From Anaerolineae bacterium (GTDB lineage: Bacteria; Chloroflexota; Anaerolineae; Aggregatilineales; Phototrophicaceae), in contig JALHQT010000004.1 of assembly GCA_022841825.1 (NCBI GenBank), positions 62,001-126,000 on the forward strand: a DNA stretch of 64,000 bases. Reading direction: 5' to 3'. The position numbers and the translations under genes are program-made. Positions 1-64,000 of the stretch are shown here, piece by piece (positions within the stretch are counted from its first letter, which is position 1; each line of letters starts with the position of its first letter). The notes under the pieces are model-generated. The model saw only the letters and a list, made by a program, of their open reading frames with translations, made no database searches and had not been told where the DNA came from.

Positions 1-363
1 CGCCATCACGCTCTCAGCGCTGCCACCGATTCGCGCCTGCACAGCCGCCGTCACCGCGCCTTCGGCAAATGGTGCCGCGCACAGGTGCAGATGAGGTCGC
101 CATTCAGGGTCGAGCAGGTCGAGCGCGGTTTCCGCACTCATCAACGCGCTCCCCAGGTCCATCAGGATCACAACCCCATCGGGGGAGTAGACTTCGCTGA
201 TCGCGTTCATGACGCGGATGGGGTCTGTGCCGATGGGGTTCTCCTCGTCGTCGATCCCACCCGCGACGGCAATTGATACTTGCCCTTGCGTCATCTGCGC
301 GGCTAAATCGCGAACCCCTTCCGCCAGCTTCTGGCTGTGGGAGACGAGGACGATGCCGATCAT
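1..363 (-). CDS. dhaM: DhaM, PTS-dependent dihydroxyacetone kinase phosphotransferase subunit (partial)
   Basis: The visible 121 N-terminal residues begin MIGIVLVSHSQKLAEGV, the start of an EIIA-mannose-type fold with the phosphorylatable His at position 9, followed by a GGIDDEENPIGT segment typical of DhaM. DhaM relays phosphate from the PTS (EI/HPr) to ADP bound on DhaL. Its ATG overlaps the dhaL stop codon (ATGA), so the two are translationally coupled. The gene runs off the left edge, so it cannot be told whether it is a single-domain DhaM or carries fused HPr and EI domains. The window contains no other PTS component. Confidence 0.9.
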   Translation of the reverse strand, partial: MIGIVLVSHSQKLAEGVRDLAAQMTQGQVSIAVAGGIDDEENPIGTDPIRVMNAISEVYSPDGVVILMDLGSALMSAETALDLLDPEWRPHLHLCAAPFAEGAVTAAVQARIGGSAESVMA

Positions 364-1010
364 GACACGCCCGAGCCTTTGACGACATCGCGCAGCAGAC
401 CGAGGATCAACGTGGCGGAAGTCGCGCCGGGATCCTGATGTCCCACGCTGCGTTCGCCCAGGTACGAGGCGCGCCCCTTTTTGGCGACCAGCGGAATCGT
501 CGAGCGTACGCCCGCTTCGGCGGCGGCAACACAAGCGTCAAGCGCGTCCGACAGACCAGCGCCTGCTTCCAACTGTGATTTGAGCGCGTTCAGCGCCGGG
601 ATGAGCGCATCGAGCATGGTTTTTTCGCCCACTTCGGCGCGTCCACGCTGGACGACGCCTTCGATCCCCTGCTCCATCAGCTTGACCAGATCCATCGGCT
701 CAAGCTCCTGCCGCGCCTGCACCGCAGTGCTGGCACGCATGAAGAATGTGCCATAGAGCGGCCCGCTCGCGCCGCCCACGCTGGAGATGAGCGCCATTCC
801 GCTGGTATTGAGGATGCTGCCGATGCTGGCATCCGCCATGCTCGGCAGCTTTTCCTTCACCTTGCCAAAGCCGCGCGCCATATTCAAGCCATGATCACCA
901 TCGCCGATGGCAGCATCCAGCTCGGTCAGGTAAGCCTTCTGCGTTTCGAGGAGTGCGGCGCAGTTTTCCAGCCAGGTGATGACCTGCGCTTTCGTGATCA
1001 CGTCAGACAT
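360..1010 (-). CDS. dhaL: DhaL, ADP-binding subunit of dihydroxyacetone kinase
   Basis: A 216-residue protein that matches the usual DhaL length (about 210). The Mg-ADP-binding loop reads DAAIGDGDHGLNM, with the three acidic ligands at D32, D37 and D39, followed by a glycine-rich SSVGGASGPLYGTFF segment and a C-terminal GERSVGHQDPGATS loop. DhaL holds ADP as a permanent cofactor and passes phosphate from DhaM to dihydroxyacetone bound on DhaK. The frame is open upstream to 1178, but the ATG at 1010, just after the dhaK stop, fits the family N-terminus (MSDVITKAQV). Confidence 0.95.
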   Translation of the reverse strand: MSDVITKAQVITWLENCAALLETQKAYLTELDAAIGDGDHGLNMARGFGKVKEKLPSMADASIGSILNTSGMALISSVGGASGPLYGTFFMRASTAVQARQELEPMDLVKLMEQGIEGVVQRGRAEVGEKTMLDALIPALNALKSQLEAGAGLSDALDACVAAAEAGVRSTIPLVAKKGRASYLGERSVGHQDPGATSATLILGLLRDVVKGSGVS

Positions 1011-1015
1011 CACGC

Positions 1016-2086
1016 TTAGACTCCCCAACGCAGGGCAGGCGTCGAGACGGGCGCATCCCAGAACTTCAGGATCTCGGCATCCGCCTTGACCAGCGTGATG
1101 GAGAAGCCCTGCATCTCCAGGGACGTGATGTAGGGTCCCACCAGCTTGCGGGCAATCGTGATGTCGCGCGCTTCGCATAGTTCCGCCAGCTTGCGATACA
1201 CCGCGTACAGCTCGCTGACGGGGGTGCCACCCATGCTGTTGACCAGCGCGATCACCGAGTCGCCCGCTTTGAATGGCTCGTCGATCACGTCACGCTCGAC
1301 CCAGGTCGCGTTTTCGCGATCCCATTCACGCAGTGTGCGCTTGTAGGCACCGTCATCCAGGATTTCGAGCGCCAGGGTCTCGACAATCGCATCGGCTGGA
1401 CGCAGCTTCTCGCGGTACTGCCCAGGCTCGCCATGAATGCCGATGCCGATCTCGACCTCATCTTCCGCCAGCGTAAAGGTCGGCTTGCCCGCTGCGGGGA
1501 CGATGCATGAGGTGAGCGCCATCCCCATCGAACGCCCGTAGGAGTTGACCTTGCGCGCCAGATCTGCACAGGCGTCCAGTCCGTAGCCCTCCTCCGCTGC
1601 CGCGCCGACCACCTTCTCCAGAATGACCGTCGTGCCGACGCCGCGCCGCCCGGCGGTATAGAGGCTGTCCTTGACCGCCACGTCGTCGTCCACGATGACG
1701 TTCTGCACTTTGATGCCTTCGCTGTGCACCATCTCGGCTGCCGTCTCGAAATTCAGCACATCACCGGTGTAGTTCTTGACGATGAACAGCACGCCCGCAT
1801 CGCTCGCGACGGCTTTTGCTGCCTCGTACATCTGGTCGGGGGTGGGGGAGGTGAAGACTTCGCCGGGGCAGGCGGCGGTCAGCATCCCGTGACCGACGAA
1901 ACCACCGTGCAGCGGCTCATGCCCGCTGCCGCCGCCAGAGATGATGGCAACCTTTCCCGCGAACGGCGCGCCGACGCGCGTGATGTACTTGGGGTCAAGC
2001 GAGATGTTCAGTTCGGGATGCGCAGCCGCCATACCCTGGAGCTGTTCGGTCAGCACATTTTCGACCGCGTTGATCAATTTTTTCAT
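1016..2086 (-). CDS. dhaK: DhaK, dihydroxyacetone-binding subunit of dihydroxyacetone kinase
   Basis: A 356-residue protein that spans the whole family. It carries the substrate-pocket motif [16 protein letters not shown] near residue 50 and the catalytic GIGIHGEPG, whose His falls at residue 218, the same number as the E. coli His that binds dihydroxyacetone covalently as a hemiaminal. Product: dihydroxyacetone phosphate. It is the first dha gene, 5 bases from dhaL, and follows the ABC transporter genes on the same strand after about 107 bases. That order suggests uptake of glycerol or dihydroxyacetone feeding this kinase. A glycerol dehydrogenase is not in the window. Confidence 0.96.
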
Positions 2087-2118
2087 CGATAAGCTCTCTT
2101 TCAGAATTCACCGCTTGT

Positions 2119-2155
2119 CAGCAAGGAGAAACGTGCAGCAAGGAGAAACGTGCAG
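2119..2155. repeat. Tandem duplication of a 17-base unit upstream of dhaK
   Basis: The unit CAGCAAGGAGAAACGTG occurs twice head to tail (2119-2135 and 2136-2152) and is followed by the first three bases of a third copy. It lies in the 107-base gap between the ABC ATPase stop and the dhaK start on the minus strand. No function can be read from it. Confidence 0.8.
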
Positions 2156-2193
2156 CGAGCGAAAATGGAGAGACGCTCGTTACGCATCACTCG

Positions 2194-3276
2194 TTACTTC
2201 ATATCAATTCGCTCGCCTGCCGGTGTGAAGAGCTTCACATCTTCCAGCGGGCAGGTCACCCAGACGCTTTCGCCGGGTGGCGGCAAATCGTTTCGTGTCG
2301 TCTTTGCCTTGATCATGGTGCTGCCGATCTTCAGACTGACGAGGTACTGCCCGCCGATCACCAGCGAGCTGCGCAGAATGACGCCTTTGACCGCTGCTGG
2401 CGTCTCTTCGCCCAGGTTCACACGCTCCGGGCGGATGCCGACGACCACATTCGACAACCCGTGCACTGCTTGCAGCGGGATGGGCTGCCGAAAGAGCGGC
2501 GCGCCGAGATGCTGCCCGCCGTCGTGATTGACGATGGTGTGTTCGACAAAGTTCATGCCTGGATTGCCGAGGAACCAGCCGCCGAAGCGGTTGTTCGGGT
2601 TGTTGTAAATGTCGCGTGGTTTGCCGCGCTGGACGATCTTGCCGTTGTCCATCAGCGCGATCTCGTCCGCCAGCGTCATCGCTTCCGTCTGGTCATGCGT
2701 GACGTAGATGATGGTTTGCGAATGCTGCTTGACGAGACCCTTGAGCGCACGTTTGAGCTGCACTTTGGCGGCAACATCAACATTCGTGATCGGCTCGTCG
2801 AACAGGATGATCTGTGGCTGTCGGGCGACTGCGCGCGCGACTGCCGCCTTCTGTCGGGTCGCGTTATCGAGCGTCGTCACGTCTTCATGCGCGACATGCG
2901 TCAGGTTGAGCTGCTCCAGGATGTCTTCGACGCGGCGTTTACGTTCCTCCTTGCTGACCGATTTGTCGCGCGTCAGCGGCAGCTCGACGCTCTGGAAGAG
3001 CGTTGTCCCGCGATAGACGACCGGATACTGGAAGACCATGCCGATGTTGCGTTCGCTGGGCGTCATGTCTGTGACGCGCTGGTCGCCGAAGTAGATTTCG
3101 CCGGACGTTGGGTCCTGCAAGCCCGCCAGCATACGCATGAGCGTGGTCTTGCCGCAGCCGGATGGTCCGAGGAGGCAGGTGACGGACTCGGCAGGGAAGG
3201 TCATGGAGATGTCATCGACTGCGATGGTTTGCCCGAAGGCGCAGCGCAGTTTTTCCATGCGGATTTCGGTCGCCAT
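2194..3276 (-). CDS. Sugar/polyol ABC transporter ATPase with degenerate signature motif (GlpT/GlpS-like)
   Basis: A 360-residue CUT1-type ATPase with a C-terminal TOBE-like region. Walker A is GPSGCGKTT (37-45), Walker B ends ILFDEP with the catalytic Glu at 161, and the H-loop is YVTHDQ with His 194. The signature, normally LSGGQ, reads LDNAT (136-140), so this subunit cannot supply a normal signature to its partner. The next gene upstream encodes a second ATPase with the opposite pattern, which implies a heterodimer with one good ATP site. The two genes are 1 base apart. Tandem ATPase genes in a binding-protein/two-permease operon resemble glycerol importers of the GlpSTPQV type. The substrate assignment is inferred from that and from the dha genes. 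Confidence 0.85.
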   Translation of the reverse strand: MATEIRMEKLRCAFGQTIAVDDISMTFPAESVTCLLGPSGCGKTTLMRMLAGLQDPTSGEIYFGDQRVTDMTPSERNIGMVFQYPVVYRGTTLFQSVELPLTRDKSVSKEERKRRVEDILEQLNLTHVAHEDVTTLDNATRQKAAVARAVARQPQIILFDEPITNVDVAAKVQLKRALKGLVKQHSQTIIYVTHDQTEAMTLADEIALMDNGKIVQRGKPRDIYNNPNNRFGGWFLGNPGMNFVEHTIVNHDGGQHLGAPLFRQPIPLQAVHGLSNVVVGIRPERVNLGEETPAAVKGVILRSSLVIGGQYLVSLKIGSTMIKAKTTRNDLPPPGESVWVTCPLEDVKLFTPAGERIDMK

Positions 3277-3277
3277 T

Positions 3278-4366
3278 TTATGCCACCCCCTGACCGATGA
3301 ACTGCCCAGTCGATGCCGAATAGACCTTCAGGTCGCCGGGTTGAATGCCAATGGTCGCCTTGCCCTCGGTCAGGCTTTCGATCCCGGCGTTCGGGATCAA
3401 CGCTTCCAACGGTGTTTTTTCGACTTCGAGGTAGACGTGCAGCTCGCCGCCCAGGTCTTCCACCAGGGTGACATCGGCGGGGACGACCAGCAGCCCATCC
3501 CGAAATTCTGGATTGATGCGGATGTTCTGCGGGCGTACCGCGATGCGGACATCGCCCGCCTTCGCCGCGCTGCCCGACGCCGCCAGCGCGAAACGCAGCC
3601 CCTGTGAGGCTACTCTTGTGCCGTCGTCGAGCGTGCCGGGGAAGACGTTGGTGTTTGGGAAGCCGAGCAGCTCCATCGTTCGTACATGCTGAGGGTGGGC
3701 ATAGAGGGCGTCGGTCTCGCCACTTTCGACAATTTTGCCCGCGTCGAGAACATGGATGTCTTCCGCCAGGATCAGCGATTCGAGCGGGTCGGACGTAGTG
3801 TAGATGAAGGTTGCGCCCAGGTCTTCGCGCATCTGGCGCAGGTCATCGAACAGGCGCTCGCGCAGCTTGAAGTCTAAGCCGGTCAGCGGGTCGTCGAGAA
3901 TGAAGATCTTGGTATCCTTGACGATGCCTCGTGCAATGGCGACGCGCTGCTTTTCGCCGCCGCTGCATTGATCCGGCTTCTTCTTGAGCAAATGCGTGAT
4001 CTGCAACTGGCGCGCGACCTGCTCGACGACGGGTACACAGTCCTGCTTGCGCACCCCCATCAGCCGCAGCGGGTACGCGATGTTATCGAAGACCGAGTAG
4101 TGCGGATAGAGTGCAAAGGACTGTGGGACATAGCCGATGTTGCGGTCGGCGGCGGAAACCTTGCCGACATCCACGCCGCGCAGGAAAATCTCGCCCTGGT
4201 CGGGCTTATCCAGACCCGTGATCAGGCGCAGTAAAGTCGATTTGCCCGCGCCGGGCGCGCCGAAGATGACGGAGAAGCGCCCCTCGCGGATTCGCAGGTT
4301 CATCTCCTGCGCGATGACCACCTGCTTGAACTTTTTTGTGACATTCCGAAATTCAACAGCAAGCAT
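3278..4366 (-). CDS. Sugar/polyol ABC transporter ATPase with altered Walker B and H-loop
   Basis: A 362-residue MalK/UgpC-type ATPase. Walker A is GAPGAGKST (36-44) and the signature CSGGE (134-138) is close to consensus. Walker B ends ILDDP, so the catalytic Glu position holds Asp 159, and the H-loop reads YTTSDP with Ser 192 where His is expected. It should still bind ATP, but its own hydrolytic site looks weak, whereas its signature can complete the active site of the neighbouring ATPase at 2194-3276. A C-terminal regulatory/TOBE-like domain follows from about residue 235. Same operon as the permeases upstream. Confidence 0.85.
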   Translation of the reverse strand: MLAVEFRNVTKKFKQVVIAQEMNLRIREGRFSVIFGAPGAGKSTLLRLITGLDKPDQGEIFLRGVDVGKVSAADRNIGYVPQSFALYPHYSVFDNIAYPLRLMGVRKQDCVPVVEQVARQLQITHLLKKKPDQCSGGEKQRVAIARGIVKDTKIFILDDPLTGLDFKLRERLFDDLRQMREDLGATFIYTTSDPLESLILAEDIHVLDAGKIVESGETDALYAHPQHVRTMELLGFPNTNVFPGTLDDGTRVASQGLRFALAASGSAAKAGDVRIAVRPQNIRINPEFRDGLLVVPADVTLVEDLGGELHVYLEVEKTPLEALIPNAGIESLTEGKATIGIQPGDLKVYSASTGQFIGQGVA

Positions 4367-4469
4367 TCTTGATTACCTCAATGCGTAACGTGTCGAGGGC
4401 GTGGCGCGCTGTGCGAACTCACAAAGCCGTCCCTGTTCGCACTGGGCACTTCGCACGCCTCGCTTGTAA

Positions 4470-4997
4470 TTATCCCAGTTCTATCAGCCAGGGTACGAGC
4501 GAGATGCTCAACCAGACGACGAAACCCAGGATGACGATGGTCATCACAGTGCCGATCATCGCTTTACGAAAGCCCGCGTCTGGCGAGATGTTGCCGTAGC
4601 CCACTTGCAGGAGCGTGAAAAAGATCAGCGCCGTCAAGCCGACGCGATAGAAGTCGCGGTCATACTGCTGCGCGATCATGGCGAAGCACACCAGCAGCAG
4701 GATGATCAGCGAAATCTGGATCATGGAGGCGAAGGGCAGCCGCTGCTGGATACTATGCACGGCGGTGATGACGAAGGTGCCCGCCAGGATGATCCATGAC
4801 CAGGGCTGGAAGACATCGGAAATCTCGAATTCTGAGGCTGTCCCGGCGGCGGCTGCTTCTGCCGCCTGCGCCTGCGATTCGCCCCAGGCGACCAGGAACA
4901 TCGCCAGCGCCATCACGATGATGGCGACGACGTAGATGATGCGCGCCGTCTCTTTGGTGAGTGTGAAGCGGCGCTCCGGTTGCGCAACTGCCGCCAT
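4470..4997 (-). CDS. Small integral membrane protein of the glycerol-type ABC operon
   Basis: A 175-residue protein with about five hydrophobic stretches: YVVAIIVMALAMFLVAW near residue 30, then WIILAGTFVITAV, IQISLIILLLVCFAMIA, VGLTALIFFTLLQVG and TVMTIVILGFVVWLSISLV. It has no ABC or binding-protein motif. It starts 3 bases after the upstream permease stop and has a GGAGG ribosome site inside that gene's end. In rhizobial glycerol ABC operons a small membrane protein of unknown role (DUF2160 family) occupies a similar place; equivalence here is inferred from position only. Confidence 0.7.
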   Translation of the reverse strand: MAAVAQPERRFTLTKETARIIYVVAIIVMALAMFLVAWGESQAQAAEAAAAGTASEFEISDVFQPWSWIILAGTFVITAVHSIQQRLPFASMIQISLIILLLVCFAMIAQQYDRDFYRVGLTALIFFTLLQVGYGNISPDAGFRKAMIGTVMTIVILGFVVWLSISLVPWLIELG

Positions 4998-5000
4998 CGT

Positions 5001-5837
5001 CTAGACCTCCCCACGCACAGTCCCGAACGTCATGCCGACGAGCAGGTACTTCTGGAAGAAGAGGATCGAGAGGATCGGCGGGATCATGTAGACGGTCGCC
5101 ATCGAAGCGGTGAATGTCCAATCGACACCACCATCCGAGTAGAGATCGGTCGAGAAGGACACTGGAATGCTGGTCGTGTCGCGCCCGCCCAGGATCAGGC
5201 TGAAGAGGAACTCGTTCCAGACAAAGATCAGATTGAAGATAAACGCAGCGACCAAACCCGGCGCGACCTGCGGCAGGATGACGCGGAAGATGATGTGCCA
5301 GCGCGATCCACCGTTGATGAGCGCCGTCTCGTCGTAGCGCTGCGAGACGCCATCGACGAAGCCTTTCAGAATCCAGACCGAAAACGGGATGCTGAACATG
5401 GCATAAATCATGATCATGCCGAAATAGGTGTCTTTCCATTGCAGCGCCGAGTACATCAGCGAGACGGGAATGACGACGGCGACGGCGGGCACCATACGGA
5501 TCGAGAGCAGCATAAACATCAGGAAGCTTGTCCCACGCGGCTTGAAGCGCGAGAAGGCGTATGCCGCCAGGAACGCGACGACGATGGCGATGCCGACCGA
5601 CGCTGACGACATGAGGATGCTGTTACCCAGGTAGCGCAGCACGTTGGGGCGGTTGAACAGATCGACAAAGTTATCGAGCGTCGGCACGAAGACGAACTGC
5701 GGCGGCACCGCCAGGATGCCATCGGTCGTCTTGAAGGCGCCCATGATGATCCACAGGATCGGCGCGAAGAAGATCAGGGCGATCACCCAGAGCAGGACAT
5801 GATAGGCGGTTTTACGCCAGCCTCGTGCGCGGTTCAT
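5001..5837 (-). CDS. ABC transporter permease, MalG type
   Basis: A 278-residue inner-membrane permease with six hydrophobic segments and the cytoplasmic EAA-loop motif DETALINGGSRWHIIFRVIL, which docks the ATPase. The start was placed at the ATG at 5837, which overlaps the stop of the upstream permease (ATGA). The frame is open further upstream, but that stretch overlaps the neighbour. Second half of the permease pair for the glycerol-type importer. Confidence 0.88.
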   Translation of the reverse strand: MNRARGWRKTAYHVLLWVIALIFFAPILWIIMGAFKTTDGILAVPPQFVFVPTLDNFVDLFNRPNVLRYLGNSILMSSASVGIAIVVAFLAAYAFSRFKPRGTSFLMFMLLSIRMVPAVAVVIPVSLMYSALQWKDTYFGMIMIYAMFSIPFSVWILKGFVDGVSQRYDETALINGGSRWHIIFRVILPQVAPGLVAAFIFNLIFVWNEFLFSLILGGRDTTSIPVSFSTDLYSDGGVDWTFTASMATVYMIPPILSILFFQKYLLVGMTFGTVRGEV

Positions 5838-6823
5838 GTGGCGACCTCCTTCGCTTTTGCCTTGCTGTTCAGGTTGAGAATGTAGAGGTAGATCGAGGTG
5901 AAAGCGATTGCCGTCAGGAGCAGGATAATCGCCAGCGCCGACGACCACCCGACATTGAGCGCCTCGAACGCCGATTCGCGCAGCAGGATCGCGATCAGCT
6001 TGGTCGTGCTGCCGGGTACCGCCATCAGATAGACGAGGTCCAGCGTCTTGAACGAGTCGATGGTGCGCAGCAGGATGCCGAGCATCAGGATGTACTTGCC
6101 ATGCGGCAGGATGATGTAGCGGATGCGGTCAAACCACGAAAGGCGGTCAATCTCGGCAGCTTCCATCTCCGCTTTGGGGACGGATGCCAGCGCCGCCAGC
6201 GTGATCAGGATCATGAAGGGTGTCCACATCCAAATATCGACGAACAGCACCGCCCAGAAGGCGACTTCTGGGTTCTGTAGCAGAAGCACTTCCTGCCCAA
6301 AGAAGCTCTGTGTGAACCAGTTGAGGATGCCGAAGGTCGGTTCATAGATCAGCCGGAAGAACAAACCCGCCGCGACCGGCGTGACGATCATCGGCGTGAA
6401 GAGCAGTGTCAGCGCCAGTCGTCTGCCGGGCATGCTTTTGCTGCCCCAGAAGAGGAAGCCGAGCACCATCCCCAGGAGGGTCTGTATGCCGACACCAAAG
6501 AAGACCCAGATGAAGGTGCGGCTTAAACCCTGCCACATCGCACGGTCACGAATAATGTCCGTATAGTTGTCTATTCCCAGGAATGCCAGGCTGTCTGGGA
6601 TACTGATTTGGTAGCGATAAAAGCTCAAGCCGATCATCCACAAAGTGGGGATCACGTTCCAGACGATGAAAAAGATCAAGACCGGAGCAATCAGCAAGAC
6701 CGGAAGCAGGCGTGCGTCGTCGAAAAGCCGGTTGAAGCGCATGAGAAAGCGCCGCAGCGGCGTCATAGCGGGTACAGCCGCTTGCTGCAGCCGCGCGGGA
6801 GAACTTAAGTCTGCCTGAGCCAT
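5834..6823 (-). CDS. ABC transporter permease, MalF type
   Basis: A 329-residue permease with a roughly 35-residue cytoplasmic N-terminus before the first membrane helix (LLPVLLIAPVLIFFIVWNV) and the EAA-type loop MEAAEIDRLSWFDRIRYIIL. The usual DGA of that loop is DRL here. It pairs with the permease at 5001-5837 and overlaps it by 4 bases. It is separated from the binding-protein gene by 118 bases that hold two hairpin repeats. Confidence 0.88.
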   Translation of the reverse strand: MAQADLSSPARLQQAAVPAMTPLRRFLMRFNRLFDDARLLPVLLIAPVLIFFIVWNVIPTLWMIGLSFYRYQISIPDSLAFLGIDNYTDIIRDRAMWQGLSRTFIWVFFGVGIQTLLGMVLGFLFWGSKSMPGRRLALTLLFTPMIVTPVAAGLFFRLIYEPTFGILNWFTQSFFGQEVLLLQNPEVAFWAVLFVDIWMWTPFMILITLAALASVPKAEMEAAEIDRLSWFDRIRYIILPHGKYILMLGILLRTIDSFKTLDLVYLMAVPGSTTKLIAILLRESAFEALNVGWSSALAIILLLTAIAFTSIYLYILNLNSKAKAKEVAT

Positions 6824-6863
6824 GGGGAGACCTCGGAAGTTTCTTCTAATCTATATCGGGAAT

Positions 6864-6930
6864 GGGCGGGGACTCAACCCCGCCCTTACACCGCGTTGAT
6901 CGCAGGGGCGCAATCCATTGCGCCCCTGCG
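6864..6930. repeat. Two palindromic repeat hairpins between binding-protein and permease genes
   Basis: The first hairpin is GGGCGGGG-ACTCAA-CCCCGCCC (6864-6885). The second (6901-6930) is a perfect 14-base inverted repeat of CGCAGGGGCGCAAT with a 2-base loop. The second has a near-identical relative at 11383-11410. They lie between binding-protein stop and permease start on the minus strand and could act as 3' stabilisers of the binding-protein message. Confidence 0.8.
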
Positions 6931-6941
6931 ATTATTGAACC

Positions 6942-8432
6942 TTATTGCGGTTCGGCGTCTTCGCACTCATCCGGCGGCGCGACTTCGGTACGCCCGTTGT
7001 CGAACAGAATTTGCTGCTGTTCGCAGGCGACGAAGTTCAGCACGGACAGCGCATCGTTGTACTCGCCCGCTGCGAAAGCGGTGAAGGCTTCCTGCTGGAG
7101 TGCCAGCATTTCGGCGTAGTTCGGCTCATGCCAGAAGTCCTGCGCGCGGTCGTTCTGGAGCATGTACTTGTACGCGCGATTCCAGGGGTTGATGTCGTCG
7201 AACGTCGGGTCATTCAGGGTCGCCGCAACGGTCGGGTTGCCACCGCGAATGGCGAATTCAAGCTGAGTTTCTGGCAGATACCACCAGTTGAGGAAATCGA
7301 CGGCGACGCGCATCTTGTCCGCCGGGTTGAAGGCATTCAACACCCAGGGCTGACCACCCATCGAGTAGACGCGCGAGGTCGTGCCGTCTTCGCGGACGAA
7401 CTGCGGCGGCGGGACGATGGCGACGACATCGCGGTTCTCGTCGGTGACCATCGACAAACCGACGGCTGCCCACTGGATCGACGTGGCGACCTTGCCCTGC
7501 GTGAAGGCATCGACGTTCTCACCAATACCCATGCTCAACGCGCCGGGGGGCGTGTAGTTGAGCATACGGCGGTTCCATTCCATCGCCTCGGCGTTGACCG
7601 GGGTGTCGAGGACGCCAACCATCGTGCGGGTTGCCGGGTCCCATGCCTGCCCACCGAGCGACCACATGAACGGATAGAGCTGCATCGAGTAGAAGTCATA
7701 GACGATGGAGTGCTGCATGGCGACGCCATACAGATCCTGGTCGGGGCGGGTGAAGAAGCCAGCGATCAGCTCGAACTGATCCATCGTCAGGACTTCCCAT
7801 TCCTCGAACGTGCTGGGGATGGCAAAGCCGTTGGCGGCTTCGAAGGCTGCCATTTCATCGGGGTTGTTGACGATGTCGGTGCGGACGAAGAGTACCTGCA
7901 CGTCGCCTTCCTGCGGCAGACCCCAGATTTCATCCGAGCCGTCCGGGAAGACCTGATAGGTCGTGCGGGCGACATCGCTGAAGAGTTCGAGGTCGAGCGA
8001 CGGCTGCGGGTCGATGCCCAGGTCGGGCAGACCATTCTCGATCAGTCCGTCAATATCGACGATCCAGCCGGGGGTCGCCAACGCGCCCAGCCATTGGCTG
8101 TCGCTGATGATGATGTTGAATTCATCAGACCCGGTTTGGAGCGAGGCGGCGGCGCGCTGGAACAACGACTCGAACGGCGACTCGGTGAAGGTGAAGCTCA
8201 CGTTGTAGCCGTAGTTTTCCTGCGCATAGCCGACGAACAGGTCGTTCGCCATTTGCGCGCCGAGCGAGCTGGGGAGCCAGCCGCCGATACCGAGGATCGA
8301 CATTTCTATCGATTGACCGGCGAGGGGATGTGCATCCTGACTCATGGCGGGGACGACGGACAGGACGAGGCTCGTCAGGACGAGCAGGGCGATAACCACT
8401 AATCGAGAAGAACGCCTGGAAACTCTGTTCAT
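6942..8432 (-). CDS. Extracellular solute-binding protein (family 1) of glycerol/polyol-type ABC importer
   Basis: A 496-residue secreted protein. It has an Arg-rich N-terminus, a hydrophobic core (LVVIALLVLTSLVLSVV) and a likely cleavage site AMS-QD. No lipobox Cys is seen, so it is probably released or otherwise tethered. The body has the size and composition of family-1 sugar/polyol binding proteins, including a typical mid-protein segment GKVATSIQWAAVGLS. It heads the operon that continues through two permeases, the small membrane protein, two ATPases and dhaKLM. Glycerol or a related polyol is inferred from this order; the binding residues cannot be read off. Confidence 0.85.
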   Translation of the reverse strand: MNRVSRRSSRLVVIALLVLTSLVLSVVPAMSQDAHPLAGQSIEMSILGIGGWLPSSLGAQMANDLFVGYAQENYGYNVSFTFTESPFESLFQRAAASLQTGSDEFNIIISDSQWLGALATPGWIVDIDGLIENGLPDLGIDPQPSLDLELFSDVARTTYQVFPDGSDEIWGLPQEGDVQVLFVRTDIVNNPDEMAAFEAANGFAIPSTFEEWEVLTMDQFELIAGFFTRPDQDLYGVAMQHSIVYDFYSMQLYPFMWSLGGQAWDPATRTMVGVLDTPVNAEAMEWNRRMLNYTPPGALSMGIGENVDAFTQGKVATSIQWAAVGLSMVTDENRDVVAIVPPPQFVREDGTTSRVYSMGGQPWVLNAFNPADKMRVAVDFLNWWYLPETQLEFAIRGGNPTVAATLNDPTFDDINPWNRAYKYMLQNDRAQDFWHEPNYAEMLALQQEAFTAFAAGEYNDALSVLNFVACEQQQILFDNGRTEVAPPDECEDAEPQ

Positions 8433-8475
8433 TAAAGGACACCTTCTTCACACTAAGTCAGTTATTGAGAGTGAC

Positions 8476-8537
8476 GAGTGATGAGGAATGAGTGATGAGT
8501 GATCTCAGGAATGGAGCCTGCTCATTCCTCATCACTC
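8476..8537. other. Long inverted repeat in the leader of the binding-protein gene
   Basis: The 17-base arm GAGTGATGAGGAATGAG (8476-8492) is exactly complementary to 8521-8537, with a 28-base loop. It lies between the predicted promoter and the ATG at 8432, so it would be transcribed as a stable 5' leader hairpin. The GTGATGAGT-type sequence is itself repetitive and a similar string occurs near 43710. Confidence 0.7.
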
Positions 8538-8604
8538 ATCACGCATAACTATCAACACTGACATCAACTACGGAAAGGACCGTTCTGGGAACGTATCCAG
8601 CCTT

Positions 8605-8634
8605 ACTATACTCAGGCGATTTTGCCCATTGCAA
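8605..8634 (-). promoter_or_regulatory. Predicted promoter of the glycerol-type ABC/dha operon
   Basis: On the minus strand, TTGCAA (8634-8629) and TATAGT (8610-8605) are separated by 18 bases, a reasonable sigma-70-type promoter about 170 bases upstream of the binding-protein ATG. Twin palindromes lie just upstream at 8650-8699. Confidence 0.5.
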
Positions 8635-8649
8635 GCATATCGTATAGAT

Positions 8650-8699
8650 GTTGCAAAATGCAACGCTCGCATATTTGGGGATGTTGCGTTCTGCAACAT
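8650..8699. promoter_or_regulatory. Pair of GTTGC-N5-GCAAC palindromic operators
   Basis: Two sites share the pattern GTTGC-N5-GCAAC. The first is at 8650-8664. The second, extended to ATGTTGC...GCAACAT, is at 8681-8699. Their centres are 33 bases apart, close to three helical turns, and both lie upstream of the predicted -35 at 8634-8629. This arrangement suits a dimeric activator or a repressor binding cooperatively. No candidate regulator gene adjoins them. Confidence 0.55.
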
Positions 8700-8704
8700 G
8701 GGTC

Positions 8705-9661
8705 TTACATCGGCAGCCGCTCGGCAGTCTGCATCAGTTGCAGCGTGCTGTCAAAATCGACGATGCCCGCGTCCGATCCCAAGCCGGTGATGACCAACGC
8801 CGCCGACGCAGCACCCAGCAACCCACACTGTTCCAGCGACCAGCCTTTGCTCAAACCCACCAGGAAGCCTGCGCAGTAGGCATCGCCGCAGCCCGTCGAA
8901 TCGACCACCGGGACTTTGAAGGCGGGTACGCGGATCGGCGCGGGCAGCTCGCGCGAGGCGATGATGCTGCCGCGCCCGCCCATCGTGAAGACGGCGTAGC
9001 GCAGCCCTCGCGCCAGGAAGAATTCGACAATCGCGTCGGTGTCTTCGACCGGTAAGCCGCTGATCATCGCCGCTTCTTCGATTCCTGGCATGAAGTAGTC
9101 GATGTAGGGCAGCGAGGGCAAAATGACGCCCAGCATGTCTTCGCGCGGCACCGCGAGGATGTCACACGTTGTCGTGACACCGTGCTGCTTGGCGAACTTC
9201 AGGACTTCCGCCATCGGTGCGCCGTCCAGCTTGGGCAGCAGGTAGGTGCCGCCAAAGTGCAGGTAATCGACCGATTTGAGCGCGTCCCAGGGGATGTCGT
9301 CGAGCGAGAACTGCGCGTTCGCGCCCAGCACATGGAGCGCCGGACGTTCGCCGTTGTGGCGGATGGGCAGCATCGTCGCGGAGGTCTGCACGCCGTCCTT
9401 GCGCACCAGATAGTCGGTACGGATGCCGTAGCGGTTCATGGTATCGACGATGAAATTGCCAAGTTCGTCTTTGCCAATCGCGCCGACCGTCACCACGTTT
9501 GCGCCCAGCTTCGCCAGATCGACCGCTGTACCCGCTGCGGTTCCGGCGACCGTCAGGCGGATTTCGTCCAGCAGATCGATATTCTGACCTGGTGGGATGC
9601 GATCCACATGGCGACCCAGAATATCGAGAATATGCACACCCATCGTCATGATTGTGGACAT
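8705..9661 (-). CDS. PfkB-family carbohydrate kinase
   Basis: A 318-residue ribokinase-fold kinase. The N-terminal glycine-rich region GTAAGTAVDLAKLGANV and the C-terminal signature DSTGCGDAYCAGF carry the catalytic Asp and the anion hole. The start is the ATG at 9661, preceded by GGAG; the frame is open further upstream, but that stretch is the promoter region. It lies alone, head to head with the ABC cluster at 9951, with its own predicted promoter. The substrate is unknown; a sugar, nucleoside or inositol are all possible. Confidence 0.88.
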   Translation of the reverse strand: MSTIMTMGVHILDILGRHVDRIPPGQNIDLLDEIRLTVAGTAAGTAVDLAKLGANVVTVGAIGKDELGNFIVDTMNRYGIRTDYLVRKDGVQTSATMLPIRHNGERPALHVLGANAQFSLDDIPWDALKSVDYLHFGGTYLLPKLDGAPMAEVLKFAKQHGVTTTCDILAVPREDMLGVILPSLPYIDYFMPGIEEAAMISGLPVEDTDAIVEFFLARGLRYAVFTMGGRGSIIASRELPAPIRVPAFKVPVVDSTGCGDAYCAGFLVGLSKGWSLEQCGLLGAASAALVITGLGSDAGIVDFDSTLQLMQTAERLPM

Positions 9662-9700
9662 AATGGAATCTCCAAAGCTGTATTGAATTGGTCGGGGTGC

Positions 9701-9729
9701 AATATAGAACGCCTCAACAGAACCTGCAA
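9701..9729 (-). promoter_or_regulatory. Predicted promoter of the PfkB kinase gene
   Basis: On the minus strand, TTGCAG (9729-9724) and TATATT (9706-9701) are 17 bases apart, about 40 bases upstream of the kinase start codon. The rest of the 289-base divergent region holds no other clear signal; no plus-strand promoter for the gene at 9951 was convincing. Confidence 0.5.
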
Positions 9730-9950
9730 CAGGAGTCCAGGTCTGACCCAGATGGGTGTTATGTAAGTGTAGACTTAAACGCGCATTAAAGACCATTTGT
9801 CGTCCCCTTAACCCGTCGGCACTACTCTCCCCGTGACAAGCAGAGGCAGGCAGGATGTAACCCCGGCTGCCTTGCGTTGGCTGCCTGAGCTTGGTGGGCG
9901 CGACGTACTTGTCGATTCACGCTTTTCTCGGCTGTTGAGGAGATTGATTG

Positions 9951-11288
9951 ATGAAGAAAGTCTTGGGGCTGACGATTCTCGTGGTGGTCGGGCTGCTGAT
10001 GGGCAGCGCAGCATTTGCGCAGGAAACGATTGACATCAGCGTTCGCTGCGTTGGCGGTGAAATCGACCGTTGGCGCTGCGAAAACTTCGCCGCAGTCGAA
10101 GAACAGGTCGAAGCTGAACTCGGCATTTCACTGAACCTCACCCTCACGCACGATGCCAAGGCATGGGCGGACTACAAGAACGAGTTCCTGCTCGCGGCAC
10201 AGGCAGGTGAGGCACCGGATATTATCCTCTCCGGTCACGAAGATGTCGGCGCTTGGGCACCGGCTGGCTTCATCATCCCCCTGGACGATCTGATTGCGCA
10301 GCACAGCGAATTTGAAGACATCGTCCCCACGCTCTGGGAATCGCAGTCGTGGGATGGTCAGGTCTGGGCGATCCCGCAGGACTCTGAGGCACGTCCGATC
10401 TTCTTCAGCCGCCTTCTGCTCGCCGACCTGGGTTGGAGCGAGGAAGAAATCGCTTCACTGCCGGAGCGCGTGCGCATGGGCGAATTCACCTTCGAGGACA
10501 TGATTGCCACCGCCGAACAAGCGGTCGCCGAAGGCGTGGTTGAGTCTGGCTATGGCTTCTACCATCGCCCCAGCATTGGCTTCGACTGGCTGCCCTACTA
10601 CCTCGGTCATGGCGGCGAAATCATGATCGAAGATGGCACACTGGTCTTCGATACCGAAGCGGCTCTGGGTGCCTACGAACTGATCGCCAGCTTCGCAGCG
10701 CGTGGCGTCACCCGCCCCGACATGATCGGCTACGACTGGACGCAGATGTACACCGAAGTCGCGCCTGCCGACCAGGTGCTCTTCTACCAGGGTGGTACCT
10801 GGCAGTGGGCGGACTGGGCGGTGAACTACATCGCCGACCTCGGCGGCAATGACTACCTGCTGGAAAATATGGGACTGATGCTGTTCCCGGCGATGACGGA
10901 AGAAGAAGGTCCGCTCACGCTGACGCACCCGCTGTCGTACATGATCAGCAGCAGCAGCGAGCATCCCGAAGTGGCGATGGCGCTCCTCGCCGCCGTCACC
11001 ACCGTAGAAGCGAACAACCGTCATGCCATCGAGAGCTTCCACCTCGGCATCCTGAATGCCCAGGTTGAGGCAGAACCCTACAAGTCACACCCGGTTCTGA
11101 GCACCGCGCACTACATGCTCGATTACACGCGCTCGGCACCGAATCACCCCTCGTACAGCGCCTGGGCGAACGCCTACTGGCTGGGCATTACCGCCGCACA
11201 CACCGGCGAAGCCACACCTGAAGAAGCCGTTCAACTGGCGGTCGAAACCCTCCAGAACGAACTCGGCGACGGCATCACCATTCGCTAG
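9951..11288 (+). CDS. Extracellular solute-binding protein, ABC importer next to GDPD
   Basis: A 445-residue secreted binding protein with an Sec signal MKKVLGLTILVVVGLLMGSA ending near AFA-QE. The start is the ATG at 9951, 8 bases after GAGGAG; a TTG one codon earlier is less likely. The family-1 fold is suggested by the segment LLAAQAGEAPDIILSGHED and by its place as first gene of a binding protein-permease-permease-ATPase set. Because a glycerophosphodiester phosphodiesterase follows the ATPase directly, glycerophosphodiesters or inositol-phosphate-like ligands are the best guess. Confidence 0.85.
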   Translation: MKKVLGLTILVVVGLLMGSAAFAQETIDISVRCVGGEIDRWRCENFAAVEEQVEAELGISLNLTLTHDAKAWADYKNEFLLAAQAGEAPDIILSGHEDVGAWAPAGFIIPLDDLIAQHSEFEDIVPTLWESQSWDGQVWAIPQDSEARPIFFSRLLLADLGWSEEEIASLPERVRMGEFTFEDMIATAEQAVAEGVVESGYGFYHRPSIGFDWLPYYLGHGGEIMIEDGTLVFDTEAALGAYELIASFAARGVTRPDMIGYDWTQMYTEVAPADQVLFYQGGTWQWADWAVNYIADLGGNDYLLENMGLMLFPAMTEEEGPLTLTHPLSYMISSSSEHPEVAMALLAAVTTVEANNRHAIESFHLGILNAQVEAEPYKSHPVLSTAHYMLDYTRSAPNHPSYSAWANAYWLGITAAHTGEATPEEAVQLAVETLQNELGDGITIR

Positions 11289-11294
11289 TGCGAC

Positions 11295-11410
11295 GGACGC
11301 CATTTATGGCGTCCCTACAACCACGATCCTGTAGGGACGGCATTCATGCCGTCCGTTGAAACAAGATGGACACCCGCTCGTTGTAGGGGCGCAATGCATT
11401 GCGCCCCTAC
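11295..11410. repeat. Cluster of three dispersed palindromic repeats within the ABC operon
   Basis: Hairpin A (11295-11314) is GGACGCCAT-TT-ATGGCGTCC followed by CTACAA. Hairpin B (11335-11354) is GGACGGCAT-TC-ATGCCGTCC. Element C (11383-11410) is a perfect 28-base palindrome with half-site GTAGGGGCGCAATG. A and B recur in the same order at 23657-23706, and C recurs at 6901-6930. They fill the gap between binding-protein stop and permease start and may dampen or stabilise the transcript there. Confidence 0.85.
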
Positions 11411-11438
11411 GGCAACCGGCACGTTTTTAGGGATGGGC

Positions 11439-12398
11439 ATGGCAGCCGTAACCACAACACAAAGTAAACGCACCAGCAGCGGGCGACCCAATCTGACCGC
11501 ATACCTGTTTCTCATGCCTGCGGTCGTGCTGGTCGTCCTTTTCTTTCTGATCCCGACAATTCTCGTGCTTTACATCAGCATGACGAACCTGACCAGCGCC
11601 AACTTCACCGCCGACATCGCCCAGATGGAATTCATCGGCTTTGCCAACTTTACAACCTTATTCAATGATCAGTTTGCGCAAAAAATCCTCTTTAACACAC
11701 TCTTCTACGTGTTGGTGACGATGGCGATCTTCAATGTCGGTGCCTCGCTCTTCGTCTCCCTCCTGACGACCCACATCAATCGCCGCGCCAGTTTCGTGTT
11801 TCGCGCTTTGTGGCTGCTGCCTCGCATCACGGCAGGCACCGTCTATATCATGATGTGGCGTCGCATGATCGCAGATCCCCCGTTCGGGATTCTCAATCAG
11901 GCGCTCGGCGCGGTGGGCGGTACGCCCATCACAGGCTCTGAATATGTGTGGACGTTCGTCGTCATCGTCAACGGCATGATCGGTATGTCGTTCGGCATGG
12001 TGATCTTCACAGCGGCAATCGAGTCGATCTCGAAGGACATCATGAACGCGGCGCTCGTCGATGGTTCTACCATGCTCCAGCGCATCCGCTACATCATCCT
12101 CCCCTTGCTGCGCTGGCCCCTGCTGTTCGTCATTTCCTATCAGACGCTCTCGCTGCTCACTTCCTACGAGCAAATCCTGCTGCTCACCAACGGCGGACCG
12201 GGTTTGTACCAGACGGAGGTCTGGGCGCTGACGGCATATCATCGCGCGCTCTCCAATTACTTTGGCAATGCGCAGTGGGGCTACGGTTCGGCGTTCGCCG
12301 TTGTGCTGGTCGTGATCGGTGTGCTGCTGGCGGCGCTGTATATGCGGGTCTTCCGCTTCCGCGATCTGGTCGCGGAGCCGAAGATCGAGACCTTATAG
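11439..12398 (+). CDS. ABC transporter permease, MalF type
   Basis: A 319-residue permease with a first helix at FLMPAVVLVVLFFLIPTILVLYI and EAA loop MNAALVDGSTMLQRIRYIIL. The start is uncertain between ATG 11433 and 11439; 11439 is chosen because AGGGA lies 5 bases upstream. The frame extends further upstream, but that part would translate the palindromic repeat. It pairs with the PDZ-containing permease downstream, 16 bases away. Confidence 0.88.
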   Translation: MAAVTTTQSKRTSSGRPNLTAYLFLMPAVVLVVLFFLIPTILVLYISMTNLTSANFTADIAQMEFIGFANFTTLFNDQFAQKILFNTLFYVLVTMAIFNVGASLFVSLLTTHINRRASFVFRALWLLPRITAGTVYIMMWRRMIADPPFGILNQALGAVGGTPITGSEYVWTFVVIVNGMIGMSFGMVIFTAAIESISKDIMNAALVDGSTMLQRIRYIILPLLRWPLLFVISYQTLSLLTSYEQILLLTNGGPGLYQTEVWALTAYHRALSNYFGNAQWGYGSAFAVVLVVIGVLLAALYMRVFRFRDLVAEPKIETL

Positions 12399-12414
12399 TG
12401 TGGAGCACACCCCG

Positions 12415-14004
12415 ATGAACGTTGACGAAACCTTATCTGCTCCCCTCGCTGATCTTTCCCCGACGACAGTGGTGCCGCCGCCCTGGCTGAAGATGCTGAT
12501 CCAGATCGCCCGCAACTGCCTGGTCGTCACCGTCATTCTGGCGCTGCTGGCACTGGTATTCGGCTCCATCCTGCGCCCGGCGCTGGAAGCGGTCAATGTC
12601 AATGAGGAACTGACCGCTTTGCTCTCCTGGCTGCTCATTGCCGCCATCCCCCCTGCTCTGTACCTGACCGTCGGCTTTACGGCACGCACGCTGCGGAATG
12701 CCCACCCCGCGCGTGCCCTGGTCGTGGCGCTGCTGGCGGCAACGCTGGTCTACGGCGCGACTTTGCTGTGGAATGCTGCCTTCCCGGCAGCGCAGGCAGC
12801 GCAGGGGCAGCCTTCACTGGAGATGACCTTCGCACAGGCGGACAGCGGAGTCGTCATCGAAAGCATTGTCGCGGGCAGCGCGGCGGAGCAGGCGGGGCTG
12901 CGCGTCGGCGATGTCATCACCGCCATCCGCCGCGAATCCATCGATCTGGCGGCGCTGCAATCGCGCATTGAGGAAGAGCCGCTGGGCACGCCTTTCCGGC
13001 TGCGCGTGCAGCGTGATGGCGAAGAGTTTCAGGTCACGGTGAATTCCATCGCTTCGGCAACCGGCGCCGGAAATGCCGCGCTCTCCCGCGCGGCTGCTGG
13101 TCGGGCGGTCGCGCTCGTGGTGACCGCCGTGGGACTGCTCGTCCCGTTCAATTGGCTTCCTTATCTCCTCCTCGGCGTGACGCTGCTGCCGCTGCTGCTT
13201 GGCTATACCTGGCTCATCGTGGCGACGTTTTCCCAGGAGACGCACGGGCTGCTCCCCGTCGACAGCACAGGCAGCCTGGGCGGCTTGACGCTTTCCAACT
13301 GGGACTTTCTGACAGAAGTCAGCCGTCGGGGGAGCGTCTGGACGTACACCCTCAACTCCTTCGCCATCGCCGTCATCATGACCGCCGCGCTGCTCGTCCT
13401 GTGCTCGATGGCTGCGTATGCCCTCTCGCGCATGGAATTTCGGGGGCGCAGGCTGTTCCTCTCGTTCACGCTCATCCTGCACGGCTTCCCTGCCGTCACG
13501 CTGCTCATCCCAATCTACCTGGTGCTGCTCAATCTGGGCGCGCTGCCGATCATCGGCGAGTACATTGGCTTTAACACGCTTGGCGGCATCGCGTTGGTCG
13601 AAATCGCCTTCGGGATGCCGTTCGGCGTCTGGCTGATGAAGGGCTTCTTCGACAACATCTCGTGGGATATGGAGCGTTCGGCGTTGATCGATGGCGCGAA
13701 CCGCTGGCGCACGTTCTGGGAAATCATCCTGCCCCAGATTCGCCCCGGTCTGTTCGCGCTGGGGATCTTCTCATTCGTCGGCGGCTGGAACACCTACCTG
13801 ATCCCGGCGACCTTCAGCACCGGCACGCGCATCGCCAACCTGCCTGTTTACATCCAGCAGCTTCTGGGTGAGACCAATCCGATCAACTGGAATGAGATCG
13901 CCGCCATCGGCTTGTTCCAGATGATCCCGATCCTGATCCTGTTCGTCTTCGCGCAGGAATATCTGCTCAACATCTACTCCGGCGGGTCGAAGGGCAGTTC
14001 ATGA
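12415..14004 (+). CDS. ABC transporter permease (MalG type) with an inserted PDZ domain
   Basis: A 529-residue protein, about 250 residues longer than a normal MalG-type permease. The C-terminal half (from about residue 300) is a standard permease with EAA loop ERSALIDGANRWRTFWEIIL. The N-terminal part has three hydrophobic segments (about 33-55, 68-88 and 100-120), a PDZ-like domain (about 133-211), then two more hydrophobic segments (about 228-268) leading into the permease. The PDZ-like features are GVVIESIVAGSAAEQAGLRV, GDVITAIRRESI and GTPFRLRVQRDGEEFQV. Three preceding helices would put the PDZ outside the membrane if the N-terminus is cytoplasmic. The ATG at 12415 has GGAG upstream. 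Whether the PDZ contacts the binding protein or a partner is unknown. Confidence 0.88.
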   Translation: MNVDETLSAPLADLSPTTVVPPPWLKMLIQIARNCLVVTVILALLALVFGSILRPALEAVNVNEELTALLSWLLIAAIPPALYLTVGFTARTLRNAHPARALVVALLAATLVYGATLLWNAAFPAAQAAQGQPSLEMTFAQADSGVVIESIVAGSAAEQAGLRVGDVITAIRRESIDLAALQSRIEEEPLGTPFRLRVQRDGEEFQVTVNSIASATGAGNAALSRAAAGRAVALVVTAVGLLVPFNWLPYLLLGVTLLPLLLGYTWLIVATFSQETHGLLPVDSTGSLGGLTLSNWDFLTEVSRRGSVWTYTLNSFAIAVIMTAALLVLCSMAAYALSRMEFRGRRLFLSFTLILHGFPAVTLLIPIYLVLLNLGALPIIGEYIGFNTLGGIALVEIAFGMPFGVWLMKGFFDNISWDMERSALIDGANRWRTFWEIILPQIRPGLFALGIFSFVGGWNTYLIPATFSTGTRIANLPVYIQQLLGETNPINWNEIAAIGLFQMIPILILFVFAQEYLLNIYSGGSKGSS

Positions 14005-14023
14005 ACAGACAAGGCGAAACACG

Positions 14024-15103
14024 ATGAAAGTAGATATCGAGCAGCTTAACAAATCCTTCGGCACAGTCGTCGCCGTCCACGACCTCAACCTCGACATCCG
14101 CGCTGGGGAATTCGTCGCCTTCCTGGGTCCGTCCGGTTGCGGCAAGACTACAACTCTGCTGATGATCGCGGGTATCTACAAACCTACAGGAGGCGTCATC
14201 CGCTTTGGCGAGCGCGTCGTTAACACGGTGCAGCCGCGCGACCGCAATATCGGGATGGTCTTCCAGAGCTACGCGCTCTACCCACACATGTCCGTGTTCG
14301 AGAATATCGCCTATCCGCTCAAGCTGAAGGGCGTGAGTAAAGACGAGCAGCGGGTGCGCGTCCAGCGCTCGGCGGACGTGATGGGCATCGGCGATCTGCT
14401 TCATCGGCGACCGGGGCAGCTTTCTGGCGGGCAGCAGCAGCGCGTGGCGCTGGGGCGTGCCCTGGTCAAAGAGCCGGATGTATTGCTGTTCGACGAGCCG
14501 CTCTCCAACCTGGATGCGCGGCTGCGTCTGACGATGCGCGGCGAAATCAAGGCACTGCAAAAACGGCTCGGTATCACGTCCATTTACGTCACGCATGATC
14601 AGGTCGAGGCGTTGACGATGGCGGATCGAATCGCCGTGATGAACGAAGGGCTGCTTGAGGCATACGACACGCCCGACGATCTCTACGACCATCCCAAGAC
14701 CCTCTTTATCGCGAGCTTCGTTGGCAACCCGCCGATGAATATCCTGCCGATCCAGGCGGCTTTGGAAGGCGATGCGGTGATCCTGCAGAATGACGCGCTG
14801 CGCCTGCCTGTGCGCAGCGAACGCGCGCTCAAAGCCGCGCAGCAGCACGGAGATCTGCTGATGGGTGTGCGTCCGGAGGATGTCACCCTGTCCGCAGACG
14901 GGGCGCTGTGTGGTGAGGTGTTTGTGGTGGAACCGTTGGGGCGCGAAGACATGATCGACGTGCGTATAGGTCAGCACCGCCTCGCCGCGCTCGTGACGAC
15001 CGAAAAGCGCATCCGAGCGGGTAATAGAGTACGACTTGACATCAATGCTGATAAACTTCAATTCTTCGACCCTGCCAGCAAACGTTCAATCCTGTGGACA
15101 TAA
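14024..15103 (+). CDS. Sugar-type ABC transporter ATPase (MsmX/UgpC family)
   Basis: A 359-residue ATPase with all motifs intact: Walker A GPSGCGKTT, Q-loop FQSYALYPHM, signature LSGGQQQRVAL, Walker B LLFDEPLSNLD and H-loop YVTHDQ. A TOBE-type domain follows (GVRPEDVTLS). It closes the importer at 9951-14004 and is the only complete carbohydrate-type ATPase near the ATPase-less importer at 34776-38127, so it could serve both. It ends 2 bases before the phosphodiesterase start. Confidence 0.9.
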   Translation: MKVDIEQLNKSFGTVVAVHDLNLDIRAGEFVAFLGPSGCGKTTTLLMIAGIYKPTGGVIRFGERVVNTVQPRDRNIGMVFQSYALYPHMSVFENIAYPLKLKGVSKDEQRVRVQRSADVMGIGDLLHRRPGQLSGGQQQRVALGRALVKEPDVLLFDEPLSNLDARLRLTMRGEIKALQKRLGITSIYVTHDQVEALTMADRIAVMNEGLLEAYDTPDDLYDHPKTLFIASFVGNPPMNILPIQAALEGDAVILQNDALRLPVRSERALKAAQQHGDLLMGVRPEDVTLSADGALCGEVFVVEPLGREDMIDVRIGQHRLAALVTTEKRIRAGNRVRLDINADKLQFFDPASKRSILWT

Positions 15104-15105
15104 CC

Positions 15106-16512
15106 ATGCACACCGATGCCGAAATGCTCGCGCTGCTGGACAGCGCTTCTGACGAAGATGCAGCTCTGGCGCGCGCTCATGCGCCCGTCATCCTCTTCGA
15201 CGCCGCCGAGCCGTTCCTGCCGCTCGCAGCGGGTTACACCATCTTTCGCAGCAATGCGCCATCGCTTTCGTTCCCGCGCACGATTGAACTGCCGGAAGGC
15301 GCGGCGCTCGCCATCGAGTACGCCATCTGGTGGGATTGGGACATCGAACATCTCTACGAGCTGGAGCATGTCTGGGTCTATCTGGATGAGGCGGGCAAGC
15401 TGATCGCTGCTGACGCGAGCTGGCACGGTGGCTGGAACGCGATGGCGGTCGAAAACGGGGCGCTGACACTCTATTCGGAACCCGGCAAACATGCCTTTGC
15501 GTCGTCCGTCGCGCCGCTGCTCGAACGCCGCGCGACCACGCTGTCAGGCTGCACATCGCCGCGCAAGACGCGCGGGCTGCTGGTGACGCCGCACTTCCGG
15601 GGGGTCATCCCGCAGGGCAAGCCAGTCGAGCAGCAGCTTGTCCGTACGTACCTGGAACGGCAGCTTTTCCAGCCGAGCTACGACTTCTCGAAAGCCTTCG
15701 CTCTCGCCGATGCGCGGCTGGTCCCCTGGTCGCAACTACAGGCATGGATTCCGCAGCGTGTGCGCTGGTGGCTGGACAGGCTTGATGAGACGACTGCCTA
15801 TGACGAGCGACGGGTCCTGAGCATCGCCCATCGCGGCGCGTCGGCATATGCCGAAGAGAACTCATCAGAGGCGTTCGCGGTTGCCTCGAAGCTGGGCGCG
15901 GATTGGGTCGAGGTCGATCTGCGCGTGACGACAGACTCGATCCCAGTCATTTCGCATGACGACAGTCTCAAGCGTGTGTATGGCGTGGACGGGCTGATTT
16001 CCGAGATGACATACTCGGAAGTCACAGCAAAAGCGCATGTGCTGACGTTTGCCGAACTGCTTGACCAGTGCAGCGCGCTCGACCTGGGCATCTACCTGGA
16101 CATCAAGGCGATTGACCGGGAAGCCGCGCAAATCGTTTTTGAGCAGGTGGCAGACGCCCATGCCTGGCATCGCGTCATCTTCGCCTCGTTCCGACCGGAC
16201 ATCGTGGCGGAACTCAAAGCGCACTCTCCGGCGATCTGGACATCGATCCTGTTCGCATCGCCTCACGTCGACGCGGTGGCTTTGGGGCGTGCTGTCCGTG
16301 CTGACTTCGTCCATCCATGCTGGGAATATGCCTCGGAAACGCCTCACCTGCTCATGACGGACGAGTGGCTGAACGCTGTGCGCAGCGCGGGATTGGGCAT
16401 CATCACCTGGGCGGAAGAACGCGCGCATGTCATCTCCGGGCTGAAGCAGCGCGGCGTCATCGGCATCTGCTCGGATCGCCCGGAGACCGTTGCGCAATCA
16501 GGCGCATCCTGA
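15106..16512 (+). CDS. Glycerophosphodiester phosphodiesterase with unknown N-terminal domain
   Basis: A 468-residue protein. The C-terminal domain (about 236-465) is GDPD: the catalytic HRGASAYAEEN begins at His 242, followed by metal ligands in WVEVDLRVT and SHDDSLKRVYG and a C-terminal ITWAEERAHV segment. It hydrolyses glycerophosphodiesters to glycerol-3-phosphate and an alcohol. Residues 1-230 are not recognised; they contain the acidic, aromatic stretch EYAIWWDWDIEHLYELEHVW and an SWHGGW motif. No signal peptide is seen, so it is probably cytoplasmic and acts on imported substrate. The ATG at 15106 follows the ATPase stop by 2 bases; an in-frame GTG at 15094 is an alternative. Confidence 0.88.
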   Translation: MHTDAEMLALLDSASDEDAALARAHAPVILFDAAEPFLPLAAGYTIFRSNAPSLSFPRTIELPEGAALAIEYAIWWDWDIEHLYELEHVWVYLDEAGKLIAADASWHGGWNAMAVENGALTLYSEPGKHAFASSVAPLLERRATTLSGCTSPRKTRGLLVTPHFRGVIPQGKPVEQQLVRTYLERQLFQPSYDFSKAFALADARLVPWSQLQAWIPQRVRWWLDRLDETTAYDERRVLSIAHRGASAYAEENSSEAFAVASKLGADWVEVDLRVTTDSIPVISHDDSLKRVYGVDGLISEMTYSEVTAKAHVLTFAELLDQCSALDLGIYLDIKAIDREAAQIVFEQVADAHAWHRVIFASFRPDIVAELKAHSPAIWTSILFASPHVDAVALGRAVRADFVHPCWEYASETPHLLMTDEWLNAVRSAGLGIITWAEERAHVISGLKQRGVIGICSDRPETVAQSGAS

Positions 16513-16527
16513 ACGAAGGTGCATTTC

Positions 16528-17307
16528 GTGCCGTCTTTGACGCCTTTTCCTGAGGTCAACGAACTCCTGACGCGCCTGTTGAATGGCGTGAGCGCGATCC
16601 TGGGTAAGGATTTCGTCGGCATGTATCTGTTTGGCTCGCTGACGCTGGGTGCCTTCAACGATGGCAGCGACATCGATTACGTGGTCGTGACGGAAAGCGC
16701 CCTTTCTAATGGGTTGGTCGCGCGCCTGGCGGCATTGCACGAGCAAATCGCCAGCCTGCCTAACCGCTTTGCGACCGAGATCGAAGCATCGTATATCCCA
16801 CGCAAAGCCTTTCGGCGCTACGACGCTGCGGATCGTGAGCATCCCCACATTGATCGCGGCGAAGGGGAGCGGCTCGTCCAGCGTTGGACGCACGAAGAGG
16901 ACTGGATCGTCCAGCGGTATGTTCTCCACCAGCACGGCATCACCATCGCGGGACCCGATGTGCGCGGGCTGCTCGATCCGGTTTCGCCGGATGAACTCAA
17001 GGGTGCGGTCAGCGCTATTCTGCGCGGCTGGTGGCTGCCGATGGTGGACGACGACTACAAGCTGCAAAAGAGCGGCTATCAGGCATACGCCGTTCTGTCG
17101 ATGTGCCGCATCGCTTACACGCTTGAACGCGGTGATGTCCTCTCCAAACTGGCTGCGGCAGCCTGGATGCTTGACCGTGAACCGGGATTCACCGATCTGA
17201 TTCATCGCGCGCTGAAATGGCAGCTCTCAAACGACGACATTGCAACCACACAGCAGCTCATCGCGCGCGTAGGAAGACACCTGGACGGCAAGAAACTGGC
17301 GCGGTAA
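16528..17307 (+). CDS. AadA-like nucleotidyltransferase-domain protein
   Basis: About 259 residues. The nucleotidyltransferase motif LFGSLTLGAFNDGSDIDYVV (GS...DxD) is followed by a helical C-terminal region resembling that of aminoglycoside adenylyltransferases (RGWWLPMVDDDYKLQKSGYQ, AVLSMCRIAYTLERG). The GTG at 16528 has GAAGG 8 bases upstream; an earlier GTG at 16519 is also possible. Resistance to streptomycin or spectinomycin is possible, but many such chromosomal proteins have no known substrate. It follows the phosphodiesterase on the same strand after 15 bases. Confidence 0.75.
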   Translation: MPSLTPFPEVNELLTRLLNGVSAILGKDFVGMYLFGSLTLGAFNDGSDIDYVVVTESALSNGLVARLAALHEQIASLPNRFATEIEASYIPRKAFRRYDAADREHPHIDRGEGERLVQRWTHEEDWIVQRYVLHQHGITIAGPDVRGLLDPVSPDELKGAVSAILRGWWLPMVDDDYKLQKSGYQAYAVLSMCRIAYTLERGDVLSKLAAAAWMLDREPGFTDLIHRALKWQLSNDDIATTQQLIARVGRHLDGKKLAR

Positions 17308-17398
17308 GCCATACGAGCGCGCGGACTGGCTATTCGTCAAAATCGACCAGGACGCCTTTCCAACCCGATGCGCGCAGCTTGTCACCGCCCTCTTGCGC

Positions 17399-18373
17399 TT
17401 ACGCGCCGCCGCCCAGCACTGGGTCGCTGCCCGCCAGCGGCTCGAAGAGCGTCGCCAGGAAGAACTGCGCACGATCGGCTGCCCGCACATGCCCCATTGC
17501 CTCCTGGATTGCCTCTGTAGGCAGCACGCGGTCTGCGCCCTGCCGCGCGCACGCCTGCGCGAAGAGTTCTATGGCGCGGTTCGTCTCGCTGATCCACATT
17601 TCGACCGCCCGCACCGCAGGAACCATCGTCGGCGCTTGCGTGAGATCGCTTGCGGCATAGACGAACGTTCGTGCAGGCTCAGGGATTGTGTTGCAGCTTA
17701 CTGCCTGTCCCGTATCCAGCGTGAACCACAGGCTGCGAATGGTGAAGTACGATTCCGCGCTGCGCTCGCGCTCGGTGTCGATTTGCTCCAGCAACCGCCC
17801 GAAGGCATACGAACTCGCCAGATTGGGCAGCGATAGCCAGGAGCCTTCGCTGGGGCGGTTGTAGGCGATGCTCCAGTAGTAGACAGTGCCCGGCTGGTTC
17901 GAGCAGCGAAATTGCAGCCAGAGCGGCATCACCGACCCCAAGCGTCCGGTGATCTCGACCTCGCAGCCCTCCGGCAGCGTCACCTGGTCGGAGAGGCGAC
18001 TGGAGGGGCGCGAGTAGATCGCATCCTGCGTCGCCATGATGACTTCCTGTCGCCGGACAAACGGGAGCGCATCCACACCATCGACGGGCAGCGACATCCA
18101 ATCGCCCGACCAGACCAGCAGCCGCGCATGGATCCAACCACGCTGTTCGCCAAATTCGACTTGCAGCCAGTGCGCCTGCACCGTGCGCCCGATGGCGCGC
18201 AGCGTCGTGGCGGGCGGGACGACTGCCAGCCGCTCCCAGTAGATGCCGGGACCTGCGCGCAGGCTGCTGAAGTCCTGCGTCGTCACCCATACATCCTGCG
18301 CAAGCTGCGCCCGCGCCGTTCCACCCAGTGAGAGGATGGCGAGCATCACGAGCAAAAGGATAGGTTTCATCAT
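17399..18373 (-). CDS. Secreted SH3b-domain protein
   Basis: A 324-residue protein with signal peptide ILLLVMLAILSLGGTARA-QL. The first SH3b-type repeat (VTTQDFSSLRAGPGIYWERL to EQRGWIHARLLVWSG) lies at about residues 28-85. A second, weaker repeat (TQDAIYSRPSSRLSDQVTLP) starts near 110. The rest is not recognised. The ATG at 18373 overlaps the stop of the upstream propeller gene, so they are coupled. SH3b domains usually bind peptides or cell-wall material; the target here is unknown. An in-frame coding-like stretch of 22 codons follows the TAA stop. Confidence 0.75.
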   Translation of the reverse strand: MMKPILLLVMLAILSLGGTARAQLAQDVWVTTQDFSSLRAGPGIYWERLAVVPPATTLRAIGRTVQAHWLQVEFGEQRGWIHARLLVWSGDWMSLPVDGVDALPFVRRQEVIMATQDAIYSRPSSRLSDQVTLPEGCEVEITGRLGSVMPLWLQFRCSNQPGTVYYWSIAYNRPSEGSWLSLPNLASSYAFGRLLEQIDTERERSAESYFTIRSLWFTLDTGQAVSCNTIPEPARTFVYAASDLTQAPTMVPAVRAVEMWISETNRAIELFAQACARQGADRVLPTEAIQEAMGHVRAADRAQFFLATLFEPLAGSDPVLGGGA

Positions 18374-21300
18374 CACTCTCCCGCCGTCGCAACCGGGTCG
18401 TTGATCCATAGAAAGAGGTCGCCACCGCCAAAGCTCAGGTCGGTCACGCTGCCCGTTTCAGTATCGAGGACAAGCACATGACGCCCGACGCCTTCGACCG
18501 TCTCGTCTTCGGGCAGCAGCGTTTGCAGCGCCACATAACGGTTGTCCGGTGACCATACGAACGGTCCTTCGTAAAGGCGCGCCCCTGTCTCCGGCAGGCA
18601 GTAACTGCGTCGTAGACCGGTCTGGCTGTCCCACCATGCGATGGGCTGGGCGGGGTTATTGGTCGCGCGGATGCGGTAGCGCCCATCGTTCGACCAGGTG
18701 CCGTCCTGCTGCGTCGCCAGCCGTTGATGCTCGCCTGTCGCGACGACATACTGGTACCATTCCGTGCCGCCGCGTTCGGGATAGCCGTAGTAGAGGCGGT
18801 CACCGAGCGGATGCCATGCGAGCGAGAGTGTCATCGACGGATAATACGAGAGGCGCGCAAAGTAGTCCTGTTCGCCTGTCGCGATGTTGTAGAGATAGTA
18901 CTGGTAGCCTTCGTCGATGCCGGTGCTGAACGTGGTGTAGGTGACGACCCAATCCCCGCCCGGCTGCCTGCTGACAATCGTCGCGTCGCGCGCACGGATC
19001 GTCAGTTGCGGGAAGTAGAGCGGTGGATCGGGGAAGACGCCCAGGATGTCGCGGCGGTACTGCCACTCAAAGCGATCCGCGTTGTCGGCGAGCGGCTCAA
19101 ACACCTGCCACTCCAGCGTGTTCGCGCCACTCCAATAGATTTCCCGCGGCCAACTCTGGCGCTCCAGAGAGTTCTCCGCCTCGAACAACACGCGCGAGTC
19201 CGTGCCATCCGGCTTGACGACATAGATCTCGTTGATACCCCAGATCAATATGTTCTGGCGATCTGGCGACACGCGGCAGTCCAAACCCAGTGTGCAGGCG
19301 GGAACTTCTGGCGCGGGGTTTCGGCGTCCGTTTTCGGGTTCGATTGCCCACAACGCCTCACCCTGCACCGGACCCAGGATGCGCCCGGTCGCGTTGTAAT
19401 CGGGCGGCAGGTTGCTGACGCTGTACAACGTCTCTGATGGACACAGGTTCTGCGTTTCGTCCGCACGTTCCTGCGCTGCGACGACCGCAGCACGCGGCGG
19501 TGGCGTGACGGTCATCGTTGGCGTCAGCGTCGGGCGCGCAGTGCCGATCACGCCGCGTGTCGGCGTGGAGGAAGGCAGCGCGCCGATGAGATTGGCGGTC
19601 GCCAGATTTGCCTCCGCCGTCGCCGTCCCATAATCCAGCAGGGTGCGATAGGTCGTCACGAGACGGTAGATGACCAGTTCGCCGGGCAGCCCCGATGCCG
19701 CGATGCGCTGCTCGTCGGGGCTAAGGACGACCTGATCGAGATAGCGTTCTTCCGTGCGCAGGAACTCGTCGAGAATCGGCTGGAGAGGGCGTGGGTTGCC
19801 GGCTGGCGTAAAGCTGCCGGTCTGCCGTTCGCCTGTTGTCGCGTCGATCAGCATCGTGAATGGGAGCGTTTGATTGCTCAAGCCCGCCTGTCCAACATCT
19901 TCCAAACCCTGACACAGCAAACGCTCCATCTCGGCGCGTTCGGCATCGCCCAACCCGGCGACCAGCGCGCGCCAATCCTCGCCAACCTGTTCCGCCGTGA
20001 AGGGGAAGCGTGCCGTCAAACAGACCGGGACGCCGGGCAGCACAATCGGTGTGAGCGTGGGCTGTGGGCGCGGTGTGGCGATGTCGAGCAGCGCCTGTTC
20101 GACCTGCTCCGCGCCCGGCAGAGCGGAACACAGCCGTACTGCCAGCGCTGCCATCGTGTCAGCGCGCAGGAATGCCAGCGCCTGATCCCACAACGCGACC
20201 CAGCTTTCGGCGCGGTCAGGGTACTGCTGCAAGAGGCATTCCGGGACGCCTGACGGCGCGAAGTCTGCCCCGTAGACGCGCTCCGGCTGCGCTCTCGCCT
20301 GCGTCTGCTGCTCGCCATAGATGTAAGCCGTGCGGTCGTCTACCCAACCGTAACTGCGCCCAATTGGCGAGGGCAGGTCATCACCTGCGATGAACGCGAT
20401 CTGCCGCTGCTCCGCCATCCCCCATATCGCCACTTCGTTGCCCGGCGAGTAGGGACCGTAGGGGTTATCCCCATAAATGACGAGGAAGTACTGCCAATCG
20501 GCGCTGGGGGCGATTTGCGGTGCGCCGCGCCCGACGATGCTTTCGATGCGAAGCTGCTGCCGTTCGCCCGTCAGCGCGTTCAACGCCTCGATGATCACCC
20601 CACTCTCGCCGACTTCCTGCCGAGTAAGGTAGTTGGAGCCATCATCGCGCTGCGCGAGGATCGACCCATTGAACGCCAGCACCTGACGCTGTTCGACTTC
20701 ACCCGTTGCGATGTCCCACAAGCGCCACTCGCTGCCGCTCAGGGTGACGACATGCGCGCTGTCGTCTGTGAAGTAGAAGCGTTCAAAGCGTGTCGAGTAG
20801 CGCAGGTTGCTGCTGATCGAATTGAGCGTGCGCGCGTCCAGCCGTTCGTAATCGCTGATGATGGTCGCGCCGTCAGCGCTGTAGGCAAGGACACGCTGCT
20901 GCGCGCCTCCGGCATCGTCGCCGCGAATGATCGGGATCGCGTTGGCGACCTGTTCGCCCGTATCGAGGTCGAAGACTTCCAGCAGCTCATTCTCGCCATA
21001 CGTGCGCAGCAGGAGCTGCGTCCCATCAGGGTTGATCGTGACCTGATTACCGCTGTAACGCCAGCTCCGATTGTTGGTGACGAAGCTGCCTATGTCGGTC
21101 AGTTCGTTATACACAAAGAGCAGCGGCGTGAGCTGGGCATTCGCCCCTGTCACAGGCGCCAGGAAGTCGATCAGCGTGACAGTGATGGGAACTGGCTGCC
21201 GCGCCTCGTCCAGATACTGCTCGTTATAAAGTTCGCCGAGTATCCGCTGCAACAGCGGGTTGGGTGTCTTCATACCCGGCTCGCCAATCACGCCCGCCTG

Positions 21301-22170
21301 CTGCCCCAGTTCGATGCTGCCGAGCGCGTTCAGGTCGTCTAGTGTGAGTCCTGCGCCGAGCGGGAACTCGACCAGTACACCGCGGTCCGCATCGACCTGG
21401 ATAAAGGTATTCACCTGCACCGGGCGCACGTAGATGCGCTGGTCGCGGGCGCTGCGCAGCACCGTCAGCGGGTCTTGCTCGAAACGGGCGGTGTCGATCT
21501 CGTACAGCACTTCAGTCGTCAGCGCATCCAGCACATGCAGCCGTCCTGGCAGCGCGGCGACGATGCGGGAATTGGGACCCATGACGAAGCCGTTGCGGTA
21601 ATCGAAGAACGGCAGCGCTTCCACCTGACGTGGAAAAGGTGAGTCGCCTTCTTCGCGCGCGGACGGCAAATGCCACAGCCAGGGGACTTCGGTCGTATCG
21701 TTCTCGAAGCGGCGCAGTTCCTGCGGCGCGGGGTAGGTGCCGTAAAAGAGCAGCAGTTGGTCGTCATCGCTGAATTGCAGCGGACCATAAATGCGCCGCG
21801 CTTCGCTCAGGTCGGTGAGCGAGGCGGCAAGCGCGCCCGTCTGCGCATCCCACAATTCGATGCGCTGCTCAATCGCCAGCGCCAGCCAGCGTCCATCATT
21901 GCTGAAGGCGAAGTCGTTGTAGCCGCCTTCGCTATACAGCGTGTGCTGACGCTCAAACGACTTGCCATCGACCAGATGGAGTGCGCCATAGACATCGATC
22001 TCCGCGTAGCGGTCGAAAACGGGATCGTAAATCAGACGATTCGGCAGCGGAAAGCCGATTTGTGTTTCGACCTGGAAGGCAGTCCCGCGCAGGCTTTCCT
22101 GCGCGACGGCAAGCCCTGCGCCCGCGACAATCAGAATGAGGACGAACAGCAGCCCGTGCTTGCGTTTCAT
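18373..22170 (-). CDS. Large secreted beta-propeller (WD40/TolB-like) surface protein
   Basis: A 1265-residue protein with signal peptide LLFVLILIVAGAGLAVA-QE. Residues from about 40 to 640 contain propeller-like strands such as FAFSNDGRWLALAIEQRIEL, SDDDQLLLFYG and NPDGTQLLLRTYG. Two Thr/Pro-rich linkers follow: PRPQPTLTPIVLP near residue 703 and RPTLTPTMTVTPPPR near 885. A second propeller fills the C-terminus (VSPDRQNILIWGINEIYVV, WSNDGRYRIRA, WSPDNRYVALQTL). Such linkers are common in exported Chloroflexota proteins. The ATG at 22170 has AAGGA upstream; the open frame to 22254 is ignored. Probably a surface scaffold; ligand unknown. Confidence 0.75.
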   Translation of the reverse strand: MKRKHGLLFVLILIVAGAGLAVAQESLRGTAFQVETQIGFPLPNRLIYDPVFDRYAEIDVYGALHLVDGKSFERQHTLYSEGGYNDFAFSNDGRWLALAIEQRIELWDAQTGALAASLTDLSEARRIYGPLQFSDDDQLLLFYGTYPAPQELRRFENDTTEVPWLWHLPSAREEGDSPFPRQVEALPFFDYRNGFVMGPNSRIVAALPGRLHVLDALTTEVLYEIDTARFEQDPLTVLRSARDQRIYVRPVQVNTFIQVDADRGVLVEFPLGAGLTLDDLNALGSIELGQQAGVIGEPGMKTPNPLLQRILGELYNEQYLDEARQPVPITVTLIDFLAPVTGANAQLTPLLFVYNELTDIGSFVTNNRSWRYSGNQVTINPDGTQLLLRTYGENELLEVFDLDTGEQVANAIPIIRGDDAGGAQQRVLAYSADGATIISDYERLDARTLNSISSNLRYSTRFERFYFTDDSAHVVTLSGSEWRLWDIATGEVEQRQVLAFNGSILAQRDDGSNYLTRQEVGESGVIIEALNALTGERQQLRIESIVGRGAPQIAPSADWQYFLVIYGDNPYGPYSPGNEVAIWGMAEQRQIAFIAGDDLPSPIGRSYGWVDDRTAYIYGEQQTQARAQPERVYGADFAPSGVPECLLQQYPDRAESWVALWDQALAFLRADTMAALAVRLCSALPGAEQVEQALLDIATPRPQPTLTPIVLPGVPVCLTARFPFTAEQVGEDWRALVAGLGDAERAEMERLLCQGLEDVGQAGLSNQTLPFTMLIDATTGERQTGSFTPAGNPRPLQPILDEFLRTEERYLDQVVLSPDEQRIAASGLPGELVIYRLVTTYRTLLDYGTATAEANLATANLIGALPSSTPTRGVIGTARPTLTPTMTVTPPPRAAVVAAQERADETQNLCPSETLYSVSNLPPDYNATGRILGPVQGEALWAIEPENGRRNPAPEVPACTLGLDCRVSPDRQNILIWGINEIYVVKPDGTDSRVLFEAENSLERQSWPREIYWSGANTLEWQVFEPLADNADRFEWQYRRDILGVFPDPPLYFPQLTIRARDATIVSRQPGGDWVVTYTTFSTGIDEGYQYYLYNIATGEQDYFARLSYYPSMTLSLAWHPLGDRLYYGYPERGGTEWYQYVVATGEHQRLATQQDGTWSNDGRYRIRATNNPAQPIAWWDSQTGLRRSYCLPETGARLYEGPFVWSPDNRYVALQTLLPEDETVEGVGRHVLVLDTETGSVTDLSFGGGDLFLWINDPVATAGE

Positions 22171-22345
22171 CTGGCGTCCTTGTGAATACTTTGTACGCGC
22201 TAACGAAGACAATCTCATTAGACAATGCCGCGTGTTGATCAGCCGAACGGGCATGATACGCCCTGCCTACGGCTTCCCTCCGCGCGTAAAACCTGTCCTA
22301 AAATGCGTTCAACCGCAACCGATGATCTCTTTTGGGCAAACGAAT

Positions 22346-23620
22346 ATGTCTCGAGGCTCTCTTTTCTATTCTACGTGGAGTTGGGTCTTATTGAGCCTGC
22401 TGATTGTGCCCGCGTCAATTTATGCGCAGGGCAACTGTGCGCCTGCTGAAGGGCAGCCGCTCCTGCTCGGCGCGGTGTTTCCGACCACCTCGATCTTCAG
22501 CGTCGAAGCGACGAGCGCATCTCGCGGCGCGGAGGCGATGCGGCAGGCGGTCAATGCCTGTGGCGGGGTGCGCGGGCGTCCGGTCGAGTTCATCCTTGAA
22601 GACGCCAACGATTATGAAGATGCCGTCGCGGCGGTCGAAAGCCTGATCACGCGTGAAATCCCGCTGATCGTCGGCGGTGGGCTGCCTGCCATCACCGAAG
22701 GCGCTGCGGCAGCCATTGGCGACCGCGCCATCTACTGGGAACTGACGGGCAGCATCGAACTCACGCAGTCGCAGGTGTTTTCGCCGACTGCCACCGATGC
22801 GCAGTTGGGGGAGGCGGCGAACGCCTACCTGACGAGCGAGCAGTTCACCAGCATCATGGCGGGCGAGCCGATCCGCGCGGCGCTGATTCACGACATTGGA
22901 CAGCGGGGAAGCGCCGTTGCCAGCGGAATCCCCTGGGATCACTTAGTGCTGGATGCTCCCTATGTAGATCGCCTGGGGGAAACGGAAGCGCTGGCGCGTG
23001 AGATGAAGCGGCTCGGCGTGAATGTCGTGCTGGTCAGCGCGTTCGAGCGCGACGCCCTCAACCTGTGGTTTGCCGTGCGCCAGGTCGATCTCCCGCTGCG
23101 TGCCTGGGTGCAGATCGGCAGCGAGAGCTATCTGGGGCGCTTGTGCGAATACGGCTTGAGCGGCGATGCGGTCATCACCGTCAACCGCGCGGGTCACACC
23201 TCCGCCGCATTTCGTGATCAAGCGCTGGGCGAGGTTTACAATGCCTATCGTGCAGCGTACCTACGGCTGTATGGCGAACAACCGGATACGCAGGCAGACC
23301 TCAGCGCGTCGGGTGTTTTCACGCTGCTGCGCGGCGTGCTGCCAGAAATGCGCGGCGAACTGACCGCGCAATCCCTTTACAATAGATTGGGACGCTTCAC
23401 GACAGACGTGCGCGGCATGTTTGGCGAAAGCGCAGACTTTGATGACGGCATGGGCGTTTCTTGGCAGCCATCGGTCGTCATCAGTCAGCAGCAGGGCGGT
23501 GTCTTGTGCAGCCTGTCGCCGGGTGAAGGTGCGACCTGCGCGGGTATCCTCTCGTTCCCCGGTTGGCGCGAACGCGCGCGCCAGGAGTCAAACGGATTGA
23601 CGTGCAATGCGGATGTTTAG
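22346..23620 (+). CDS. Periplasmic-binding-protein-fold (branched-chain amino-acid type) secreted protein
   Basis: A 424-residue protein with signal peptide WVLLSLLIVPASIYA-QG. The motif LLLGAVFPTTSIFSVEATSASRG, then AVNACGGVRGRPVEFILEDA and LIVGGGLPAITEGAAAAIGD, match the LivJ/Peripla_BP_6 fold. No permease or ATPase genes adjoin it. It lies instead in a group of secreted SH3b proteins, so it may be a sensor or orphan receptor. Divergent from the propeller gene across 175 bases. The ATG at 22346 gives the cleanest signal peptide; an in-frame ATG at 22322 is possible. Confidence 0.75.
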   Translation: MSRGSLFYSTWSWVLLSLLIVPASIYAQGNCAPAEGQPLLLGAVFPTTSIFSVEATSASRGAEAMRQAVNACGGVRGRPVEFILEDANDYEDAVAAVESLITREIPLIVGGGLPAITEGAAAAIGDRAIYWELTGSIELTQSQVFSPTATDAQLGEAANAYLTSEQFTSIMAGEPIRAALIHDIGQRGSAVASGIPWDHLVLDAPYVDRLGETEALAREMKRLGVNVVLVSAFERDALNLWFAVRQVDLPLRAWVQIGSESYLGRLCEYGLSGDAVITVNRAGHTSAAFRDQALGEVYNAYRAAYLRLYGEQPDTQADLSASGVFTLLRGVLPEMRGELTAQSLYNRLGRFTTDVRGMFGESADFDDGMGVSWQPSVVISQQQGGVLCSLSPGEGATCAGILSFPGWRERARQESNGLTCNADV

Positions 23621-23635
23621 AAGGAGCGGACGATC

Positions 23636-24409
23636 ATGACTCATCATGCCAACAGCGGACGCCATCAATGGCGTCCCTACAATGTCGCGACGGCAGGAAT
23701 GCCGTCCGCTCGACGTTTTACCGCGACGATTGCGCTCTTCACTCTGTTTCTCCTCCTGACGGCGACGGTTGCGCTGGGGCAGGATGAGATGCCGCTTTAC
23801 GGATTGGTCTCGGTCGATGCGGCGGAGGTGCGCGTGGGTCCCGATTTCGCCTATGATGCCATCGGGCAGCTTCCGCTCAACGGCTCGGTCGAAGTCGTCG
23901 GGCGTGCGGGGGATTGGCGGGGGAGCTGGGACGGGCGGCAGTGGGTTCAGATTGTTTACGGCGAGGGACGCGCCTGGGTTTACGCGCGACTTCTGCGCAC
24001 CAGCGATCCGTTCAATTCGCTGCCTGTGCGCGGGATGATGCTGCCGCGTAACCGCGACGGGCGCGTGCCGGACACGTTTGATCTGTCGAGCTACGTCTGC
24101 GATCAGTGGCAGGGCGAATACGCGCGCGAAGGCGATTTTGGCTCTGGTGCGACGGAGTTCACCGTGCGTTATCCCGGCTTGCAGGGTGCGACGCTCTACA
24201 GCGTGATCGTCATCTCGCCGACGGGCTTCCGCACGGCGTTTGACAGCGAGACGACGACCGCGACCATCGAGTTGGATCGCCTGCCCGCCGAGGGCGGCAC
24301 ATACACTTGGCGCGTCGCGCCGTACTGGACGTACAGCACCGAACGCTGGCAGTGGCAGCAGGTGTGCCCGCTTCAGACTGGCGGCACTTTCGAGAAGGCG
24401 AGGACATAG
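23636..24409 (+). CDS. Secreted SH3b-domain protein with repeat-encoded N-terminal extension
   Basis: A 257-residue protein. One SH3b-type domain runs from about residue 55 to 122 (VDAAEVRVGPDFAYDAIGQL, RAWVYARLLRT). A later region (TEFTVRYPGLQGATLYSVIV to YTWRVAPYW) looks like a beta-sandwich. The ATG at 23636 has AAGGAG 9 bases upstream. A palindromic repeat (23657-23706) codes for the residues between this Met and the hydrophobic signal segment FTATIALFTLFLLLTATVAL. A second in-frame ATG at 23699 would avoid most of it but has a poor ribosome site. It follows the binding-protein-fold gene by 15 bases. Confidence 0.72.
   Translation: MTHHANSGRHQWRPYNVATAGMPSARRFTATIALFTLFLLLTATVALGQDEMPLYGLVSVDAAEVRVGPDFAYDAIGQLPLNGSVEVVGRAGDWRGSWDGRQWVQIVYGEGRAWVYARLLRTSDPFNSLPVRGMMLPRNRDGRVPDTFDLSSYVCDQWQGEYAREGDFGSGATEFTVRYPGLQGATLYSVIVISPTGFRTAFDSETTTATIELDRLPAEGGTYTWRVAPYWTYSTERWQWQQVCPLQTGGTFEKART
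23657..23706. repeat. Composite palindromic repeat inside a coding sequence
   Basis: GGACGCCAT-CA-ATGGCGTCC with trailing CTACAA (23657-23676) is followed by GACGGCA...TGCCGTC (23689-23706). The same two hairpins in the same order occur intergenically at 11295-11354. Here they lie in frame between the start codon and signal peptide of the SH3b gene. Confidence 0.8.
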
Positions 24410-24412
24410 GTT

Positions 24413-25396
24413 TTAGCGCCGCACACTGTCGATGATGTCCTGGATGTTGGCGATGCGACCGAGCGTGCTGTTGAGGATGACACTGGCGTTGATGGCGTTG
24501 TTGCGCGCGTTCAACGATTCCTCACGCGTATAGATGCCGCATTCCTGGAGCGCCATGACGACCTCGTTAAGCCTGGCGATGCCTTCGTTCAGGCGCGGGA
24601 CGAGGCGGTTGAGTTCCGGCAGCTCCTGCACATCGCGCGGCACAATCTGATATTCGACGGTGAAGGGTGGCGGGGTGCAGGGGACGATCTCGCCGACCGT
24701 CACCAGCCACCAGTAGTCGGCGAGGCTTTTCGCCAGGTCTGCCGGTCCCATCACGTACTCACGCAGGCGGTCAAGCTGCGCCTGTTGCAGCTCTGGCGGG
24801 ATGATCTCGACGACGATGACGAGCGGCGGCAGTTCGAGGTTGAGCGGCGCGCTCAGGATGTCGCCCGATGCCCGCACGACCGACTCGGACAACCAGCCGA
24901 CGTAGCCGCGATAATTGACATACACCCACGAGCCATCCTGATTACGCCCCAGCACAGGCAGCGTCACGTAGAATGGCACGCTGATGATCTCTTCCGCGCT
25001 GATGAACGGGTCATCGCGCAGACGGGCGTTCGCCAGCACATAGACGGCGAGCGGCGCGTCGGTGACGACCTCCGGTCCCTCGATACCGTAGGAGCTGGTG
25101 ATGGGGACTTCCCACGGCTCAAAATTCTCCGCCACGACCTCTGAGGAAATCCAGCCTTGCGCGCGGCTGCCCGGCACGACAATCTCAAACCACAGCCCGT
25201 CGGCATTGCGACCGACCGCCTCAAGCACTTGCCCCTCGGCAACTGAGCCGGTGGCGTCCGCATCCAGCCCCGGCTGCGCGCGGACGAGCGCGCTGTCGAC
25301 AAACACCGTCAGCCAGCGCTGGCGCTCTTGCTGGGCAGACGCGGGGAACGCCGCGATGCAAACGAGCAGCAGGGTGAGAAGCGAAGCTACGCGCAT
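24413..25396 (-). CDS. Secreted protein with two SH3b domains
   Basis: A 327-residue protein with signal peptide ASLLTLLLVCIAAFPASA-QQ. SH3b domain 1 (FVDSALVRAQPGLDADATGS to QGWISSEVVAENFEP) lies at about 30-93. Domain 2 (VLANARLRDDPFISAEEIIS to YVGWLSESVVR) lies at about 118-175. The C-terminal part has a helical, Asn/Leu-rich stretch (LNRLVPRLNEGIARLNEVVM) and two Cys residues. It converges on the SH3b gene at 23636 with only 3 bases between the stops. Confidence 0.75.
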   Translation of the reverse strand: MRVASLLTLLLVCIAAFPASAQQERQRWLTVFVDSALVRAQPGLDADATGSVAEGQVLEAVGRNADGLWFEIVVPGSRAQGWISSEVVAENFEPWEVPITSSYGIEGPEVVTDAPLAVYVLANARLRDDPFISAEEIISVPFYVTLPVLGRNQDGSWVYVNYRGYVGWLSESVVRASGDILSAPLNLELPPLVIVVEIIPPELQQAQLDRLREYVMGPADLAKSLADYWWLVTVGEIVPCTPPPFTVEYQIVPRDVQELPELNRLVPRLNEGIARLNEVVMALQECGIYTREESLNARNNAINASVILNSTLGRIANIQDIIDSVRR

Positions 25397-25832
25397 GGAG
25401 ATACCCTCGACACTGATGATGGTGTGTAACTCTCAGTATACGAGGAGGTGGGGGAAACGACTCCGCCACTTCTCGGCGGCTCCCCCACGCATGCCCTGCG
25501 GAAATTGAAGGACGCGGGGTTCTGTCCGCAGTGCGAGGGTTGCTCGCTGTCGCCGCAAGCCTCCACGTAGGAACTGGCGCAACCTCAGAGCTAGGTTGGT
25601 CAGACGCTCTGCCAGGTCTTCACAGACGGCGCGCCCCCGAGAAAACTGGCTCAGGAAAAACCCGATGATGAGGATCGATCTGGACAATGAGTCGTGCGGC
25701 GTTGCTTGCATAGCTTCAGTCATCTAACCTGTGCCAAAAGCGTTCGCGACACTCCTTGCCATGATCGAGCAGGGCAAGGAGCTACCGCGCGATCTGCGCG
25801 GCGATGGGCATCCACCGGGTTTTTCCAGCGCG
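25397..25832. other. 436-base gap without a convincing gene
   Basis: The left part is GC-rich, repeat-like sequence around GGGGGAAACG and GACGCGGGGTTCTG. It contains a 96-codon minus-strand open frame (25433-25723) that is Arg-rich and resembles nothing recognised. Near the right end are two hairpins: CTCCTTGCC/GGCAAGGAG (25752-25781) and CCGCGC/GCGCGG (25785-25801). Both lie just past the KDPG aldolase stop and may help end that operon's transcript. No tRNA or known ncRNA was recognised. Confidence 0.5.
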
Positions 25833-26510
25833 CTACGGCAGTGGATAGGCGCTTGCTTTCGCATCAGCGACGATGCGCAAATACTCCCGCGCCTGCTCGG
25901 TGATCCAGCCGACGCCATGCACTGCAATCTGCTCCGCATCGACGAAATTGCGTGCGCCGCTCACTGCACACGCCCCACAGCGAATGTATTCGGCGGCGCT
26001 CTCCAGGCTTAGTCCGCCGGATGGCACCAGATTGGCATCGGGATAGACCATGCGCAGATTTGCCATATAGCGCGGTCCTGCCAGGCTCGCGGGGAAGATC
26101 TTGACGACTTGCGCGCCCGCCTGCATCGCGGCTAACACTTCATTGGCGGTGAATGCGCCCGGGTAGACGGCAACCTGATAGGTGTGCGCGACTTTGACGA
26201 CTTCCGGCTCCAGCGCGGGCGAGACGACGATGCTGACTCCTGCCTGGATCGCCGCGTATGCCGCCGCTGGGGTGAGCGTCGTGCCGCTCGCCAGATGCAG
26301 CTTATCCCCAAAGGCGTGCTTGATCGCACGGAAAGCGTCGAGGACACCCGGCGTCGTCATCGTCACTTCCATGACGCGGATGCCGCCCTCGTAGAGCGCC
26401 TGCGCATAAGGCAGCAGGTCGCGGCTGTCTTTCAGTTTGATGGCAGGCAGTACGCCCGTCGTCTTGGTCAGGTAAACGGCTTCTTCGCGGCGGTTCATGG
26501 CGTTCGTCAT
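25833..26510 (-). CDS. eda: 2-keto-3-deoxy-6-phosphogluconate (KDPG) aldolase
   Basis: A 225-residue class I aldolase of the KDPG/KHG family. The catalytic Glu 48 lies in VMEVTMTTP and the Schiff-base Lys 137 in VVKIFPAS; GTTLTP and SGGLSLES supply the phosphate site. It cleaves KDPG (or a stereoisomer) to pyruvate and glyceraldehyde-3-phosphate. It is last in a minus-strand operon after the class II aldolase and KDG kinase genes, overlapping the kinase by 4 bases. The phosphorylated product of that kinase is its expected substrate. Confidence 0.92.
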   Translation of the reverse strand: MTNAMNRREEAVYLTKTTGVLPAIKLKDSRDLLPYAQALYEGGIRVMEVTMTTPGVLDAFRAIKHAFGDKLHLASGTTLTPAAAYAAIQAGVSIVVSPALEPEVVKVAHTYQVAVYPGAFTANEVLAAMQAGAQVVKIFPASLAGPRYMANLRMVYPDANLVPSGGLSLESAAEYIRCGACAVSGARNFVDAEQIAVHGVGWITEQAREYLRIVADAKASAYPLP

Positions 26511-27499
26511 CGCTTTACCCTCAAATCGATCTGATCACCCAGCAGCGGCAGGACTTCTTCGGCACGGAATGCGATGACATCGCCTTCGGTGGTGTGCGCC
26601 AAGGCGCAGGTGGCGTTCGCAAAGCTCAGTGCCTCCATGGCATGGGCACCCTGGGCGACATAAGCATACAGCAGCCCGGCGAGGAAGGCGTCGCCTGTGC
26701 CATAACGGTCAATGATCTCGAACTCGTAGCGCCGCCCCGCGAAGACTTCGCCGCGCCACAGTCCCTGGCTTGACCACGCACCGCGTTCCAAGCCGAACAT
26801 TTCGCGCTTCGTCAGGCAGACCAGCTCGCAGCCAAAACGCCCGTGATACGCGCGCAGAATGTCTTCATCACTCCCCGAAAAGCCAAAGACCGCTTCGCTG
26901 ACGCCACGATTGGTGACGACGATATCCACCAGCGGCAGCAGCGTTTCCCAGCAGGCGCGGGCTGTCGCTTCCGTCCAGAGGTGCTCGCGGTAGTTGACGT
27001 CGAAGGTCGTCTTGATGCCCAGTGCACGCGCTGTCGTCAGATAAGCAGTCACGGCAGCTCGGCAGCCCTCGCTCAAGCCCGGCATGATGCCGTCGGTATG
27101 CGCCACCTGTGCTCCGGTCAGCAGCGCCCGCCAATCAAAGTCTTCGGCGGTCATCGTGCTGGCAGCGCTGCCTTTGCGGTCAAAAATGGCGATGGGTGCG
27201 CGCGGCGAAGGCGAAAATTCCAGATAATTGATGCCCATGCGCGCGCCTGCCACCCGCTGTACATGCTGCATGTCCACCCCGTAGCTCAGGCAGGTATCGA
27301 CTGCCAACCAGCCAAGCTCGCTATCCGGCAGCTTGGAGACGAAGGCAGCTTCACCGCCCAAGCGCGCGAAGTCAGCAGCGACATTCAACTGCGCGCCCGC
27401 GACATGTACGTCGAGCGAGCGCATCGTACGCAAACGCTGGAAGCGCGGCGGCGAAAGGCGCAGCATCACTTCGCCCAGGCTGATGAGACGAGCGGTCAT
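26507..27499 (-). CDS. kdgK: 2-keto-3-deoxygluconate kinase (PfkB family)
   Basis: A 330-residue ribokinase-fold kinase. It has the N-terminal GGEAAFVSKLPDSELG region and the C-terminal signature DRYGTGDAFLAGLLYAY with the catalytic Asp. LISLGEVMLRLSP at the start is typical of KDG kinases, and the aldolase next to it is the matching enzyme. It phosphorylates 2-keto-3-deoxy sugar acids at the terminal hydroxyl. It overlaps both neighbours by 4 bases. The exact sugar acid isomer is not known. Confidence 0.85.
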   Translation of the reverse strand: MTARLISLGEVMLRLSPPRFQRLRTMRSLDVHVAGAQLNVAADFARLGGEAAFVSKLPDSELGWLAVDTCLSYGVDMQHVQRVAGARMGINYLEFSPSPRAPIAIFDRKGSAASTMTAEDFDWRALLTGAQVAHTDGIMPGLSEGCRAAVTAYLTTARALGIKTTFDVNYREHLWTEATARACWETLLPLVDIVVTNRGVSEAVFGFSGSDEDILRAYHGRFGCELVCLTKREMFGLERGAWSSQGLWRGEVFAGRRYEFEIIDRYGTGDAFLAGLLYAYVAQGAHAMEALSFANATCALAHTTEGDVIAFRAEEVLPLLGDQIDLRVKR

Positions 27500-28170
27500 G
27501 TCTCCTCCGGAACAGCACGGTCGGCGGCGGTCCCATACTTGTAGAGCCAGCGTTCGCGCTCGCTTGCGACGTAGTGCTGCGGGATGGGAATCGGCGTACC
27601 GACCGCGCGTGTCAGCAGGTACATCTGCGCGATGCGTTCGACAACCTGCGCGGCAAAGACCGCTTCCTCAATCGTACGTCCGCAGGCGACGACGCCATGA
27701 TTTGCCAGGAGTACGCCATTGCTCTCTCCCAGCGTCCGCGCGACCTCTTCGCCCAGCGCCTGGTGCTGCCCGGCAGGGACATACGATGTACAGCGAATTT
27801 CCGCACCGATGACCTGCGACTGCTCCTCAATGATGACGGGGAGGGTCATGTGCAGACACGAGAGCGCCGAGGCATACAGCGAATGGGTATGAAAGACTGC
27901 GCCGATGTCCGGTCGCGCATTCAGGATCATCCGGTGGACGGATGTCTCGCTGGATGGAGGGCGATGCCCTGCGATGACGCGACCCTCCTCGCTGACGATT
28001 ACCATGTCATCAGGTGTAATCGCCGCGTAATCGACTCGGCTGGGGGTGACGATCAGTCCGCCGGGCATTCGCGCGGATGCGTTGCCATAGGTCCCGACGA
28101 GATAGCCCATCGCTTGCAGGCGCAGGCACGAATCGATGATCGCCTGCTTCAAATCACGGTAATCGCTCAT
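27496..28170 (-). CDS. Class II aldolase/adducin-family protein (fuculose-phosphate aldolase-like)
   Basis: A 224-residue protein with the family zinc ligands HTHS (about residue 90) and a third His in LLANHGVVA. YGNASARM and SSETSVHRMI form the substrate and phosphate region. Members cleave L-fuculose-1-P, L-ribulose-5-P (epimerisation) or related sugar phosphates. First gene of the minus arm of the sugar-acid island. The ATG at 28170 was chosen over the open extension to 28224, which is promoter DNA. Confidence 0.82.
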   Translation of the reverse strand: MSDYRDLKQAIIDSCLRLQAMGYLVGTYGNASARMPGGLIVTPSRVDYAAITPDDMVIVSEEGRVIAGHRPPSSETSVHRMILNARPDIGAVFHTHSLYASALSCLHMTLPVIIEEQSQVIGAEIRCTSYVPAGQHQALGEEVARTLGESNGVLLANHGVVACGRTIEEAVFAAQVVERIAQMYLLTRAVGTPIPIPQHYVASERERWLYKYGTAADRAVPEET

Positions 28171-28360
28171 GGTTTGTCTCCGCTGGTGCCGATCTTGTCC
28201 TGCGTGAAATCCGTGATCCACCACAGGCTGGGGAACGGGTATTGCACATAGGGGTGTTCGACGATCACCTGGTTATACAGTATTCAGCTCCGTTCAGCCA
28301 CGCGCAATTGGCTTTTCGACTCATGTCAAGGATCGCCGCGCAACGAGGAAGGTAAATTGC

Positions 28361-28412
28361 TTGACAAAACCGAAGAATCTGCCTACATTATGTTAACTGT
28401 CAAATGTTAACA
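28361..28412 (+). promoter_or_regulatory. Promoter with adjacent palindromic operator upstream of the GntR gene
   Basis: TTGACA (28361-28366) and TACATT (28384-28389) are 17 bases apart. Directly after the -10 lies TGTTAAC-N8-GTTAACA (28391-28412), an inverted repeat of the size bound by FadR-type GntR regulators. The site would block transcription of the plus operon and suggests autoregulation by the gene at 28620. The surrounding 449-base gap (28171-28619) is AT-rich compared with its neighbours and holds no gene. Confidence 0.65.
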
Positions 28413-28619
28413 ATTTTCGCTCTCTGTTTTACATTAGGTTTGTGTCCCAATTATGATTGTTTCCCGCCCGATTTTCTTCGCTTCTCATGCCACCCAGCAT
28501 TCAACAGCATTGCTGCATTTGCACATGCCGCTTGCCCGCCGCAACTTGTTGCGGTGGGACTCAGTCCGTGTTGATTTTCTCCCGTCAACGCCTCTATTCA
28601 TCAGCGGGGCACATGACGA

Positions 28620-29393
28620 ATGAAGAAGCGGGAGAACGGCAGCTTCATGCTCAACCAGTCTCATGAGGTCGGAGCCAGGTTTGCCCCGGAGCGCGATCTC
28701 CTGCTTGACGACGATACTGCGCCGCCATCGCTCAAGGTCTCTCTGGCGAATCGAGTCGCGGATTATCTGCGTGATGCCATCTATCGCGGCAGGATCGCGC
28801 CCGGCGAGCAGCTCCGAGAGGTGCCGCTCGCAAATATGCTTGGCATCAGCCGGGGACCTATCCGTGATGCACTCAGCCGCCTGGAGCGCGAGGGCTTGGT
28901 CACCATCCCGCGCAATGGACGCACCATCGTCGCCCGGCTGACGCGCGAGGACTTCGACGAAGTGTACAGTCTCCGTCTGGGCTTAGAGCGCGTCGCCGTG
29001 CAGTACGCCATCCGCAACGCATCGCCCGCCGACCTGGACGAGATGCAGCGCGTGGTCGATGTGATGGTCGCGCGGGTCAATGAGGGTATCAACGAGAAAG
29101 ACGCCGCCGACCTGGATTTACAGTTCCACGATGTCGTTTATCAGGCGAGTCATCACAAACGGCTGCAATCGGTGTGGACGGATTTGCGCCCGCAGATTTA
29201 CATCTTTCTTCTCAGCCGCAATGTCGCCGATTCCGATTTTCGCATCCAGATGGAGCGCCATCAGGAGATCGTTGATGTCATCCGTGCCAGAGATGTCGCG
29301 CGGGCGATGGCGGTCATCGAGACGCACCTGCAAGTCGCCTATACCCGCATCATTCGAACCTACGAGTCCGAGACGGAGCAGGGAAACCCATGA
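28620..29393 (+). CDS. GntR-family transcriptional regulator, FadR/FCD type
   Basis: About 257 residues. The N-terminal winged helix includes LRDAIYRGRIAPGEQLREVP and LANMLGISRGPIRDALSRLE, a classic GntR DNA-binding motif. The C-terminal FCD effector domain contains EVYSLRLGLERVAVQYAIRN and metal- or ligand-binding candidates DLQFHDVVY and AVIETHLQVAY. FCD regulators usually sense sugar acids or carboxylates, which fits the catabolic genes on both sides. An ATG at 28647 is an alternative start. It overlaps the next gene by 4 bases. Confidence 0.92.
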   Translation: MKKRENGSFMLNQSHEVGARFAPERDLLLDDDTAPPSLKVSLANRVADYLRDAIYRGRIAPGEQLREVPLANMLGISRGPIRDALSRLEREGLVTIPRNGRTIVARLTREDFDEVYSLRLGLERVAVQYAIRNASPADLDEMQRVVDVMVARVNEGINEKDAADLDLQFHDVVYQASHHKRLQSVWTDLRPQIYIFLLSRNVADSDFRIQMERHQEIVDVIRARDVARAMAVIETHLQVAYTRIIRTYESETEQGNP

Positions 29394-30484
29394 GCATCCG
29401 TGTGTTCCCAGACGCGCTGGAAGCCTTTGCTGTCCAGGCGATGCACCGCCAGGGCATCTCTGATGATGACGCGCGGCTGGCGGCGCAGATCCTGGTGATG
29501 ACGGATACCTGGGGCGTCCACACTCACGGGACGCGCCAGCTTCGTGCCCTGCTGAAGAACTTCCCTATCGGGCGGCTGAACGCGCAGGCGGCGGCTGAGG
29601 TGGTACGCGAAGGTGGGGCGTGGGCGCTGATTGATGGGCATCATGCGCTGCCCTTTGTGACGGCGACACGCGCGATGGAACTGGCGATTCGCAAGGCAAA
29701 GACCGTCGGCATCGGCTATGTCGGCGTGATGAACACCAGCCACTTCGGCGCGGCGGGTTACTACGCGACCCGCGCGGCAGAGGCGGGGATGATCGGCATC
29801 GCGATGTGCAACGCCGACCCTCAGATGACGATCCCCGGCGCGCGTGGCAAGGTGCTGGGTACGAACCCGATTGCCTACGCGCTTCCCAATGGAGATAAGC
29901 CTGTCTTCCTGGACATCGCCACCAGCGCGGTGGCGGCGAACAAGGTCATCCGCGCCAAACTGCTGGGGCAGATGATCCCCGAAGGCTGGCTGACAGACGC
30001 CGATGGCAGACCGACCACCGACCCCAGCGGCTTCCCGGAGGGGGGCGCGCTGCTGCCGATGGCGGCGCATAAAGGCTACGGCTTCGCGCTGCTGGTCGAG
30101 ACGTTGGCGGGTGTCATGACGGGCGCGGCGATGACGCGGCAGCAGCCGAGCTGGGTGCCGGATCTGGCGGGTCATCCGCCGGATTTCGCCAATCAAGGGC
30201 AGGTCTTCATGGCAATTGATGCAGGCATGATGCTCTCGCCTCTCGAATTCGAGGAGCGCATGCGCTGGCTGGCGGATTACATCCACGAGACGCCCAAAGC
30301 TGCCGGAGCAGAGCGCACTTATCTGCCAGGTGAGATGGAATGGGAACGGCGCGAGCGCGCGCTGCGTGAGGGGTTCGACCTGCCGCCTGATGTGGTCGAA
30401 AGCCTGCGGGGGCTGGCGAGCGACGCCGGAATACCGTTCCCCTTTGAGGAAGCGGCCGCTGCAGACAGGAGTCAGCCGCAATGA
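29390..30484 (+). CDS. Malate/L-lactate dehydrogenase (Ldh2) family oxidoreductase
   Basis: A 364-residue NAD(P)-dependent enzyme of the family that includes ureidoglycolate and 2,3-diketo-L-gulonate reductases. GVHTHGTRQL carries the catalytic His near residue 46. NTSHFGAAGYYATRAAEAGM and GTNPIAYALP are typical nucleotide- and substrate-binding segments. It probably oxidises a 2-hydroxy acid or reduces the matching 2-keto acid. Coupled by ATGA overlaps to the regulator before it and the SDR after it. Confidence 0.88.
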   Translation: MSIRVFPDALEAFAVQAMHRQGISDDDARLAAQILVMTDTWGVHTHGTRQLRALLKNFPIGRLNAQAAAEVVREGGAWALIDGHHALPFVTATRAMELAIRKAKTVGIGYVGVMNTSHFGAAGYYATRAAEAGMIGIAMCNADPQMTIPGARGKVLGTNPIAYALPNGDKPVFLDIATSAVAANKVIRAKLLGQMIPEGWLTDADGRPTTDPSGFPEGGALLPMAAHKGYGFALLVETLAGVMTGAAMTRQQPSWVPDLAGHPPDFANQGQVFMAIDAGMMLSPLEFEERMRWLADYIHETPKAAGAERTYLPGEMEWERRERALREGFDLPPDVVESLRGLASDAGIPFPFEEAAAADRSQPQ

Positions 30485-31284
30485 CGCATCCGCTCTTCGA
30501 TCTGTCGGGGCGTGTCGCGCTCGTCACTGGCGCGGCGCAGGGCATGGGGCGCGCGATGGCGATTGGCTTTGCCGAAGCGGGCGCTGATCTGCTGATCTGC
30601 GACCTGAACGAGGCGGGCGCACAGGCGACTGCGGAGCATGTGCGCAGTCTGGGGCGGCGCGTCGTCGCCACCGGTACAGACATCACCGACATCGCCCAGG
30701 TGCACGATCTGTTCGCCACGCTGGATCGCGAATTCGGCAGGATCGATGTCCTCGCCAATGTCACGGGACCCTCGACGTTGGCGCGCCCGGAAGACCTGAA
30801 GCTGGAAGACCTGGAACGCATTGTGCATGGGCTGCTGATCGCCCGCTTCTGCGCCTGTCAGGAAGGTGGCAGACGGATGCTGGCGGCGAAGAAGGGCAGC
30901 ATCATCAACCTCGGTTCGATTGGCGGCGTGACCGCGCTCGGTCGTGGCAACATCGCCTACAGCGCGGCGATGGGCGGCGTCATCCAGATGACGCGCGAAC
31001 TCAGTACGGAATGGAGCGGGCGCGGCGTGCGCGTCAACGCCATTCTGCCCGCGCAGGTCATCAATCCCGGATTGGAACAGCGGATGCAGGAAGACCCGCA
31101 TCTGGAAGCGATGTTCCTGCGCGGCATTCCAATGGGACGGCTCGGACGCCCCGATGACATCAAGGGTTTGGCGATCTTTTTGGCATCGGATGCATCCGCC
31201 TGGATCACAGGCGCGATCATCCCGATGGATGGCGGCAATCTGGCACAGAACGCGGGCGGTACTCCAGGCAAAAGTGAAGGGTAG
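30481..31284 (+). CDS. Short-chain dehydrogenase/reductase with altered catalytic residues
   Basis: A 267-residue classical SDR fold. The cofactor motif TGAAQGMG is intact at 16-23, and the D41 after strand 2 suggests NAD preference. Ser 146 and Tyr 160 of the catalytic set remain, but the YxxxK motif reads YSAAM, so the Lys is Met 164 (codon ATG). The usual NNAG is ANVTG, and the helix Asn is not conserved. The C-terminal ITGAIIPMDGG is normal. Activity is doubtful or altered. In L-fuconate-type pathways an SDR oxidises the 2-keto-3-deoxy acid, but the residue losses make that assignment uncertain here. Confidence 0.85.
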   Translation: MTHPLFDLSGRVALVTGAAQGMGRAMAIGFAEAGADLLICDLNEAGAQATAEHVRSLGRRVVATGTDITDIAQVHDLFATLDREFGRIDVLANVTGPSTLARPEDLKLEDLERIVHGLLIARFCACQEGGRRMLAAKKGSIINLGSIGGVTALGRGNIAYSAAMGGVIQMTRELSTEWSGRGVRVNAILPAQVINPGLEQRMQEDPHLEAMFLRGIPMGRLGRPDDIKGLAIFLASDASAWITGAIIPMDGGNLAQNAGGTPGKSEG

Positions 31285-31291
31285 GCGGATC

Positions 31292-32290
31292 ATGGCACAG
31301 TACAAAGTCGTCATCACAGATTTTGGCGCTCCCGAAAACGACCTTGAAGCGGATGAGTTTCGCCGCTCCGGTCTGGATGTCGATCTGATACGCCTGAACG
31401 CCAAGACGACGGACGATCTGATGCCTGCCGTGCTCGACGCCGATGGACTGATTGTGCAGTGGGCGAACATCAATCGCGATACTCTGCAAGCGCTTCGCAA
31501 GTGCCGGGTGATCTCGCGCTATGGCATCGGCGTGGACATGATCGACCTCGCCGCTGCTGGCGAGTGCGGCATCCCCGTCTGCAATACGCCTGATTACTGC
31601 ATCGACGAGGTGAGCACACATACCTTGAGCTTTGTCCTGATGCTCAACCGCAACATCCTGCCGCAGCACCGCCATGTTCAGGCGGGCAAATGGGGATCGC
31701 CCGTACCAACACCTCCCGCGCGCCTCTCCCAACAAACCGTCGGCGTGATCGGCATGGGCAACATCGGGCGTGTGGTCGTGCGCAAGCTGCTGGCATTCGG
31801 CGTCACGGTGCTGGTCTACGACCCCTACATCACGGCGGAGCAGGCGGCAGCAGCGGGCGTTGAGCAGGTCGCGCTGGACGAGCTGCTGCGACGTTCGGAT
31901 TACGTTAGCCTGCATTGCCCGCTGACAGACGAAACGCGCCACCTGATCAGCACGCCACAGCTCCGGGCGATGAAGCCAGGTGCCTATCTCATCAACATGG
32001 CGCGCGGTCCCATCGTCGATCAGGCGGCACTTTATGAGGCGTTGGCTGGCAGGACTATCGCCGGGGCTGCGCTCGATGTATTCGAGAAGGAGCCGCCACT
32101 CGCCGACGACCCGCTGCTGCAACTCGATAACGTCATCCTGACGCCGCATCTCTCGAGCTGGTCGGCAGAGTCGTTCGTGCAGCTTCGCCGCGAAGTCGTG
32201 CAGAACGTCGTGACCGTCTTGCGGGGCGAGCAGCCGCGTTCGGTGGTCAACCGCCGTTTTCTTGCGGCGCGCCATCATGAGGGGACATAA
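31292..32290 (+). CDS. D-2-hydroxyacid dehydrogenase (phosphoglycerate dehydrogenase-like)
   Basis: A 332-residue enzyme. The NAD motif GVIGMGNIGRVVVRKLLAFG is followed by the catalytic triad: Arg in MARGPIVDQ, Glu in DVFEKEPP and His in LTPHLSSWS. Length and catalytic C-terminus fit the short PGDH/hydroxypyruvate reductase group without an ACT domain. The ATG at 31292 follows the SDR stop by 7 bases; the open frame before it is inside the SDR gene. The substrate is probably a sugar-acid-derived 2-hydroxy acid. Confidence 0.88.
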   Translation: MAQYKVVITDFGAPENDLEADEFRRSGLDVDLIRLNAKTTDDLMPAVLDADGLIVQWANINRDTLQALRKCRVISRYGIGVDMIDLAAAGECGIPVCNTPDYCIDEVSTHTLSFVLMLNRNILPQHRHVQAGKWGSPVPTPPARLSQQTVGVIGMGNIGRVVVRKLLAFGVTVLVYDPYITAEQAAAAGVEQVALDELLRRSDYVSLHCPLTDETRHLISTPQLRAMKPGAYLINMARGPIVDQAALYEALAGRTIAGAALDVFEKEPPLADDPLLQLDNVILTPHLSSWSAESFVQLRREVVQNVVTVLRGEQPRSVVNRRFLAARHHEGT

Positions 32291-32299
32291 GGACGCACC

Positions 32300-33256
32300 A
32301 TGACGCAGGAACGATTTCTCGTGACAGGCGCGCTCGGCTGCATTGGTGCCTGGGTGGTCAAGCGACTGGTGGACGAAGGGACGTCCGTCTGGACCTATGA
32401 CCTGGGAACCAGCAGCCATCGTCTGCTGTTGATTATGGACGACGAGGCGCTGGCGAAAGTCCATTTCGTCCAGGGAGACATTACCGACTTCGACGCCTTT
32501 GACCGTGTCGTCGCAGACAACGGCATTACGCATATCATCCACCTCGCGGCACTCCAGGTGCCGTTCGTGCGCGCCCAACCTGTGCTGGGCGCGAAGGTCA
32601 ATCTGGTCGGCATGTCGGTCGTGCTTGAATCGGCAAAGCGCCATTCAGAGCAGATCGAGGGGCTGACGTACGCCAGCTCTGCCGGCGTCTACGATCAATC
32701 CGGGACGGCATTCGTACCTGCCACGCTCTACGGCGTCCATAAGATCGCGAAAGAAGGCATGGCACGAATTTACTCGCAGGATTACGGCGTGCACTCGATT
32801 GGACTGCGCCCGCACACCGTCTATGGTCCTGGGCGCGACCAGGGGATGACCTCCTCGCCGACCAAAGCGATGCTGGCGGCGGCAGCCGGGCGTCCCTACC
32901 ACATCACGTTCGGCGGCACGATTGTCCTGGAACATGCTGATGACATGGCGAAAGTGTTCATCGACGCAGCGCGTGCGCGTCCGTCACAGGCTGCGGTCTA
33001 TGATGTCGGCGGCAGCACTGTCAGCGTCGAGGGGATCATCCAAGCCATCCTTGCAGCAGCGCCAGAGATGGCAGGCAAGCTTGACTACAACCCGGCACCG
33101 CTGCCGGTCAGCGCGTCGTCCCATGGGGAGACGCTGGAGGCGGCGCTCGGCAAACCTCACTGGCGTCCACTGGATCAGGGTGTTCGCGGGACGATTGAGC
33201 AGTTTCGCAGCGCCATTGATGCCGGGCGCATCGACATCGATCGCGCGATGGCATAG
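32300..33256 (+). CDS. NAD-dependent epimerase/dehydratase family protein
   Basis: A 318-residue extended SDR. GALGCIGAWVV is the cofactor loop, DITDFDAFDRVV follows it, and the active site is YGVHK with SSAGVYD supplying the Ser. Related enzymes in sugar-acid clusters include uronate and erythronate dehydrogenases, and this may be one of them rather than a nucleotide-sugar epimerase. AAGGA lies upstream of the ATG. It sits in the operon between the hydroxyacid dehydrogenase and the FGGY kinase. Confidence 0.85.
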   Translation: MTQERFLVTGALGCIGAWVVKRLVDEGTSVWTYDLGTSSHRLLLIMDDEALAKVHFVQGDITDFDAFDRVVADNGITHIIHLAALQVPFVRAQPVLGAKVNLVGMSVVLESAKRHSEQIEGLTYASSAGVYDQSGTAFVPATLYGVHKIAKEGMARIYSQDYGVHSIGLRPHTVYGPGRDQGMTSSPTKAMLAAAAGRPYHITFGGTIVLEHADDMAKVFIDAARARPSQAAVYDVGGSTVSVEGIIQAILAAAPEMAGKLDYNPAPLPVSASSHGETLEAALGKPHWRPLDQGVRGTIEQFRSAIDAGRIDIDRAMA

Positions 33257-33266
33257 GAGAATTCGG

Positions 33267-34658
33267 TTGTCACTGATTGGGCTTGACCTGGGCACGTCGT
33301 ATATCAAAGCAGGCGTTCTGGACATAGAGACGCTGACGATCGCTCACGTCCAGCGTGTGCCATTCCCTGCGGCGCTGCCTGGTCTGCCTCCGCTGCGGCG
33401 CGAATACGATCCACATCAGGTGATAGCCGCAGTGCGCAGCGCGCTCGCCGCAGTCGCGTTCTTTGCCGAGGACGTCGAGGGCATTGTCCTCTGCACACAA
33501 ATGCACGGCATCGTCATGACCACCGACAAGGGCGAGCCGCGCTCGACGCTGACGACCTGGCAGGATCAGCGCGTGCTGGAACCTTATCCATCGGGCACGG
33601 GCAGCTATTTCGATGTCATGATGGCGCGGCTAACGCCTGACGACATTCGCTTGCTCGGCAACGAGACACGCCCCGGACTGCCAGTCGGATTGTTCTTCTG
33701 GCTATCCGAACAGGGACGCGCCCCTGACCCATCGCTGACGCCGGCATCATTGGCAGATTTCGTGGTCGCGCATCTGTGCGAAACACGCCCGCAGACCGAC
33801 ATCACCAACGCGATGGCGCACGGCTTGCTCGACGTGGAGACGCTGCGCTGGCACGACGGCGTGATCGAGAGACTGGGTCTCCGGGACATGCGCCTGCCGG
33901 AGATTGTGCCGCACGGCGCGGTCACGGGCTGGCTGGAACTCGGCGGACGGCGCGTGCCATGTTACACCCCTGTTGGCGACTACCAGTGCGCTATCCTGGG
34001 CGCGCTGCTCCAGCCAGACGAGCTGTCGCTGAACATCTCGACCGGGTCGCAGGTCAGCCTGTTACGGGAGGCTGCGCAGTTTGGCGAGTACCAGACACGC
34101 ACCTTCTTCGATGGGCGCTATGCCATCACGGTGACACACATCCCGGCGGGGCGCGCGCTGAACGCGCTCGTTCGGCTCCTCTGCGAGCTGGCGACCGCGC
34201 AGGGCATAACACTTGATGATCCCTGGGCGTACATCACCAGCGCTGCCGCGCATGTGAACACGCCGACGATGCAGGCGAATCTGTCATTCTTCTCCAGCGC
34301 CTGCGGTGACGCGGGCGAGCTGAGGCAGCTCGTCGAGGACGAGCTGACCGTTGGGCATCTGTTCCGCGCGGCGTTCGAGAGTATGGCGCACAGCTATCGC
34401 ACGTTTGCGCATCGGCTTTCTCCTCAAGCGGCTTGGCGTCGGATCGTCTTTTCCGGCGGTCTGGTACAGAAAACCGCTCTGCTGCAAACGATCATCTGTC
34501 AGCATTTCGAGTCTGAATATCGGCTTTCCCCGGCACAGGAAGACACGCTCCTGGGTCTGATGGTGCTGGGGTTAGCATTTTCCGGGCGTATGAGCAGCAT
34601 CGAAGCAGCAACCGCCCACGTATCCGACGTGTACAAGCTGGAGGCGACAGTTTCCTGA
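33267..34658 (+). CDS. FGGY-family carbohydrate kinase (sedoheptulokinase-like)
   Basis: A 463-residue kinase. The ATPase-fold start LIGLDLGTSYIKAGVLD, the segment QMHGIVM, TTWQDQR, and the catalytic Asp in TPVGDYQCAILGA are visible. The C-terminal phosphate loop is FSGGLVQKTALL. At 463 residues it is shorter than xylulo- or glycerol kinases (about 500) and close to sedoheptulokinases. The start is a TTG at 33267 with AGGAG 7 bases upstream; the open frame before it belongs to the epimerase region. The substrate may be a ketose made in this pathway. Confidence 0.85.
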   Translation: MSLIGLDLGTSYIKAGVLDIETLTIAHVQRVPFPAALPGLPPLRREYDPHQVIAAVRSALAAVAFFAEDVEGIVLCTQMHGIVMTTDKGEPRSTLTTWQDQRVLEPYPSGTGSYFDVMMARLTPDDIRLLGNETRPGLPVGLFFWLSEQGRAPDPSLTPASLADFVVAHLCETRPQTDITNAMAHGLLDVETLRWHDGVIERLGLRDMRLPEIVPHGAVTGWLELGGRRVPCYTPVGDYQCAILGALLQPDELSLNISTGSQVSLLREAAQFGEYQTRTFFDGRYAITVTHIPAGRALNALVRLLCELATAQGITLDDPWAYITSAAAHVNTPTMQANLSFFSSACGDAGELRQLVEDELTVGHLFRAAFESMAHSYRTFAHRLSPQAAWRRIVFSGGLVQKTALLQTIICQHFESEYRLSPAQEDTLLGLMVLGLAFSGRMSSIEAATAHVSDVYKLEATVS

Positions 34659-34775
34659 TGCCTGCCGTGACCAGCGTTTCGTATGAAGGAGGTGCATGAC
34701 TCATCGAAGAGGCGAACACCCGTTTTCACCTATGGTACGCGAAAGAACCTTTAGCAAACTAGTGAGGGAATAGAG

Positions 34776-36119
34776 ATGAACGAGAAACCCAAGACGACCC
34801 AATCGAACAAGACTTCAGTCAAGAAGGGTCTTAGCCGCCGCGATTTCCTCAAGATGAGCGCAGCCGGAACACTGGCTGTCGCCGCCGCGCCGGTCGCAGC
34901 TTCGCCGCGCCAATTCCCGGCGTTCATCCGCCAGACGCCGATGGAATTGGACCTGCTCACATGGATGTGGACGGAACCGGGGCGTGGCGATGCCTGGCGC
35001 ACTATGATCGCCAAGTTTCACGAAGAACAGTCGGACATCCGTATCAACGAAGCAGGCTACGGCGAAAATGACTACTTCCAGCAAATCCTGATCCAGGCGC
35101 GTTCGGGGCGTATCGACGGCGATCTTTTCATGCAGACGCCGGATGGCTTCCTACGCCTGATGAACGCGGGACATACCATCTCCCTGGAAGATGTCGTGGA
35201 ACGCGCGGGCGTCACCCTCAGCAGCGCTCAGGACATGTTCCGTAAGGATGGGGAAGTCAACGGTTTGGACGTTGTGACCGTGCGCTTCGGTCTGGTCTAC
35301 AACCAGGCGTTGTTTGATGCCGCCGGCATCGGCGAACCTACGGACATCGAAAGCTGGGTGGCGGGCGCAACAGCATTGACCGAACGCCCCAACCAGTTTG
35401 GCATCTACTCGCCGCATCTGGCATCGGAACCGTTCACCGTCTGGTTCACGCTGGCACAGTGGCCCGTGTTGTACGGCGGCGTTCTGGCAGAAGGTCAACA
35501 GCCGATGCTCGACTCCGAACCGGTCATCAACGGCATCAAGCTGTTCAAGCAGATGTATGATGCGGCGATGCCGCAGGGCACGGATCTCGGCACGGCAAAC
35601 CAAATGTTCGCCAGCTCACGGATTGCACAGTATCTCATCGTGTCGGCAGCCGTCAACCAGTGGAAGACCAACGCCGAAGATCCGGAACTGTATGGCAACC
35701 TGCGCAGCGCAGCGCCGTTCTGGCCCAGCAAGAAGGGCATCACCCGCATTCACCCGATCTGCGTCAACGCCAATACTGAACAAGTGAAACAGGATGCCTC
35801 CAAGGAATTCCTGGCATGGCTCTACAAACCGGAAAACTACCGGCAACTGCTTGAAGAGTGCCTGGATGTGATCCCGGCAATCGAGGGTGGTATTCGTCCC
35901 GAATACCGCGCGACGCTGACCTGGGCGGATGGCTACGATGCAACCGAAGCGATCACCGTGCCAGAAGTGCTGGGCGATTTTGTCCTGTTCAATGACGAAC
36001 TGGGACAGGTCGTGACGCCCTACATCGAAGAAATCCTTGTGGGTGCCAGCACGGTTGAAGACGCGATGGCACGCGCCCAGGCGGATGCCGAAGCGCTGGC
36101 GGAGCGCGTGTTCGTCTAA
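34776..36119 (+). CDS. Tat-exported ABC solute-binding protein
   Basis: A 447-residue family-1 sugar-binding protein. The N-terminus has a twin-arginine motif SRRDFLKMSAAG followed by a hydrophobic stretch, so it is exported folded, unlike the Sec-type binding proteins elsewhere in the window. Body segments such as EEQSDIRINEAGYGENDYFQ and SKEFLAWLYKPENY are typical. A GAGGG ribosome site precedes the ATG. Two permeases follow, but no ATPase gene does. Confidence 0.88.
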   Translation: MNEKPKTTQSNKTSVKKGLSRRDFLKMSAAGTLAVAAAPVAASPRQFPAFIRQTPMELDLLTWMWTEPGRGDAWRTMIAKFHEEQSDIRINEAGYGENDYFQQILIQARSGRIDGDLFMQTPDGFLRLMNAGHTISLEDVVERAGVTLSSAQDMFRKDGEVNGLDVVTVRFGLVYNQALFDAAGIGEPTDIESWVAGATALTERPNQFGIYSPHLASEPFTVWFTLAQWPVLYGGVLAEGQQPMLDSEPVINGIKLFKQMYDAAMPQGTDLGTANQMFASSRIAQYLIVSAAVNQWKTNAEDPELYGNLRSAAPFWPSKKGITRIHPICVNANTEQVKQDASKEFLAWLYKPENYRQLLEECLDVIPAIEGGIRPEYRATLTWADGYDATEAITVPEVLGDFVLFNDELGQVVTPYIEEILVGASTVEDAMARAQADAEALAERVFV

Positions 36120-36147
36120 GGATTTAGCTGGTAACTCGTTGAGCCTG

Positions 36148-36218
36148 ACCTCACTCCCTGCTCGCTGCGCTCGCTTCCCCCTCTCCGTACGCGGAGAGGG
36201 GGATTGAGGGGGTGAGGT
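36148..36218. repeat. Palindromic repeat of the CCTCAC...GTGAGG type
   Basis: Outer arms ACCTCAC (36148-36154) and GTGAGGT (36212-36218) enclose the inner hairpin CCCCCTCTCCGTA/CGGAGAGGGGG around 36177-36202. A shorter copy with the same arms and inner hairpin is at 45249-45304, inside a coding sequence. Here it lies between the binding-protein and permease genes. Confidence 0.8.
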
Positions 36219-36310
36219 TATTGGACAGATCCTAATTACACGAGGGTGGGCGCGCGTTGGCGCGTCCGCCACCGATCATCTCAAGACCAGTTTGTTACAA
36301 GGAAGACGCT

Positions 36311-37237
36311 ATGGCTGTGCAAACGGCTGCCCAACGACTTACATCCTCTTCCACTCGCAAGCAGCGCGATTACCTTCCATACATGCTCGTCCTGCCGATC
36401 ATTGCTTATGAGGCGATCTTCGTCCTCATTCCGATCATTCAACAGGTCATCTCCAGCTTCACCAGCGATATCATCGGCATTGGGACGGTGCGTTGGGTCG
36501 GTTTTGAGAATTACGAGCGTCTGTTCGCAGACCGCAATTTCTGGAATTCGCTGCGCGTCACGTTGTCCTTCATGGGGGGCACCGTGGTGCTTTCCGTCGG
36601 CATCGGCTTGCTGGCGGCGCTGCTGCTGAATCGGCAGTTTCGCGGTCGTTCGCTGGCGCGCGGCATCATGACGATGCCCTGGGCGATGCCCGACCTGCCG
36701 ACGGTCATGGTCTTCTTCTGGATACTCAACCCGAATTTCGGCGTCATCAACCTGTTCGTCCGCTGGATACTGCCGATTGAGCAGACGCCACGCTGGCTGC
36801 TCGACATCAATCTCGCACTGCCGATTGTCATCGCCATCGCCGCATGGAAGGCGTTTCCGTTTTACGGGTTGGTGACGCTCTCGGTGCTGCAATCGATCCC
36901 CCAGGAGCTGTACGAGGCGGCAAAGGTGGACGGCGCAACCCCGCTTCAATCGTTCCGCTACGTCACCCTGCCCGAAATCATCCCCACACTGATGCTGATG
37001 GGCGTGCTGGCATGCATCTTCGCCTTCCGCCAGTTTGCGCTGATCTTCCTCTCGACGGGTGGCGGTCCCGCGCGAACGACGGAGACGCTGGTCGTCTCGG
37101 TCTACAAAACGGCATTTGCTTCCTTCGATTTCTCCTACGGCGCGACCATCGGCGTCGCCGGGTTCGTCGCCGTATTCGCGATCACACTCTTATTTGCATA
37201 CCTGCAAAGACGGCAGGAGGCACAGGCATCCTCGTGA
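36311..37237 (+). CDS. ABC transporter permease, MalF type
   Basis: A 308-residue permease with a first helix at MLVLPIIAYEAIFVLIPII and the EAA loop YEAAKVDGATPLQSFRYVTL. The ATG at 36311 is preceded by AAGGAAG; the open frame before it covers the gap after the repeat. It pairs with the next permease, whose GTG start overlaps this stop. Confidence 0.9.
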   Translation: MAVQTAAQRLTSSSTRKQRDYLPYMLVLPIIAYEAIFVLIPIIQQVISSFTSDIIGIGTVRWVGFENYERLFADRNFWNSLRVTLSFMGGTVVLSVGIGLLAALLLNRQFRGRSLARGIMTMPWAMPDLPTVMVFFWILNPNFGVINLFVRWILPIEQTPRWLLDINLALPIVIAIAAWKAFPFYGLVTLSVLQSIPQELYEAAKVDGATPLQSFRYVTLPEIIPTLMLMGVLACIFAFRQFALIFLSTGGGPARTTETLVVSVYKTAFASFDFSYGATIGVAGFVAVFAITLLFAYLQRRQEAQASS

Positions 37238-38127
37238 GTACACTGGACACATCTCTCCCGCACGAACAACGACGGAGCCTCGCCAGTCCTAACCACTGGA
37301 CACGGCGTATCCCAGTTTATGTGCTGGTGATTCTCTTCTGCGTCGTCACTGCCTTCCCGCTCTACTGGATGATCGTGAGCGTCGTCCAGCCGATCAGGCT
37401 GAGCCTGCAATACCCGCCCCCGCTCTTCCCGCAGGCATTCACCTTGCAGCCGTTCATCGAAATCTTCACCGGGCAGGATACCGCCCAGCGCATTGATGTC
37501 TGGATTTTGAACTCGGTCATCGTCGCCAGCGTCACGGCGGTCATCTGCACACTGCTGTCGATCCTGGGCGCGTTCGCGCTCTCCGGGCTGCGCTGGCGGG
37601 GGCAGGCGGCATTTGGGCTGATGCTGCTGACGACGCAGATGCTTCCGGAAGCCCTCATTGTCATCCCGCTTTACGCCACCATCGACCGGCTGGCAATGAA
37701 GGACAATCTCGTCACACTCGCGCTGGTGGATACGGCGTTCGTTCTGCCGATCTGTATCTGGATCCTGAAGAACGTTTTCGACACCATCCCGACCGAAATC
37801 CGCGATGCAGCGCTCGTCGATGGCTGCACCCGACTGCGGATGTTGTGGCGCATCATGCTGCCCATCGCCGCGCCGGGGTTGGTCGCCGTCGGTGTGGTCG
37901 CCTTCTTCCATGCCTGGAACGAGTATCTGTTCGCCGCCAGCCTGATCAGCGACCGCAGGCTCTACACAGCGTCCGTTGGGTTGGGATCGATGATCTCGAT
38001 GATCGATACGCCGATTGACCGCCTGATGGCAGCCGGACTGTTGTTTTCGATCTTCCCGGTCATTTTCTACCTGCTGGTACAGCGTTACATTGTCGCGGGC
38101 TTGAGCGCCGGCGCAGTCAAGGGGTGA
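37234..38127 (+). CDS. ABC transporter permease, MalG type
   Basis: A 297-residue permease: VYVLVILFCVVTAFPLYWMI is the first helix and RDAALVDGCTRLRMLWRIML the EAA loop. It starts with GTG at 37234 overlapping the upstream TGA; the longer open frame lies over the previous gene and is rejected. With the binding protein and first permease it forms an importer that must borrow an ATPase, for example the one at 14024-15103. Confidence 0.88.
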   Translation: MSTLDTSLPHEQRRSLASPNHWTRRIPVYVLVILFCVVTAFPLYWMIVSVVQPIRLSLQYPPPLFPQAFTLQPFIEIFTGQDTAQRIDVWILNSVIVASVTAVICTLLSILGAFALSGLRWRGQAAFGLMLLTTQMLPEALIVIPLYATIDRLAMKDNLVTLALVDTAFVLPICIWILKNVFDTIPTEIRDAALVDGCTRLRMLWRIMLPIAAPGLVAVGVVAFFHAWNEYLFAASLISDRRLYTASVGLGSMISMIDTPIDRLMAAGLLFSIFPVIFYLLVQRYIVAGLSAGAVKG

Positions 38128-38130
38128 CGT

Positions 38131-39291
38131 ATGAGCAATCAGGAGCTGGAACAAGCGCGCGCCGAGCTGCGCAACCTGGGTGCGGATTTCGCGCTGCTGT
38201 CGTCGGGCGAAAACATCACATACGTCACGCACTATGAGGTGCCGACCGAGTTCGGCGCGCTGGCGACGCTGGCGTTCATGCCGCCCGTGGCGCTGATCGG
38301 CGCGCGCGATTCGACGGCGATACTGCTCACGCCGAGCTTTTACGAGGCAGCGGCGAAGGCGCGCAGCAGTGGCTTCGAGGTGCTGGCGTATGAGCCTGTC
38401 AACTGGTTCGTGCCCACCGACGGACGGGCGAACTTTCTCAATCTGCTGGGCGATACGCTGCGCGCGGCGGGGATAAGCGGGTCGGTCAGGTTGGCGGTCG
38501 AGGAGAAGACATTCGCGCTCGCCGCGCTGCAACACGTTGCCAATATCAATCCGCAGGCGCAGCTTCTCGACGCCTCCGCAGCCCTGAGCACCGCCCGCAT
38601 GATCAAGACGCCGCGCGAGCTGGACAAGCTGCGCTTTGCTGCGGAAGTCAACAAGGCGGGACATACCGAGCTGCTCCGCCAGACGCGCGAGGCGGGCAAA
38701 AACGAGTTCGCCATGTGGTCGGCGGTCACCCAGGCGATGGAGATGAAGGCAGGGCATCCGCTCTTCGTCTTCGGCGAACTCGTCACGGGCGCGCGCTGCA
38801 AGATGGTCGATTATCCCGGTGGACCGAAAGATGTCATCACACAGCCCGGCGACCTGGCGCTGATGGATATGAGTCCGCGCGTTGATGGTTACTGGTCGGA
38901 TACGACCAACACGATGGTCATCGGCGGCGTGGCGGCGACCGATAAGCAGCGGCGCTACGGCGTGGCGGCGCGCGAAGCGTTCCACGCTGCCGCCGAGATG
39001 CTGCGCCCCGGCAACCGCGCGCAGGACGCCTACTTCGCCGCCGAAGCCACGTTTGAGCGGCATGGGTTGACGATTGGGCATTACGCCGGGCATCAGATTG
39101 GCGTGACCGTCAACGAAGCGCCGCGCCTCGTGCCGTATGACGAGACGCCGATCCGCGCGGGCATGGTCTTCTCGATTGAGCCAGGTGCTTACGAAGGTAT
39201 CGACGGCGATACAGGCGCGCGCATGGAGAAATCGGTCATCGTTCACCAATCGGGACCGGAGATCATTTGCGATTTTGAGTGGGGCTTCTGA
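38131..39291 (+). CDS. M24-family metallopeptidase (Xaa-Pro aminopeptidase-like)
   Basis: A 386-residue protein with the creatinase/prolidase N-terminal domain and a pita-bread C-terminal domain. All five metal ligands are present: two Asp in MDMSPRVDGYWSDTTNT (11 apart), His in YAGHQIG, Glu in SIEPGAY and Glu in ARMEKSV. It would cleave Xaa-Pro dipeptides or a related amide. It sits between a sugar importer and sugar-acid dehydratases, 3 bases after the permease and overlapping the dehydratase, so a role on an amide-bearing substrate is possible but unproven. Confidence 0.87.
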   Translation: MSNQELEQARAELRNLGADFALLSSGENITYVTHYEVPTEFGALATLAFMPPVALIGARDSTAILLTPSFYEAAAKARSSGFEVLAYEPVNWFVPTDGRANFLNLLGDTLRAAGISGSVRLAVEEKTFALAALQHVANINPQAQLLDASAALSTARMIKTPRELDKLRFAAEVNKAGHTELLRQTREAGKNEFAMWSAVTQAMEMKAGHPLFVFGELVTGARCKMVDYPGGPKDVITQPGDLALMDMSPRVDGYWSDTTNTMVIGGVAATDKQRRYGVAAREAFHAAAEMLRPGNRAQDAYFAAEATFERHGLTIGHYAGHQIGVTVNEAPRLVPYDETPIRAGMVFSIEPGAYEGIDGDTGARMEKSVIVHQSGPEIICDFEWGF

Positions 39292-40451
39292 TGAAAATTA
39301 TTGACATCGAGACGATCACTGTCAGCGCGGGGTGGAAGAACTGGCTCTTCATTCGCGTCGTCACCGACACCGACATCTATGGCATCGGCGAGGCGACCAT
39401 CAACGGCTTCATCAAGACGACCGAAGCCTGCGTCCATGAGCTGAAGCACTTCGCCATCGGGCGCGACCCGCGCGACGTGACCGCCATTGCGCAGAAGATC
39501 ATCAGCACGATCCAGGACGCCGGTCATATCCATCGTCTGGTGATGGCTGCCATCGAGATCGCCTGTTGGGACATCCTGGGCAAGAGCCTGGGCGTGCCGA
39601 TCTATCAGCTTCTGGGCGGCAAGGTGCGTGAGAGCATCGAGGCATATGCCAATGGGTGGTATCGCGCCGAACGCACGCCTGAACACTTCGTCGCGGCGGC
39701 AGAGGTTGTGGTGAACAAGGGGTTCAAGGCGCTCAAGATCGACCCCTTCGGCACCGCGCGCAATTTCATTTCCGAGCGCGATCTTCAGCTCGCCTACGAC
39801 ATCCTGGCGGCGATTCGTGGTCGTTTCGGATCTGAACTCAAGATCCTGATCGACGTTCACTGCCGCTTCACGCCTGCCGAGGCAGTGCGTGTGGCGAATG
39901 TCATGAAAGACCTCGATCTCTTCTGGTGGGAGGAACCAACCTCTGCCGAGCAGGAGCGCCTCTCCAACGAGGTCGCCCTGCAAAGCCCGATCCGAGTGGC
40001 GACGGGCGAGCAGTTCGACAAGGTCGGCAGGTTTTACACACTTTCGCTGGCGGGTGGCATCAGCATCTGGCAGCCGGAGCCAATGTCGCTCGGCGGCATC
40101 CGCAACACGCTCGCCGTCGCGCACATCGCCGAGGCGAACGGTGCATGGATCGCGCCACATCAGAGCGGCGGACCTGTCGCAACAGCGGTCTGCTTGCAGC
40201 TCGCGGCGTGCATCCCGAACTATCTGATCCAGGAATACTTCGATCCCTTCAACGAACCCTGGACGCAGCAGGAACTTGTGACGTGGACGCCGACGATCAA
40301 CCCTGAAAATGGACATCTCTCCTTCCCGGATGCGCCAGGGCTGGGTATCGACCTCAATCTGGAGGTGGCGGCTGCGCATCCTTACGACGTGAACGCCTTC
40401 CTGAACATCTACGAAGAAGGCTGGGAAAAGCGCCTGGGACAAAGAAAATGA
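39291..40451 (+). CDS. Enolase-superfamily sugar-acid dehydratase (galactonate dehydratase-like)
   Basis: A 386-residue member of the mandelate racemase/muconate lactonizing group. Metal and catalytic residues are in order: LKIDPFG, then DVHCRF (Asp ligand plus His, as in galactonate dehydratase), the Glu of WWEEP, TGEQ and the C-terminal APHQSGG His. It dehydrates an aldonic acid to a 2-keto-3-deoxy acid, the substrate type of the kinase and aldolase at 25833-27499. Start ATG 39291 shares bases with the previous stop. Confidence 0.87.
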   Translation: MKIIDIETITVSAGWKNWLFIRVVTDTDIYGIGEATINGFIKTTEACVHELKHFAIGRDPRDVTAIAQKIISTIQDAGHIHRLVMAAIEIACWDILGKSLGVPIYQLLGGKVRESIEAYANGWYRAERTPEHFVAAAEVVVNKGFKALKIDPFGTARNFISERDLQLAYDILAAIRGRFGSELKILIDVHCRFTPAEAVRVANVMKDLDLFWWEEPTSAEQERLSNEVALQSPIRVATGEQFDKVGRFYTLSLAGGISIWQPEPMSLGGIRNTLAVAHIAEANGAWIAPHQSGGPVATAVCLQLAACIPNYLIQEYFDPFNEPWTQQELVTWTPTINPENGHLSFPDAPGLGIDLNLEVAAAHPYDVNAFLNIYEEGWEKRLGQRK

Positions 40452-41665
40452 AAATCACACGCCTGGAAACGATCTGGATCGACGACCAGCCCAATACAAC
40501 CTGGGTGCGCATCCACACCGACGATGGATTGATCGGCTTGGGCGAGACCTTTTACGTCCCGCGCGCCATCGCCGCCATGATTCATGATGTTTTCGCGCCG
40601 ATCCTGCTCGGTCGCAGCCCGCTCGACATCGAGAATCATTGGGCGAACATGATGGGCACGGTCAATTTCTTCGGATTCGCGGGCAGCGAAATGCGCGCCA
40701 TCAGCGCGGTCGATGTGGCGCTGTGGGACATTCTGGGGCAGCACACCGGGCAGCCGATCTATGCGCTGCTGGGCGGGCGCAACCGCGACCGGATCGCCAT
40801 CTACAACACCTGCGTCTCGCACGGAAAGCACCAGGACTTCCATCGCTGGCGCGAGCAGGAGCAGACCGGAGCGCTGGCGGAGGAGCTGCTGGCGTCCGGC
40901 ATCAAGGCGATGAAGATCTGGCCCTTCGATCAGTTCGGTGTCTCGCTTGGCGGTCCGGTCGGGCGGCGCGCGGGAGTGGAAGCGGTCGGCCCCGTGACGC
41001 ACTTCATCACTCGCGAGCAGATCAAGAAGGGGCTGTCCTATGTTCAGGACATCCGCCGCGCGGTCGGCGACCGGATGGAGATCGCTATCGAGGGACATGC
41101 ACGCTGGAATCTGCCGGAAGCAACCAAGATCGCCCGCGCGCTCGAACCGTACGACATCCTCTGGCTGGAAGAGATCATCCCGCCGGATAACCCGGAAAGC
41201 TACGCCCGTCTCAAGCACGAAACAACCATCCCCCTCTGTGTGAGCGAGCGGCTGTTCACGCGCTTTGGCTTCCGGGCGGTGGTCGAGCAGAACGCCGCCG
41301 ACATCATCATGCCGGACATGGCATGGACGGGCGGCATCAGTGAGACGCGCAAGATCTGTTCCCTGGCGGATACCTACTACCTGCCGATCACCAGCCATGA
41401 CACCATCGGACCCGTCGCGCTGTGGTCGGCGGCGCATCTGATGCTGCACATCCCCAACGCCATGATCATGGAGACGGTGCGTGCCTATTACGACGGCTGG
41501 TACAACGAGGTGATGACCGAGAGCATCCCGATCAGCGACGGAATGCTCTCGCTGCCCGAACGACCGGGCTTGGGTACCGCGCTGCGCGAAGAAGTCTTGT
41601 CGCGCTCTGATGTCCACATCGAAGTCTCGGACATCAGCCAGTCGCGCACGGCGTCGAAAGGTTGA
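40448..41665 (+). CDS. Second enolase-superfamily dehydratase
   Basis: A 405-residue paralogue of the preceding gene. Its active-site set is MKIWPFD, EGHARW (Glu in place of the usual first Asp ligand, with the x-His kept), LEEIIPP, SERL and SHDTIGP. An extended loop (VSHGKHQDFHRWREQEQTGA) is not present in the first enzyme. The differences suggest another sugar-acid stereoisomer. Overlaps the first dehydratase by 4 bases. The exact substrate cannot be read from sequence. Confidence 0.85.
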   Translation: MKITRLETIWIDDQPNTTWVRIHTDDGLIGLGETFYVPRAIAAMIHDVFAPILLGRSPLDIENHWANMMGTVNFFGFAGSEMRAISAVDVALWDILGQHTGQPIYALLGGRNRDRIAIYNTCVSHGKHQDFHRWREQEQTGALAEELLASGIKAMKIWPFDQFGVSLGGPVGRRAGVEAVGPVTHFITREQIKKGLSYVQDIRRAVGDRMEIAIEGHARWNLPEATKIARALEPYDILWLEEIIPPDNPESYARLKHETTIPLCVSERLFTRFGFRAVVEQNAADIIMPDMAWTGGISETRKICSLADTYYLPITSHDTIGPVALWSAAHLMLHIPNAMIMETVRAYYDGWYNEVMTESIPISDGMLSLPERPGLGTALREEVLSRSDVHIEVSDISQSRTASKG

Positions 41666-41674
41666 GGGGTGACG

Positions 41675-42763
41675 ATGCGGACGTTCCGGCTCGCCATCAC
41701 AGGCGATTACTGCGACGCACAGGGCAACAGCGCCTATGGCGATATCGGCTTCGGCGCGATTGAAGCGTGCCCATTCATCGCGCATCACTACATCGCCGAC
41801 CATATGCCGAAAGCGAACGATCCGGGTTACTGGGATCACCTGTATTCGATGGAAGTGGAAGCAGCGCATATCCGGCAGATAGATGGACTGATCGTGCTGC
41901 GCCCGTATGTGCGGGCGAGCGCCTTTGCCGAGGGCGCGGGCGACCTGACGGTGATCGCGCGGGCGGGCGCGGGCTACGACAAGATCGACGTGCAGGCGTG
42001 TACGGATAACGATGTGCTGCTGTTCAACCTGCCGAATGTGCTCAACCATTCGACCGCCTCGACCGCGCTGATGTTCATGCTGGCGCTGGCGAAGAAGCTG
42101 ATGGCGTCCGACCGCATCACGCGCGAGGGGCGCTGGGATTTGCAGCCGCAGGTGATGGGCATGGAGATCGAAGGCAAGACGCTCGGCATCATCGGCTTGG
42201 GTGCAAGCGGGCGCGAACTGGCGCGGCTGGTCGCGCCCTTCGGGATGCGCCTGATCGCCTATTCGCCGCACGCCGACCCCGCGCAGGCGGATGCGCTTGG
42301 CGTCGAACTGACGACGCTGGAAGCGGTCATGCGCGAGTCAGACATTGTGAGCCTCCACGCCAGTCTGACACCGGAAAAGTACCACATGATCCGCGCCGAA
42401 CACCTGGCGCTGATGAAGCCGAGCGCTTATTTCGTCAATGTCGCGCGTGGCGCGCTGGTCGATCAGGCGGCGCTGGTGGAGGTGCTGCGCGAGCGGCGTA
42501 TCGCCGGGGCGGGGCTGGATGTTTATGAGGTCGAGCCGCTTCCTGCCGACGACCCGCTGACGGCGCTCGACAATGTGCTGCTGACGCCGCACTTCGCGCC
42601 CGCCACTGCTGACGTGTGGAAAGCCGGAGGCGAGCAGGTCTCACGCGGCATCCTGCAAGCGGCGCGCGGCGAAGTGCCGGATAACGCGATCAACCGCGCC
42701 GTGCTGGATCGCCCCGGTTTCCGCACGAAGCTGGCGCGCTTTATGGAGAATCAAAGAATATGA
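41675..42763 (+). CDS. D-2-hydroxyacid dehydrogenase
   Basis: A 362-residue enzyme with the NAD motif LGIIGLGASGRELARLVAPF. The catalytic Arg is in VARGALVDQ, the Glu in DVYEVEPLP and the His in LTPHFAPAT. It is distinct from the hydroxyacid dehydrogenase at 31292, with a longer N-terminal domain. ATG 41675 is chosen because GAGGGG lies 5 bases upstream; a GTG at 41669 is in frame. Its end overlaps the E1 alpha start. Confidence 0.86.
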   Translation: MRTFRLAITGDYCDAQGNSAYGDIGFGAIEACPFIAHHYIADHMPKANDPGYWDHLYSMEVEAAHIRQIDGLIVLRPYVRASAFAEGAGDLTVIARAGAGYDKIDVQACTDNDVLLFNLPNVLNHSTASTALMFMLALAKKLMASDRITREGRWDLQPQVMGMEIEGKTLGIIGLGASGRELARLVAPFGMRLIAYSPHADPAQADALGVELTTLEAVMRESDIVSLHASLTPEKYHMIRAEHLALMKPSAYFVNVARGALVDQAALVEVLRERRIAGAGLDVYEVEPLPADDPLTALDNVLLTPHFAPATADVWKAGGEQVSRGILQAARGEVPDNAINRAVLDRPGFRTKLARFMENQRI

Positions 42764-43716
42764 ATTATCTCGCCCTTTACCGCCAGATGCTCGAAATCCG
42801 ACGCACTGAGGAGCATCTCGCCAAAGCGCATCAGGCGGGGATGATCCCCGGTGCGTGCCACACCTACGTGGGACAGGAAGCGATTGCGACCGGCGTCTGC
42901 GCGCACCTGACACACGATGACGCCGTCTTCAGCACGCATCGCGGACATGGGCACGCGCTCGCCAAAGGCGTTCCGCCGCGTGAGGTGATGGCGGAGCTGT
43001 TCGGGCGCGTCACGGGCTGTTCGCGCGGGCGGGGCGGAAGCATGCACCTCTTTGCGCCGGAAGTCGGCATGATGGGCACGAGCGGCATCGTCGGTCCGTG
43101 CATTCTGCAGGCGACAGGCGCGGGCTACAGCGCACGCCTGCTTAATAAGGGCACGGTTGGCGTGGCGTTCTTCGGCGACGGCGCGAGCAACAATGGCGCG
43201 TTTCACGAGGGGCTGAACCTGGCGGCGATCTGGGACTTGCCCGTCATCTTCGTCTGCGAGAACAACCTCTACGCCACTGAAGTCCCGTTTTCCTATGCCA
43301 CGCGCAACACCGACATGGCGGAACGCGCCAGCACCTACGGCATGAACGCCGTCTCGGTCGATGGCAACGACGTGCTGGCGGTCTACGCGGCGGCGGGCGA
43401 AGGCATACGCCGGGCGCGGGCGGGCGAAGGTCCGACCTTCCTCGATTGCAAGACGTATCGCACACGCGCGCACGCCGAGGGCATGCCGAGCCTGGGGACA
43501 TATCGCACGCAAGAAGAGCTTGATGCCTGGAAGGCGCGCGACCCGATCACGACCTATCGGGCACATCTTGTGAGCGAGGGGATCGCGTCCGAGGACGAGT
43601 TCGCGCAGATCGAGCGCGAGGTGGTGGCGATGGTCGAGGAGAGCTTCGAGTTTGCCAAGTCCAGCCCCTATCCCGACCCGGCGACCGTGGCGGAGCATGT
43701 TTATAGTGATGGGTGA
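42760..43716 (+). CDS. Thiamine-diphosphate-dependent dehydrogenase E1, alpha subunit
   Basis: A 318-residue subunit of the pyruvate/acetoin/2-oxoacid dehydrogenase E1 type. The ThDP motif begins GDGASNNGAFHEGLNLAAIW and ends with VCENN; GRVTGCSRGRGGSMHLF and STHRGHGHALAKG are family segments. With the beta subunit it decarboxylates a 2-oxo acid or cleaves acetoin and passes the acyl group to E2. Coupled to the upstream dehydrogenase by an ATGA overlap. No E3 (lipoamide dehydrogenase) is in the window. Confidence 0.92.
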   Translation: MNYLALYRQMLEIRRTEEHLAKAHQAGMIPGACHTYVGQEAIATGVCAHLTHDDAVFSTHRGHGHALAKGVPPREVMAELFGRVTGCSRGRGGSMHLFAPEVGMMGTSGIVGPCILQATGAGYSARLLNKGTVGVAFFGDGASNNGAFHEGLNLAAIWDLPVIFVCENNLYATEVPFSYATRNTDMAERASTYGMNAVSVDGNDVLAVYAAAGEGIRRARAGEGPTFLDCKTYRTRAHAEGMPSLGTYRTQEELDAWKARDPITTYRAHLVSEGIASEDEFAQIEREVVAMVEESFEFAKSSPYPDPATVAEHVYSDG

Positions 43717-43722
43717 CGAGTG

Positions 43723-44703
43723 ATGATGCGTGAACTGACCTTTACCGCTGCTGCCCGCGAGGCGCTCACTGAAGAGATGGCGCGTGACCCGTCGATCTTC
43801 GTCGTCGGCGAGGGCATCGGGCAGCGCGGCGGCAACTTCAACACCACGAGCGGGCTGTACGACCTGTATGGACCGATGCGCCTGCGCGATACGCCGATTG
43901 TCGAGCGGGGGTTCATTGGCATGTGCACGGGCGCGGCGATGACCGGGACGCGCCCCATCGTCGATTTCATGTTCGTCGATTTCATCCTCGATGCGATGGG
44001 CGAGTTGATCAACCAGGTCGCCAAGATCCAGTACATGAGCAGCGGACGGCTGAAGATGCCGCTGATCCTACGCGGCAGCATTGGCATCACCGGCGCATCC
44101 GCGACACATCACTCCGGCTCCTACTTCCCGATGTTCGTCAACATTCCCGGTTTCCGCGTCGTCGTGCCCACCAACGCCTATGACGCCAAAGGCTTGTTCA
44201 AGACGGCGCTGCGCGGCGACGACCCGGTGATTTTCCTGGAGCACAAGTCACTGCTGAACAGCAAGGCGCAGGTGCCGGAAGAAGAGTATTTCATCCCCTT
44301 CGGTCAGGCGGCGGTCGTGCGAGAAGGGTCGGCGGCGACGGTCGTCGCGGTCGGCTCGATGGTGCGCAAGGCGCTCGAAGCGTGCGATGCGCTGGCGGCG
44401 GAAGGGATCGCTATCGAGGTGATCGACCCGCGCACGCTGGCACCGCTCGACATCCCAACCATCCTCGCCTCCGTCCACAAGACCGGACGACTGCTGATCA
44501 TGGATGAGACATTTCAACCGTGCGGCATTGGCGCGGAGATTGCGGCGCAGGTGGTAGCACAGGGGTTTGACGATCTCGACGCGCCGATTATGCGCTTGAA
44601 TGGCGTCTACACGCCCACGCCCTACAGCCCCCCGCTGGAAGCAGCGGTCATCCCGAACCCGACGCAGGTCTTGCAAGCAATCCGCGATCTGCTGGCGGAG
44701 TGA
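43723..44703 (+). CDS. Thiamine-diphosphate-dependent dehydrogenase E1, beta subunit
   Basis: A 326-residue subunit. REALTEEMARDPSIFVVGEG with the catalytic Glu region, then FIGMCTGAAMTGTRPIVDFM, are typical, and the C-terminal domain has EVIDPRTLAPLDIPTI. Three in-frame starts (GTG 43720, ATG 43723, ATG 43726) lie within a GTGATGATG string; the middle one is used. It is 6 bases after E1 alpha and 9 bases before the E2-like gene. The substrate may be pyruvate or acetoin released by the pathway. Confidence 0.92.
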   Translation: MMRELTFTAAAREALTEEMARDPSIFVVGEGIGQRGGNFNTTSGLYDLYGPMRLRDTPIVERGFIGMCTGAAMTGTRPIVDFMFVDFILDAMGELINQVAKIQYMSSGRLKMPLILRGSIGITGASATHHSGSYFPMFVNIPGFRVVVPTNAYDAKGLFKTALRGDDPVIFLEHKSLLNSKAQVPEEEYFIPFGQAAVVREGSAATVVAVGSMVRKALEACDALAAEGIAIEVIDPRTLAPLDIPTILASVHKTGRLLIMDETFQPCGIGAEIAAQVVAQGFDDLDAPIMRLNGVYTPTPYSPPLEAAVIPNPTQVLQAIRDLLAE

Positions 44704-44712
44704 GGAATAGAG

Positions 44713-45834
44713 ATGGCTGTCGAAATCGTGATGCCCAAGCTCGGCTGGACGATGGAAGAAGGCATCCTGGTCGAGTGGATCAAGCAGGATGGCGACGTGG
44801 TACAACCCGGCGACATCCTCTTCACGGTCGAAAGCGATAAGGCGCTCAACGAGGTCGAGTCGTTCGAGGCGGGCATCCTCCGCATCCCACCCGACAGCGA
44901 TGCGGTGGGCAACGCGCTGCCCGTCGGCGCGCTGCTGGCGTACATCGTCCAGCCGGGCGAAGCGCCGCCTTTCGAGACGGCATCCACCATGCCCGTAGGG
45001 TCTCGACATGCCGCGCCCGAATTCGCCGCGCTCGCAGGGACGAGGCAGGGTGAAATAGACCTGACACGGACGACGCATGCGTCGTCCCTACAGACCGCGT
45101 TACAGGGCGACCTGCCGACGATCAGCCCGCGCGCGCGTCGCGTCGCCGCCGAGCTGGGCGTCGATTGGGTGGCGCTCCGGGGCAGTGGGCGCACGGGGCG
45201 CATCGTCGAGCGCGATGTGCGCGCGGCAGCGCTGGCAACAAGCCAAGAACCTCACCCCCCAACCCCCTCTCCGTATACGGAGAGGGAGAGCAAGGGGGTG
45301 AGGTCAGGGTTAACGGAGATGCCTGTTGCGCAGACGCGCGAGACCCTCATCGAGGGCATCGCCGTCAGCACGCAGCCGAGCACGTCGATCAGCCTGACCA
45401 CCGAGGCGGACGCGACCGAACTCGTCAGTCTGCATGATCGCATACAGGCAGCCTGGCGAAACGGTCGGCAGCCCGCGCCAACTTTTGACGATCTGCTGGC
45501 GAAACTGGTCACCGAAGCGCTGAAAGTGACTCCGCTGCTTCACGCACGCCTGGAGGATGGCACATTCACCATCATGAATTTAGGGATGTATGAGATCGAC
45601 GCCTTCACGCCAGCGATGAGCGTCTCGCAATCCGCCATCCTGGGCATCGGGCGTGTCATCGCCAAACAGATCGTGATCGACGCAGAGAAGGAGCGAGTGG
45701 CGATTCGACAGATGATGTCCCTCAGTCTGACGTGCGACTCCCAAAGCGTTGATGTCGAATCCGCCGCGCGCTTTCTCCAGATAGTCAAACAGTACGTCGA
45801 GCAGCCAGTGCTCTGGCTTGTGAATCTACCATAG
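44713..45834 (+). CDS. E2-like lipoyl protein with degenerate acyltransferase domain
   Basis: A 373-residue protein. The N-terminal lipoyl domain is complete, with Lys 43 in ESDKALNEV. A peripheral-subunit-binding domain (ISPRARRVAAELGV to RIVERDVRAA) lies at about 137-173. The acyltransferase domain is shortened. It passes from ARLEDG directly to TFTIMNLGMY (about residue 283), where normal E2 has some 70 more residues, and the C-terminal DHRxxDG motif reads DSQSVDV, without the catalytic His (Ser 343). Both linkers contain translated palindromic repeats (45068-45087 and 45249-45304). It may still carry lipoyl groups between E1 and another enzyme, but acyl transfer to CoA is unlikely. Confidence 0.85.
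   Translation: MAVEIVMPKLGWTMEEGILVEWIKQDGDVVQPGDILFTVESDKALNEVESFEAGILRIPPDSDAVGNALPVGALLAYIVQPGEAPPFETASTMPVGSRHAAPEFAALAGTRQGEIDLTRTTHASSLQTALQGDLPTISPRARRVAAELGVDWVALRGSGRTGRIVERDVRAAALATSQEPHPPTPSPYTERESKGVRSGLTEMPVAQTRETLIEGIAVSTQPSTSISLTTEADATELVSLHDRIQAAWRNGRQPAPTFDDLLAKLVTEALKVTPLLHARLEDGTFTIMNLGMYEIDAFTPAMSVSQSAILGIGRVIAKQIVIDAEKERVAIRQMMSLSLTCDSQSVDVESAARFLQIVKQYVEQPVLWLVNLP
45068..45087. repeat. Palindromic repeat in the first linker of the E2-like gene
   Basis: A perfect 20-base palindrome with half-site GGACGACGCA, followed by CTACA as in the hairpins at 11295 and 23657. It is read in frame as part of TRTTHASSLQ between the lipoyl and subunit-binding domains. Confidence 0.75.
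45249..45304. repeat. CCTCAC...GTGAGG repeat in the second linker of the E2-like gene
   Basis: Arms ACCTCAC (45249-45255) and GTGAGGT (45298-45304) enclose CCCCTCTCCGTA/TACGGAGAGGG. Same design as the intergenic copy at 36148-36218. It is translated in frame as HPPTPSPYTERESKGV, between the subunit-binding and acyltransferase domains. Confidence 0.85.
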
Positions 45835-45844
45835 GAGTTCCATC

Positions 45845-46708
45845 ATGAAGCTTGTTACCTTCACCCACCAGGGCAAGACACGCATCGGCGCACTCGTCAC
45901 CCGCGACGGGCAGGAGCGCGTGGTCGATCTGCCTGCAGCTGACCCGTCACTGCCAGATGACATGATCGCGCTGCTGGCGGGCGGCGATGGGCTGCTGACG
46001 AGGGCGCAGCAGGCGGCATCGACTGCGACTACAGTGGCGCTTGCGGATGTCCGGCTGCTGCCACCTATCCCGCGTCCCGGCAAGATCATCTGCATCGGCT
46101 TGAACTACCGCGACCACGCCAGGGAGACCGGGCAGCCCATCCCGCAGTATCCCATCGTGTTTTCGAAATATGCCAACACCGTGATCGCGCACGGCGACAA
46201 TATCGTGCTGCCGCGCGTGACCGACCAGGTCGATTACGAGGCCGAGCTGGGCTTCGTCATCGGCAAGCGTGCGCGCTATGTCAAGGCGGCGGATGCACTG
46301 GAGTATGTCGCGGGCTACCTGCCGGTCAACGACGTGAGCGCGCGCGACTACCAGACACGCATCAGCCAGTGGACGATGGGCAAGACCTTCGACACCTTCG
46401 CGCCGATGGGTCCCGCCCTCGTCACCCGCGACGAAGTGCCCAACGCGGGCAATCTGCGCATCAGCCTGACCGTCAACGGCGAAACGCTGCAAGACTCGAA
46501 CACCAACGAGCTGATTTTCGGCATCCCGCAGCTGGTCGAGGCGTTGAGCGAGGTGATGACGCTGGAGCCGGGCGATGTCGTCTCGACAGGGACGCCGCCG
46601 GGCGTCGGCATGGCGCGCAAGCCGCAGCGCTATCTGCGCCCTGGCGAAACGGTAAGCGTGAGCATCGAAGGCGTCGGCACGCTGTCCAATCCGGTCGTGG
46701 CAGAATGA
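45845..46708 (+). CDS. Fumarylacetoacetate hydrolase (FAH) family protein
   Basis: A 287-residue protein with the catalytic core IICIGLNYRDHARETG, metal ligands in DYEAELGFVIGK and VAGYLPVNDVSARDYQ, and the C-terminal STGTPPGVGMARKP. FAH enzymes hydrolyse acylpyruvates or diketo acids; 2,4-diketo-3-deoxy-L-fuconate hydrolase in sugar-acid pathways belongs here, which fits this operon. AGGAG precedes the ATG. It is the last plus-strand gene of the island. Confidence 0.9.
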   Translation: MKLVTFTHQGKTRIGALVTRDGQERVVDLPAADPSLPDDMIALLAGGDGLLTRAQQAASTATTVALADVRLLPPIPRPGKIICIGLNYRDHARETGQPIPQYPIVFSKYANTVIAHGDNIVLPRVTDQVDYEAELGFVIGKRARYVKAADALEYVAGYLPVNDVSARDYQTRISQWTMGKTFDTFAPMGPALVTRDEVPNAGNLRISLTVNGETLQDSNTNELIFGIPQLVEALSEVMTLEPGDVVSTGTPPGVGMARKPQRYLRPGETVSVSIEGVGTLSNPVVAE

Positions 46709-46767
46709 ATTCCTGATGTTCTTCGAGAACACTTTGCCATGCGGCACTCTGTTTGCATAATCGGATA

Positions 46768-46916
46768 TCAGCGTTTGATCATGAATCCACCGTCGACAAA
46801 CAGTGCAGAACCCGTGACGACGAAGCAGCGGGTGAGGCAAGAAAGAGTGCCGCCTGGGCAACTTCATCCGGGGTGTCAGGATCGGAGCAAGACTTTCTAG
46901 CCAGTAAGCTGTCGCT
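46768..46916 (-). pseudogene. C-terminal remnant of a short-chain dehydrogenase
   Basis: On the minus strand one frame reads PDTPDEVAQAALFLASPAAS, and a shift of one base near 46828 gives FVVTGSALFVDGGFMIKR before a TGA at 46770-46768. This is the conserved end of an SDR (EVA..ALFLAS..., TG..L.VDGG). The rest of the gene is missing and no start is present. It opposes the catabolic operon and seems a leftover of an older gene. Confidence 0.75.
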
Positions 46917-46982
46917 GGACTATGACCCAACGATGGTTGACCCGGAATGGCGACGCCAGTATAGATTAGATTAGATGTTCTG

Positions 46983-47381
46983 ATGGAGTGGCGCATGAGC
47001 GATTGATAAGATGCCATCCTGGATTCGATTGAGCGGATGGGGTCCGCGACACATCTCTAGCAGCGCTACGATCTGCGCAAGCGCGAGGCAAAGATTGTGA
47101 TTAAAGAGAAAACGGGAACGCATTACTACACGTTCCCAGATGATCTGGTTATAGCTGGTTATGGAAATTTGGACCTGAGGGTCTCAGTTCCGTTAACTAG
47201 GCATATGCATCGCTTCGCCATCCCTCTTCCGGAATCAACCAAGACTCGCACCCGCATCCCCGACAAAGCACAGCTCCGCGCGGCGATCCTTGCCATGATG
47301 GAGCAGGGCATGAGCTATCGCGCGATTGGCGCGGCACTGGGCATCCACTGGACGCGGGTCGGGCAGGTTGTGCGCGAATGA
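46983..47381 (+). pseudogene. Decayed gene ending in a helix-turn-helix segment
   Basis: From ATG 46983 a single frame runs to 47381 but is broken by TGA, TAA (47004-47009) and TAG (47055-47057). Pieces read DAILDSIERMGSATHL, QRYDLRKREAKIVIKEK and, at the end, AAILAMMEQGMSYRAIGAAL followed by GIHWTRVGQVV, which looks like a helix-turn-helix. A GTG at 47097 could start a 94-codon remnant. The family was not recognised; a mobile-element origin is possible. Confidence 0.5.
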
Positions 47382-47433
47382 TGCAGTAACCAGCATTTCA
47401 CCGCTTCGCAGTTCGCCTTAACGTGTCGAGCCG

Positions 47434-48525
47434 CTAGTGCGATGCCTTGAGCAGATGCAGCGACGATTCGAGGATCGTCATGCCCGCCGTCGCCCCTTCG
47501 TCGAACGCGCGCCCTGTACGCGGATCGGTATCCGCGACCGACCAGAGCTGGTCATCGACCATCACCATGTATTCGACTTCTGTCCCCAGGTACATGGCAC
47601 TTTCGATACGAACCTGCTTAGCGCTGGGGTCATGCGCCAGGCGAATTGCCTCTGGGCGCATCATCAAAGTGGCGTGTTCACCTACGCTGAATGGCGTCTG
47701 CTGCAACGGAACGCGGAAGGTCTGCCCGAAGGCGCTGACGACTGCGCAGTTGTCGTCAATCGCCTGGATCTTTGTGTCCAGGAAGTTCGCCCTACCGATA
47801 AAATCGGCGACGAAGCGCGTCGCTGGATAGCGGTAGATGTCTTCCGGCTTTCCCATCTGTTCGATCTTCCCTGCGTTCATGACCACAATGCGGTCGGATA
47901 GCGCCATCGCCTCATCCTGGTCATGCGTGACGTAAACGCTCGTGATGTTCAGGCGGCGCTGCAAGCGATGGATCTCGCCGCGCATCTGTACGCGCAGTTT
48001 GGCATCCAGGTTGGAGAGCGGCTCGTCGAAGAGCAGCACCTGCGGCTCCATCACCAGCGCGCGCGCCAATGCCACACGCTGCTGCTGCCCGCCGGAGAGC
48101 TGATTGGGGCGGCGTGTGGCGAGCGCGCCGAGGCCCATCAGGTCGAGCGTGGCGCGCACCTTCTTGTCAATATCGCTGCGCGAAAGCCGCTTGAGATGCA
48201 GTCCATAGGCGACATTATCAAACACGCTCATATGTGGAAAAAGGGCGTAACTCTGGAAAACCATAGTCATATCGCGCTTGTTGGGCGGCTGCATGGTGAT
48301 ATCCCTGCCGCCCAGGTTAATCCTGCCAGATGTGGGCGATTCAAAGCCCGCGATCAGGCGAAGTGTCGTCGTCTTGCCGCAGCCCGACGGTCCGAGCAGC
48401 GTGATAAACTCCCCTTTGCGGATGTCCAGCGAAACGTTATCGACAGCGGTAAACTCGCCGCTCCCCTCGCGCTGCGGAAACTTCTTGACGACGGACTCCA
48501 GGCGCAGGCTCGTCATGTCGTTCAT
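47434..48525 (-). CDS. ABC transporter ATPase, iron(III)/spermidine/AEP (PotA/FbpC) type
   Basis: A 363-residue ATPase with intact Walker A (GPSGCGKTT), Q-loop FQSYALFPHM, signature LSGGQQQRVALARALV, Walker B LLFDEPLSNLD and H-loop YVTHDQ. A TOBE domain follows (LMMRPEAIRL). Its start directly abuts the permease stop on the same strand. Energises the importer at 48526-51436. Confidence 0.9.
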   Translation of the reverse strand: MNDMTSLRLESVVKKFPQREGSGEFTAVDNVSLDIRKGEFITLLGPSGCGKTTTLRLIAGFESPTSGRINLGGRDITMQPPNKRDMTMVFQSYALFPHMSVFDNVAYGLHLKRLSRSDIDKKVRATLDLMGLGALATRRPNQLSGGQQQRVALARALVMEPQVLLFDEPLSNLDAKLRVQMRGEIHRLQRRLNITSVYVTHDQDEAMALSDRIVVMNAGKIEQMGKPEDIYRYPATRFVADFIGRANFLDTKIQAIDDNCAVVSAFGQTFRVPLQQTPFSVGEHATLMMRPEAIRLAHDPSAKQVRIESAMYLGTEVEYMVMVDDQLWSVADTDPRTGRAFDEGATAGMTILESSLHLLKASH

Positions 48526-50301
48526 CTAGCGTCCCCCTTGTAAGCCGCGTGTCGCCGCACTTGATCCGCCGACCAGAAATGTCAGTATCGCAATCGAGAT
48601 GAGCACGATTATGATGAGAATGACGCAGTAGGCGAAGGCATTGCCAAAACGTCCGTTCTCGACTTCGTTGAGGATTTGCGCGGTCATGATGCGCGTCTGC
48701 GGCGTCGTCAGGAAGACGATGGCGGAAATGGTGGTCATCGAGCGTGCGAAAGCATACATCAGTCCCGATAGAAACGCCGGGCGAATCAGCGGCAGGGTGA
48801 TGCGCCGGAAAGTCTGCGCGTTGTTCGCTCCCAGGCTGGTCGATGCTTCCTCAATTGCTGGGTCGATCTGCGAGAGCAGCGAGACACCGGAGCGCAGCGC
48901 AGCCGGAACGCTGCGCACAATGTAGACCAGGATGATCGCCAGCGCGCCACCCAGCAGTGCGCGACCTCCCGTCAGCTTGGGGATGATCGGGATGACGAGC
49001 GGCGTCTCGCCGATGGGAATGGTCAGTTCGATGGGATTGTTGAAGACGATCAGGTAGCCAATACCCAAGATTGTACCCGGCAGCGCGATGCCGAGCATCG
49101 TAGCAAAGTCGAGCGCGCCGCGCCCTGGGAACGGTTTGCGCACAACGAGAAAAGCGATGAAGATGCCCATTAGCCCGGCGATTGGTGTGGCGATAGCGGA
49201 AAGCAATGTGGTATCGGTCATCGCCTCCGCGCCATAGCCGTTGATGACGAAATCGAAGTGAGACAATGTGAAGGCGTTATTGACGCCCAGCACTTCCGTG
49301 AACGCGCCGACGAAGATTGTGCCGTAAATGGTGACGATCAGCAGGCAGAACGCCATGACGATCCCCCACAAGACCCAGCGCACGACCGGGTGCTCGATCT
49401 GCTGCGGCTTGCCAGTCGGCTTGCCCGTGACTGAGACGACTGACGCCCGGTTGATCCAGTAGCGCTGCACCATGAAGACCGTCAGCGACGGGACGAGCAG
49501 GACGACCGACAGCGCCGCCGCCGCGTTGGTATCGAACAAGCCGACGATGGAGATGTAAATGCGCGTCGCCAACACCTCATAATTCCCGCCCAGCACGAGT
49601 GGATTGCCGAGATCGGCGATTGCTTCCACGAACAGCAGCAGGAACGACCCCGCCAGCCCCGGCACGAGCATCGGCACGGTGACCGTGCGGAAGATGTGCC
49701 ATTTGCTGCCGCCAAGGTTAGTCGCCGCTTCGTCCAGCGCGGGGTCGAGCGCTTCGAGCATGCCTTTAAGGTTCATGTAGGCGACCGTGAAGAGCGAGAG
49801 CGAGAGGACAAGTGTCAAGCCATCCAACCCGTAGATGTCGTTACAGCCGCGCCCTTCGCCCCACAGACAGCGCGTATCGAAGATACCCTTCGTGATCAAG
49901 CCGCTGCGCCCGAACAGGATGATGATGGCACTGGCAAGCGCGAATGGCGGCGAGATGATCGGGATGAGCGCGACGATGTGGATGAAGCGTTTAAACGGCG
50001 CTTTGACCTTGACCTGCACATAGGCGAAGAGAAAGCCGAGCAGCGTACCGCCCAGAGCGACCGTCAAGCCCATGACAATCGTGTTGCGGATGATGTTCAG
50101 ATAAACCGGGTCGGTGATGAAGCGTTGCAGACTGGTCAAGCCGTCGCCAGAGACGCCCGCGCTGATCATCGAGAAGATCGGCAGTAGGATGGTGAAGAAG
50201 ACGAACAGCACGGCAACCAGCAACCCCAGCGCCAGCACCGGGTCGCCGAAGGTTCGGCGGAAGTCCTTAAGGGTTCGTTGTAAAGTAAACAATGAAAACA
50301 T
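48526..50301 (-). CDS. Two-domain ABC permease, FbpB type
   Basis: A 591-residue permease containing two tandem permease units, each with an EAA loop (DEAATNLGGSKWHIFRTVTV and EEASTSLGANNAQTFRRITL) and about 12 membrane segments in total, as in iron(III) and 2-aminoethylphosphonate importers. ATG 50301 is chosen; the open frame before it runs over the terminator and the binding-protein gene. A Rho-independent terminator precedes it, so it is expressed by read-through from the binding-protein gene. Confidence 0.9.
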   Translation of the reverse strand: MFSLFTLQRTLKDFRRTFGDPVLALGLLVAVLFVFFTILLPIFSMISAGVSGDGLTSLQRFITDPVYLNIIRNTIVMGLTVALGGTLLGFLFAYVQVKVKAPFKRFIHIVALIPIISPPFALASAIIILFGRSGLITKGIFDTRCLWGEGRGCNDIYGLDGLTLVLSLSLFTVAYMNLKGMLEALDPALDEAATNLGGSKWHIFRTVTVPMLVPGLAGSFLLLFVEAIADLGNPLVLGGNYEVLATRIYISIVGLFDTNAAAALSVVLLVPSLTVFMVQRYWINRASVVSVTGKPTGKPQQIEHPVVRWVLWGIVMAFCLLIVTIYGTIFVGAFTEVLGVNNAFTLSHFDFVINGYGAEAMTDTTLLSAIATPIAGLMGIFIAFLVVRKPFPGRGALDFATMLGIALPGTILGIGYLIVFNNPIELTIPIGETPLVIPIIPKLTGGRALLGGALAIILVYIVRSVPAALRSGVSLLSQIDPAIEEASTSLGANNAQTFRRITLPLIRPAFLSGLMYAFARSMTTISAIVFLTTPQTRIMTAQILNEVENGRFGNAFAYCVILIIIVLISIAILTFLVGGSSAATRGLQGGR

Positions 50302-50307
50302 CCTGTC

Positions 50308-50337
50308 AAAAAAGGGACGTTCTGTGATGAACGTCCC
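50308..50337 (-). terminator. Rho-independent terminator between binding-protein and permease genes
   Basis: On the minus strand GGGACGTTC-ATCACA-GAACGTCCC (50337-50314) is a perfect 9-base stem followed by six T residues (50313-50308). It lies just after the binding-protein stop at 50357 and before the permease start, so it should make permease/ATPase expression a fraction of binding-protein expression. Confidence 0.85.
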
Positions 50338-50356
50338 CAAAACCTGTGATGCAAAC

Positions 50357-51436
50357 TTATTCAGCCGGCTCCGGTGCGATCTCGCTGTCGAAGCGTGCGA
50401 CCAGTTCGGTACGGCTTGCTCCTGCCGCTGCAAAGTTGTATTCGACGAGATTGACCTCATCCAGATTGACCGACAGTTCGGAAATCGGGGTTTCTGGATT
50501 GGTGGGCAGCTGCAGCGAATTGACCGTCGCGGCAATCGCCTGCGCGTCCGCCGTTAACGCCCAGTCATACCACATCTTCGCGGCATCCATCTCGGGCGCA
50601 TTAGCGATGATCGCCATACCACCAATTTCGTAGCCAGTACCTTCTTCAGGGAAGGTATTGACGACGACATCCTGGAAGCCTTCGAGCTGGAGCTTCACGC
50701 AGTCATGCGAGAAGATGATCGCCACTGCGACTTCGCCACCCCCCGCCAGGCGACCCGGCGCGGACCCGGAGCGCGTGTACTGAAGAATGTTCTGATGTAG
50801 CGCGGCGAAGTATTCAAAGGCATTGTCGATTGCCGCCTGGGTCGGCGCGCCATCCTCGTCGTAGCCTGTGCCTGCCTCTGCTTCTTCCAACGCATCCGCC
50901 TGGAGTGTCACTTCAGTCCAAAAGGCGGTGAAGGCGGTGCCGGAGGTGGCAGGGTGCGCCATCGCGACGTTGCCGGCAAGTGCCGGGTCGAGCAGGTCAT
51001 CCCAGGATGTTGGCGCTTCGACGCCCAGCTCTTCCAGCAGCTCGATATTCGAGCAGAAGCCGAGTGCGCCGACATATACCCCTGTCCATGTACCAGAGCC
51101 ACGATACTCTTCGTAAATCATCTCGGCATTGGGTGATTCGTAGGATTCGAGCAGTCCTTCCTCGGTGGCAGCGATGAAGGCATCGGCGGGTCCGCCCCAC
51201 CAGACGGAGAACTCGGGGTTATCCGCTGTTGCGCGGATGCGCGCCAAAGCCTCGCCCGAAGACAGGCGGACATAGCTGGTCTCTATACCCGTTTCTTCCT
51301 GGAATGCCTGCGTCATGGCGACGCACCAATCTTCCTGCGGCGTGCAGAGCACAGTCAGCGTCTGATCCTGCGCCGCCAGCGGCAGCACAAAAATCACCAT
51401 CACGAACACGATCAACATTACCGTAAGCTTCTTCAA
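50357..51436 (-). CDS. ABC solute-binding protein, iron(III)/AEP (FbpA/AfuA) type
   Basis: A 359-residue secreted protein with signal peptide LTVMLIVFVMVIFVLPLAA-QD. The body has the FbpA-like pattern TLTVLCTPQEDWCVAMTQAF, FSVWWGGPADAFIAATEEGL and TGVYVGALGFCSNIELLEEL. A strong AGGAGGT ribosome site lies 5 bases before the ATG. The substrate (ferric iron, AEP or a polyamine) cannot be told from sequence. Confidence 0.88.
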   Translation of the reverse strand: MKKLTVMLIVFVMVIFVLPLAAQDQTLTVLCTPQEDWCVAMTQAFQEETGIETSYVRLSSGEALARIRATADNPEFSVWWGGPADAFIAATEEGLLESYESPNAEMIYEEYRGSGTWTGVYVGALGFCSNIELLEELGVEAPTSWDDLLDPALAGNVAMAHPATSGTAFTAFWTEVTLQADALEEAEAGTGYDEDGAPTQAAIDNAFEYFAALHQNILQYTRSGSAPGRLAGGGEVAVAIIFSHDCVKLQLEGFQDVVVNTFPEEGTGYEIGGMAIIANAPEMDAAKMWYDWALTADAQAIAATVNSLQLPTNPETPISELSVNLDEVNLVEYNFAAAGASRTELVARFDSEIAPEPAE

Positions 51437-51463
51437 TTTAACCTCCTCTTAAAGTCTGCGAAG

Positions 51464-51469
51464 ATTGTA
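51464..51469 (-). promoter_or_regulatory. Possible -10 element of the FbpA-type gene
   Basis: TACAAT on the minus strand about 28 bases upstream of the binding-protein ATG. No convincing -35 was found, so this is tentative. Confidence 0.3.
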
Positions 51470-51496
51470 GCGTCACATACGATCCCGCACCATTGA

Positions 51497-52141
51497 TTAA
51501 CGCAACTTCACCAACACGTCGTTGATCAGATTCGCGGCGAGTTCCGCGCTGTTCACGGCGTGGATCATATGTCGATAGATTTCGCGCAGCTTGAGTACGT
51601 TCACCATCTCCTCCGGCGTGCCGACGTGTTGGAACAGGTCGCGAAATGCCGTGATATAGAGGGTGTCCATCCGGTTTTCCAGGCGGCGTACCTGCATGGA
51701 GTGCTGAATTACCAGGTCGGTATGATGCTCGATATGACGGATGGATTGGTGCAGTTCACTTGCACACTGCATCAGGACTTTCGCCATTGCTTTAAGGTAG
51801 GCGTTGGGCGGCACTTGCAGCAGATACATCTCACGCACTAGCGAGAAGAGATAATCCAGCACATCGTCGATGGCTCGTGACAGGCTGAAGAGGTCTTCGC
51901 GGTCAATGGGCGTGATAAATGACTTCTTGAGCTTCACGATCAACAGACGACGTACTTCGTCCGCCGTCTTTTCGATGGTGTAGACGCGCAGTGCATGTTC
52001 TTTCGTCGGCACGTCCATAAAGACATTAACCGCCTGTGCGCCATGCATCAACTGCTCTGTCTGTTGCAGCAGTGCACGCACCAACGGATCGATGCGGTGT
52101 TTGCGCGGCTGTCCCCAGGCAAAAGGCAACGCCAGCTTCAT
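51497..52141 (-). CDS. DUF47/PhoU-like phosphate-transport accessory protein
   Basis: A 214-residue all-helical protein of the PhoU-like DUF47 group, recognised by EKTADEVRRLLIVKLKKSFI, TPIDREDLFSLSRAIDDVLD and a C-terminal KLREIYRHMIHAVNSAELAA. Such proteins are usually paired with Pit transporters and modulate them. ATG 52141 overlaps the Pit stop (ATGA), confirming coupling; the open frame to 52399 lies over pit and is not used. Confidence 0.9.
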   Translation of the reverse strand: MKLALPFAWGQPRKHRIDPLVRALLQQTEQLMHGAQAVNVFMDVPTKEHALRVYTIEKTADEVRRLLIVKLKKSFITPIDREDLFSLSRAIDDVLDYLFSLVREMYLLQVPPNAYLKAMAKVLMQCASELHQSIRHIEHHTDLVIQHSMQVRRLENRMDTLYITAFRDLFQHVGTPEEMVNVLKLREIYRHMIHAVNSAELAANLINDVLVKLR

Positions 52142-53124
52142 CAGTACAACCCGGACACCAACAGATAGACGAGCGCACCGACGAGCGCCGAGAGGGGGAG
52201 TGTGAGCAGCCATGCACTGAGGATTTGCCGGAAGACCCCCCATCGTATCTTGTGCAGTCGTTCTGCCGTGCCCGCGCCGACGATTGCCGATGAGATGACC
52301 TGCGAGGAGCTGACCGGGCTGCCAAAAAGCGAGGCACTCAGCAGTACAATGCCGGAGGCAGCTTGCGCGCCAAAGCCATGAATGGGCTGGACGCTGCACA
52401 ACTGGCTGCCGAGTGTGCGGCTAACGCGCTTGCTGCCGGCAAGTGTGCCAAGCGCCATTGCAACACCACTGAACGCTGCTGCCCAGTAAGGCACCGTAAA
52501 CGCGCTGCCGCTGGTTGCTGCGAGTCCGAGTGCCAGGATGCCCATCAGCTTCTGCCCATCGTTGGAGCCGAAGGACAGCGCTACCAGCAGGCTGACAGGA
52601 ATTTGCGCGCCTTTGAAGATGCGATTGATGCGCGGTGTCGCTGATGCCGAGGCGAAATAAGTGAACTTGACGATCAGGTATCCAGCGATGATGCCCAGCA
52701 CGGGCGAGAGCAGCAGAGCCGCCAGCGATTTGACGATGCCATCGCCGATGATCGCCTGTGCGCCGAAGCCCGCCCACACCGCGCCGACGAGACTGCCGAC
52801 GAACGCCTGGGTAGTGCTGCATGGAATTTTGAGCCACGCCGCCAGCCCAATCCAGCCGACCGCTCCTGCCAGCGCCGCGATGATTACCGGGGTGGTCACC
52901 GCATACCAGCGCACCAGATCGACGCTGATCGTGCCCGCGACCGCCAGCCCAAACACAAACGGACCCACGCAGAGGCAGACGATGGTGAGCGCCAGTGCTA
53001 TCCTTGGGGTGAACGCGCGTGACGAGACAACCGTCGCCAGGATGCTGCCGGCACCATTCAAGCCGTTGAGATAGCCGAATGCAAAGGTCAGGATGAGGAT
53101 TGTCGCGAAACCGAGCCAGCCCAT
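52141..53124 (-). CDS. pit: Pit-family inorganic phosphate transporter
   Basis: A 327-residue membrane transporter. The two family repeats are seen: YLNGLNGAGSILATVVSSRA (a degenerate form of the usual GxNDGAN motif) near the N-terminus and SFGSNDGQKLMG in the middle. IPCSTTQAFVGSLVGA and GSPVSSSQVISSAIVGAG are the paired half-repeats. It probably couples phosphate uptake to H+ or Na+. ATG 53124 has GGAG 8 bases upstream. The promoter overlaps PHO-box-like repeats. Confidence 0.92.
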   Translation of the reverse strand: MGWLGFATILILTFAFGYLNGLNGAGSILATVVSSRAFTPRIALALTIVCLCVGPFVFGLAVAGTISVDLVRWYAVTTPVIIAALAGAVGWIGLAAWLKIPCSTTQAFVGSLVGAVWAGFGAQAIIGDGIVKSLAALLLSPVLGIIAGYLIVKFTYFASASATPRINRIFKGAQIPVSLLVALSFGSNDGQKLMGILALGLAATSGSAFTVPYWAAAFSGVAMALGTLAGSKRVSRTLGSQLCSVQPIHGFGAQAASGIVLLSASLFGSPVSSSQVISSAIVGAGTAERLHKIRWGVFRQILSAWLLTLPLSALVGALVYLLVSGLY

Positions 53125-53145
53125 TGACAAATCTCCAGGGCGAAT

Positions 53146-53185
53146 TGTTAAATAAAAGTTTAAGCCAATGTTAAGAGCATGTCAA
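53146..53185 (-). promoter_or_regulatory. pit promoter overlapped by four PHO-box-like hexamers
   Basis: On the minus strand, TTGACA (53185-53180) and TAAACT (53162-53157) are 17 bases apart. Four hexamers resembling TTAACA start at 53185, 53174, 53163 and 53151, separated by 5, 5 and 6 bases, the spacing of PhoP/PhoB direct-repeat boxes. Because they cover both -35 and -10, binding would more likely repress than activate pit, although this is an inference. Confidence 0.65.
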
Positions 53186-53237
53186 GAAATTAGCGCCAGT
53201 TGACCCGTTCTGCCTCATCCTGAAGGACTGAAACCTC

Positions 53238-53948
53238 ATGCGACTCTATGTTATCCGTCACGCTGACCCCGATTATCCGAATCATTCCTTAACAAATGCC
53301 GGCAGGCTGGAAGCGCAGGCTTTGGCGCGTCGTCTGGCAGCGCATGGGCTGGATGCACTGTATGCATCCCCGCTGCCCCGCGCGCAGATGACGGCGCAAT
53401 ATACGGCAGACCTGCTCAAGTTGCCGATCACAACGCTCGATTGGCTGATGGAACCTTCATGGTTTGATTACGAGATCGACCCGGCGGATGGCGGAAAGAT
53501 GCCTGTCTGGGATATTCCGGGAGAAATCTTGCGCGGCAACCCTGCCTTTCATGCCTGGGAGACGTGGAGCACGGCATCGCCGCTCACAGAGACGAAATAC
53601 GCCGCCGACTACGAGACCTTCGTAGCCGGTGCCGACGCGCTGCTTGAAGAGCATGGCTATGGGCGCGACGGCAATCGCTACCGAATACTTAGCGCCAACC
53701 AGAAGCGGATCGCCTGCTTTTGTCACAATGGGTCGGCGCTGCTCTGGCTGGCGATGCTGCTGCATATCCCGCCGCCCGTCGTATGGAGCGGTTTCTGGCA
53801 TGCGCCAAGCGCGGTCAGCACCTATCTCTTCGAGGAACGCAGCAAAGAATGGGCAGTACCCCGCGCCTTGAGCATCGCCGATGTCTCGCATCTGTATGAG
53901 GCGCGTCTGCCCATCCAGCCGCGCGGCATTCGCGGCAATAATGTTTGA
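53238..53948 (+). CDS. Histidine phosphatase (phosphoglycerate mutase-like) protein
   Basis: A 236-residue protein of the histidine phosphatase superfamily. LYVIRHADPDYPNHSLTNAG carries the nucleophile His 8 in RHA, LYASPLPRAQMTAQYTA follows, and CFCHNGSALLWLAM has the second His. The substrate is unknown. Divergent from pit across 113 bases and convergent with the truncated relative at 53964-54485. Confidence 0.85.
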   Translation: MRLYVIRHADPDYPNHSLTNAGRLEAQALARRLAAHGLDALYASPLPRAQMTAQYTADLLKLPITTLDWLMEPSWFDYEIDPADGGKMPVWDIPGEILRGNPAFHAWETWSTASPLTETKYAADYETFVAGADALLEEHGYGRDGNRYRILSANQKRIACFCHNGSALLWLAMLLHIPPPVVWSGFWHAPSAVSTYLFEERSKEWAVPRALSIADVSHLYEARLPIQPRGIRGNNV

Positions 53949-53973
53949 CGGATGAATAACCCTTCAATCCGTC
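53947..53973. terminator. Hairpin between convergent phosphatase genes
   Basis: GACGGAT (53947-53953) pairs with ATCCGTC (53967-53973). It begins at the stop of one phosphatase and reaches into the end of the other, and could serve as a two-way terminator, though no long T-run follows. Confidence 0.45.
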
Positions 53974-54485
53974 CGCTTGAACTCCACATCATCGGGGCGA
54001 AGATTGTAGACGCCCAACCGCGCGTGATCCTTGAATTCGATGATGGTGATGCTCGCCGAGCGCACAGGCAGGATATTCTGTGGCTGCAAGCCGAGAAACT
54101 CTGCGCAGGCGGCGCGGATGGGACCACCATGAGTCACGACAAGGATTGTTTCGCCGCAATCGGATAGCCCTGCCAGTACGGCATGCACGCGCTGACACAA
54201 CTTCTGCCACGACTCGCCGTTAGGGGGCGTATACTGCCCATGCCGCCAGGCGACATACTGATCAGATGAATGCAGCATGATGTTTGCCACGAACTGCCCT
54301 GTCCAATCGCCAAGATCGGCTTCACGCAGACGCGGTTCCAGAATGGGCGCATCATAGCCCAGGATTGCTGCGGTTTCGCGCGTGCGCAGCAGGTCGGAGC
54401 AGAGGACGCGCGTGGGGCAGATTGTGAGAGCTACAAACTGAACTGGCTGGAGTTCACGTCCCCAGCCAGGACGATCAGCGCTCAC
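53964..54485 (-). pseudogene. 5'-truncated histidine phosphatase
   Basis: A 173-residue frame, starting with GTG that overlaps the stop of the upstream gene. From about residue 25 it is a clear phosphoglycerate-mutase family protein (VLCSDLLRTRETAAILGYDA, READLGDWTGQFV, VVTHGGPIRAACAEFLGL). The N-terminal 40 or so residues with the nucleophilic RHG are missing and replaced by the unrelated MSADRPGWGRELQPVQF. It is therefore likely inactive. The break around 54420 probably marks a recombination or insertion boundary. Confidence 0.7.
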
Positions 54486-54877
54486 GCATACGCCGCAGAG
54501 AGCAGCCGTGCCGCGCGCTTCATGTAGTGGCAGACCGCGTCGTAAGTTCGCTCAGTGTCGCGAGCAATGTCGGTGTAGGAACGACTGCCGTCGAGCTGGT
54601 CGCGCAGCGCCTGAGCAAGCCATGCGTTCTTCTCGTGCTTGTTCAGCAGATAGAGCGCGGGCGCGTGATTGCCTGCGCGGTACTCGTCGCGCCATGCACG
54701 AGACGGCGCATCGGGACGTGGCGCGGGCATGGCTACCTGGTTGAGATGCTCTACAACGCGCCGCTCGATCAACTCAGCACAGCCGACCCGGTGAGGTCGG
54801 CTGCTTGTCGTTGAGAGTTGTCCGCTCGGCTTTTTGGCCGGGTAGTTCGGTGAGCTTTTGGTAGCCAATAGGGGCAA
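54482..54877 (-). CDS. Small hypothetical protein with HTH-like C-terminus
   Basis: An open frame of up to 131 codons from TTG 54877. The C-terminal part, LRDQLDGSRSYTDIARDTER followed by TYDAVCHYMKRAARLL, looks like a small helix-turn-helix. The N-terminal 40 codons cover the hairpin at 54781-54802 and may not be coding; an in-frame TTG near 54760 is an alternative start. Its end overlaps the truncated phosphatase. Not a recognised family; possibly part of a mobile element. Confidence 0.45.
   Translation of the reverse strand: MPLLATKSSPNYPAKKPSGQLSTTSSRPHRVGCAELIERRVVEHLNQVAMPAPRPDAPSRAWRDEYRAGNHAPALYLLNKHEKNAWLAQALRDQLDGSRSYTDIARDTERTYDAVCHYMKRAARLLSAAYA
54781..54802. other. Stem-loop in the 5' part of the small HTH-like gene
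   Basis: AGCCGACC (54781-54788) and GGTCGGCT (54795-54802) form an 8-base stem with a 6-base loop. This could be a terminator or leader structure, which would argue that the real start of the minus-strand gene is downstream of it. Confidence 0.5.
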
Positions 54878-55247
54878 TCATGTATATACTTCACGCATCG
54901 GCTATAGCCTCAGGGTTTGGGTTTTTATGGCGTTGGCAGTTCAGCGTGATATGCTCATTAATCAGCTGCATTCGATGCAGCAGGGTGTATGCATGTCTGA
55001 GCATGACTCTTGCGCTGTCCCCTCAACAAAAAACACTACTTCCTCCTTGATCTTTTGGCATCTGCTGATCGACGCACACACGGGCTGCTCGCTCGTGGAC
55101 GATAATCGTCTGCCCAGACGTCGCTAAACCTCCGGCGGATTCCGCCTTCTGCTCATCTTCGCTCCTTCACTCGGAGCGACAAGCTCCACTGACGAAAAAT
55201 GTGTTTTTCTATGCTGTCCACATTGTTATCGCATTCACAAGGATATC
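54878..55247 (+). other. 370-base leader region of the Mrp operon without a supported gene
   Basis: The stretch contains a run of AT-rich sequence near 54881-54900 (TATATAC), then potential stems near 55134-55152 (GGCGGA/TCCGCC) and CGCTCC-TTCACTC-GGAGCG (about 55164-55182). An 89-codon open frame (54858-55127) has no protein-like character. The stems lie within 120 bases upstream of mrpA and could be a structured leader; a sodium- or pH-responsive element is conceivable but not recognised. Confidence 0.4.
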
Positions 55248-58133
55248 ATGCCTATGTTATGGATCGTAGTCATCATTCTTCCATTTATCCTGGCGCTTGC
55301 CATGACGCTGCTCCGTCAGCGCAGCAGTCCCGCTTTTCAAGGCTGGCTTGTCGCGGGCGTTCTCAGCATATGCTTTGTTTTGGCGCTGGGGCAGCTTACG
55401 ACGATTACTCAGCAAGGCTACGCAGCGCTCACGGTCGAGTGGGTGCCGCAGTTGGATTTGGAGCTTTCACTCTATATAGATGGCTTATCGCTCTTATTCG
55501 TCCTGCTTGTGACAGGGTTAGGAGCGGCAATTGGTCTGTATGCAGGCTATTACTTTGAGGATGGAGAAGAATCCGGGCGTTTTCTGGCGCTCCTGATGGC
55601 GTTCACAGGGGCGATGCTGGCGCTAGTAAGCGCGGGCAATGTACTCACGCTTTTCGTCGCCTGGGAAGGCACAAGTATCATCTCCTTCCTGCTCATCGGC
55701 TTCAAGGGCAAGGACTCCGCTGCGCGTCACGGAGCGCTGCAAGCACTGATGATCACAGGCGGCGGTGGTCTGGCGCTGCTGGTTGGGCTGCTGCTGATGA
55801 GCGCGGCGAGCGGGACAAGCGATCTGTCCAGCATCCTCGTGAGCGGGGATACTCTGCGCGATCACGCATGGTACAACGCTATTGCTCTCCTGCTTGTTAT
55901 TGGTGCATTCAGCAAGAGCGCACAGTTCCCATTCCACTTCTGGCTGCCTCAGGCAATGACTGCACCAACACCCGCTAGCGCGTTCCTGCACTCCGCGACG
56001 ATGGTGAAGGCGGGCATCTATCTACTCGCACGTTTCGCACCGGTCCTGGGCGATACTGCGTTCTGGACGACAATTCTGCCTGGTTTCGGGCTGTTCACCA
56101 TGCTGCTGGGCGCACTGCTCGCTTTGCGTCAGCGCGATCTCAAAGGGTGCCTCGCCTTTTCGACCATCAGCCAGCTTGGTGCGCTGGTCGCGTTGATCGG
56201 GTTGCCAGAGAGTATGGGCATTAAGGCGGCGATGGTTGTGATTCTGGCACACGCGCTCTACAAAGGCGCGCTCTTCCTGGTGGTTGGAGCGGTCGATCAT
56301 GCAACTGGAACGCGAGACCTCGACAAGCTGGGCGGGCTGCGGCGACAGATGCCCGGTTTTGCGTTAGTCGCGGGCATCTCGACTCTGTCGATGGCGGGGG
56401 TTCCACCGCTGTTTGGGTTTGTCGGCAAAGAGCTGCTTATCGACGCCTCGCTCGATACCCCATTCGTCTTGATTGCAACTGTGGTGGTGGTGGTTAGCGC
56501 GGCACTCACCGTGACGATGGCGCTCATTTTGTTCTGGGATGTCTTCATGGGCAGCGCAAAGGCAGATGACAGTCATAATGCTCATCTCGACCACGCCCCG
56601 CATTTTCATGCACCTGCCACATCAATGGTCTGGGGGCCGATGGCACTGGCGATCTTGTCCATCGTGCTGGGCATCGGCATCGCCCCGCTGGTCACGCCCA
56701 TTGTACAACCTGCGGTCGGCAAGCCGATCAGCCTTTATCTCTTTCCGCCAGAGGGCATCAACCTCGCCTTCGTGCTGAGCATGATCGCACTGGCTGTCGG
56801 TGTGCTGCTCTTCTTGCTCCGGCGCGTCTGGCTGGCGTGGCGCTTCCCGACGTTGATGACGGGTCCACAGGTTTACCTCGGCGCGGTGCGCGCGGTCGAA
56901 GCGTCAGCGGCGTTCCTGCTCAAGTCGCAAAACGGGCGGATCCGCGATTACCTTTTCGTCATCCTGGTCGCCGTCATTCTATTGATGTCTACTGCTGGGC
57001 TAACCAACATCGTCAATTGGAATAACCTGTCGCTCCAGTTGACCAGTGTGGCGGAAGTGCTGAAAAGCGTACTCATTCTGATCGCCCTAGGCGCAACCCT
57101 CGCCGCCATCCTATTCAGGCAGCATCTGCTGGCAGCACTGGCACTGGGGGTGGCGGGCTATAGCATCGGCGGCATTTTCGTACTCGAACCTGCGCCAGAT
57201 GTAGCACTCGTGCAATTTCTAGTCGAGACGATTGCAACCGTATTGATCATCATGATTCTAGTGCGCACCAGTACGCCGGAACGTGAAGCGGTCATTGCGC
57301 GGGAAGAGAAAAGCAGTCGATGGATTTTGGCGCGCGATGTCGCGCTGTCCGCCATCGTCGGTGTCGGCGTGGCGTTGTTCGCACTTGCTGGTGTCAGCAG
57401 TCGTCCAACGCCGCAAACTGTTGCCCTTTGGTATGTTGAAAATGCGCAGCCACAGACACAGGTCAATGATGTAGTGGCGTCAATCATTACCGATTTCCGG
57501 GGCATGGATACGCTGATCGAGATCACGGTGTTTGGGATGGCAGCGCTCGGCGTCCTGACGCTGTTGGCACCAACCAAGCCTGGCAGAACGCTCAATTTGC
57601 GCCTGCCTCTGCGCAAACGCGATCAGGAGTCGCCGACGTCTGTCGCCGCCAAAGCCGCGACGGCGGTGCAGCAGGAACCGTCCCCTTCGGTCTACACCTT
57701 TGCCTTTTCCGACCCACTCAACCGCTTCGCTGCGCGGGTGGTGCTACCGTTTGCCCTGATAGTGGCGCTAGCGCACATTCTGTATGCGGGTAGCGCGCCT
57801 GGTGATGGCTTTACAGCGGGTGTGATCGCCGGGCTTGCCATTGCCCTCTGGTACATCATCTTTGGCTATGAAGCAGCAAAGACGCAGCTTCGCTGGCTGC
57901 ATCCACCAGTCTACATCGGCGTTGGGCTGTCGCTGGCGATGGGGAATGCTCTGCTGCCGCTGCTGTTTGGACGCGAATTCTTCGCCTTTACCTATCTGCC
58001 GCTGAATTTGCCCGCAGACATCAAGCTCGCTTCGACCACGCTCTTTGAGTTCGGCATTTTCATCAGTGTCTTCGGTGGCATCAGCGCCATTATGGAAGCT
58101 ATCACCCATCCCCAGGAGGTCGAAAAACTATGA
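55248..58133 (+). CDS. mrpA: Mrp Na+/H+ antiporter subunit A fused to subunit B
   Basis: A 961-residue membrane protein. Residues 1 to about 640 are an NADH-dehydrogenase ND5-like antiporter module; VAWEGTSIISFLLIGF has Glu 140, matching the essential MrpA Glu, and ATMVKAGIYLLAR carries a key Lys. The middle adds the MrpA C-terminal region (VETIATVLIIMILVRTS). The last 140 residues (DPLNRFAARVVLPFALIVAL to GGISAIMEAITHP) are MrpB, fused as in group 2 Mrp operons. AAGGA precedes the ATG. First gene of the operon. Confidence 0.95.
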   Translation: MPMLWIVVIILPFILALAMTLLRQRSSPAFQGWLVAGVLSICFVLALGQLTTITQQGYAALTVEWVPQLDLELSLYIDGLSLLFVLLVTGLGAAIGLYAGYYFEDGEESGRFLALLMAFTGAMLALVSAGNVLTLFVAWEGTSIISFLLIGFKGKDSAARHGALQALMITGGGGLALLVGLLLMSAASGTSDLSSILVSGDTLRDHAWYNAIALLLVIGAFSKSAQFPFHFWLPQAMTAPTPASAFLHSATMVKAGIYLLARFAPVLGDTAFWTTILPGFGLFTMLLGALLALRQRDLKGCLAFSTISQLGALVALIGLPESMGIKAAMVVILAHALYKGALFLVVGAVDHATGTRDLDKLGGLRRQMPGFALVAGISTLSMAGVPPLFGFVGKELLIDASLDTPFVLIATVVVVVSAALTVTMALILFWDVFMGSAKADDSHNAHLDHAPHFHAPATSMVWGPMALAILSIVLGIGIAPLVTPIVQPAVGKPISLYLFPPEGINLAFVLSMIALAVGVLLFLLRRVWLAWRFPTLMTGPQVYLGAVRAVEASAAFLLKSQNGRIRDYLFVILVAVILLMSTAGLTNIVNWNNLSLQLTSVAEVLKSVLILIALGATLAAILFRQHLLAALALGVAGYSIGGIFVLEPAPDVALVQFLVETIATVLIIMILVRTSTPEREAVIAREEKSSRWILARDVALSAIVGVGVALFALAGVSSRPTPQTVALWYVENAQPQTQVNDVVASIITDFRGMDTLIEITVFGMAALGVLTLLAPTKPGRTLNLRLPLRKRDQESPTSVAAKAATAVQQEPSPSVYTFAFSDPLNRFAARVVLPFALIVALAHILYAGSAPGDGFTAGVIAGLAIALWYIIFGYEAAKTQLRWLHPPVYIGVGLSLAMGNALLPLLFGREFFAFTYLPLNLPADIKLASTTLFEFGIFISVFGGISAIMEAITHPQEVEKL

Positions 58134-58474
58134 GCGTCATTTTCGCCATTGCCACGGGTATCATGTTTGCCTTCGGCGTCTTCCTACTCCTACGGCGTGA
58201 CCTCATCAAGTCGGCGATGGGCTTTTACGTGCTGTTTACGGCGATCAACTTTCTGCTGCTTGCCGTCGGCGCGTTCAACGGTACGGTCGCCCCTTATGTG
58301 AATGAGCAGAACCAGATCGTCGGACAGCCGAGCGACCCGCTGGTGCAGGCGTTGATTTTGACCGCCATCGTCATCAGTTTCGGTTCGTATGCACTGCTGA
58401 CTTCGTTCATCGCCGTCGCGTCGCGTCGCTTCCGCTCCATTAACACCGACGACATTAACAAACTTCAAGGATGA
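58130..58474 (+). CDS. mrpC: Mrp antiporter subunit C
   Basis: A 114-residue NuoK-like protein with three membrane helices (IMFAFGVFLLLRR, YVLFTAINFLLLAVGAF, LVQALILTAIVISFGSYALL). Its ATG overlaps the mrpA stop. Length and position in A-C-D-E-F-G order match the family. Confidence 0.94.
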   Translation: MSVIFAIATGIMFAFGVFLLLRRDLIKSAMGFYVLFTAINFLLLAVGAFNGTVAPYVNEQNQIVGQPSDPLVQALILTAIVISFGSYALLTSFIAVASRRFRSINTDDINKLQG

Positions 58475-58477
58475 CCC

Positions 58478-59959
58478 ATGAATACGTTAGTGCTCGGTGT
58501 GGTCTTTTCGCCGCTCATTGCTGCGGCATTTGGTCTGTTATTGGCGCGCAATCGCACACTCCAGCACGGGATAGGGCTGATTGGTGCGGTCGCGGCTTGG
58601 CTGTGCAGCATTGGTGTATTGCTGGCAAACCTGGAGAGCGGCCCGCAGTTGTACCGCCTGGGCGGATGGCCCACGCCATTTGGCATCGTCCTGGTCGCCG
58701 ATATGCTCTCGTCCCTCTTCGCCGTCATGTCTGCAACCGTTGTCGCGGCAGGAGTGTTATATGCCCTCGGCTGCAAGGATAAAGTTGTCACCTATCCGGC
58801 ATTCATGCCCCTCTTTTTGTGCATGGGGGCGGGGCTATTCGGCGCGCTGTTTACGGGCGATATCTTCACAATGTTTGTCTTCATCGAACTGATGGTGATT
58901 GCGTCGGTTACGTTGGTAGCAATCTCGGATAATCGGCTCGGACTGGAGGCTGCGATCAAGTATCTCCTCATCAGCTCGCTCGGCACCCTCTTCCTATTGA
59001 TCGGTATCGCAGCTCTCTATGCTACCTTCGGTACGCTTACCATGGCCGATATCGCGCGGCTGCTCGCCAGCGGCGAACGCCCCTTGCTGGCACAGGCGGC
59101 GGCAGTCATGCTGATGTGCGCCTTCCTGCTCAAGAGCGCGGTCTTCCCGTTCCATTTCTGGCAGCCGGATTTCCATACGACCGCGCCGACGCCTGTCCAT
59201 TCGGTGCTGTCTTCAGTCGTGGTCAAAGTCGGTATCTACGGCTTAATTCGCATGATCACGCTAATGTTCACAGCGGAAGCGGACCTGATCCAGGATCTTC
59301 TCGTGATTCTGGGCGTGATCGGTATCTTCTTTGGCAGTCTGGGCGCGCTGGGGACGTATGATGCCAAGCGTCTGCTGGCATATTCCACCTTTGGGCAGAT
59401 TGGTTTCATCCTGGTCGCAATCGGCTGGGGGACGCCGCTGGCGCTGGCAGCAGCATTGGTCTATGCCGTCAACCACTCGTTCATCAAGTCGTCACTGCTG
59501 ATGATTACGGGTGGCATCTCCAGTCGCAGTATCGGTAAGACAGCGCGCCTGACCGAGATCGCTGGGCTGGGCAAAAAGCTACCCTACATCAGCGTACTCT
59601 ATTTCCTGGGTGGGATGGCTTTGGCGGGCATCCCGCCGCTGAACGGCTTTATCAGCAAGGTGACGCTGGTGCAGGGCGGCATCGGCGCAGAAAGTTGGCT
59701 GGTCCTGGGGCTGGCAGTGGGCGCGGGGATGATCACGCTGCTCTACATGATGCGCACCTGGCAGCATATCTTCCAGAAGGTGCCGGATGAATTCACCAAA
59801 ACCAAGCCAACTGGCGATAACCTGCTGGCACCCTCGCTGCTCATCGCGCTTTGCATCGTCCTCGGTATCTATGCCGCGCCGCTCATTGACCTTGCGACCC
59901 AGACAGCAGCACAGATCGGCGATCCGCAAATCTACATTCGCGCAGTTTTGGGAGGATGA
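58478..59959 (+). CDS. mrpD: Mrp antiporter subunit D
   Basis: A 493-residue ND4-like subunit with about 14 helices. The functionally important Glu 137 lies in FVFIELMVIASV, and LLKSAVFPFHFWQPDFHTTA and KVGIYGLIRM hold further conserved residues. It follows mrpC after 3 bases and is part of the proton/sodium path with MrpA. Confidence 0.95.
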   Translation: MNTLVLGVVFSPLIAAAFGLLLARNRTLQHGIGLIGAVAAWLCSIGVLLANLESGPQLYRLGGWPTPFGIVLVADMLSSLFAVMSATVVAAGVLYALGCKDKVVTYPAFMPLFLCMGAGLFGALFTGDIFTMFVFIELMVIASVTLVAISDNRLGLEAAIKYLLISSLGTLFLLIGIAALYATFGTLTMADIARLLASGERPLLAQAAAVMLMCAFLLKSAVFPFHFWQPDFHTTAPTPVHSVLSSVVVKVGIYGLIRMITLMFTAEADLIQDLLVILGVIGIFFGSLGALGTYDAKRLLAYSTFGQIGFILVAIGWGTPLALAAALVYAVNHSFIKSSLLMITGGISSRSIGKTARLTEIAGLGKKLPYISVLYFLGGMALAGIPPLNGFISKVTLVQGGIGAESWLVLGLAVGAGMITLLYMMRTWQHIFQKVPDEFTKTKPTGDNLLAPSLLIALCIVLGIYAAPLIDLATQTAAQIGDPQIYIRAVLGG

Positions 59960-59961
59960 CA

Positions 59962-60462
59962 ATGGCTTACTATCTATTGCTTGCGCTGCCGCTGGCACTG
60001 GGTTGGATGATCGTGACGGACCAATTCAATCCGGGAGGGCTGCTGGTTGGTTACAGTCTCGGACTGCTCGCCGTGCTGCTGATACGTCCACCCGCTGAGA
60101 GATTGAATGCTCGCACGCTGCCAGGGCAGATGTTCGCGCTGATCATCTACATTGTGACTCTCTTTCGAGACATCTTCCTCTCCAGCATCTTTGTCGCGCG
60201 CATTGCGCTGGCACCGCGTTTGCGTCTGCGCCCCGGCTTGATCCGCGTGCCGACGGGCGATGTACGGAAGCGAGAAATCTCTGCCGCGTTGAGCGCGCAT
60301 AACATCACCATTACGCCGGGTGAGCTGGTTGTGGACTTTGAGGAGAACGACGCCATGCTGGTTCACACCCTGGATCGTCCCTTGTCAGAAAAGAACGCCG
60401 ATGCCAATCAAGCTCGGCGCATAACACTGATCAGCAGGATTCTGGAGGGAGAGAGTCGATGA
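59962..60462 (+). CDS. mrpE: Mrp antiporter subunit E
   Basis: A 166-residue protein with short N-terminal helices (YYLLLALPLALGWMIV, LLVGYSLGLLAVLLI) and a cytoplasmic C-terminal domain (TPGELVVDFEENDAMLVHTL). ATG 59962 is preferred because GGAGG lies 6 bases upstream; an ATG at 59956 is in frame. Needed for complex assembly in studied systems. Confidence 0.92.
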   Translation: MAYYLLLALPLALGWMIVTDQFNPGGLLVGYSLGLLAVLLIRPPAERLNARTLPGQMFALIIYIVTLFRDIFLSSIFVARIALAPRLRLRPGLIRVPTGDVRKREISAALSAHNITITPGELVVDFEENDAMLVHTLDRPLSEKNADANQARRITLISRILEGESR

Positions 60463-60734
60463 GCGAAATTCTGCAAACCGGCGCGCAGGTCGCGTTGGTT
60501 GCGATTATTGTGTTGCTACTGCCGACGACTTATCGCGTTTGGGTCGGTCCTACCCCGGCAGATCGCTTGCAGGCGGTCGATACGCTGACGACGCTGCTGA
60601 TTGGTATCATCGTCGTGCTGGGCATCGTGCAGGGGAGTGTTCTGCTGATCGATATCGGTATTGCCCTGGCGGCATTCAGCTTTGTCGGCGCGATTGCTAT
60701 TGCACGCTATCTATCCGAAGGCAAGGTGTTTTAG
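60459..60734 (+). CDS. mrpF: Mrp antiporter subunit F
   Basis: A 91-residue protein with three membrane helices and the conserved core VGPTPADRLQAVDTLTTLLI. ATG overlaps the mrpE stop, with GGAGGGAG upstream. Confidence 0.94.
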   Translation: MSEILQTGAQVALVAIIVLLLPTTYRVWVGPTPADRLQAVDTLTTLLIGIIVVLGIVQGSVLLIDIGIALAAFSFVGAIAIARYLSEGKVF

Positions 60735-60742
60735 GAGCCATG

Positions 60743-61084
60743 ATGATCACAGATGTATTCGGGTTGGGCGCGCTCGCCTTTGGCTTGTTTTTCTCCATCA
60801 TCGGCATTATCGGCTTGATCCGTTTTCCGGATGTTTACTGTCGGATCCATGCGTCAGGAAAGGTTGCTACGCTCGGGTTGGTCGGTTTGTTGGCGGCTTC
60901 GGCGGTCGCAATGCCGGAGACCGCGCTCAAGGCACTGGCGCTGGCATTGTTCATCGTCATCACCTCACCTGTCGCTTCCCACGCGATTGCGTCGGCAGCG
61001 TATCGCACAGGCGTCCCCATGCACACAAAAGACGACTCTGCAACACCGACGCAAGGAAATGTGCAGACTGAGGTTTCAACATGA
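60743..61084 (+). CDS. mrpG: Mrp antiporter subunit G
   Basis: A 113-residue protein with the family core GLIRFPDVYCRIHASGKVAT and TSPVASHAIASAAYRTGVP, and three helices. ATG 60743 has AGGAG 5 bases upstream; an adjacent ATG at 60740 is too close to it. Last gene of the operon; no clear terminator follows. Confidence 0.93.
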   Translation: MITDVFGLGALAFGLFFSIIGIIGLIRFPDVYCRIHASGKVATLGLVGLLAASAVAMPETALKALALALFIVITSPVASHAIASAAYRTGVPMHTKDDSATPTQGNVQTEVST

Positions 61085-61221
61085 CAGTACCGTTGATGTA
61101 TCCAATAGTCTGGAGTTCTCGTAGGTTCCAAGAAACCCATTTGCGGTGCGGTCACGCTTTGCTGTTGTAGTCCACTGGGATCATAAGGCGAAGCAAACGG
61201 GAGCGGCGTAAGCGTCGCGTT

Positions 61222-61460
61222 GTCACAACCGTCACAGCACGCAAAATGAGCATCGTGTGTGTTGGCAGACACCCCCACATTTTTCTGCACAACAAGTGCG
61301 GATAAAGATTCTGTGACTGTGACACCTGTGACGGGCTGTGACAGCTTGTACCGCAAAAAGAAAGAGCCTGTCACAGTGTCACAACTGAAACAGTCTCTTC
61401 TACAGTAATTCATAAGTGTACTTGATACGCTATCCTGTCACAGCGTCACAGTCGTCACAG
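61222..61460. repeat. Array of GTCACA/TGTGAC hexamers
   Basis: GTCACA begins at 61222, 61231, 61370, 61378, 61437, 61445 and 61454; its complement TGTGAC begins at 61312, 61318, 61327 and 61337. That is eleven copies in 239 bases, in groups with 6-10 base spacing. The last group is inside the 3' end of the primase-helicase gene, coding its CDDCDAVTG tail. The rest is intergenic between mrpG and that gene. Iterons or binding sites of the element's replication or control protein are possible. Confidence 0.75.
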
Positions 61461-64000
61461 GTCAGGAAATCGGCTTTGAGCTGCCAGAAGCGCGTTGGCA
61501 CACCGCGCACCCGGCGCTGAACTGTGAGGCTGCTCGCTCCGGGGATGAGCCAGCCATCCTCCTTGAGCTGCTTTCCTATGTCCGCTGCACTGAACTTCAG
61601 CGCGCCGCCGCGCGCGACCTCCTGAAATGCAATGTCCGGCAGCAGCAACACATGCTTCTCATCCATATAGCCAACAATGGTCGCACCAGGTCGCGGCTCC
61701 TCGGGCTGCTGCAAGCTGCTGGCGAATGTCACCCGCCCGCTTGCGACGAGCTGCGTTAGCTTGTCTAGGAACACCTGCCCTGCCCGCTCCCCCTGCACCG
61801 CGCGCACTGTTTCGACGATGGCGTCCTGCCAGGGCGGCAGCGCGTCGTCAGCATCACGTTCGAGCAGGAACTCATGCACGAGCTGGTAGACGGAGACCAG
61901 CACCGCCCAGTTATTGACCATGCGCCCGGTGTTTGCCTGCCGCCCCAGCTTCGCTCGCAGCTTGTCCGTGTAGCCCTGCGCGTTCTGCGGATAGCGCGTG
62001 GCGAGATCTTCGGCGAGCACTCCACTGTCGGCGCGCATCGCGAGCCACTGAACGAACGCTGCGGTGAAGCCGGGGAGATGTCGCCGGAGCGCCTCCGCTT
62101 CAGCAAGCTTCCTGCCACCCGGATCGCGACGCTCCCACGGCGGCACTTCTAACACGAGCATCCGCGAGAGGATCGATGCCTCACCTTCGAGGGTCGTCTC
62201 GCCTGTCGAAAGCAGCAGCCCGCGACACGGACGCTCCTGGCGCAGCTTCGCCTCGCGCGTCAGCCGTCCGCGTCCCATTCCGCGTGAGTAGCTTTGCAAG
62301 AAGCGGGTGAATGTCCGCTCGTCGGCGTAGCAGGTCTTGTAGTCATCGACCCAGTACAACGCATCCGCCAGCGTGTAGCCCAGCGCCTCGACTGTGTTGA
62401 CCGTATCACCCCACTGTGCCGGCGGCGTGTCACGGCTGAACTCACCGTAGAAGCTCGTCATCAGCGCCGCGATCTCGCTCTTGCCGCTGCCTGTGGTGCC
62501 GACCAGATGCAGCGCGGGCTTCGGCGCAGCAGTCGGGAAGAAGCGCTGCACCAGCGGGAACAGGGCGAAAGCGATCAGCACCGATGCGTGTTCCGGTGGG
62601 AACACAGCAACGGCTGAACGCAGTGCCGCGACCCCCTGCTCCCAGATTGATGGTTTCAGTCCATAATCGCGCAGCCGACTCTCCAGCGCGACCTCCGGCG
62701 GTTGCTCAACAGCGCCATTCGCCCCAATGGTCACCCCTGGCGAGACATATGCCCAACAGTTATCGATCTGCGTCCAACCGACAAAGCGATAAGTCTGACG
62801 GCGCGGCGCATCCCCCGACAAGCGCAGGATAGCGGGCGCGAGATGCTTGCTCATGCCTGCGCGCGGCGCAAATACCCCGCCTGCCTTGCCCGCAATGTAG
62901 CGCGCCAGCGCGTTGGGATCGCCGAACAGCTCATCTGGCGCGTCAATCGTCGTGGTGTAGGTCGGGTGCGTAAGCTGCAAGCGCATCTGGCGCTCGACCT
63001 GCCCATCGTCATCGACCTGCACCCTCCACTCCAGCACCCTCCCTGTCCAGTCGGCGACCGACTGCCGCGATACACCTCGCTCCGTCTCCCGCTCATAGAC
63101 CATGGCACCCTCGCGCTCGACATAGCGCTCCGCACTCTCCACCTGCGGCAGCGATGCCCGGTCGCGCTCCCGCCGCGCTTCGCGATACTGGCGGTCGAGG
63201 TCAGCGATGCGAACACCTTCACCACAGACTGCCTTAAGCTGATGCCGCACCTCCGCCCACGCGACCGGATCAAGCGATGCGCAGGCACGCACGGTCTCCC
63301 CTAGCTGCGCAGAAGTGGGTCGCGTTTGCGACTCACTCATACGCCCATACTGTGCGATAAGATTCTTGACTCCCTCCCGCGCATCCGTGATGCCTTCAGA
63401 GAGCGACGCTATCGGCTCGCGCGGGGGACGATTGTTGGCGCTCTGGATCGTCTTTCGCGCTTCGCCTTCAAGACATCCATCTGCCACATAGCGCGGCACA
63501 AGCTGCCTTTCCGCGTCTGTTTCGGAATAGCCCGCATCGCGCAGTTGGCACGCAGCTGCGAACAATTCGTTATTTCGATGATGTGGCGGCGCACCAGACA
63601 CCAGATAGTCCTCAGTGCGCCTGGGCAGCGGATGATGTCCGTTCCCATTCGGTGTGATGACACTTGCCGTGTGACCCTGCGCAACTCTCGATTGCTTCTC
63701 AAGCCACAAGAACTTCGCCAACGGATAGCGTCGATCCGGATGATGTTCGAGGATGGTCGCGACCGCGCCACCGCGCTCTGGCTTGGTGTTGACGCTGCCC
63801 GGCAAGCGCATGATCGAGGCGACCGATTTGACATACGAGGGATCGCCTCCCAGCCTAAGGAACAAACCGCGCAGGATGCTCGCCGCTCGTTCGCGCGCCA
63901 CAGCATCATCGAGATGCATCGCTTCGGTGAGTAGCCAGTAGGCATGCAGCCCGCCACCACTATCGACGATGGCGGATGGCAGGACATCAAATGCTTGCAA
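61430..64000 (-). CDS. Plasmid/phage-type primase-helicase (partial)
   Basis: 857 codons are visible; the N-terminus lies beyond the right edge. The first part has primase features: DSGGGLHAYWLLTEAMHL is the SGGGxH motif of archaeo-eukaryotic-type primases, and NNELFAAACQLRDAGYSETD resembles the primase C-terminal helical domain. The second part is a DUF927-like helicase: Walker A GTTGSGKS in ALHLVGTTGSGKSEIAALMT, Walker B ALYWVDDYKT and TRFLQSYSRGMGRGRL. Such proteins replicate plasmids, phages or integrative elements. It probably belongs to an integrated element extending right. Confidence 0.82.
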   Translation of the reverse strand: MQAFDVLPSAIVDSGGGLHAYWLLTEAMHLDDAVARERAASILRGLFLRLGGDPSYVKSVASIMRLPGSVNTKPERGGAVATILEHHPDRRYPLAKFLWLEKQSRVAQGHTASVITPNGNGHHPLPRRTEDYLVSGAPPHHRNNELFAAACQLRDAGYSETDAERQLVPRYVADGCLEGEARKTIQSANNRPPREPIASLSEGITDAREGVKNLIAQYGRMSESQTRPTSAQLGETVRACASLDPVAWAEVRHQLKAVCGEGVRIADLDRQYREARRERDRASLPQVESAERYVEREGAMVYERETERGVSRQSVADWTGRVLEWRVQVDDDGQVERQMRLQLTHPTYTTTIDAPDELFGDPNALARYIAGKAGGVFAPRAGMSKHLAPAILRLSGDAPRRQTYRFVGWTQIDNCWAYVSPGVTIGANGAVEQPPEVALESRLRDYGLKPSIWEQGVAALRSAVAVFPPEHASVLIAFALFPLVQRFFPTAAPKPALHLVGTTGSGKSEIAALMTSFYGEFSRDTPPAQWGDTVNTVEALGYTLADALYWVDDYKTCYADERTFTRFLQSYSRGMGRGRLTREAKLRQERPCRGLLLSTGETTLEGEASILSRMLVLEVPPWERRDPGGRKLAEAEALRRHLPGFTAAFVQWLAMRADSGVLAEDLATRYPQNAQGYTDKLRAKLGRQANTGRMVNNWAVLVSVYQLVHEFLLERDADDALPPWQDAIVETVRAVQGERAGQVFLDKLTQLVASGRVTFASSLQQPEEPRPGATIVGYMDEKHVLLLPDIAFQEVARGGALKFSAADIGKQLKEDGWLIPGASSLTVQRRVRGVPTRFWQLKADFLTCDDCDAVTG

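Follow-up and report, generated by a model that had tools for sequence, protein, structure and literature searches.

The permease studied here can be compared with MalG of the CUT1 importer MalFGK2 (PDB 3puv, 2r6g), with which it shares the core fold, the EAA loop and the gene order with a binding protein, MalF and MalK, but the solved MalG chains contain neither a PDZ domain nor the four extra helices. As the NCBIfam MalG model scores below its cut-off here (116.7 against 261, the MalE model being likewise below cut-off), maltose is not established as the substrate. The maltose transporter of E. coli is served by an outward domain, MalF P2, and the present case resembles it in that one permease subunit carries an additional outward domain, the side of the PDZ domain being a prediction; P2 sits between the core helices of MalF, its fold differs from that of a PDZ domain, and neither MalF nor MalG of the operon described below gave a MalF_P2 match at E 0.01.

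PDZ domains are typical of HtrA, RseP and CtpA proteases and usually take a C-terminus through a hydrophobic-Gly-hydrophobic loop. For DegP PDZ1 this carboxylate loop is given as E-L-G-I in PMC4434178. The DegP and DegQ domains (HtrA family) and the permease domain share the PDZ fold when the AlphaFold model is compared by VIA-align (DegP 6jjk_F against model residues 134..214: Z 11.8, rmsd 1.9 A, 81 residues), but the permease chain has no protease domain and its loop follows S-L-Q/E-M/F in place of E-L-G-I. Orthologous operons without the PDZ domain (L014-L039, with record titles including Ardenticatenia, Anaerolineae, Bipolaricaulota, Atribacteria, Aerophobetes and others) share the gene set as far as their contigs allow and have 48-61% identity over the permease core, but their permease is about 300 aa long and carries no added module.

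The permease gene and its operon

The window, a 64,000-nucleotide stretch of the Anaerolineae contig JALHQT010000004.1, contains an operon of four genes, coding for a binding protein, MalF, MalG and MalK, in which the MalG-type permease is enlarged. The features, all on the + strand, are as follows:

9951..11288, +, solute-binding protein (SBP_bac_1) having a signal peptide without lipobox
11433..12398, +, MalF-type permease, no MalF_P2 match
12415..14004, +, PDZ-bearing MalG-type permease, ORF of 529 aa
12481..12804, +, extra N-terminal helices 1-3, residues 23-130 (AlphaFold, hydropathy)
12814..13047, +, PDZ domain, residues 134-211, predicted outside (Pfam, AlphaFold, VIA-align, profile, dN/dS)
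12814..12825, +, position of the carboxylate-binding loop, residues 134-137, SLEM (consensus S-L-Q/E-M/F)
13057..13140, +, extra helix 4 linking PDZ to core, residues 215-242 (AlphaFold)
13150..13989, +, complete MalG core, residues 246-525 (Pfam, ortholog alignment, VIA-align)
13666..13734, +, EAA-type cytoplasmic loop, residues 418-440 (sequence, mostly invariant block in the alignment)
14024..15103, +, MalK/UgpC-type ATPase (Pfam, NCBIfam)
15094..16512, +, protein with a glycerophosphodiester phosphodiesterase (GDPD) domain, adjoining some but not all PDZ operons

The first-pass annotation of this DNA had described a MalG-type permease of 529 residues with an intact EAA loop and a PDZ-like domain at about residues 133-211, and both parts of this description are borne out. 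The ATG at 12415 is the sensible start, an earlier in-frame GTG falling within malF, and the gene is separated by 16 bases from malF and by 19 bases from malK. Pfam places BPD_transp_1 at residues 332-517 (E 1.3e-14; 54.8 bits against a cut-off of 26.4), and the EAA-type loop reads ERSALIDGA, ten residues and LP (residues 420-440). Three Pfam families recognise the PDZ region above their curated cut-offs, PDZ_6 at 147-200 (E 2.7e-9), PDZ_2 at 137-209 (E 1.3e-8) and PDZ at 143-177 (E 3.2e-6), and a profile built from six orthologs matches MalG/SugB chains in its C-terminal half and DegQ/DegP chains at positions of about 133-219, while one built from just the PDZ part reaches E 8e-20 against DegQ.

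Structure prediction with AlphaFold gave a model of moderate overall confidence (mean pLDDT 72.5, pTM 0.48) in which three helices (23-59, 65-93, 98-122) are followed by a domain of five strands between residues 137 and 210, two further helices (215-242, 245-273) and then the core. Averaged over blocks of ten residues, pLDDT is 79-91 from residue 141 to 210, and the region from 246 to 524 resembles MalG (VIA-align, 3puv_G: Z 15.8, rmsd 4.8 A, 250 residues). Pfam, PDB profiles and the AlphaFold model thus agree in predicting a PDZ fold for residues 134-211; the fold prediction is good while the position of the domain relative to the core is unreliable at this pTM. The VIA-align rows leave the three extra helices uncovered, statements about fold thus concerning only the PDZ domain and the core, and residues 23-130 matched no Pfam family.

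The PDZ domain had been described as inserted into the permease, and of this the presence of both domains in one chain stands while the insertion does not. Permeases of the PDZ-less orthologs are mostly about 300 residues long (stop-to-stop frames 257-394) and those aligned start about 20 residues before core helix 1, whereas the PDZ version has about 240 added residues before that helix, which begins near residue 246. Since the module lies in front of a complete core, the architecture is an N-terminal fusion of three helices, the PDZ domain and one helix to an intact permease core. Within the 529 aa no trypsin-like (HtrA-type) protease domain was matched by Pfam at E 0.01.

Among the partner proteins, the model of the binding protein matches the maltose type (MalE3 6dtr: Z 39.3, rmsd 2.5 A, 383 residues), while the best NCBIfam matches are UgpA for MalF (66.2 bits, below the cut-off of 335) and UgpC for the ATPase (417.4, below the cut-off of 432). 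A GDPD gene follows the operon in the window and at L009, L085, L088, L193 and L195, lies on the opposite strand at L190, and did not turn up in the part read of several other PDZ operons; one may guess at a glycerophosphodiester or a related compound as the substrate. By reading, no hydrophobic signal-like start was seen in the GDPD protein, in which about 240 N-terminal residues have no Pfam match and the domain occupies residues 246-465; its homologue at L009 has the same length, 472 aa. Directly after the operon, at 16519-17307, follows an AadA-like nucleotidyltransferase (AadA_C 44.2 bits).

For malF the ATG at 11433 appears, by reading, a likelier start than the ATG at 11346, which lies 5' of a dispersed palindrome. 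This perfect 28-bp palindrome, GTAGGGGCGCAATGCATTGCGCCCCTAC, is located at 11383-11410 between the binding-protein gene and malF and recurs with 3 mismatches at 6902-6929, and its degenerate form is found at 29 places in the genome against 0 for a reversed control, which makes it a dispersed palindromic repeat family. In some loci the binding-protein gene is broken across two frames (L085:4295-5664 and L187, from G445 and G501, and the two non-PDZ contigs L021 and L022), reflecting either assembly errors or decay.

Occurrence of the module

Among 31 related loci in the genome collection the full module is present in five (L009-L013) and absent from 26 (L014-L039). When the order of the window was searched, the module was found in 49 of 154 genomes and 12 of 61 genera with no in-frame stop in any, and because of this the alternative that the N-terminal part is a separate protein joined by a sequencing error is excluded. 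The binding protein of the operon is likewise found in 49 of the 154 genomes, and 47 hold both. The one-sided genomes are all contig-end cases: of the two with the module only, G413 has a contig beginning within the permease and G471 one that stops just past malF, and in the two with the binding protein only (G462, G501) the contig ends inside malF. The PDZ domain is therefore present in every genome of the order in which the orthologous permease is readable, and no loss was seen within the order.

In wider samples, with 7 first-look candidates scored per genome, 13 of 396 genomes of the class matched, all belonging to the window's order, and 13 of 400 genomes of the phylum, of which only the window's own holds the whole module; the other 12 matches start at model position 101 or later, at loci holding no permease ORF. 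Within the samples searched the whole module is restricted to one order of Chloroflexota. The window's own genome contains 13 PDZ_6 stretches, one of them in a permease, that at 12415-14004, and a search with our own profile found no permease ORF in any of 43 other PDZ loci (L041-L052, L063-L081 and L173-L185 minus L177), a check covering those loci and not all bacteria. A standalone source of the three-helix part was considered and rejected, the phylum sample having given PDZ-only stretches outside the own genome. The secreted tandem-PDZ proteins L174 and L175 of the own genome resemble the PDZ part only. These two (L174:1363-2148 and G000:C4:350344-351084, the latter L175:1342-2175) begin with a signal-like segment and show no protease domain in the stretch viewed, and with similar proteins in relatives they form a possible donor pool of PDZ domains.

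A tree of the permease cores was built from 61 rows, 31 with PDZ (the truncated L013 omitted), 26 without and 4 PDZ-less paralogs as outgroup. A single branch, with support of 100/99, sets off all 26 PDZ-less orthologs. With the outgroup included the PDZ label needs two changes, a single change occurring in 0% of 200 bootstrap trees, and the outgroup attaches among the PDZ rows, which would read as a gain followed by a later loss; its branches are very long (4.7-5.5) and the root is for this reason not trusted. One PDZ row, L010 (JAPUDW010000153.1), is titled Bacteroidetes, a title that looks wrong as the genome, G492, is placed in the window's family.

A PDZ domain in an importer permease was not found described by title or abstract in the open-access literature. 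The architecture is real and conserved, and undescribed in the literature searches made.

Constraint, orientation and ligand mode of the PDZ domain

Conservation was followed in an alignment of 32 of the 49 genomes' sequences (A3; three fetched later are left out). By median dN/dS the core (0.18) and the PDZ domain (0.24) are more constrained than helices 1-3 (0.45), helix 4 (0.51) and the N-tail (0.79); these values come from 336 ortholog pairs (331 for PDZ) that are non-independent and have synonymous sites near saturation. Residues kept in the PDZ domain are S134 (30 of 32), L135 (31), R172 (30), R173 (32), R200 (32), E203 (31), E204 (30) and Q206 (30), and by these sequence measures the domain is not decaying.

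The first-pass annotation had proposed that the domain, following three helices, would face outward, and this is supported as a prediction by loop charges in the same 32 orthologs and by the helix count. The loop at 54-67 has a mean K+R/D+E of 0.50/2.12, which fits the outside, while the loop at 87-100 (3.16/0.84) and the core loop at 336-347 (3.09/0.16) fit the inside; the N-tail (3.69/3.81) and the loop at 239-248 (0.12/0.00) are uninformative for sidedness. The four added helices, being even in number, would retain the orientation of the core and leave the PDZ domain probably on the outer face.

When the loop that normally binds the carboxylate was compared, position 136 was Q in 23 and E in 8 of the 32 orthologs, glycine being absent in 31 and present only in L010 (SLGF). 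By comparison, 35 of 35 other PDZ domains from the own genome, relatives and the phylum keep a hydrophobic-Gly-hydrophobic stretch ahead of the domain (YLGV, YLGI, RLGV, FLGV etc.), although these were collected with a pattern that detects regular PDZs only and the loop test is loose; on the 32 permease domains that test gave 6 matches, of which only SLGF of L010 lies at the loop and 5 lie elsewhere. The profile aligns the E-M of the loop with DegP PDZ2. The absence of the canonical loop puts peptide binding of the classic kind in doubt and leaves the PDZ fold unaffected, so that, judged from sequence, the permease domain seems to have departed from the canonical mode while still constrained. 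Loss of the glycine need not abolish peptide binding. A classic peptide-binding role is less likely than the first-pass annotation had assumed.

It had also been suggested that the PDZ domain holds the binding protein by its C-terminal peptide, and this idea is weakened. The tail, of the type ELGDxVIIR, is equally conserved in operons with and without PDZ. Its last residue in the 37 PDZ-partner rows, of which 33 are distinct, is R in 33, K in 2 and Q in 2, and among the 16 non-PDZ rows it is R in 12, K in 3 and E in one, and in the predicted structure of the binding protein (mean pLDDT 93.9) residues 442-444 form a strand of the fold, the last block having a pLDDT of 97. The binding-protein C-terminus, at first an attractive ligand for its conservation among PDZ operons, was rejected because the same tail occurs without PDZ and is modelled as part of the fold; the missing loop glycine also weakens the idea. 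The C-terminus of MalF (EPKIExL) was rejected as well, being equally conserved without PDZ and expected to be cytoplasmic.

Possible roles of the domain

We tentatively prefer, while granting it somewhat less than an even chance, that the PDZ domain is an extracytoplasmic docking or assembly surface of the importer with a role comparable to that of MalF P2. The N-terminal module, fused to the MalG subunit of an ABC importer encoded by four genes, would in this case place the PDZ domain outside the membrane, where it may position the non-lipidated binding protein over the translocator through the body of that protein and not its C-terminal tail, or alternatively position a second outward protein there, in analogy to MalF P2 in the E. 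coli maltose transporter. P2 and MalE are treated together in two paper titles in the reference list of PMC3328499. The non-canonical loop in 31 of 32 permease domains against the canonical one in 35 of 35 elsewhere points to assembly over capture of a C-terminal peptide, and in PMC4877387 PDZ2 of plant Deg2 is described as unable to bind substrate and serving assembly. When comparing binding proteins of PDZ and non-PDZ operons (20 against 15 rows), 11 of the 24 columns separating them cluster at residues 47-59, a difference within which the non-PDZ group has a five-residue insertion; this stretch is a candidate contact site, confounded with ancestry and possibly explained by ancestry alone.

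The genomic setting favours an outward docking role without proving it. In the own genome none of 30 binding proteins read (out of 36 family matches) has a lipobox pattern, and the loose pattern, absent from all 37 PDZ-partner rows, is found in 12 of 16 non-PDZ rows; of these 12, six are credible by eye (L014, L015, L016, L017, L020, L036) and six doubtful with the Cys early in the hydrophobic stretch (L023, L030, L031, L033, L034, L035). All five Chloroflexota-titled PDZ-less operons with a start read match the lipobox (L014, L015, L016, L020, L036), while four non-PDZ operons from other phyla (L025, L026, L027, L037) have neither lipobox, by the loose pattern, nor PDZ, which means that a soluble binding protein needs no PDZ domain. 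The idea that the PDZ domain brought about the loss of the lipobox was rejected, the pattern being absent genome-wide and not specifically from the PDZ operon.

A gap of at least 97 aa between hydrophobic segments is found in 8 of 29 own-genome permease ORFs, the PDZ permease included (7 of 28 others), the 29 having been drawn from 125 domain matches with some preference for long frames. An outward face is established for some of these gaps at most, and L232 is by appearance a phosphate-type permease. Extra parts are seen in several permeases of the genome. In L196:661-2745, which is MalG-type and about 695 aa long, 380 residues separate the hydrophobic segments immediately ahead of the transport domain, an insert with no Pfam match at E 0.1, and in L197:922-2865 (MalG-type, 648 aa) helices and a coiled-coil-like insert split the transport core. 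L236:1823-3496 (558 aa) and L237:1300-2694 (465 aa) have, by reading, long and mostly hydrophobic extra N-terminal parts, the gap between hydrophobic segments in L236 being 164 residues. Similarity to MalF_P2 below cut-off was seen in L008 (E 1.8e-5) and L002 (0.027). A more far-reaching form of the docking idea, which we consider rather doubtful, is that of a clade-specific importer in which the soluble binding protein is kept outside by the permease instead of a lipid anchor, the PDZ domain having been converted from a C-terminal peptide binder to a docking surface and the PDZ permease being one of several in the clade with extra domains for the same purpose.

Other explanations have to be set against docking. 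The domain could be a canonical peptide binder that holds the C-terminus of an exported lipoprotein, a hydrolase or a misfolded chain in place of that of the binding protein, as HtrA-type bacterial PDZs behave in this way, its nearest solved folds are the DegP/DegQ domains and S134 and L135 of the loop are almost always kept; the loop glycine, lost here and kept in the other PDZs, and the two C-termini rejected above, that of the binding protein as a predicted strand with a tail conserved without PDZ and that of MalF as conserved with or without PDZ and presumably cytoplasmic, make this unlikely. A comparably low probability is given to the domain assembling the importer itself, PDZ-PDZ or PDZ-MalF contacts clustering importers or stabilising the complex: PDZ domains can dimerise, there is a PDZ domain that serves assembly and binds no peptide (PMC4877387) and the profile pairs the loop with DegP PDZ2, yet nothing distinguishes this from docking to another protein.

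A role in quality control, with the domain recruiting a membrane protease or chaperone or being the remnant of one and importer turnover tied to stress, would agree with HhoA/HtrA and DegP being the best NCBIfam matches for the permease stretch after the permease models, but an HExxH motif (RseP-type) before residue 245, thus in the added region, is found in none of the 32 orthologs, and we regard it as very improbable. Equally remote is a neutral ornament retained by descent, with which the position of the PDZ-less rows on one side of a single branch is compatible, one state change sufficing among the orthologs, while the lower dN/dS of the PDZ domain than of its flanking helices, the invariant R173 and R200 and the lack of any loss seen within the order argue against it.

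The PDZ domain of the permease appears to have abandoned the ligand mode usual for such domains, and the orthologous operons with and without it offer a natural experiment. If it docks the binding protein or a partner, this would be a novel means by which an ABC importer keeps its soluble subunit near, and would be of relevance to nutrient uptake in Chloroflexota without lipidated binding proteins.
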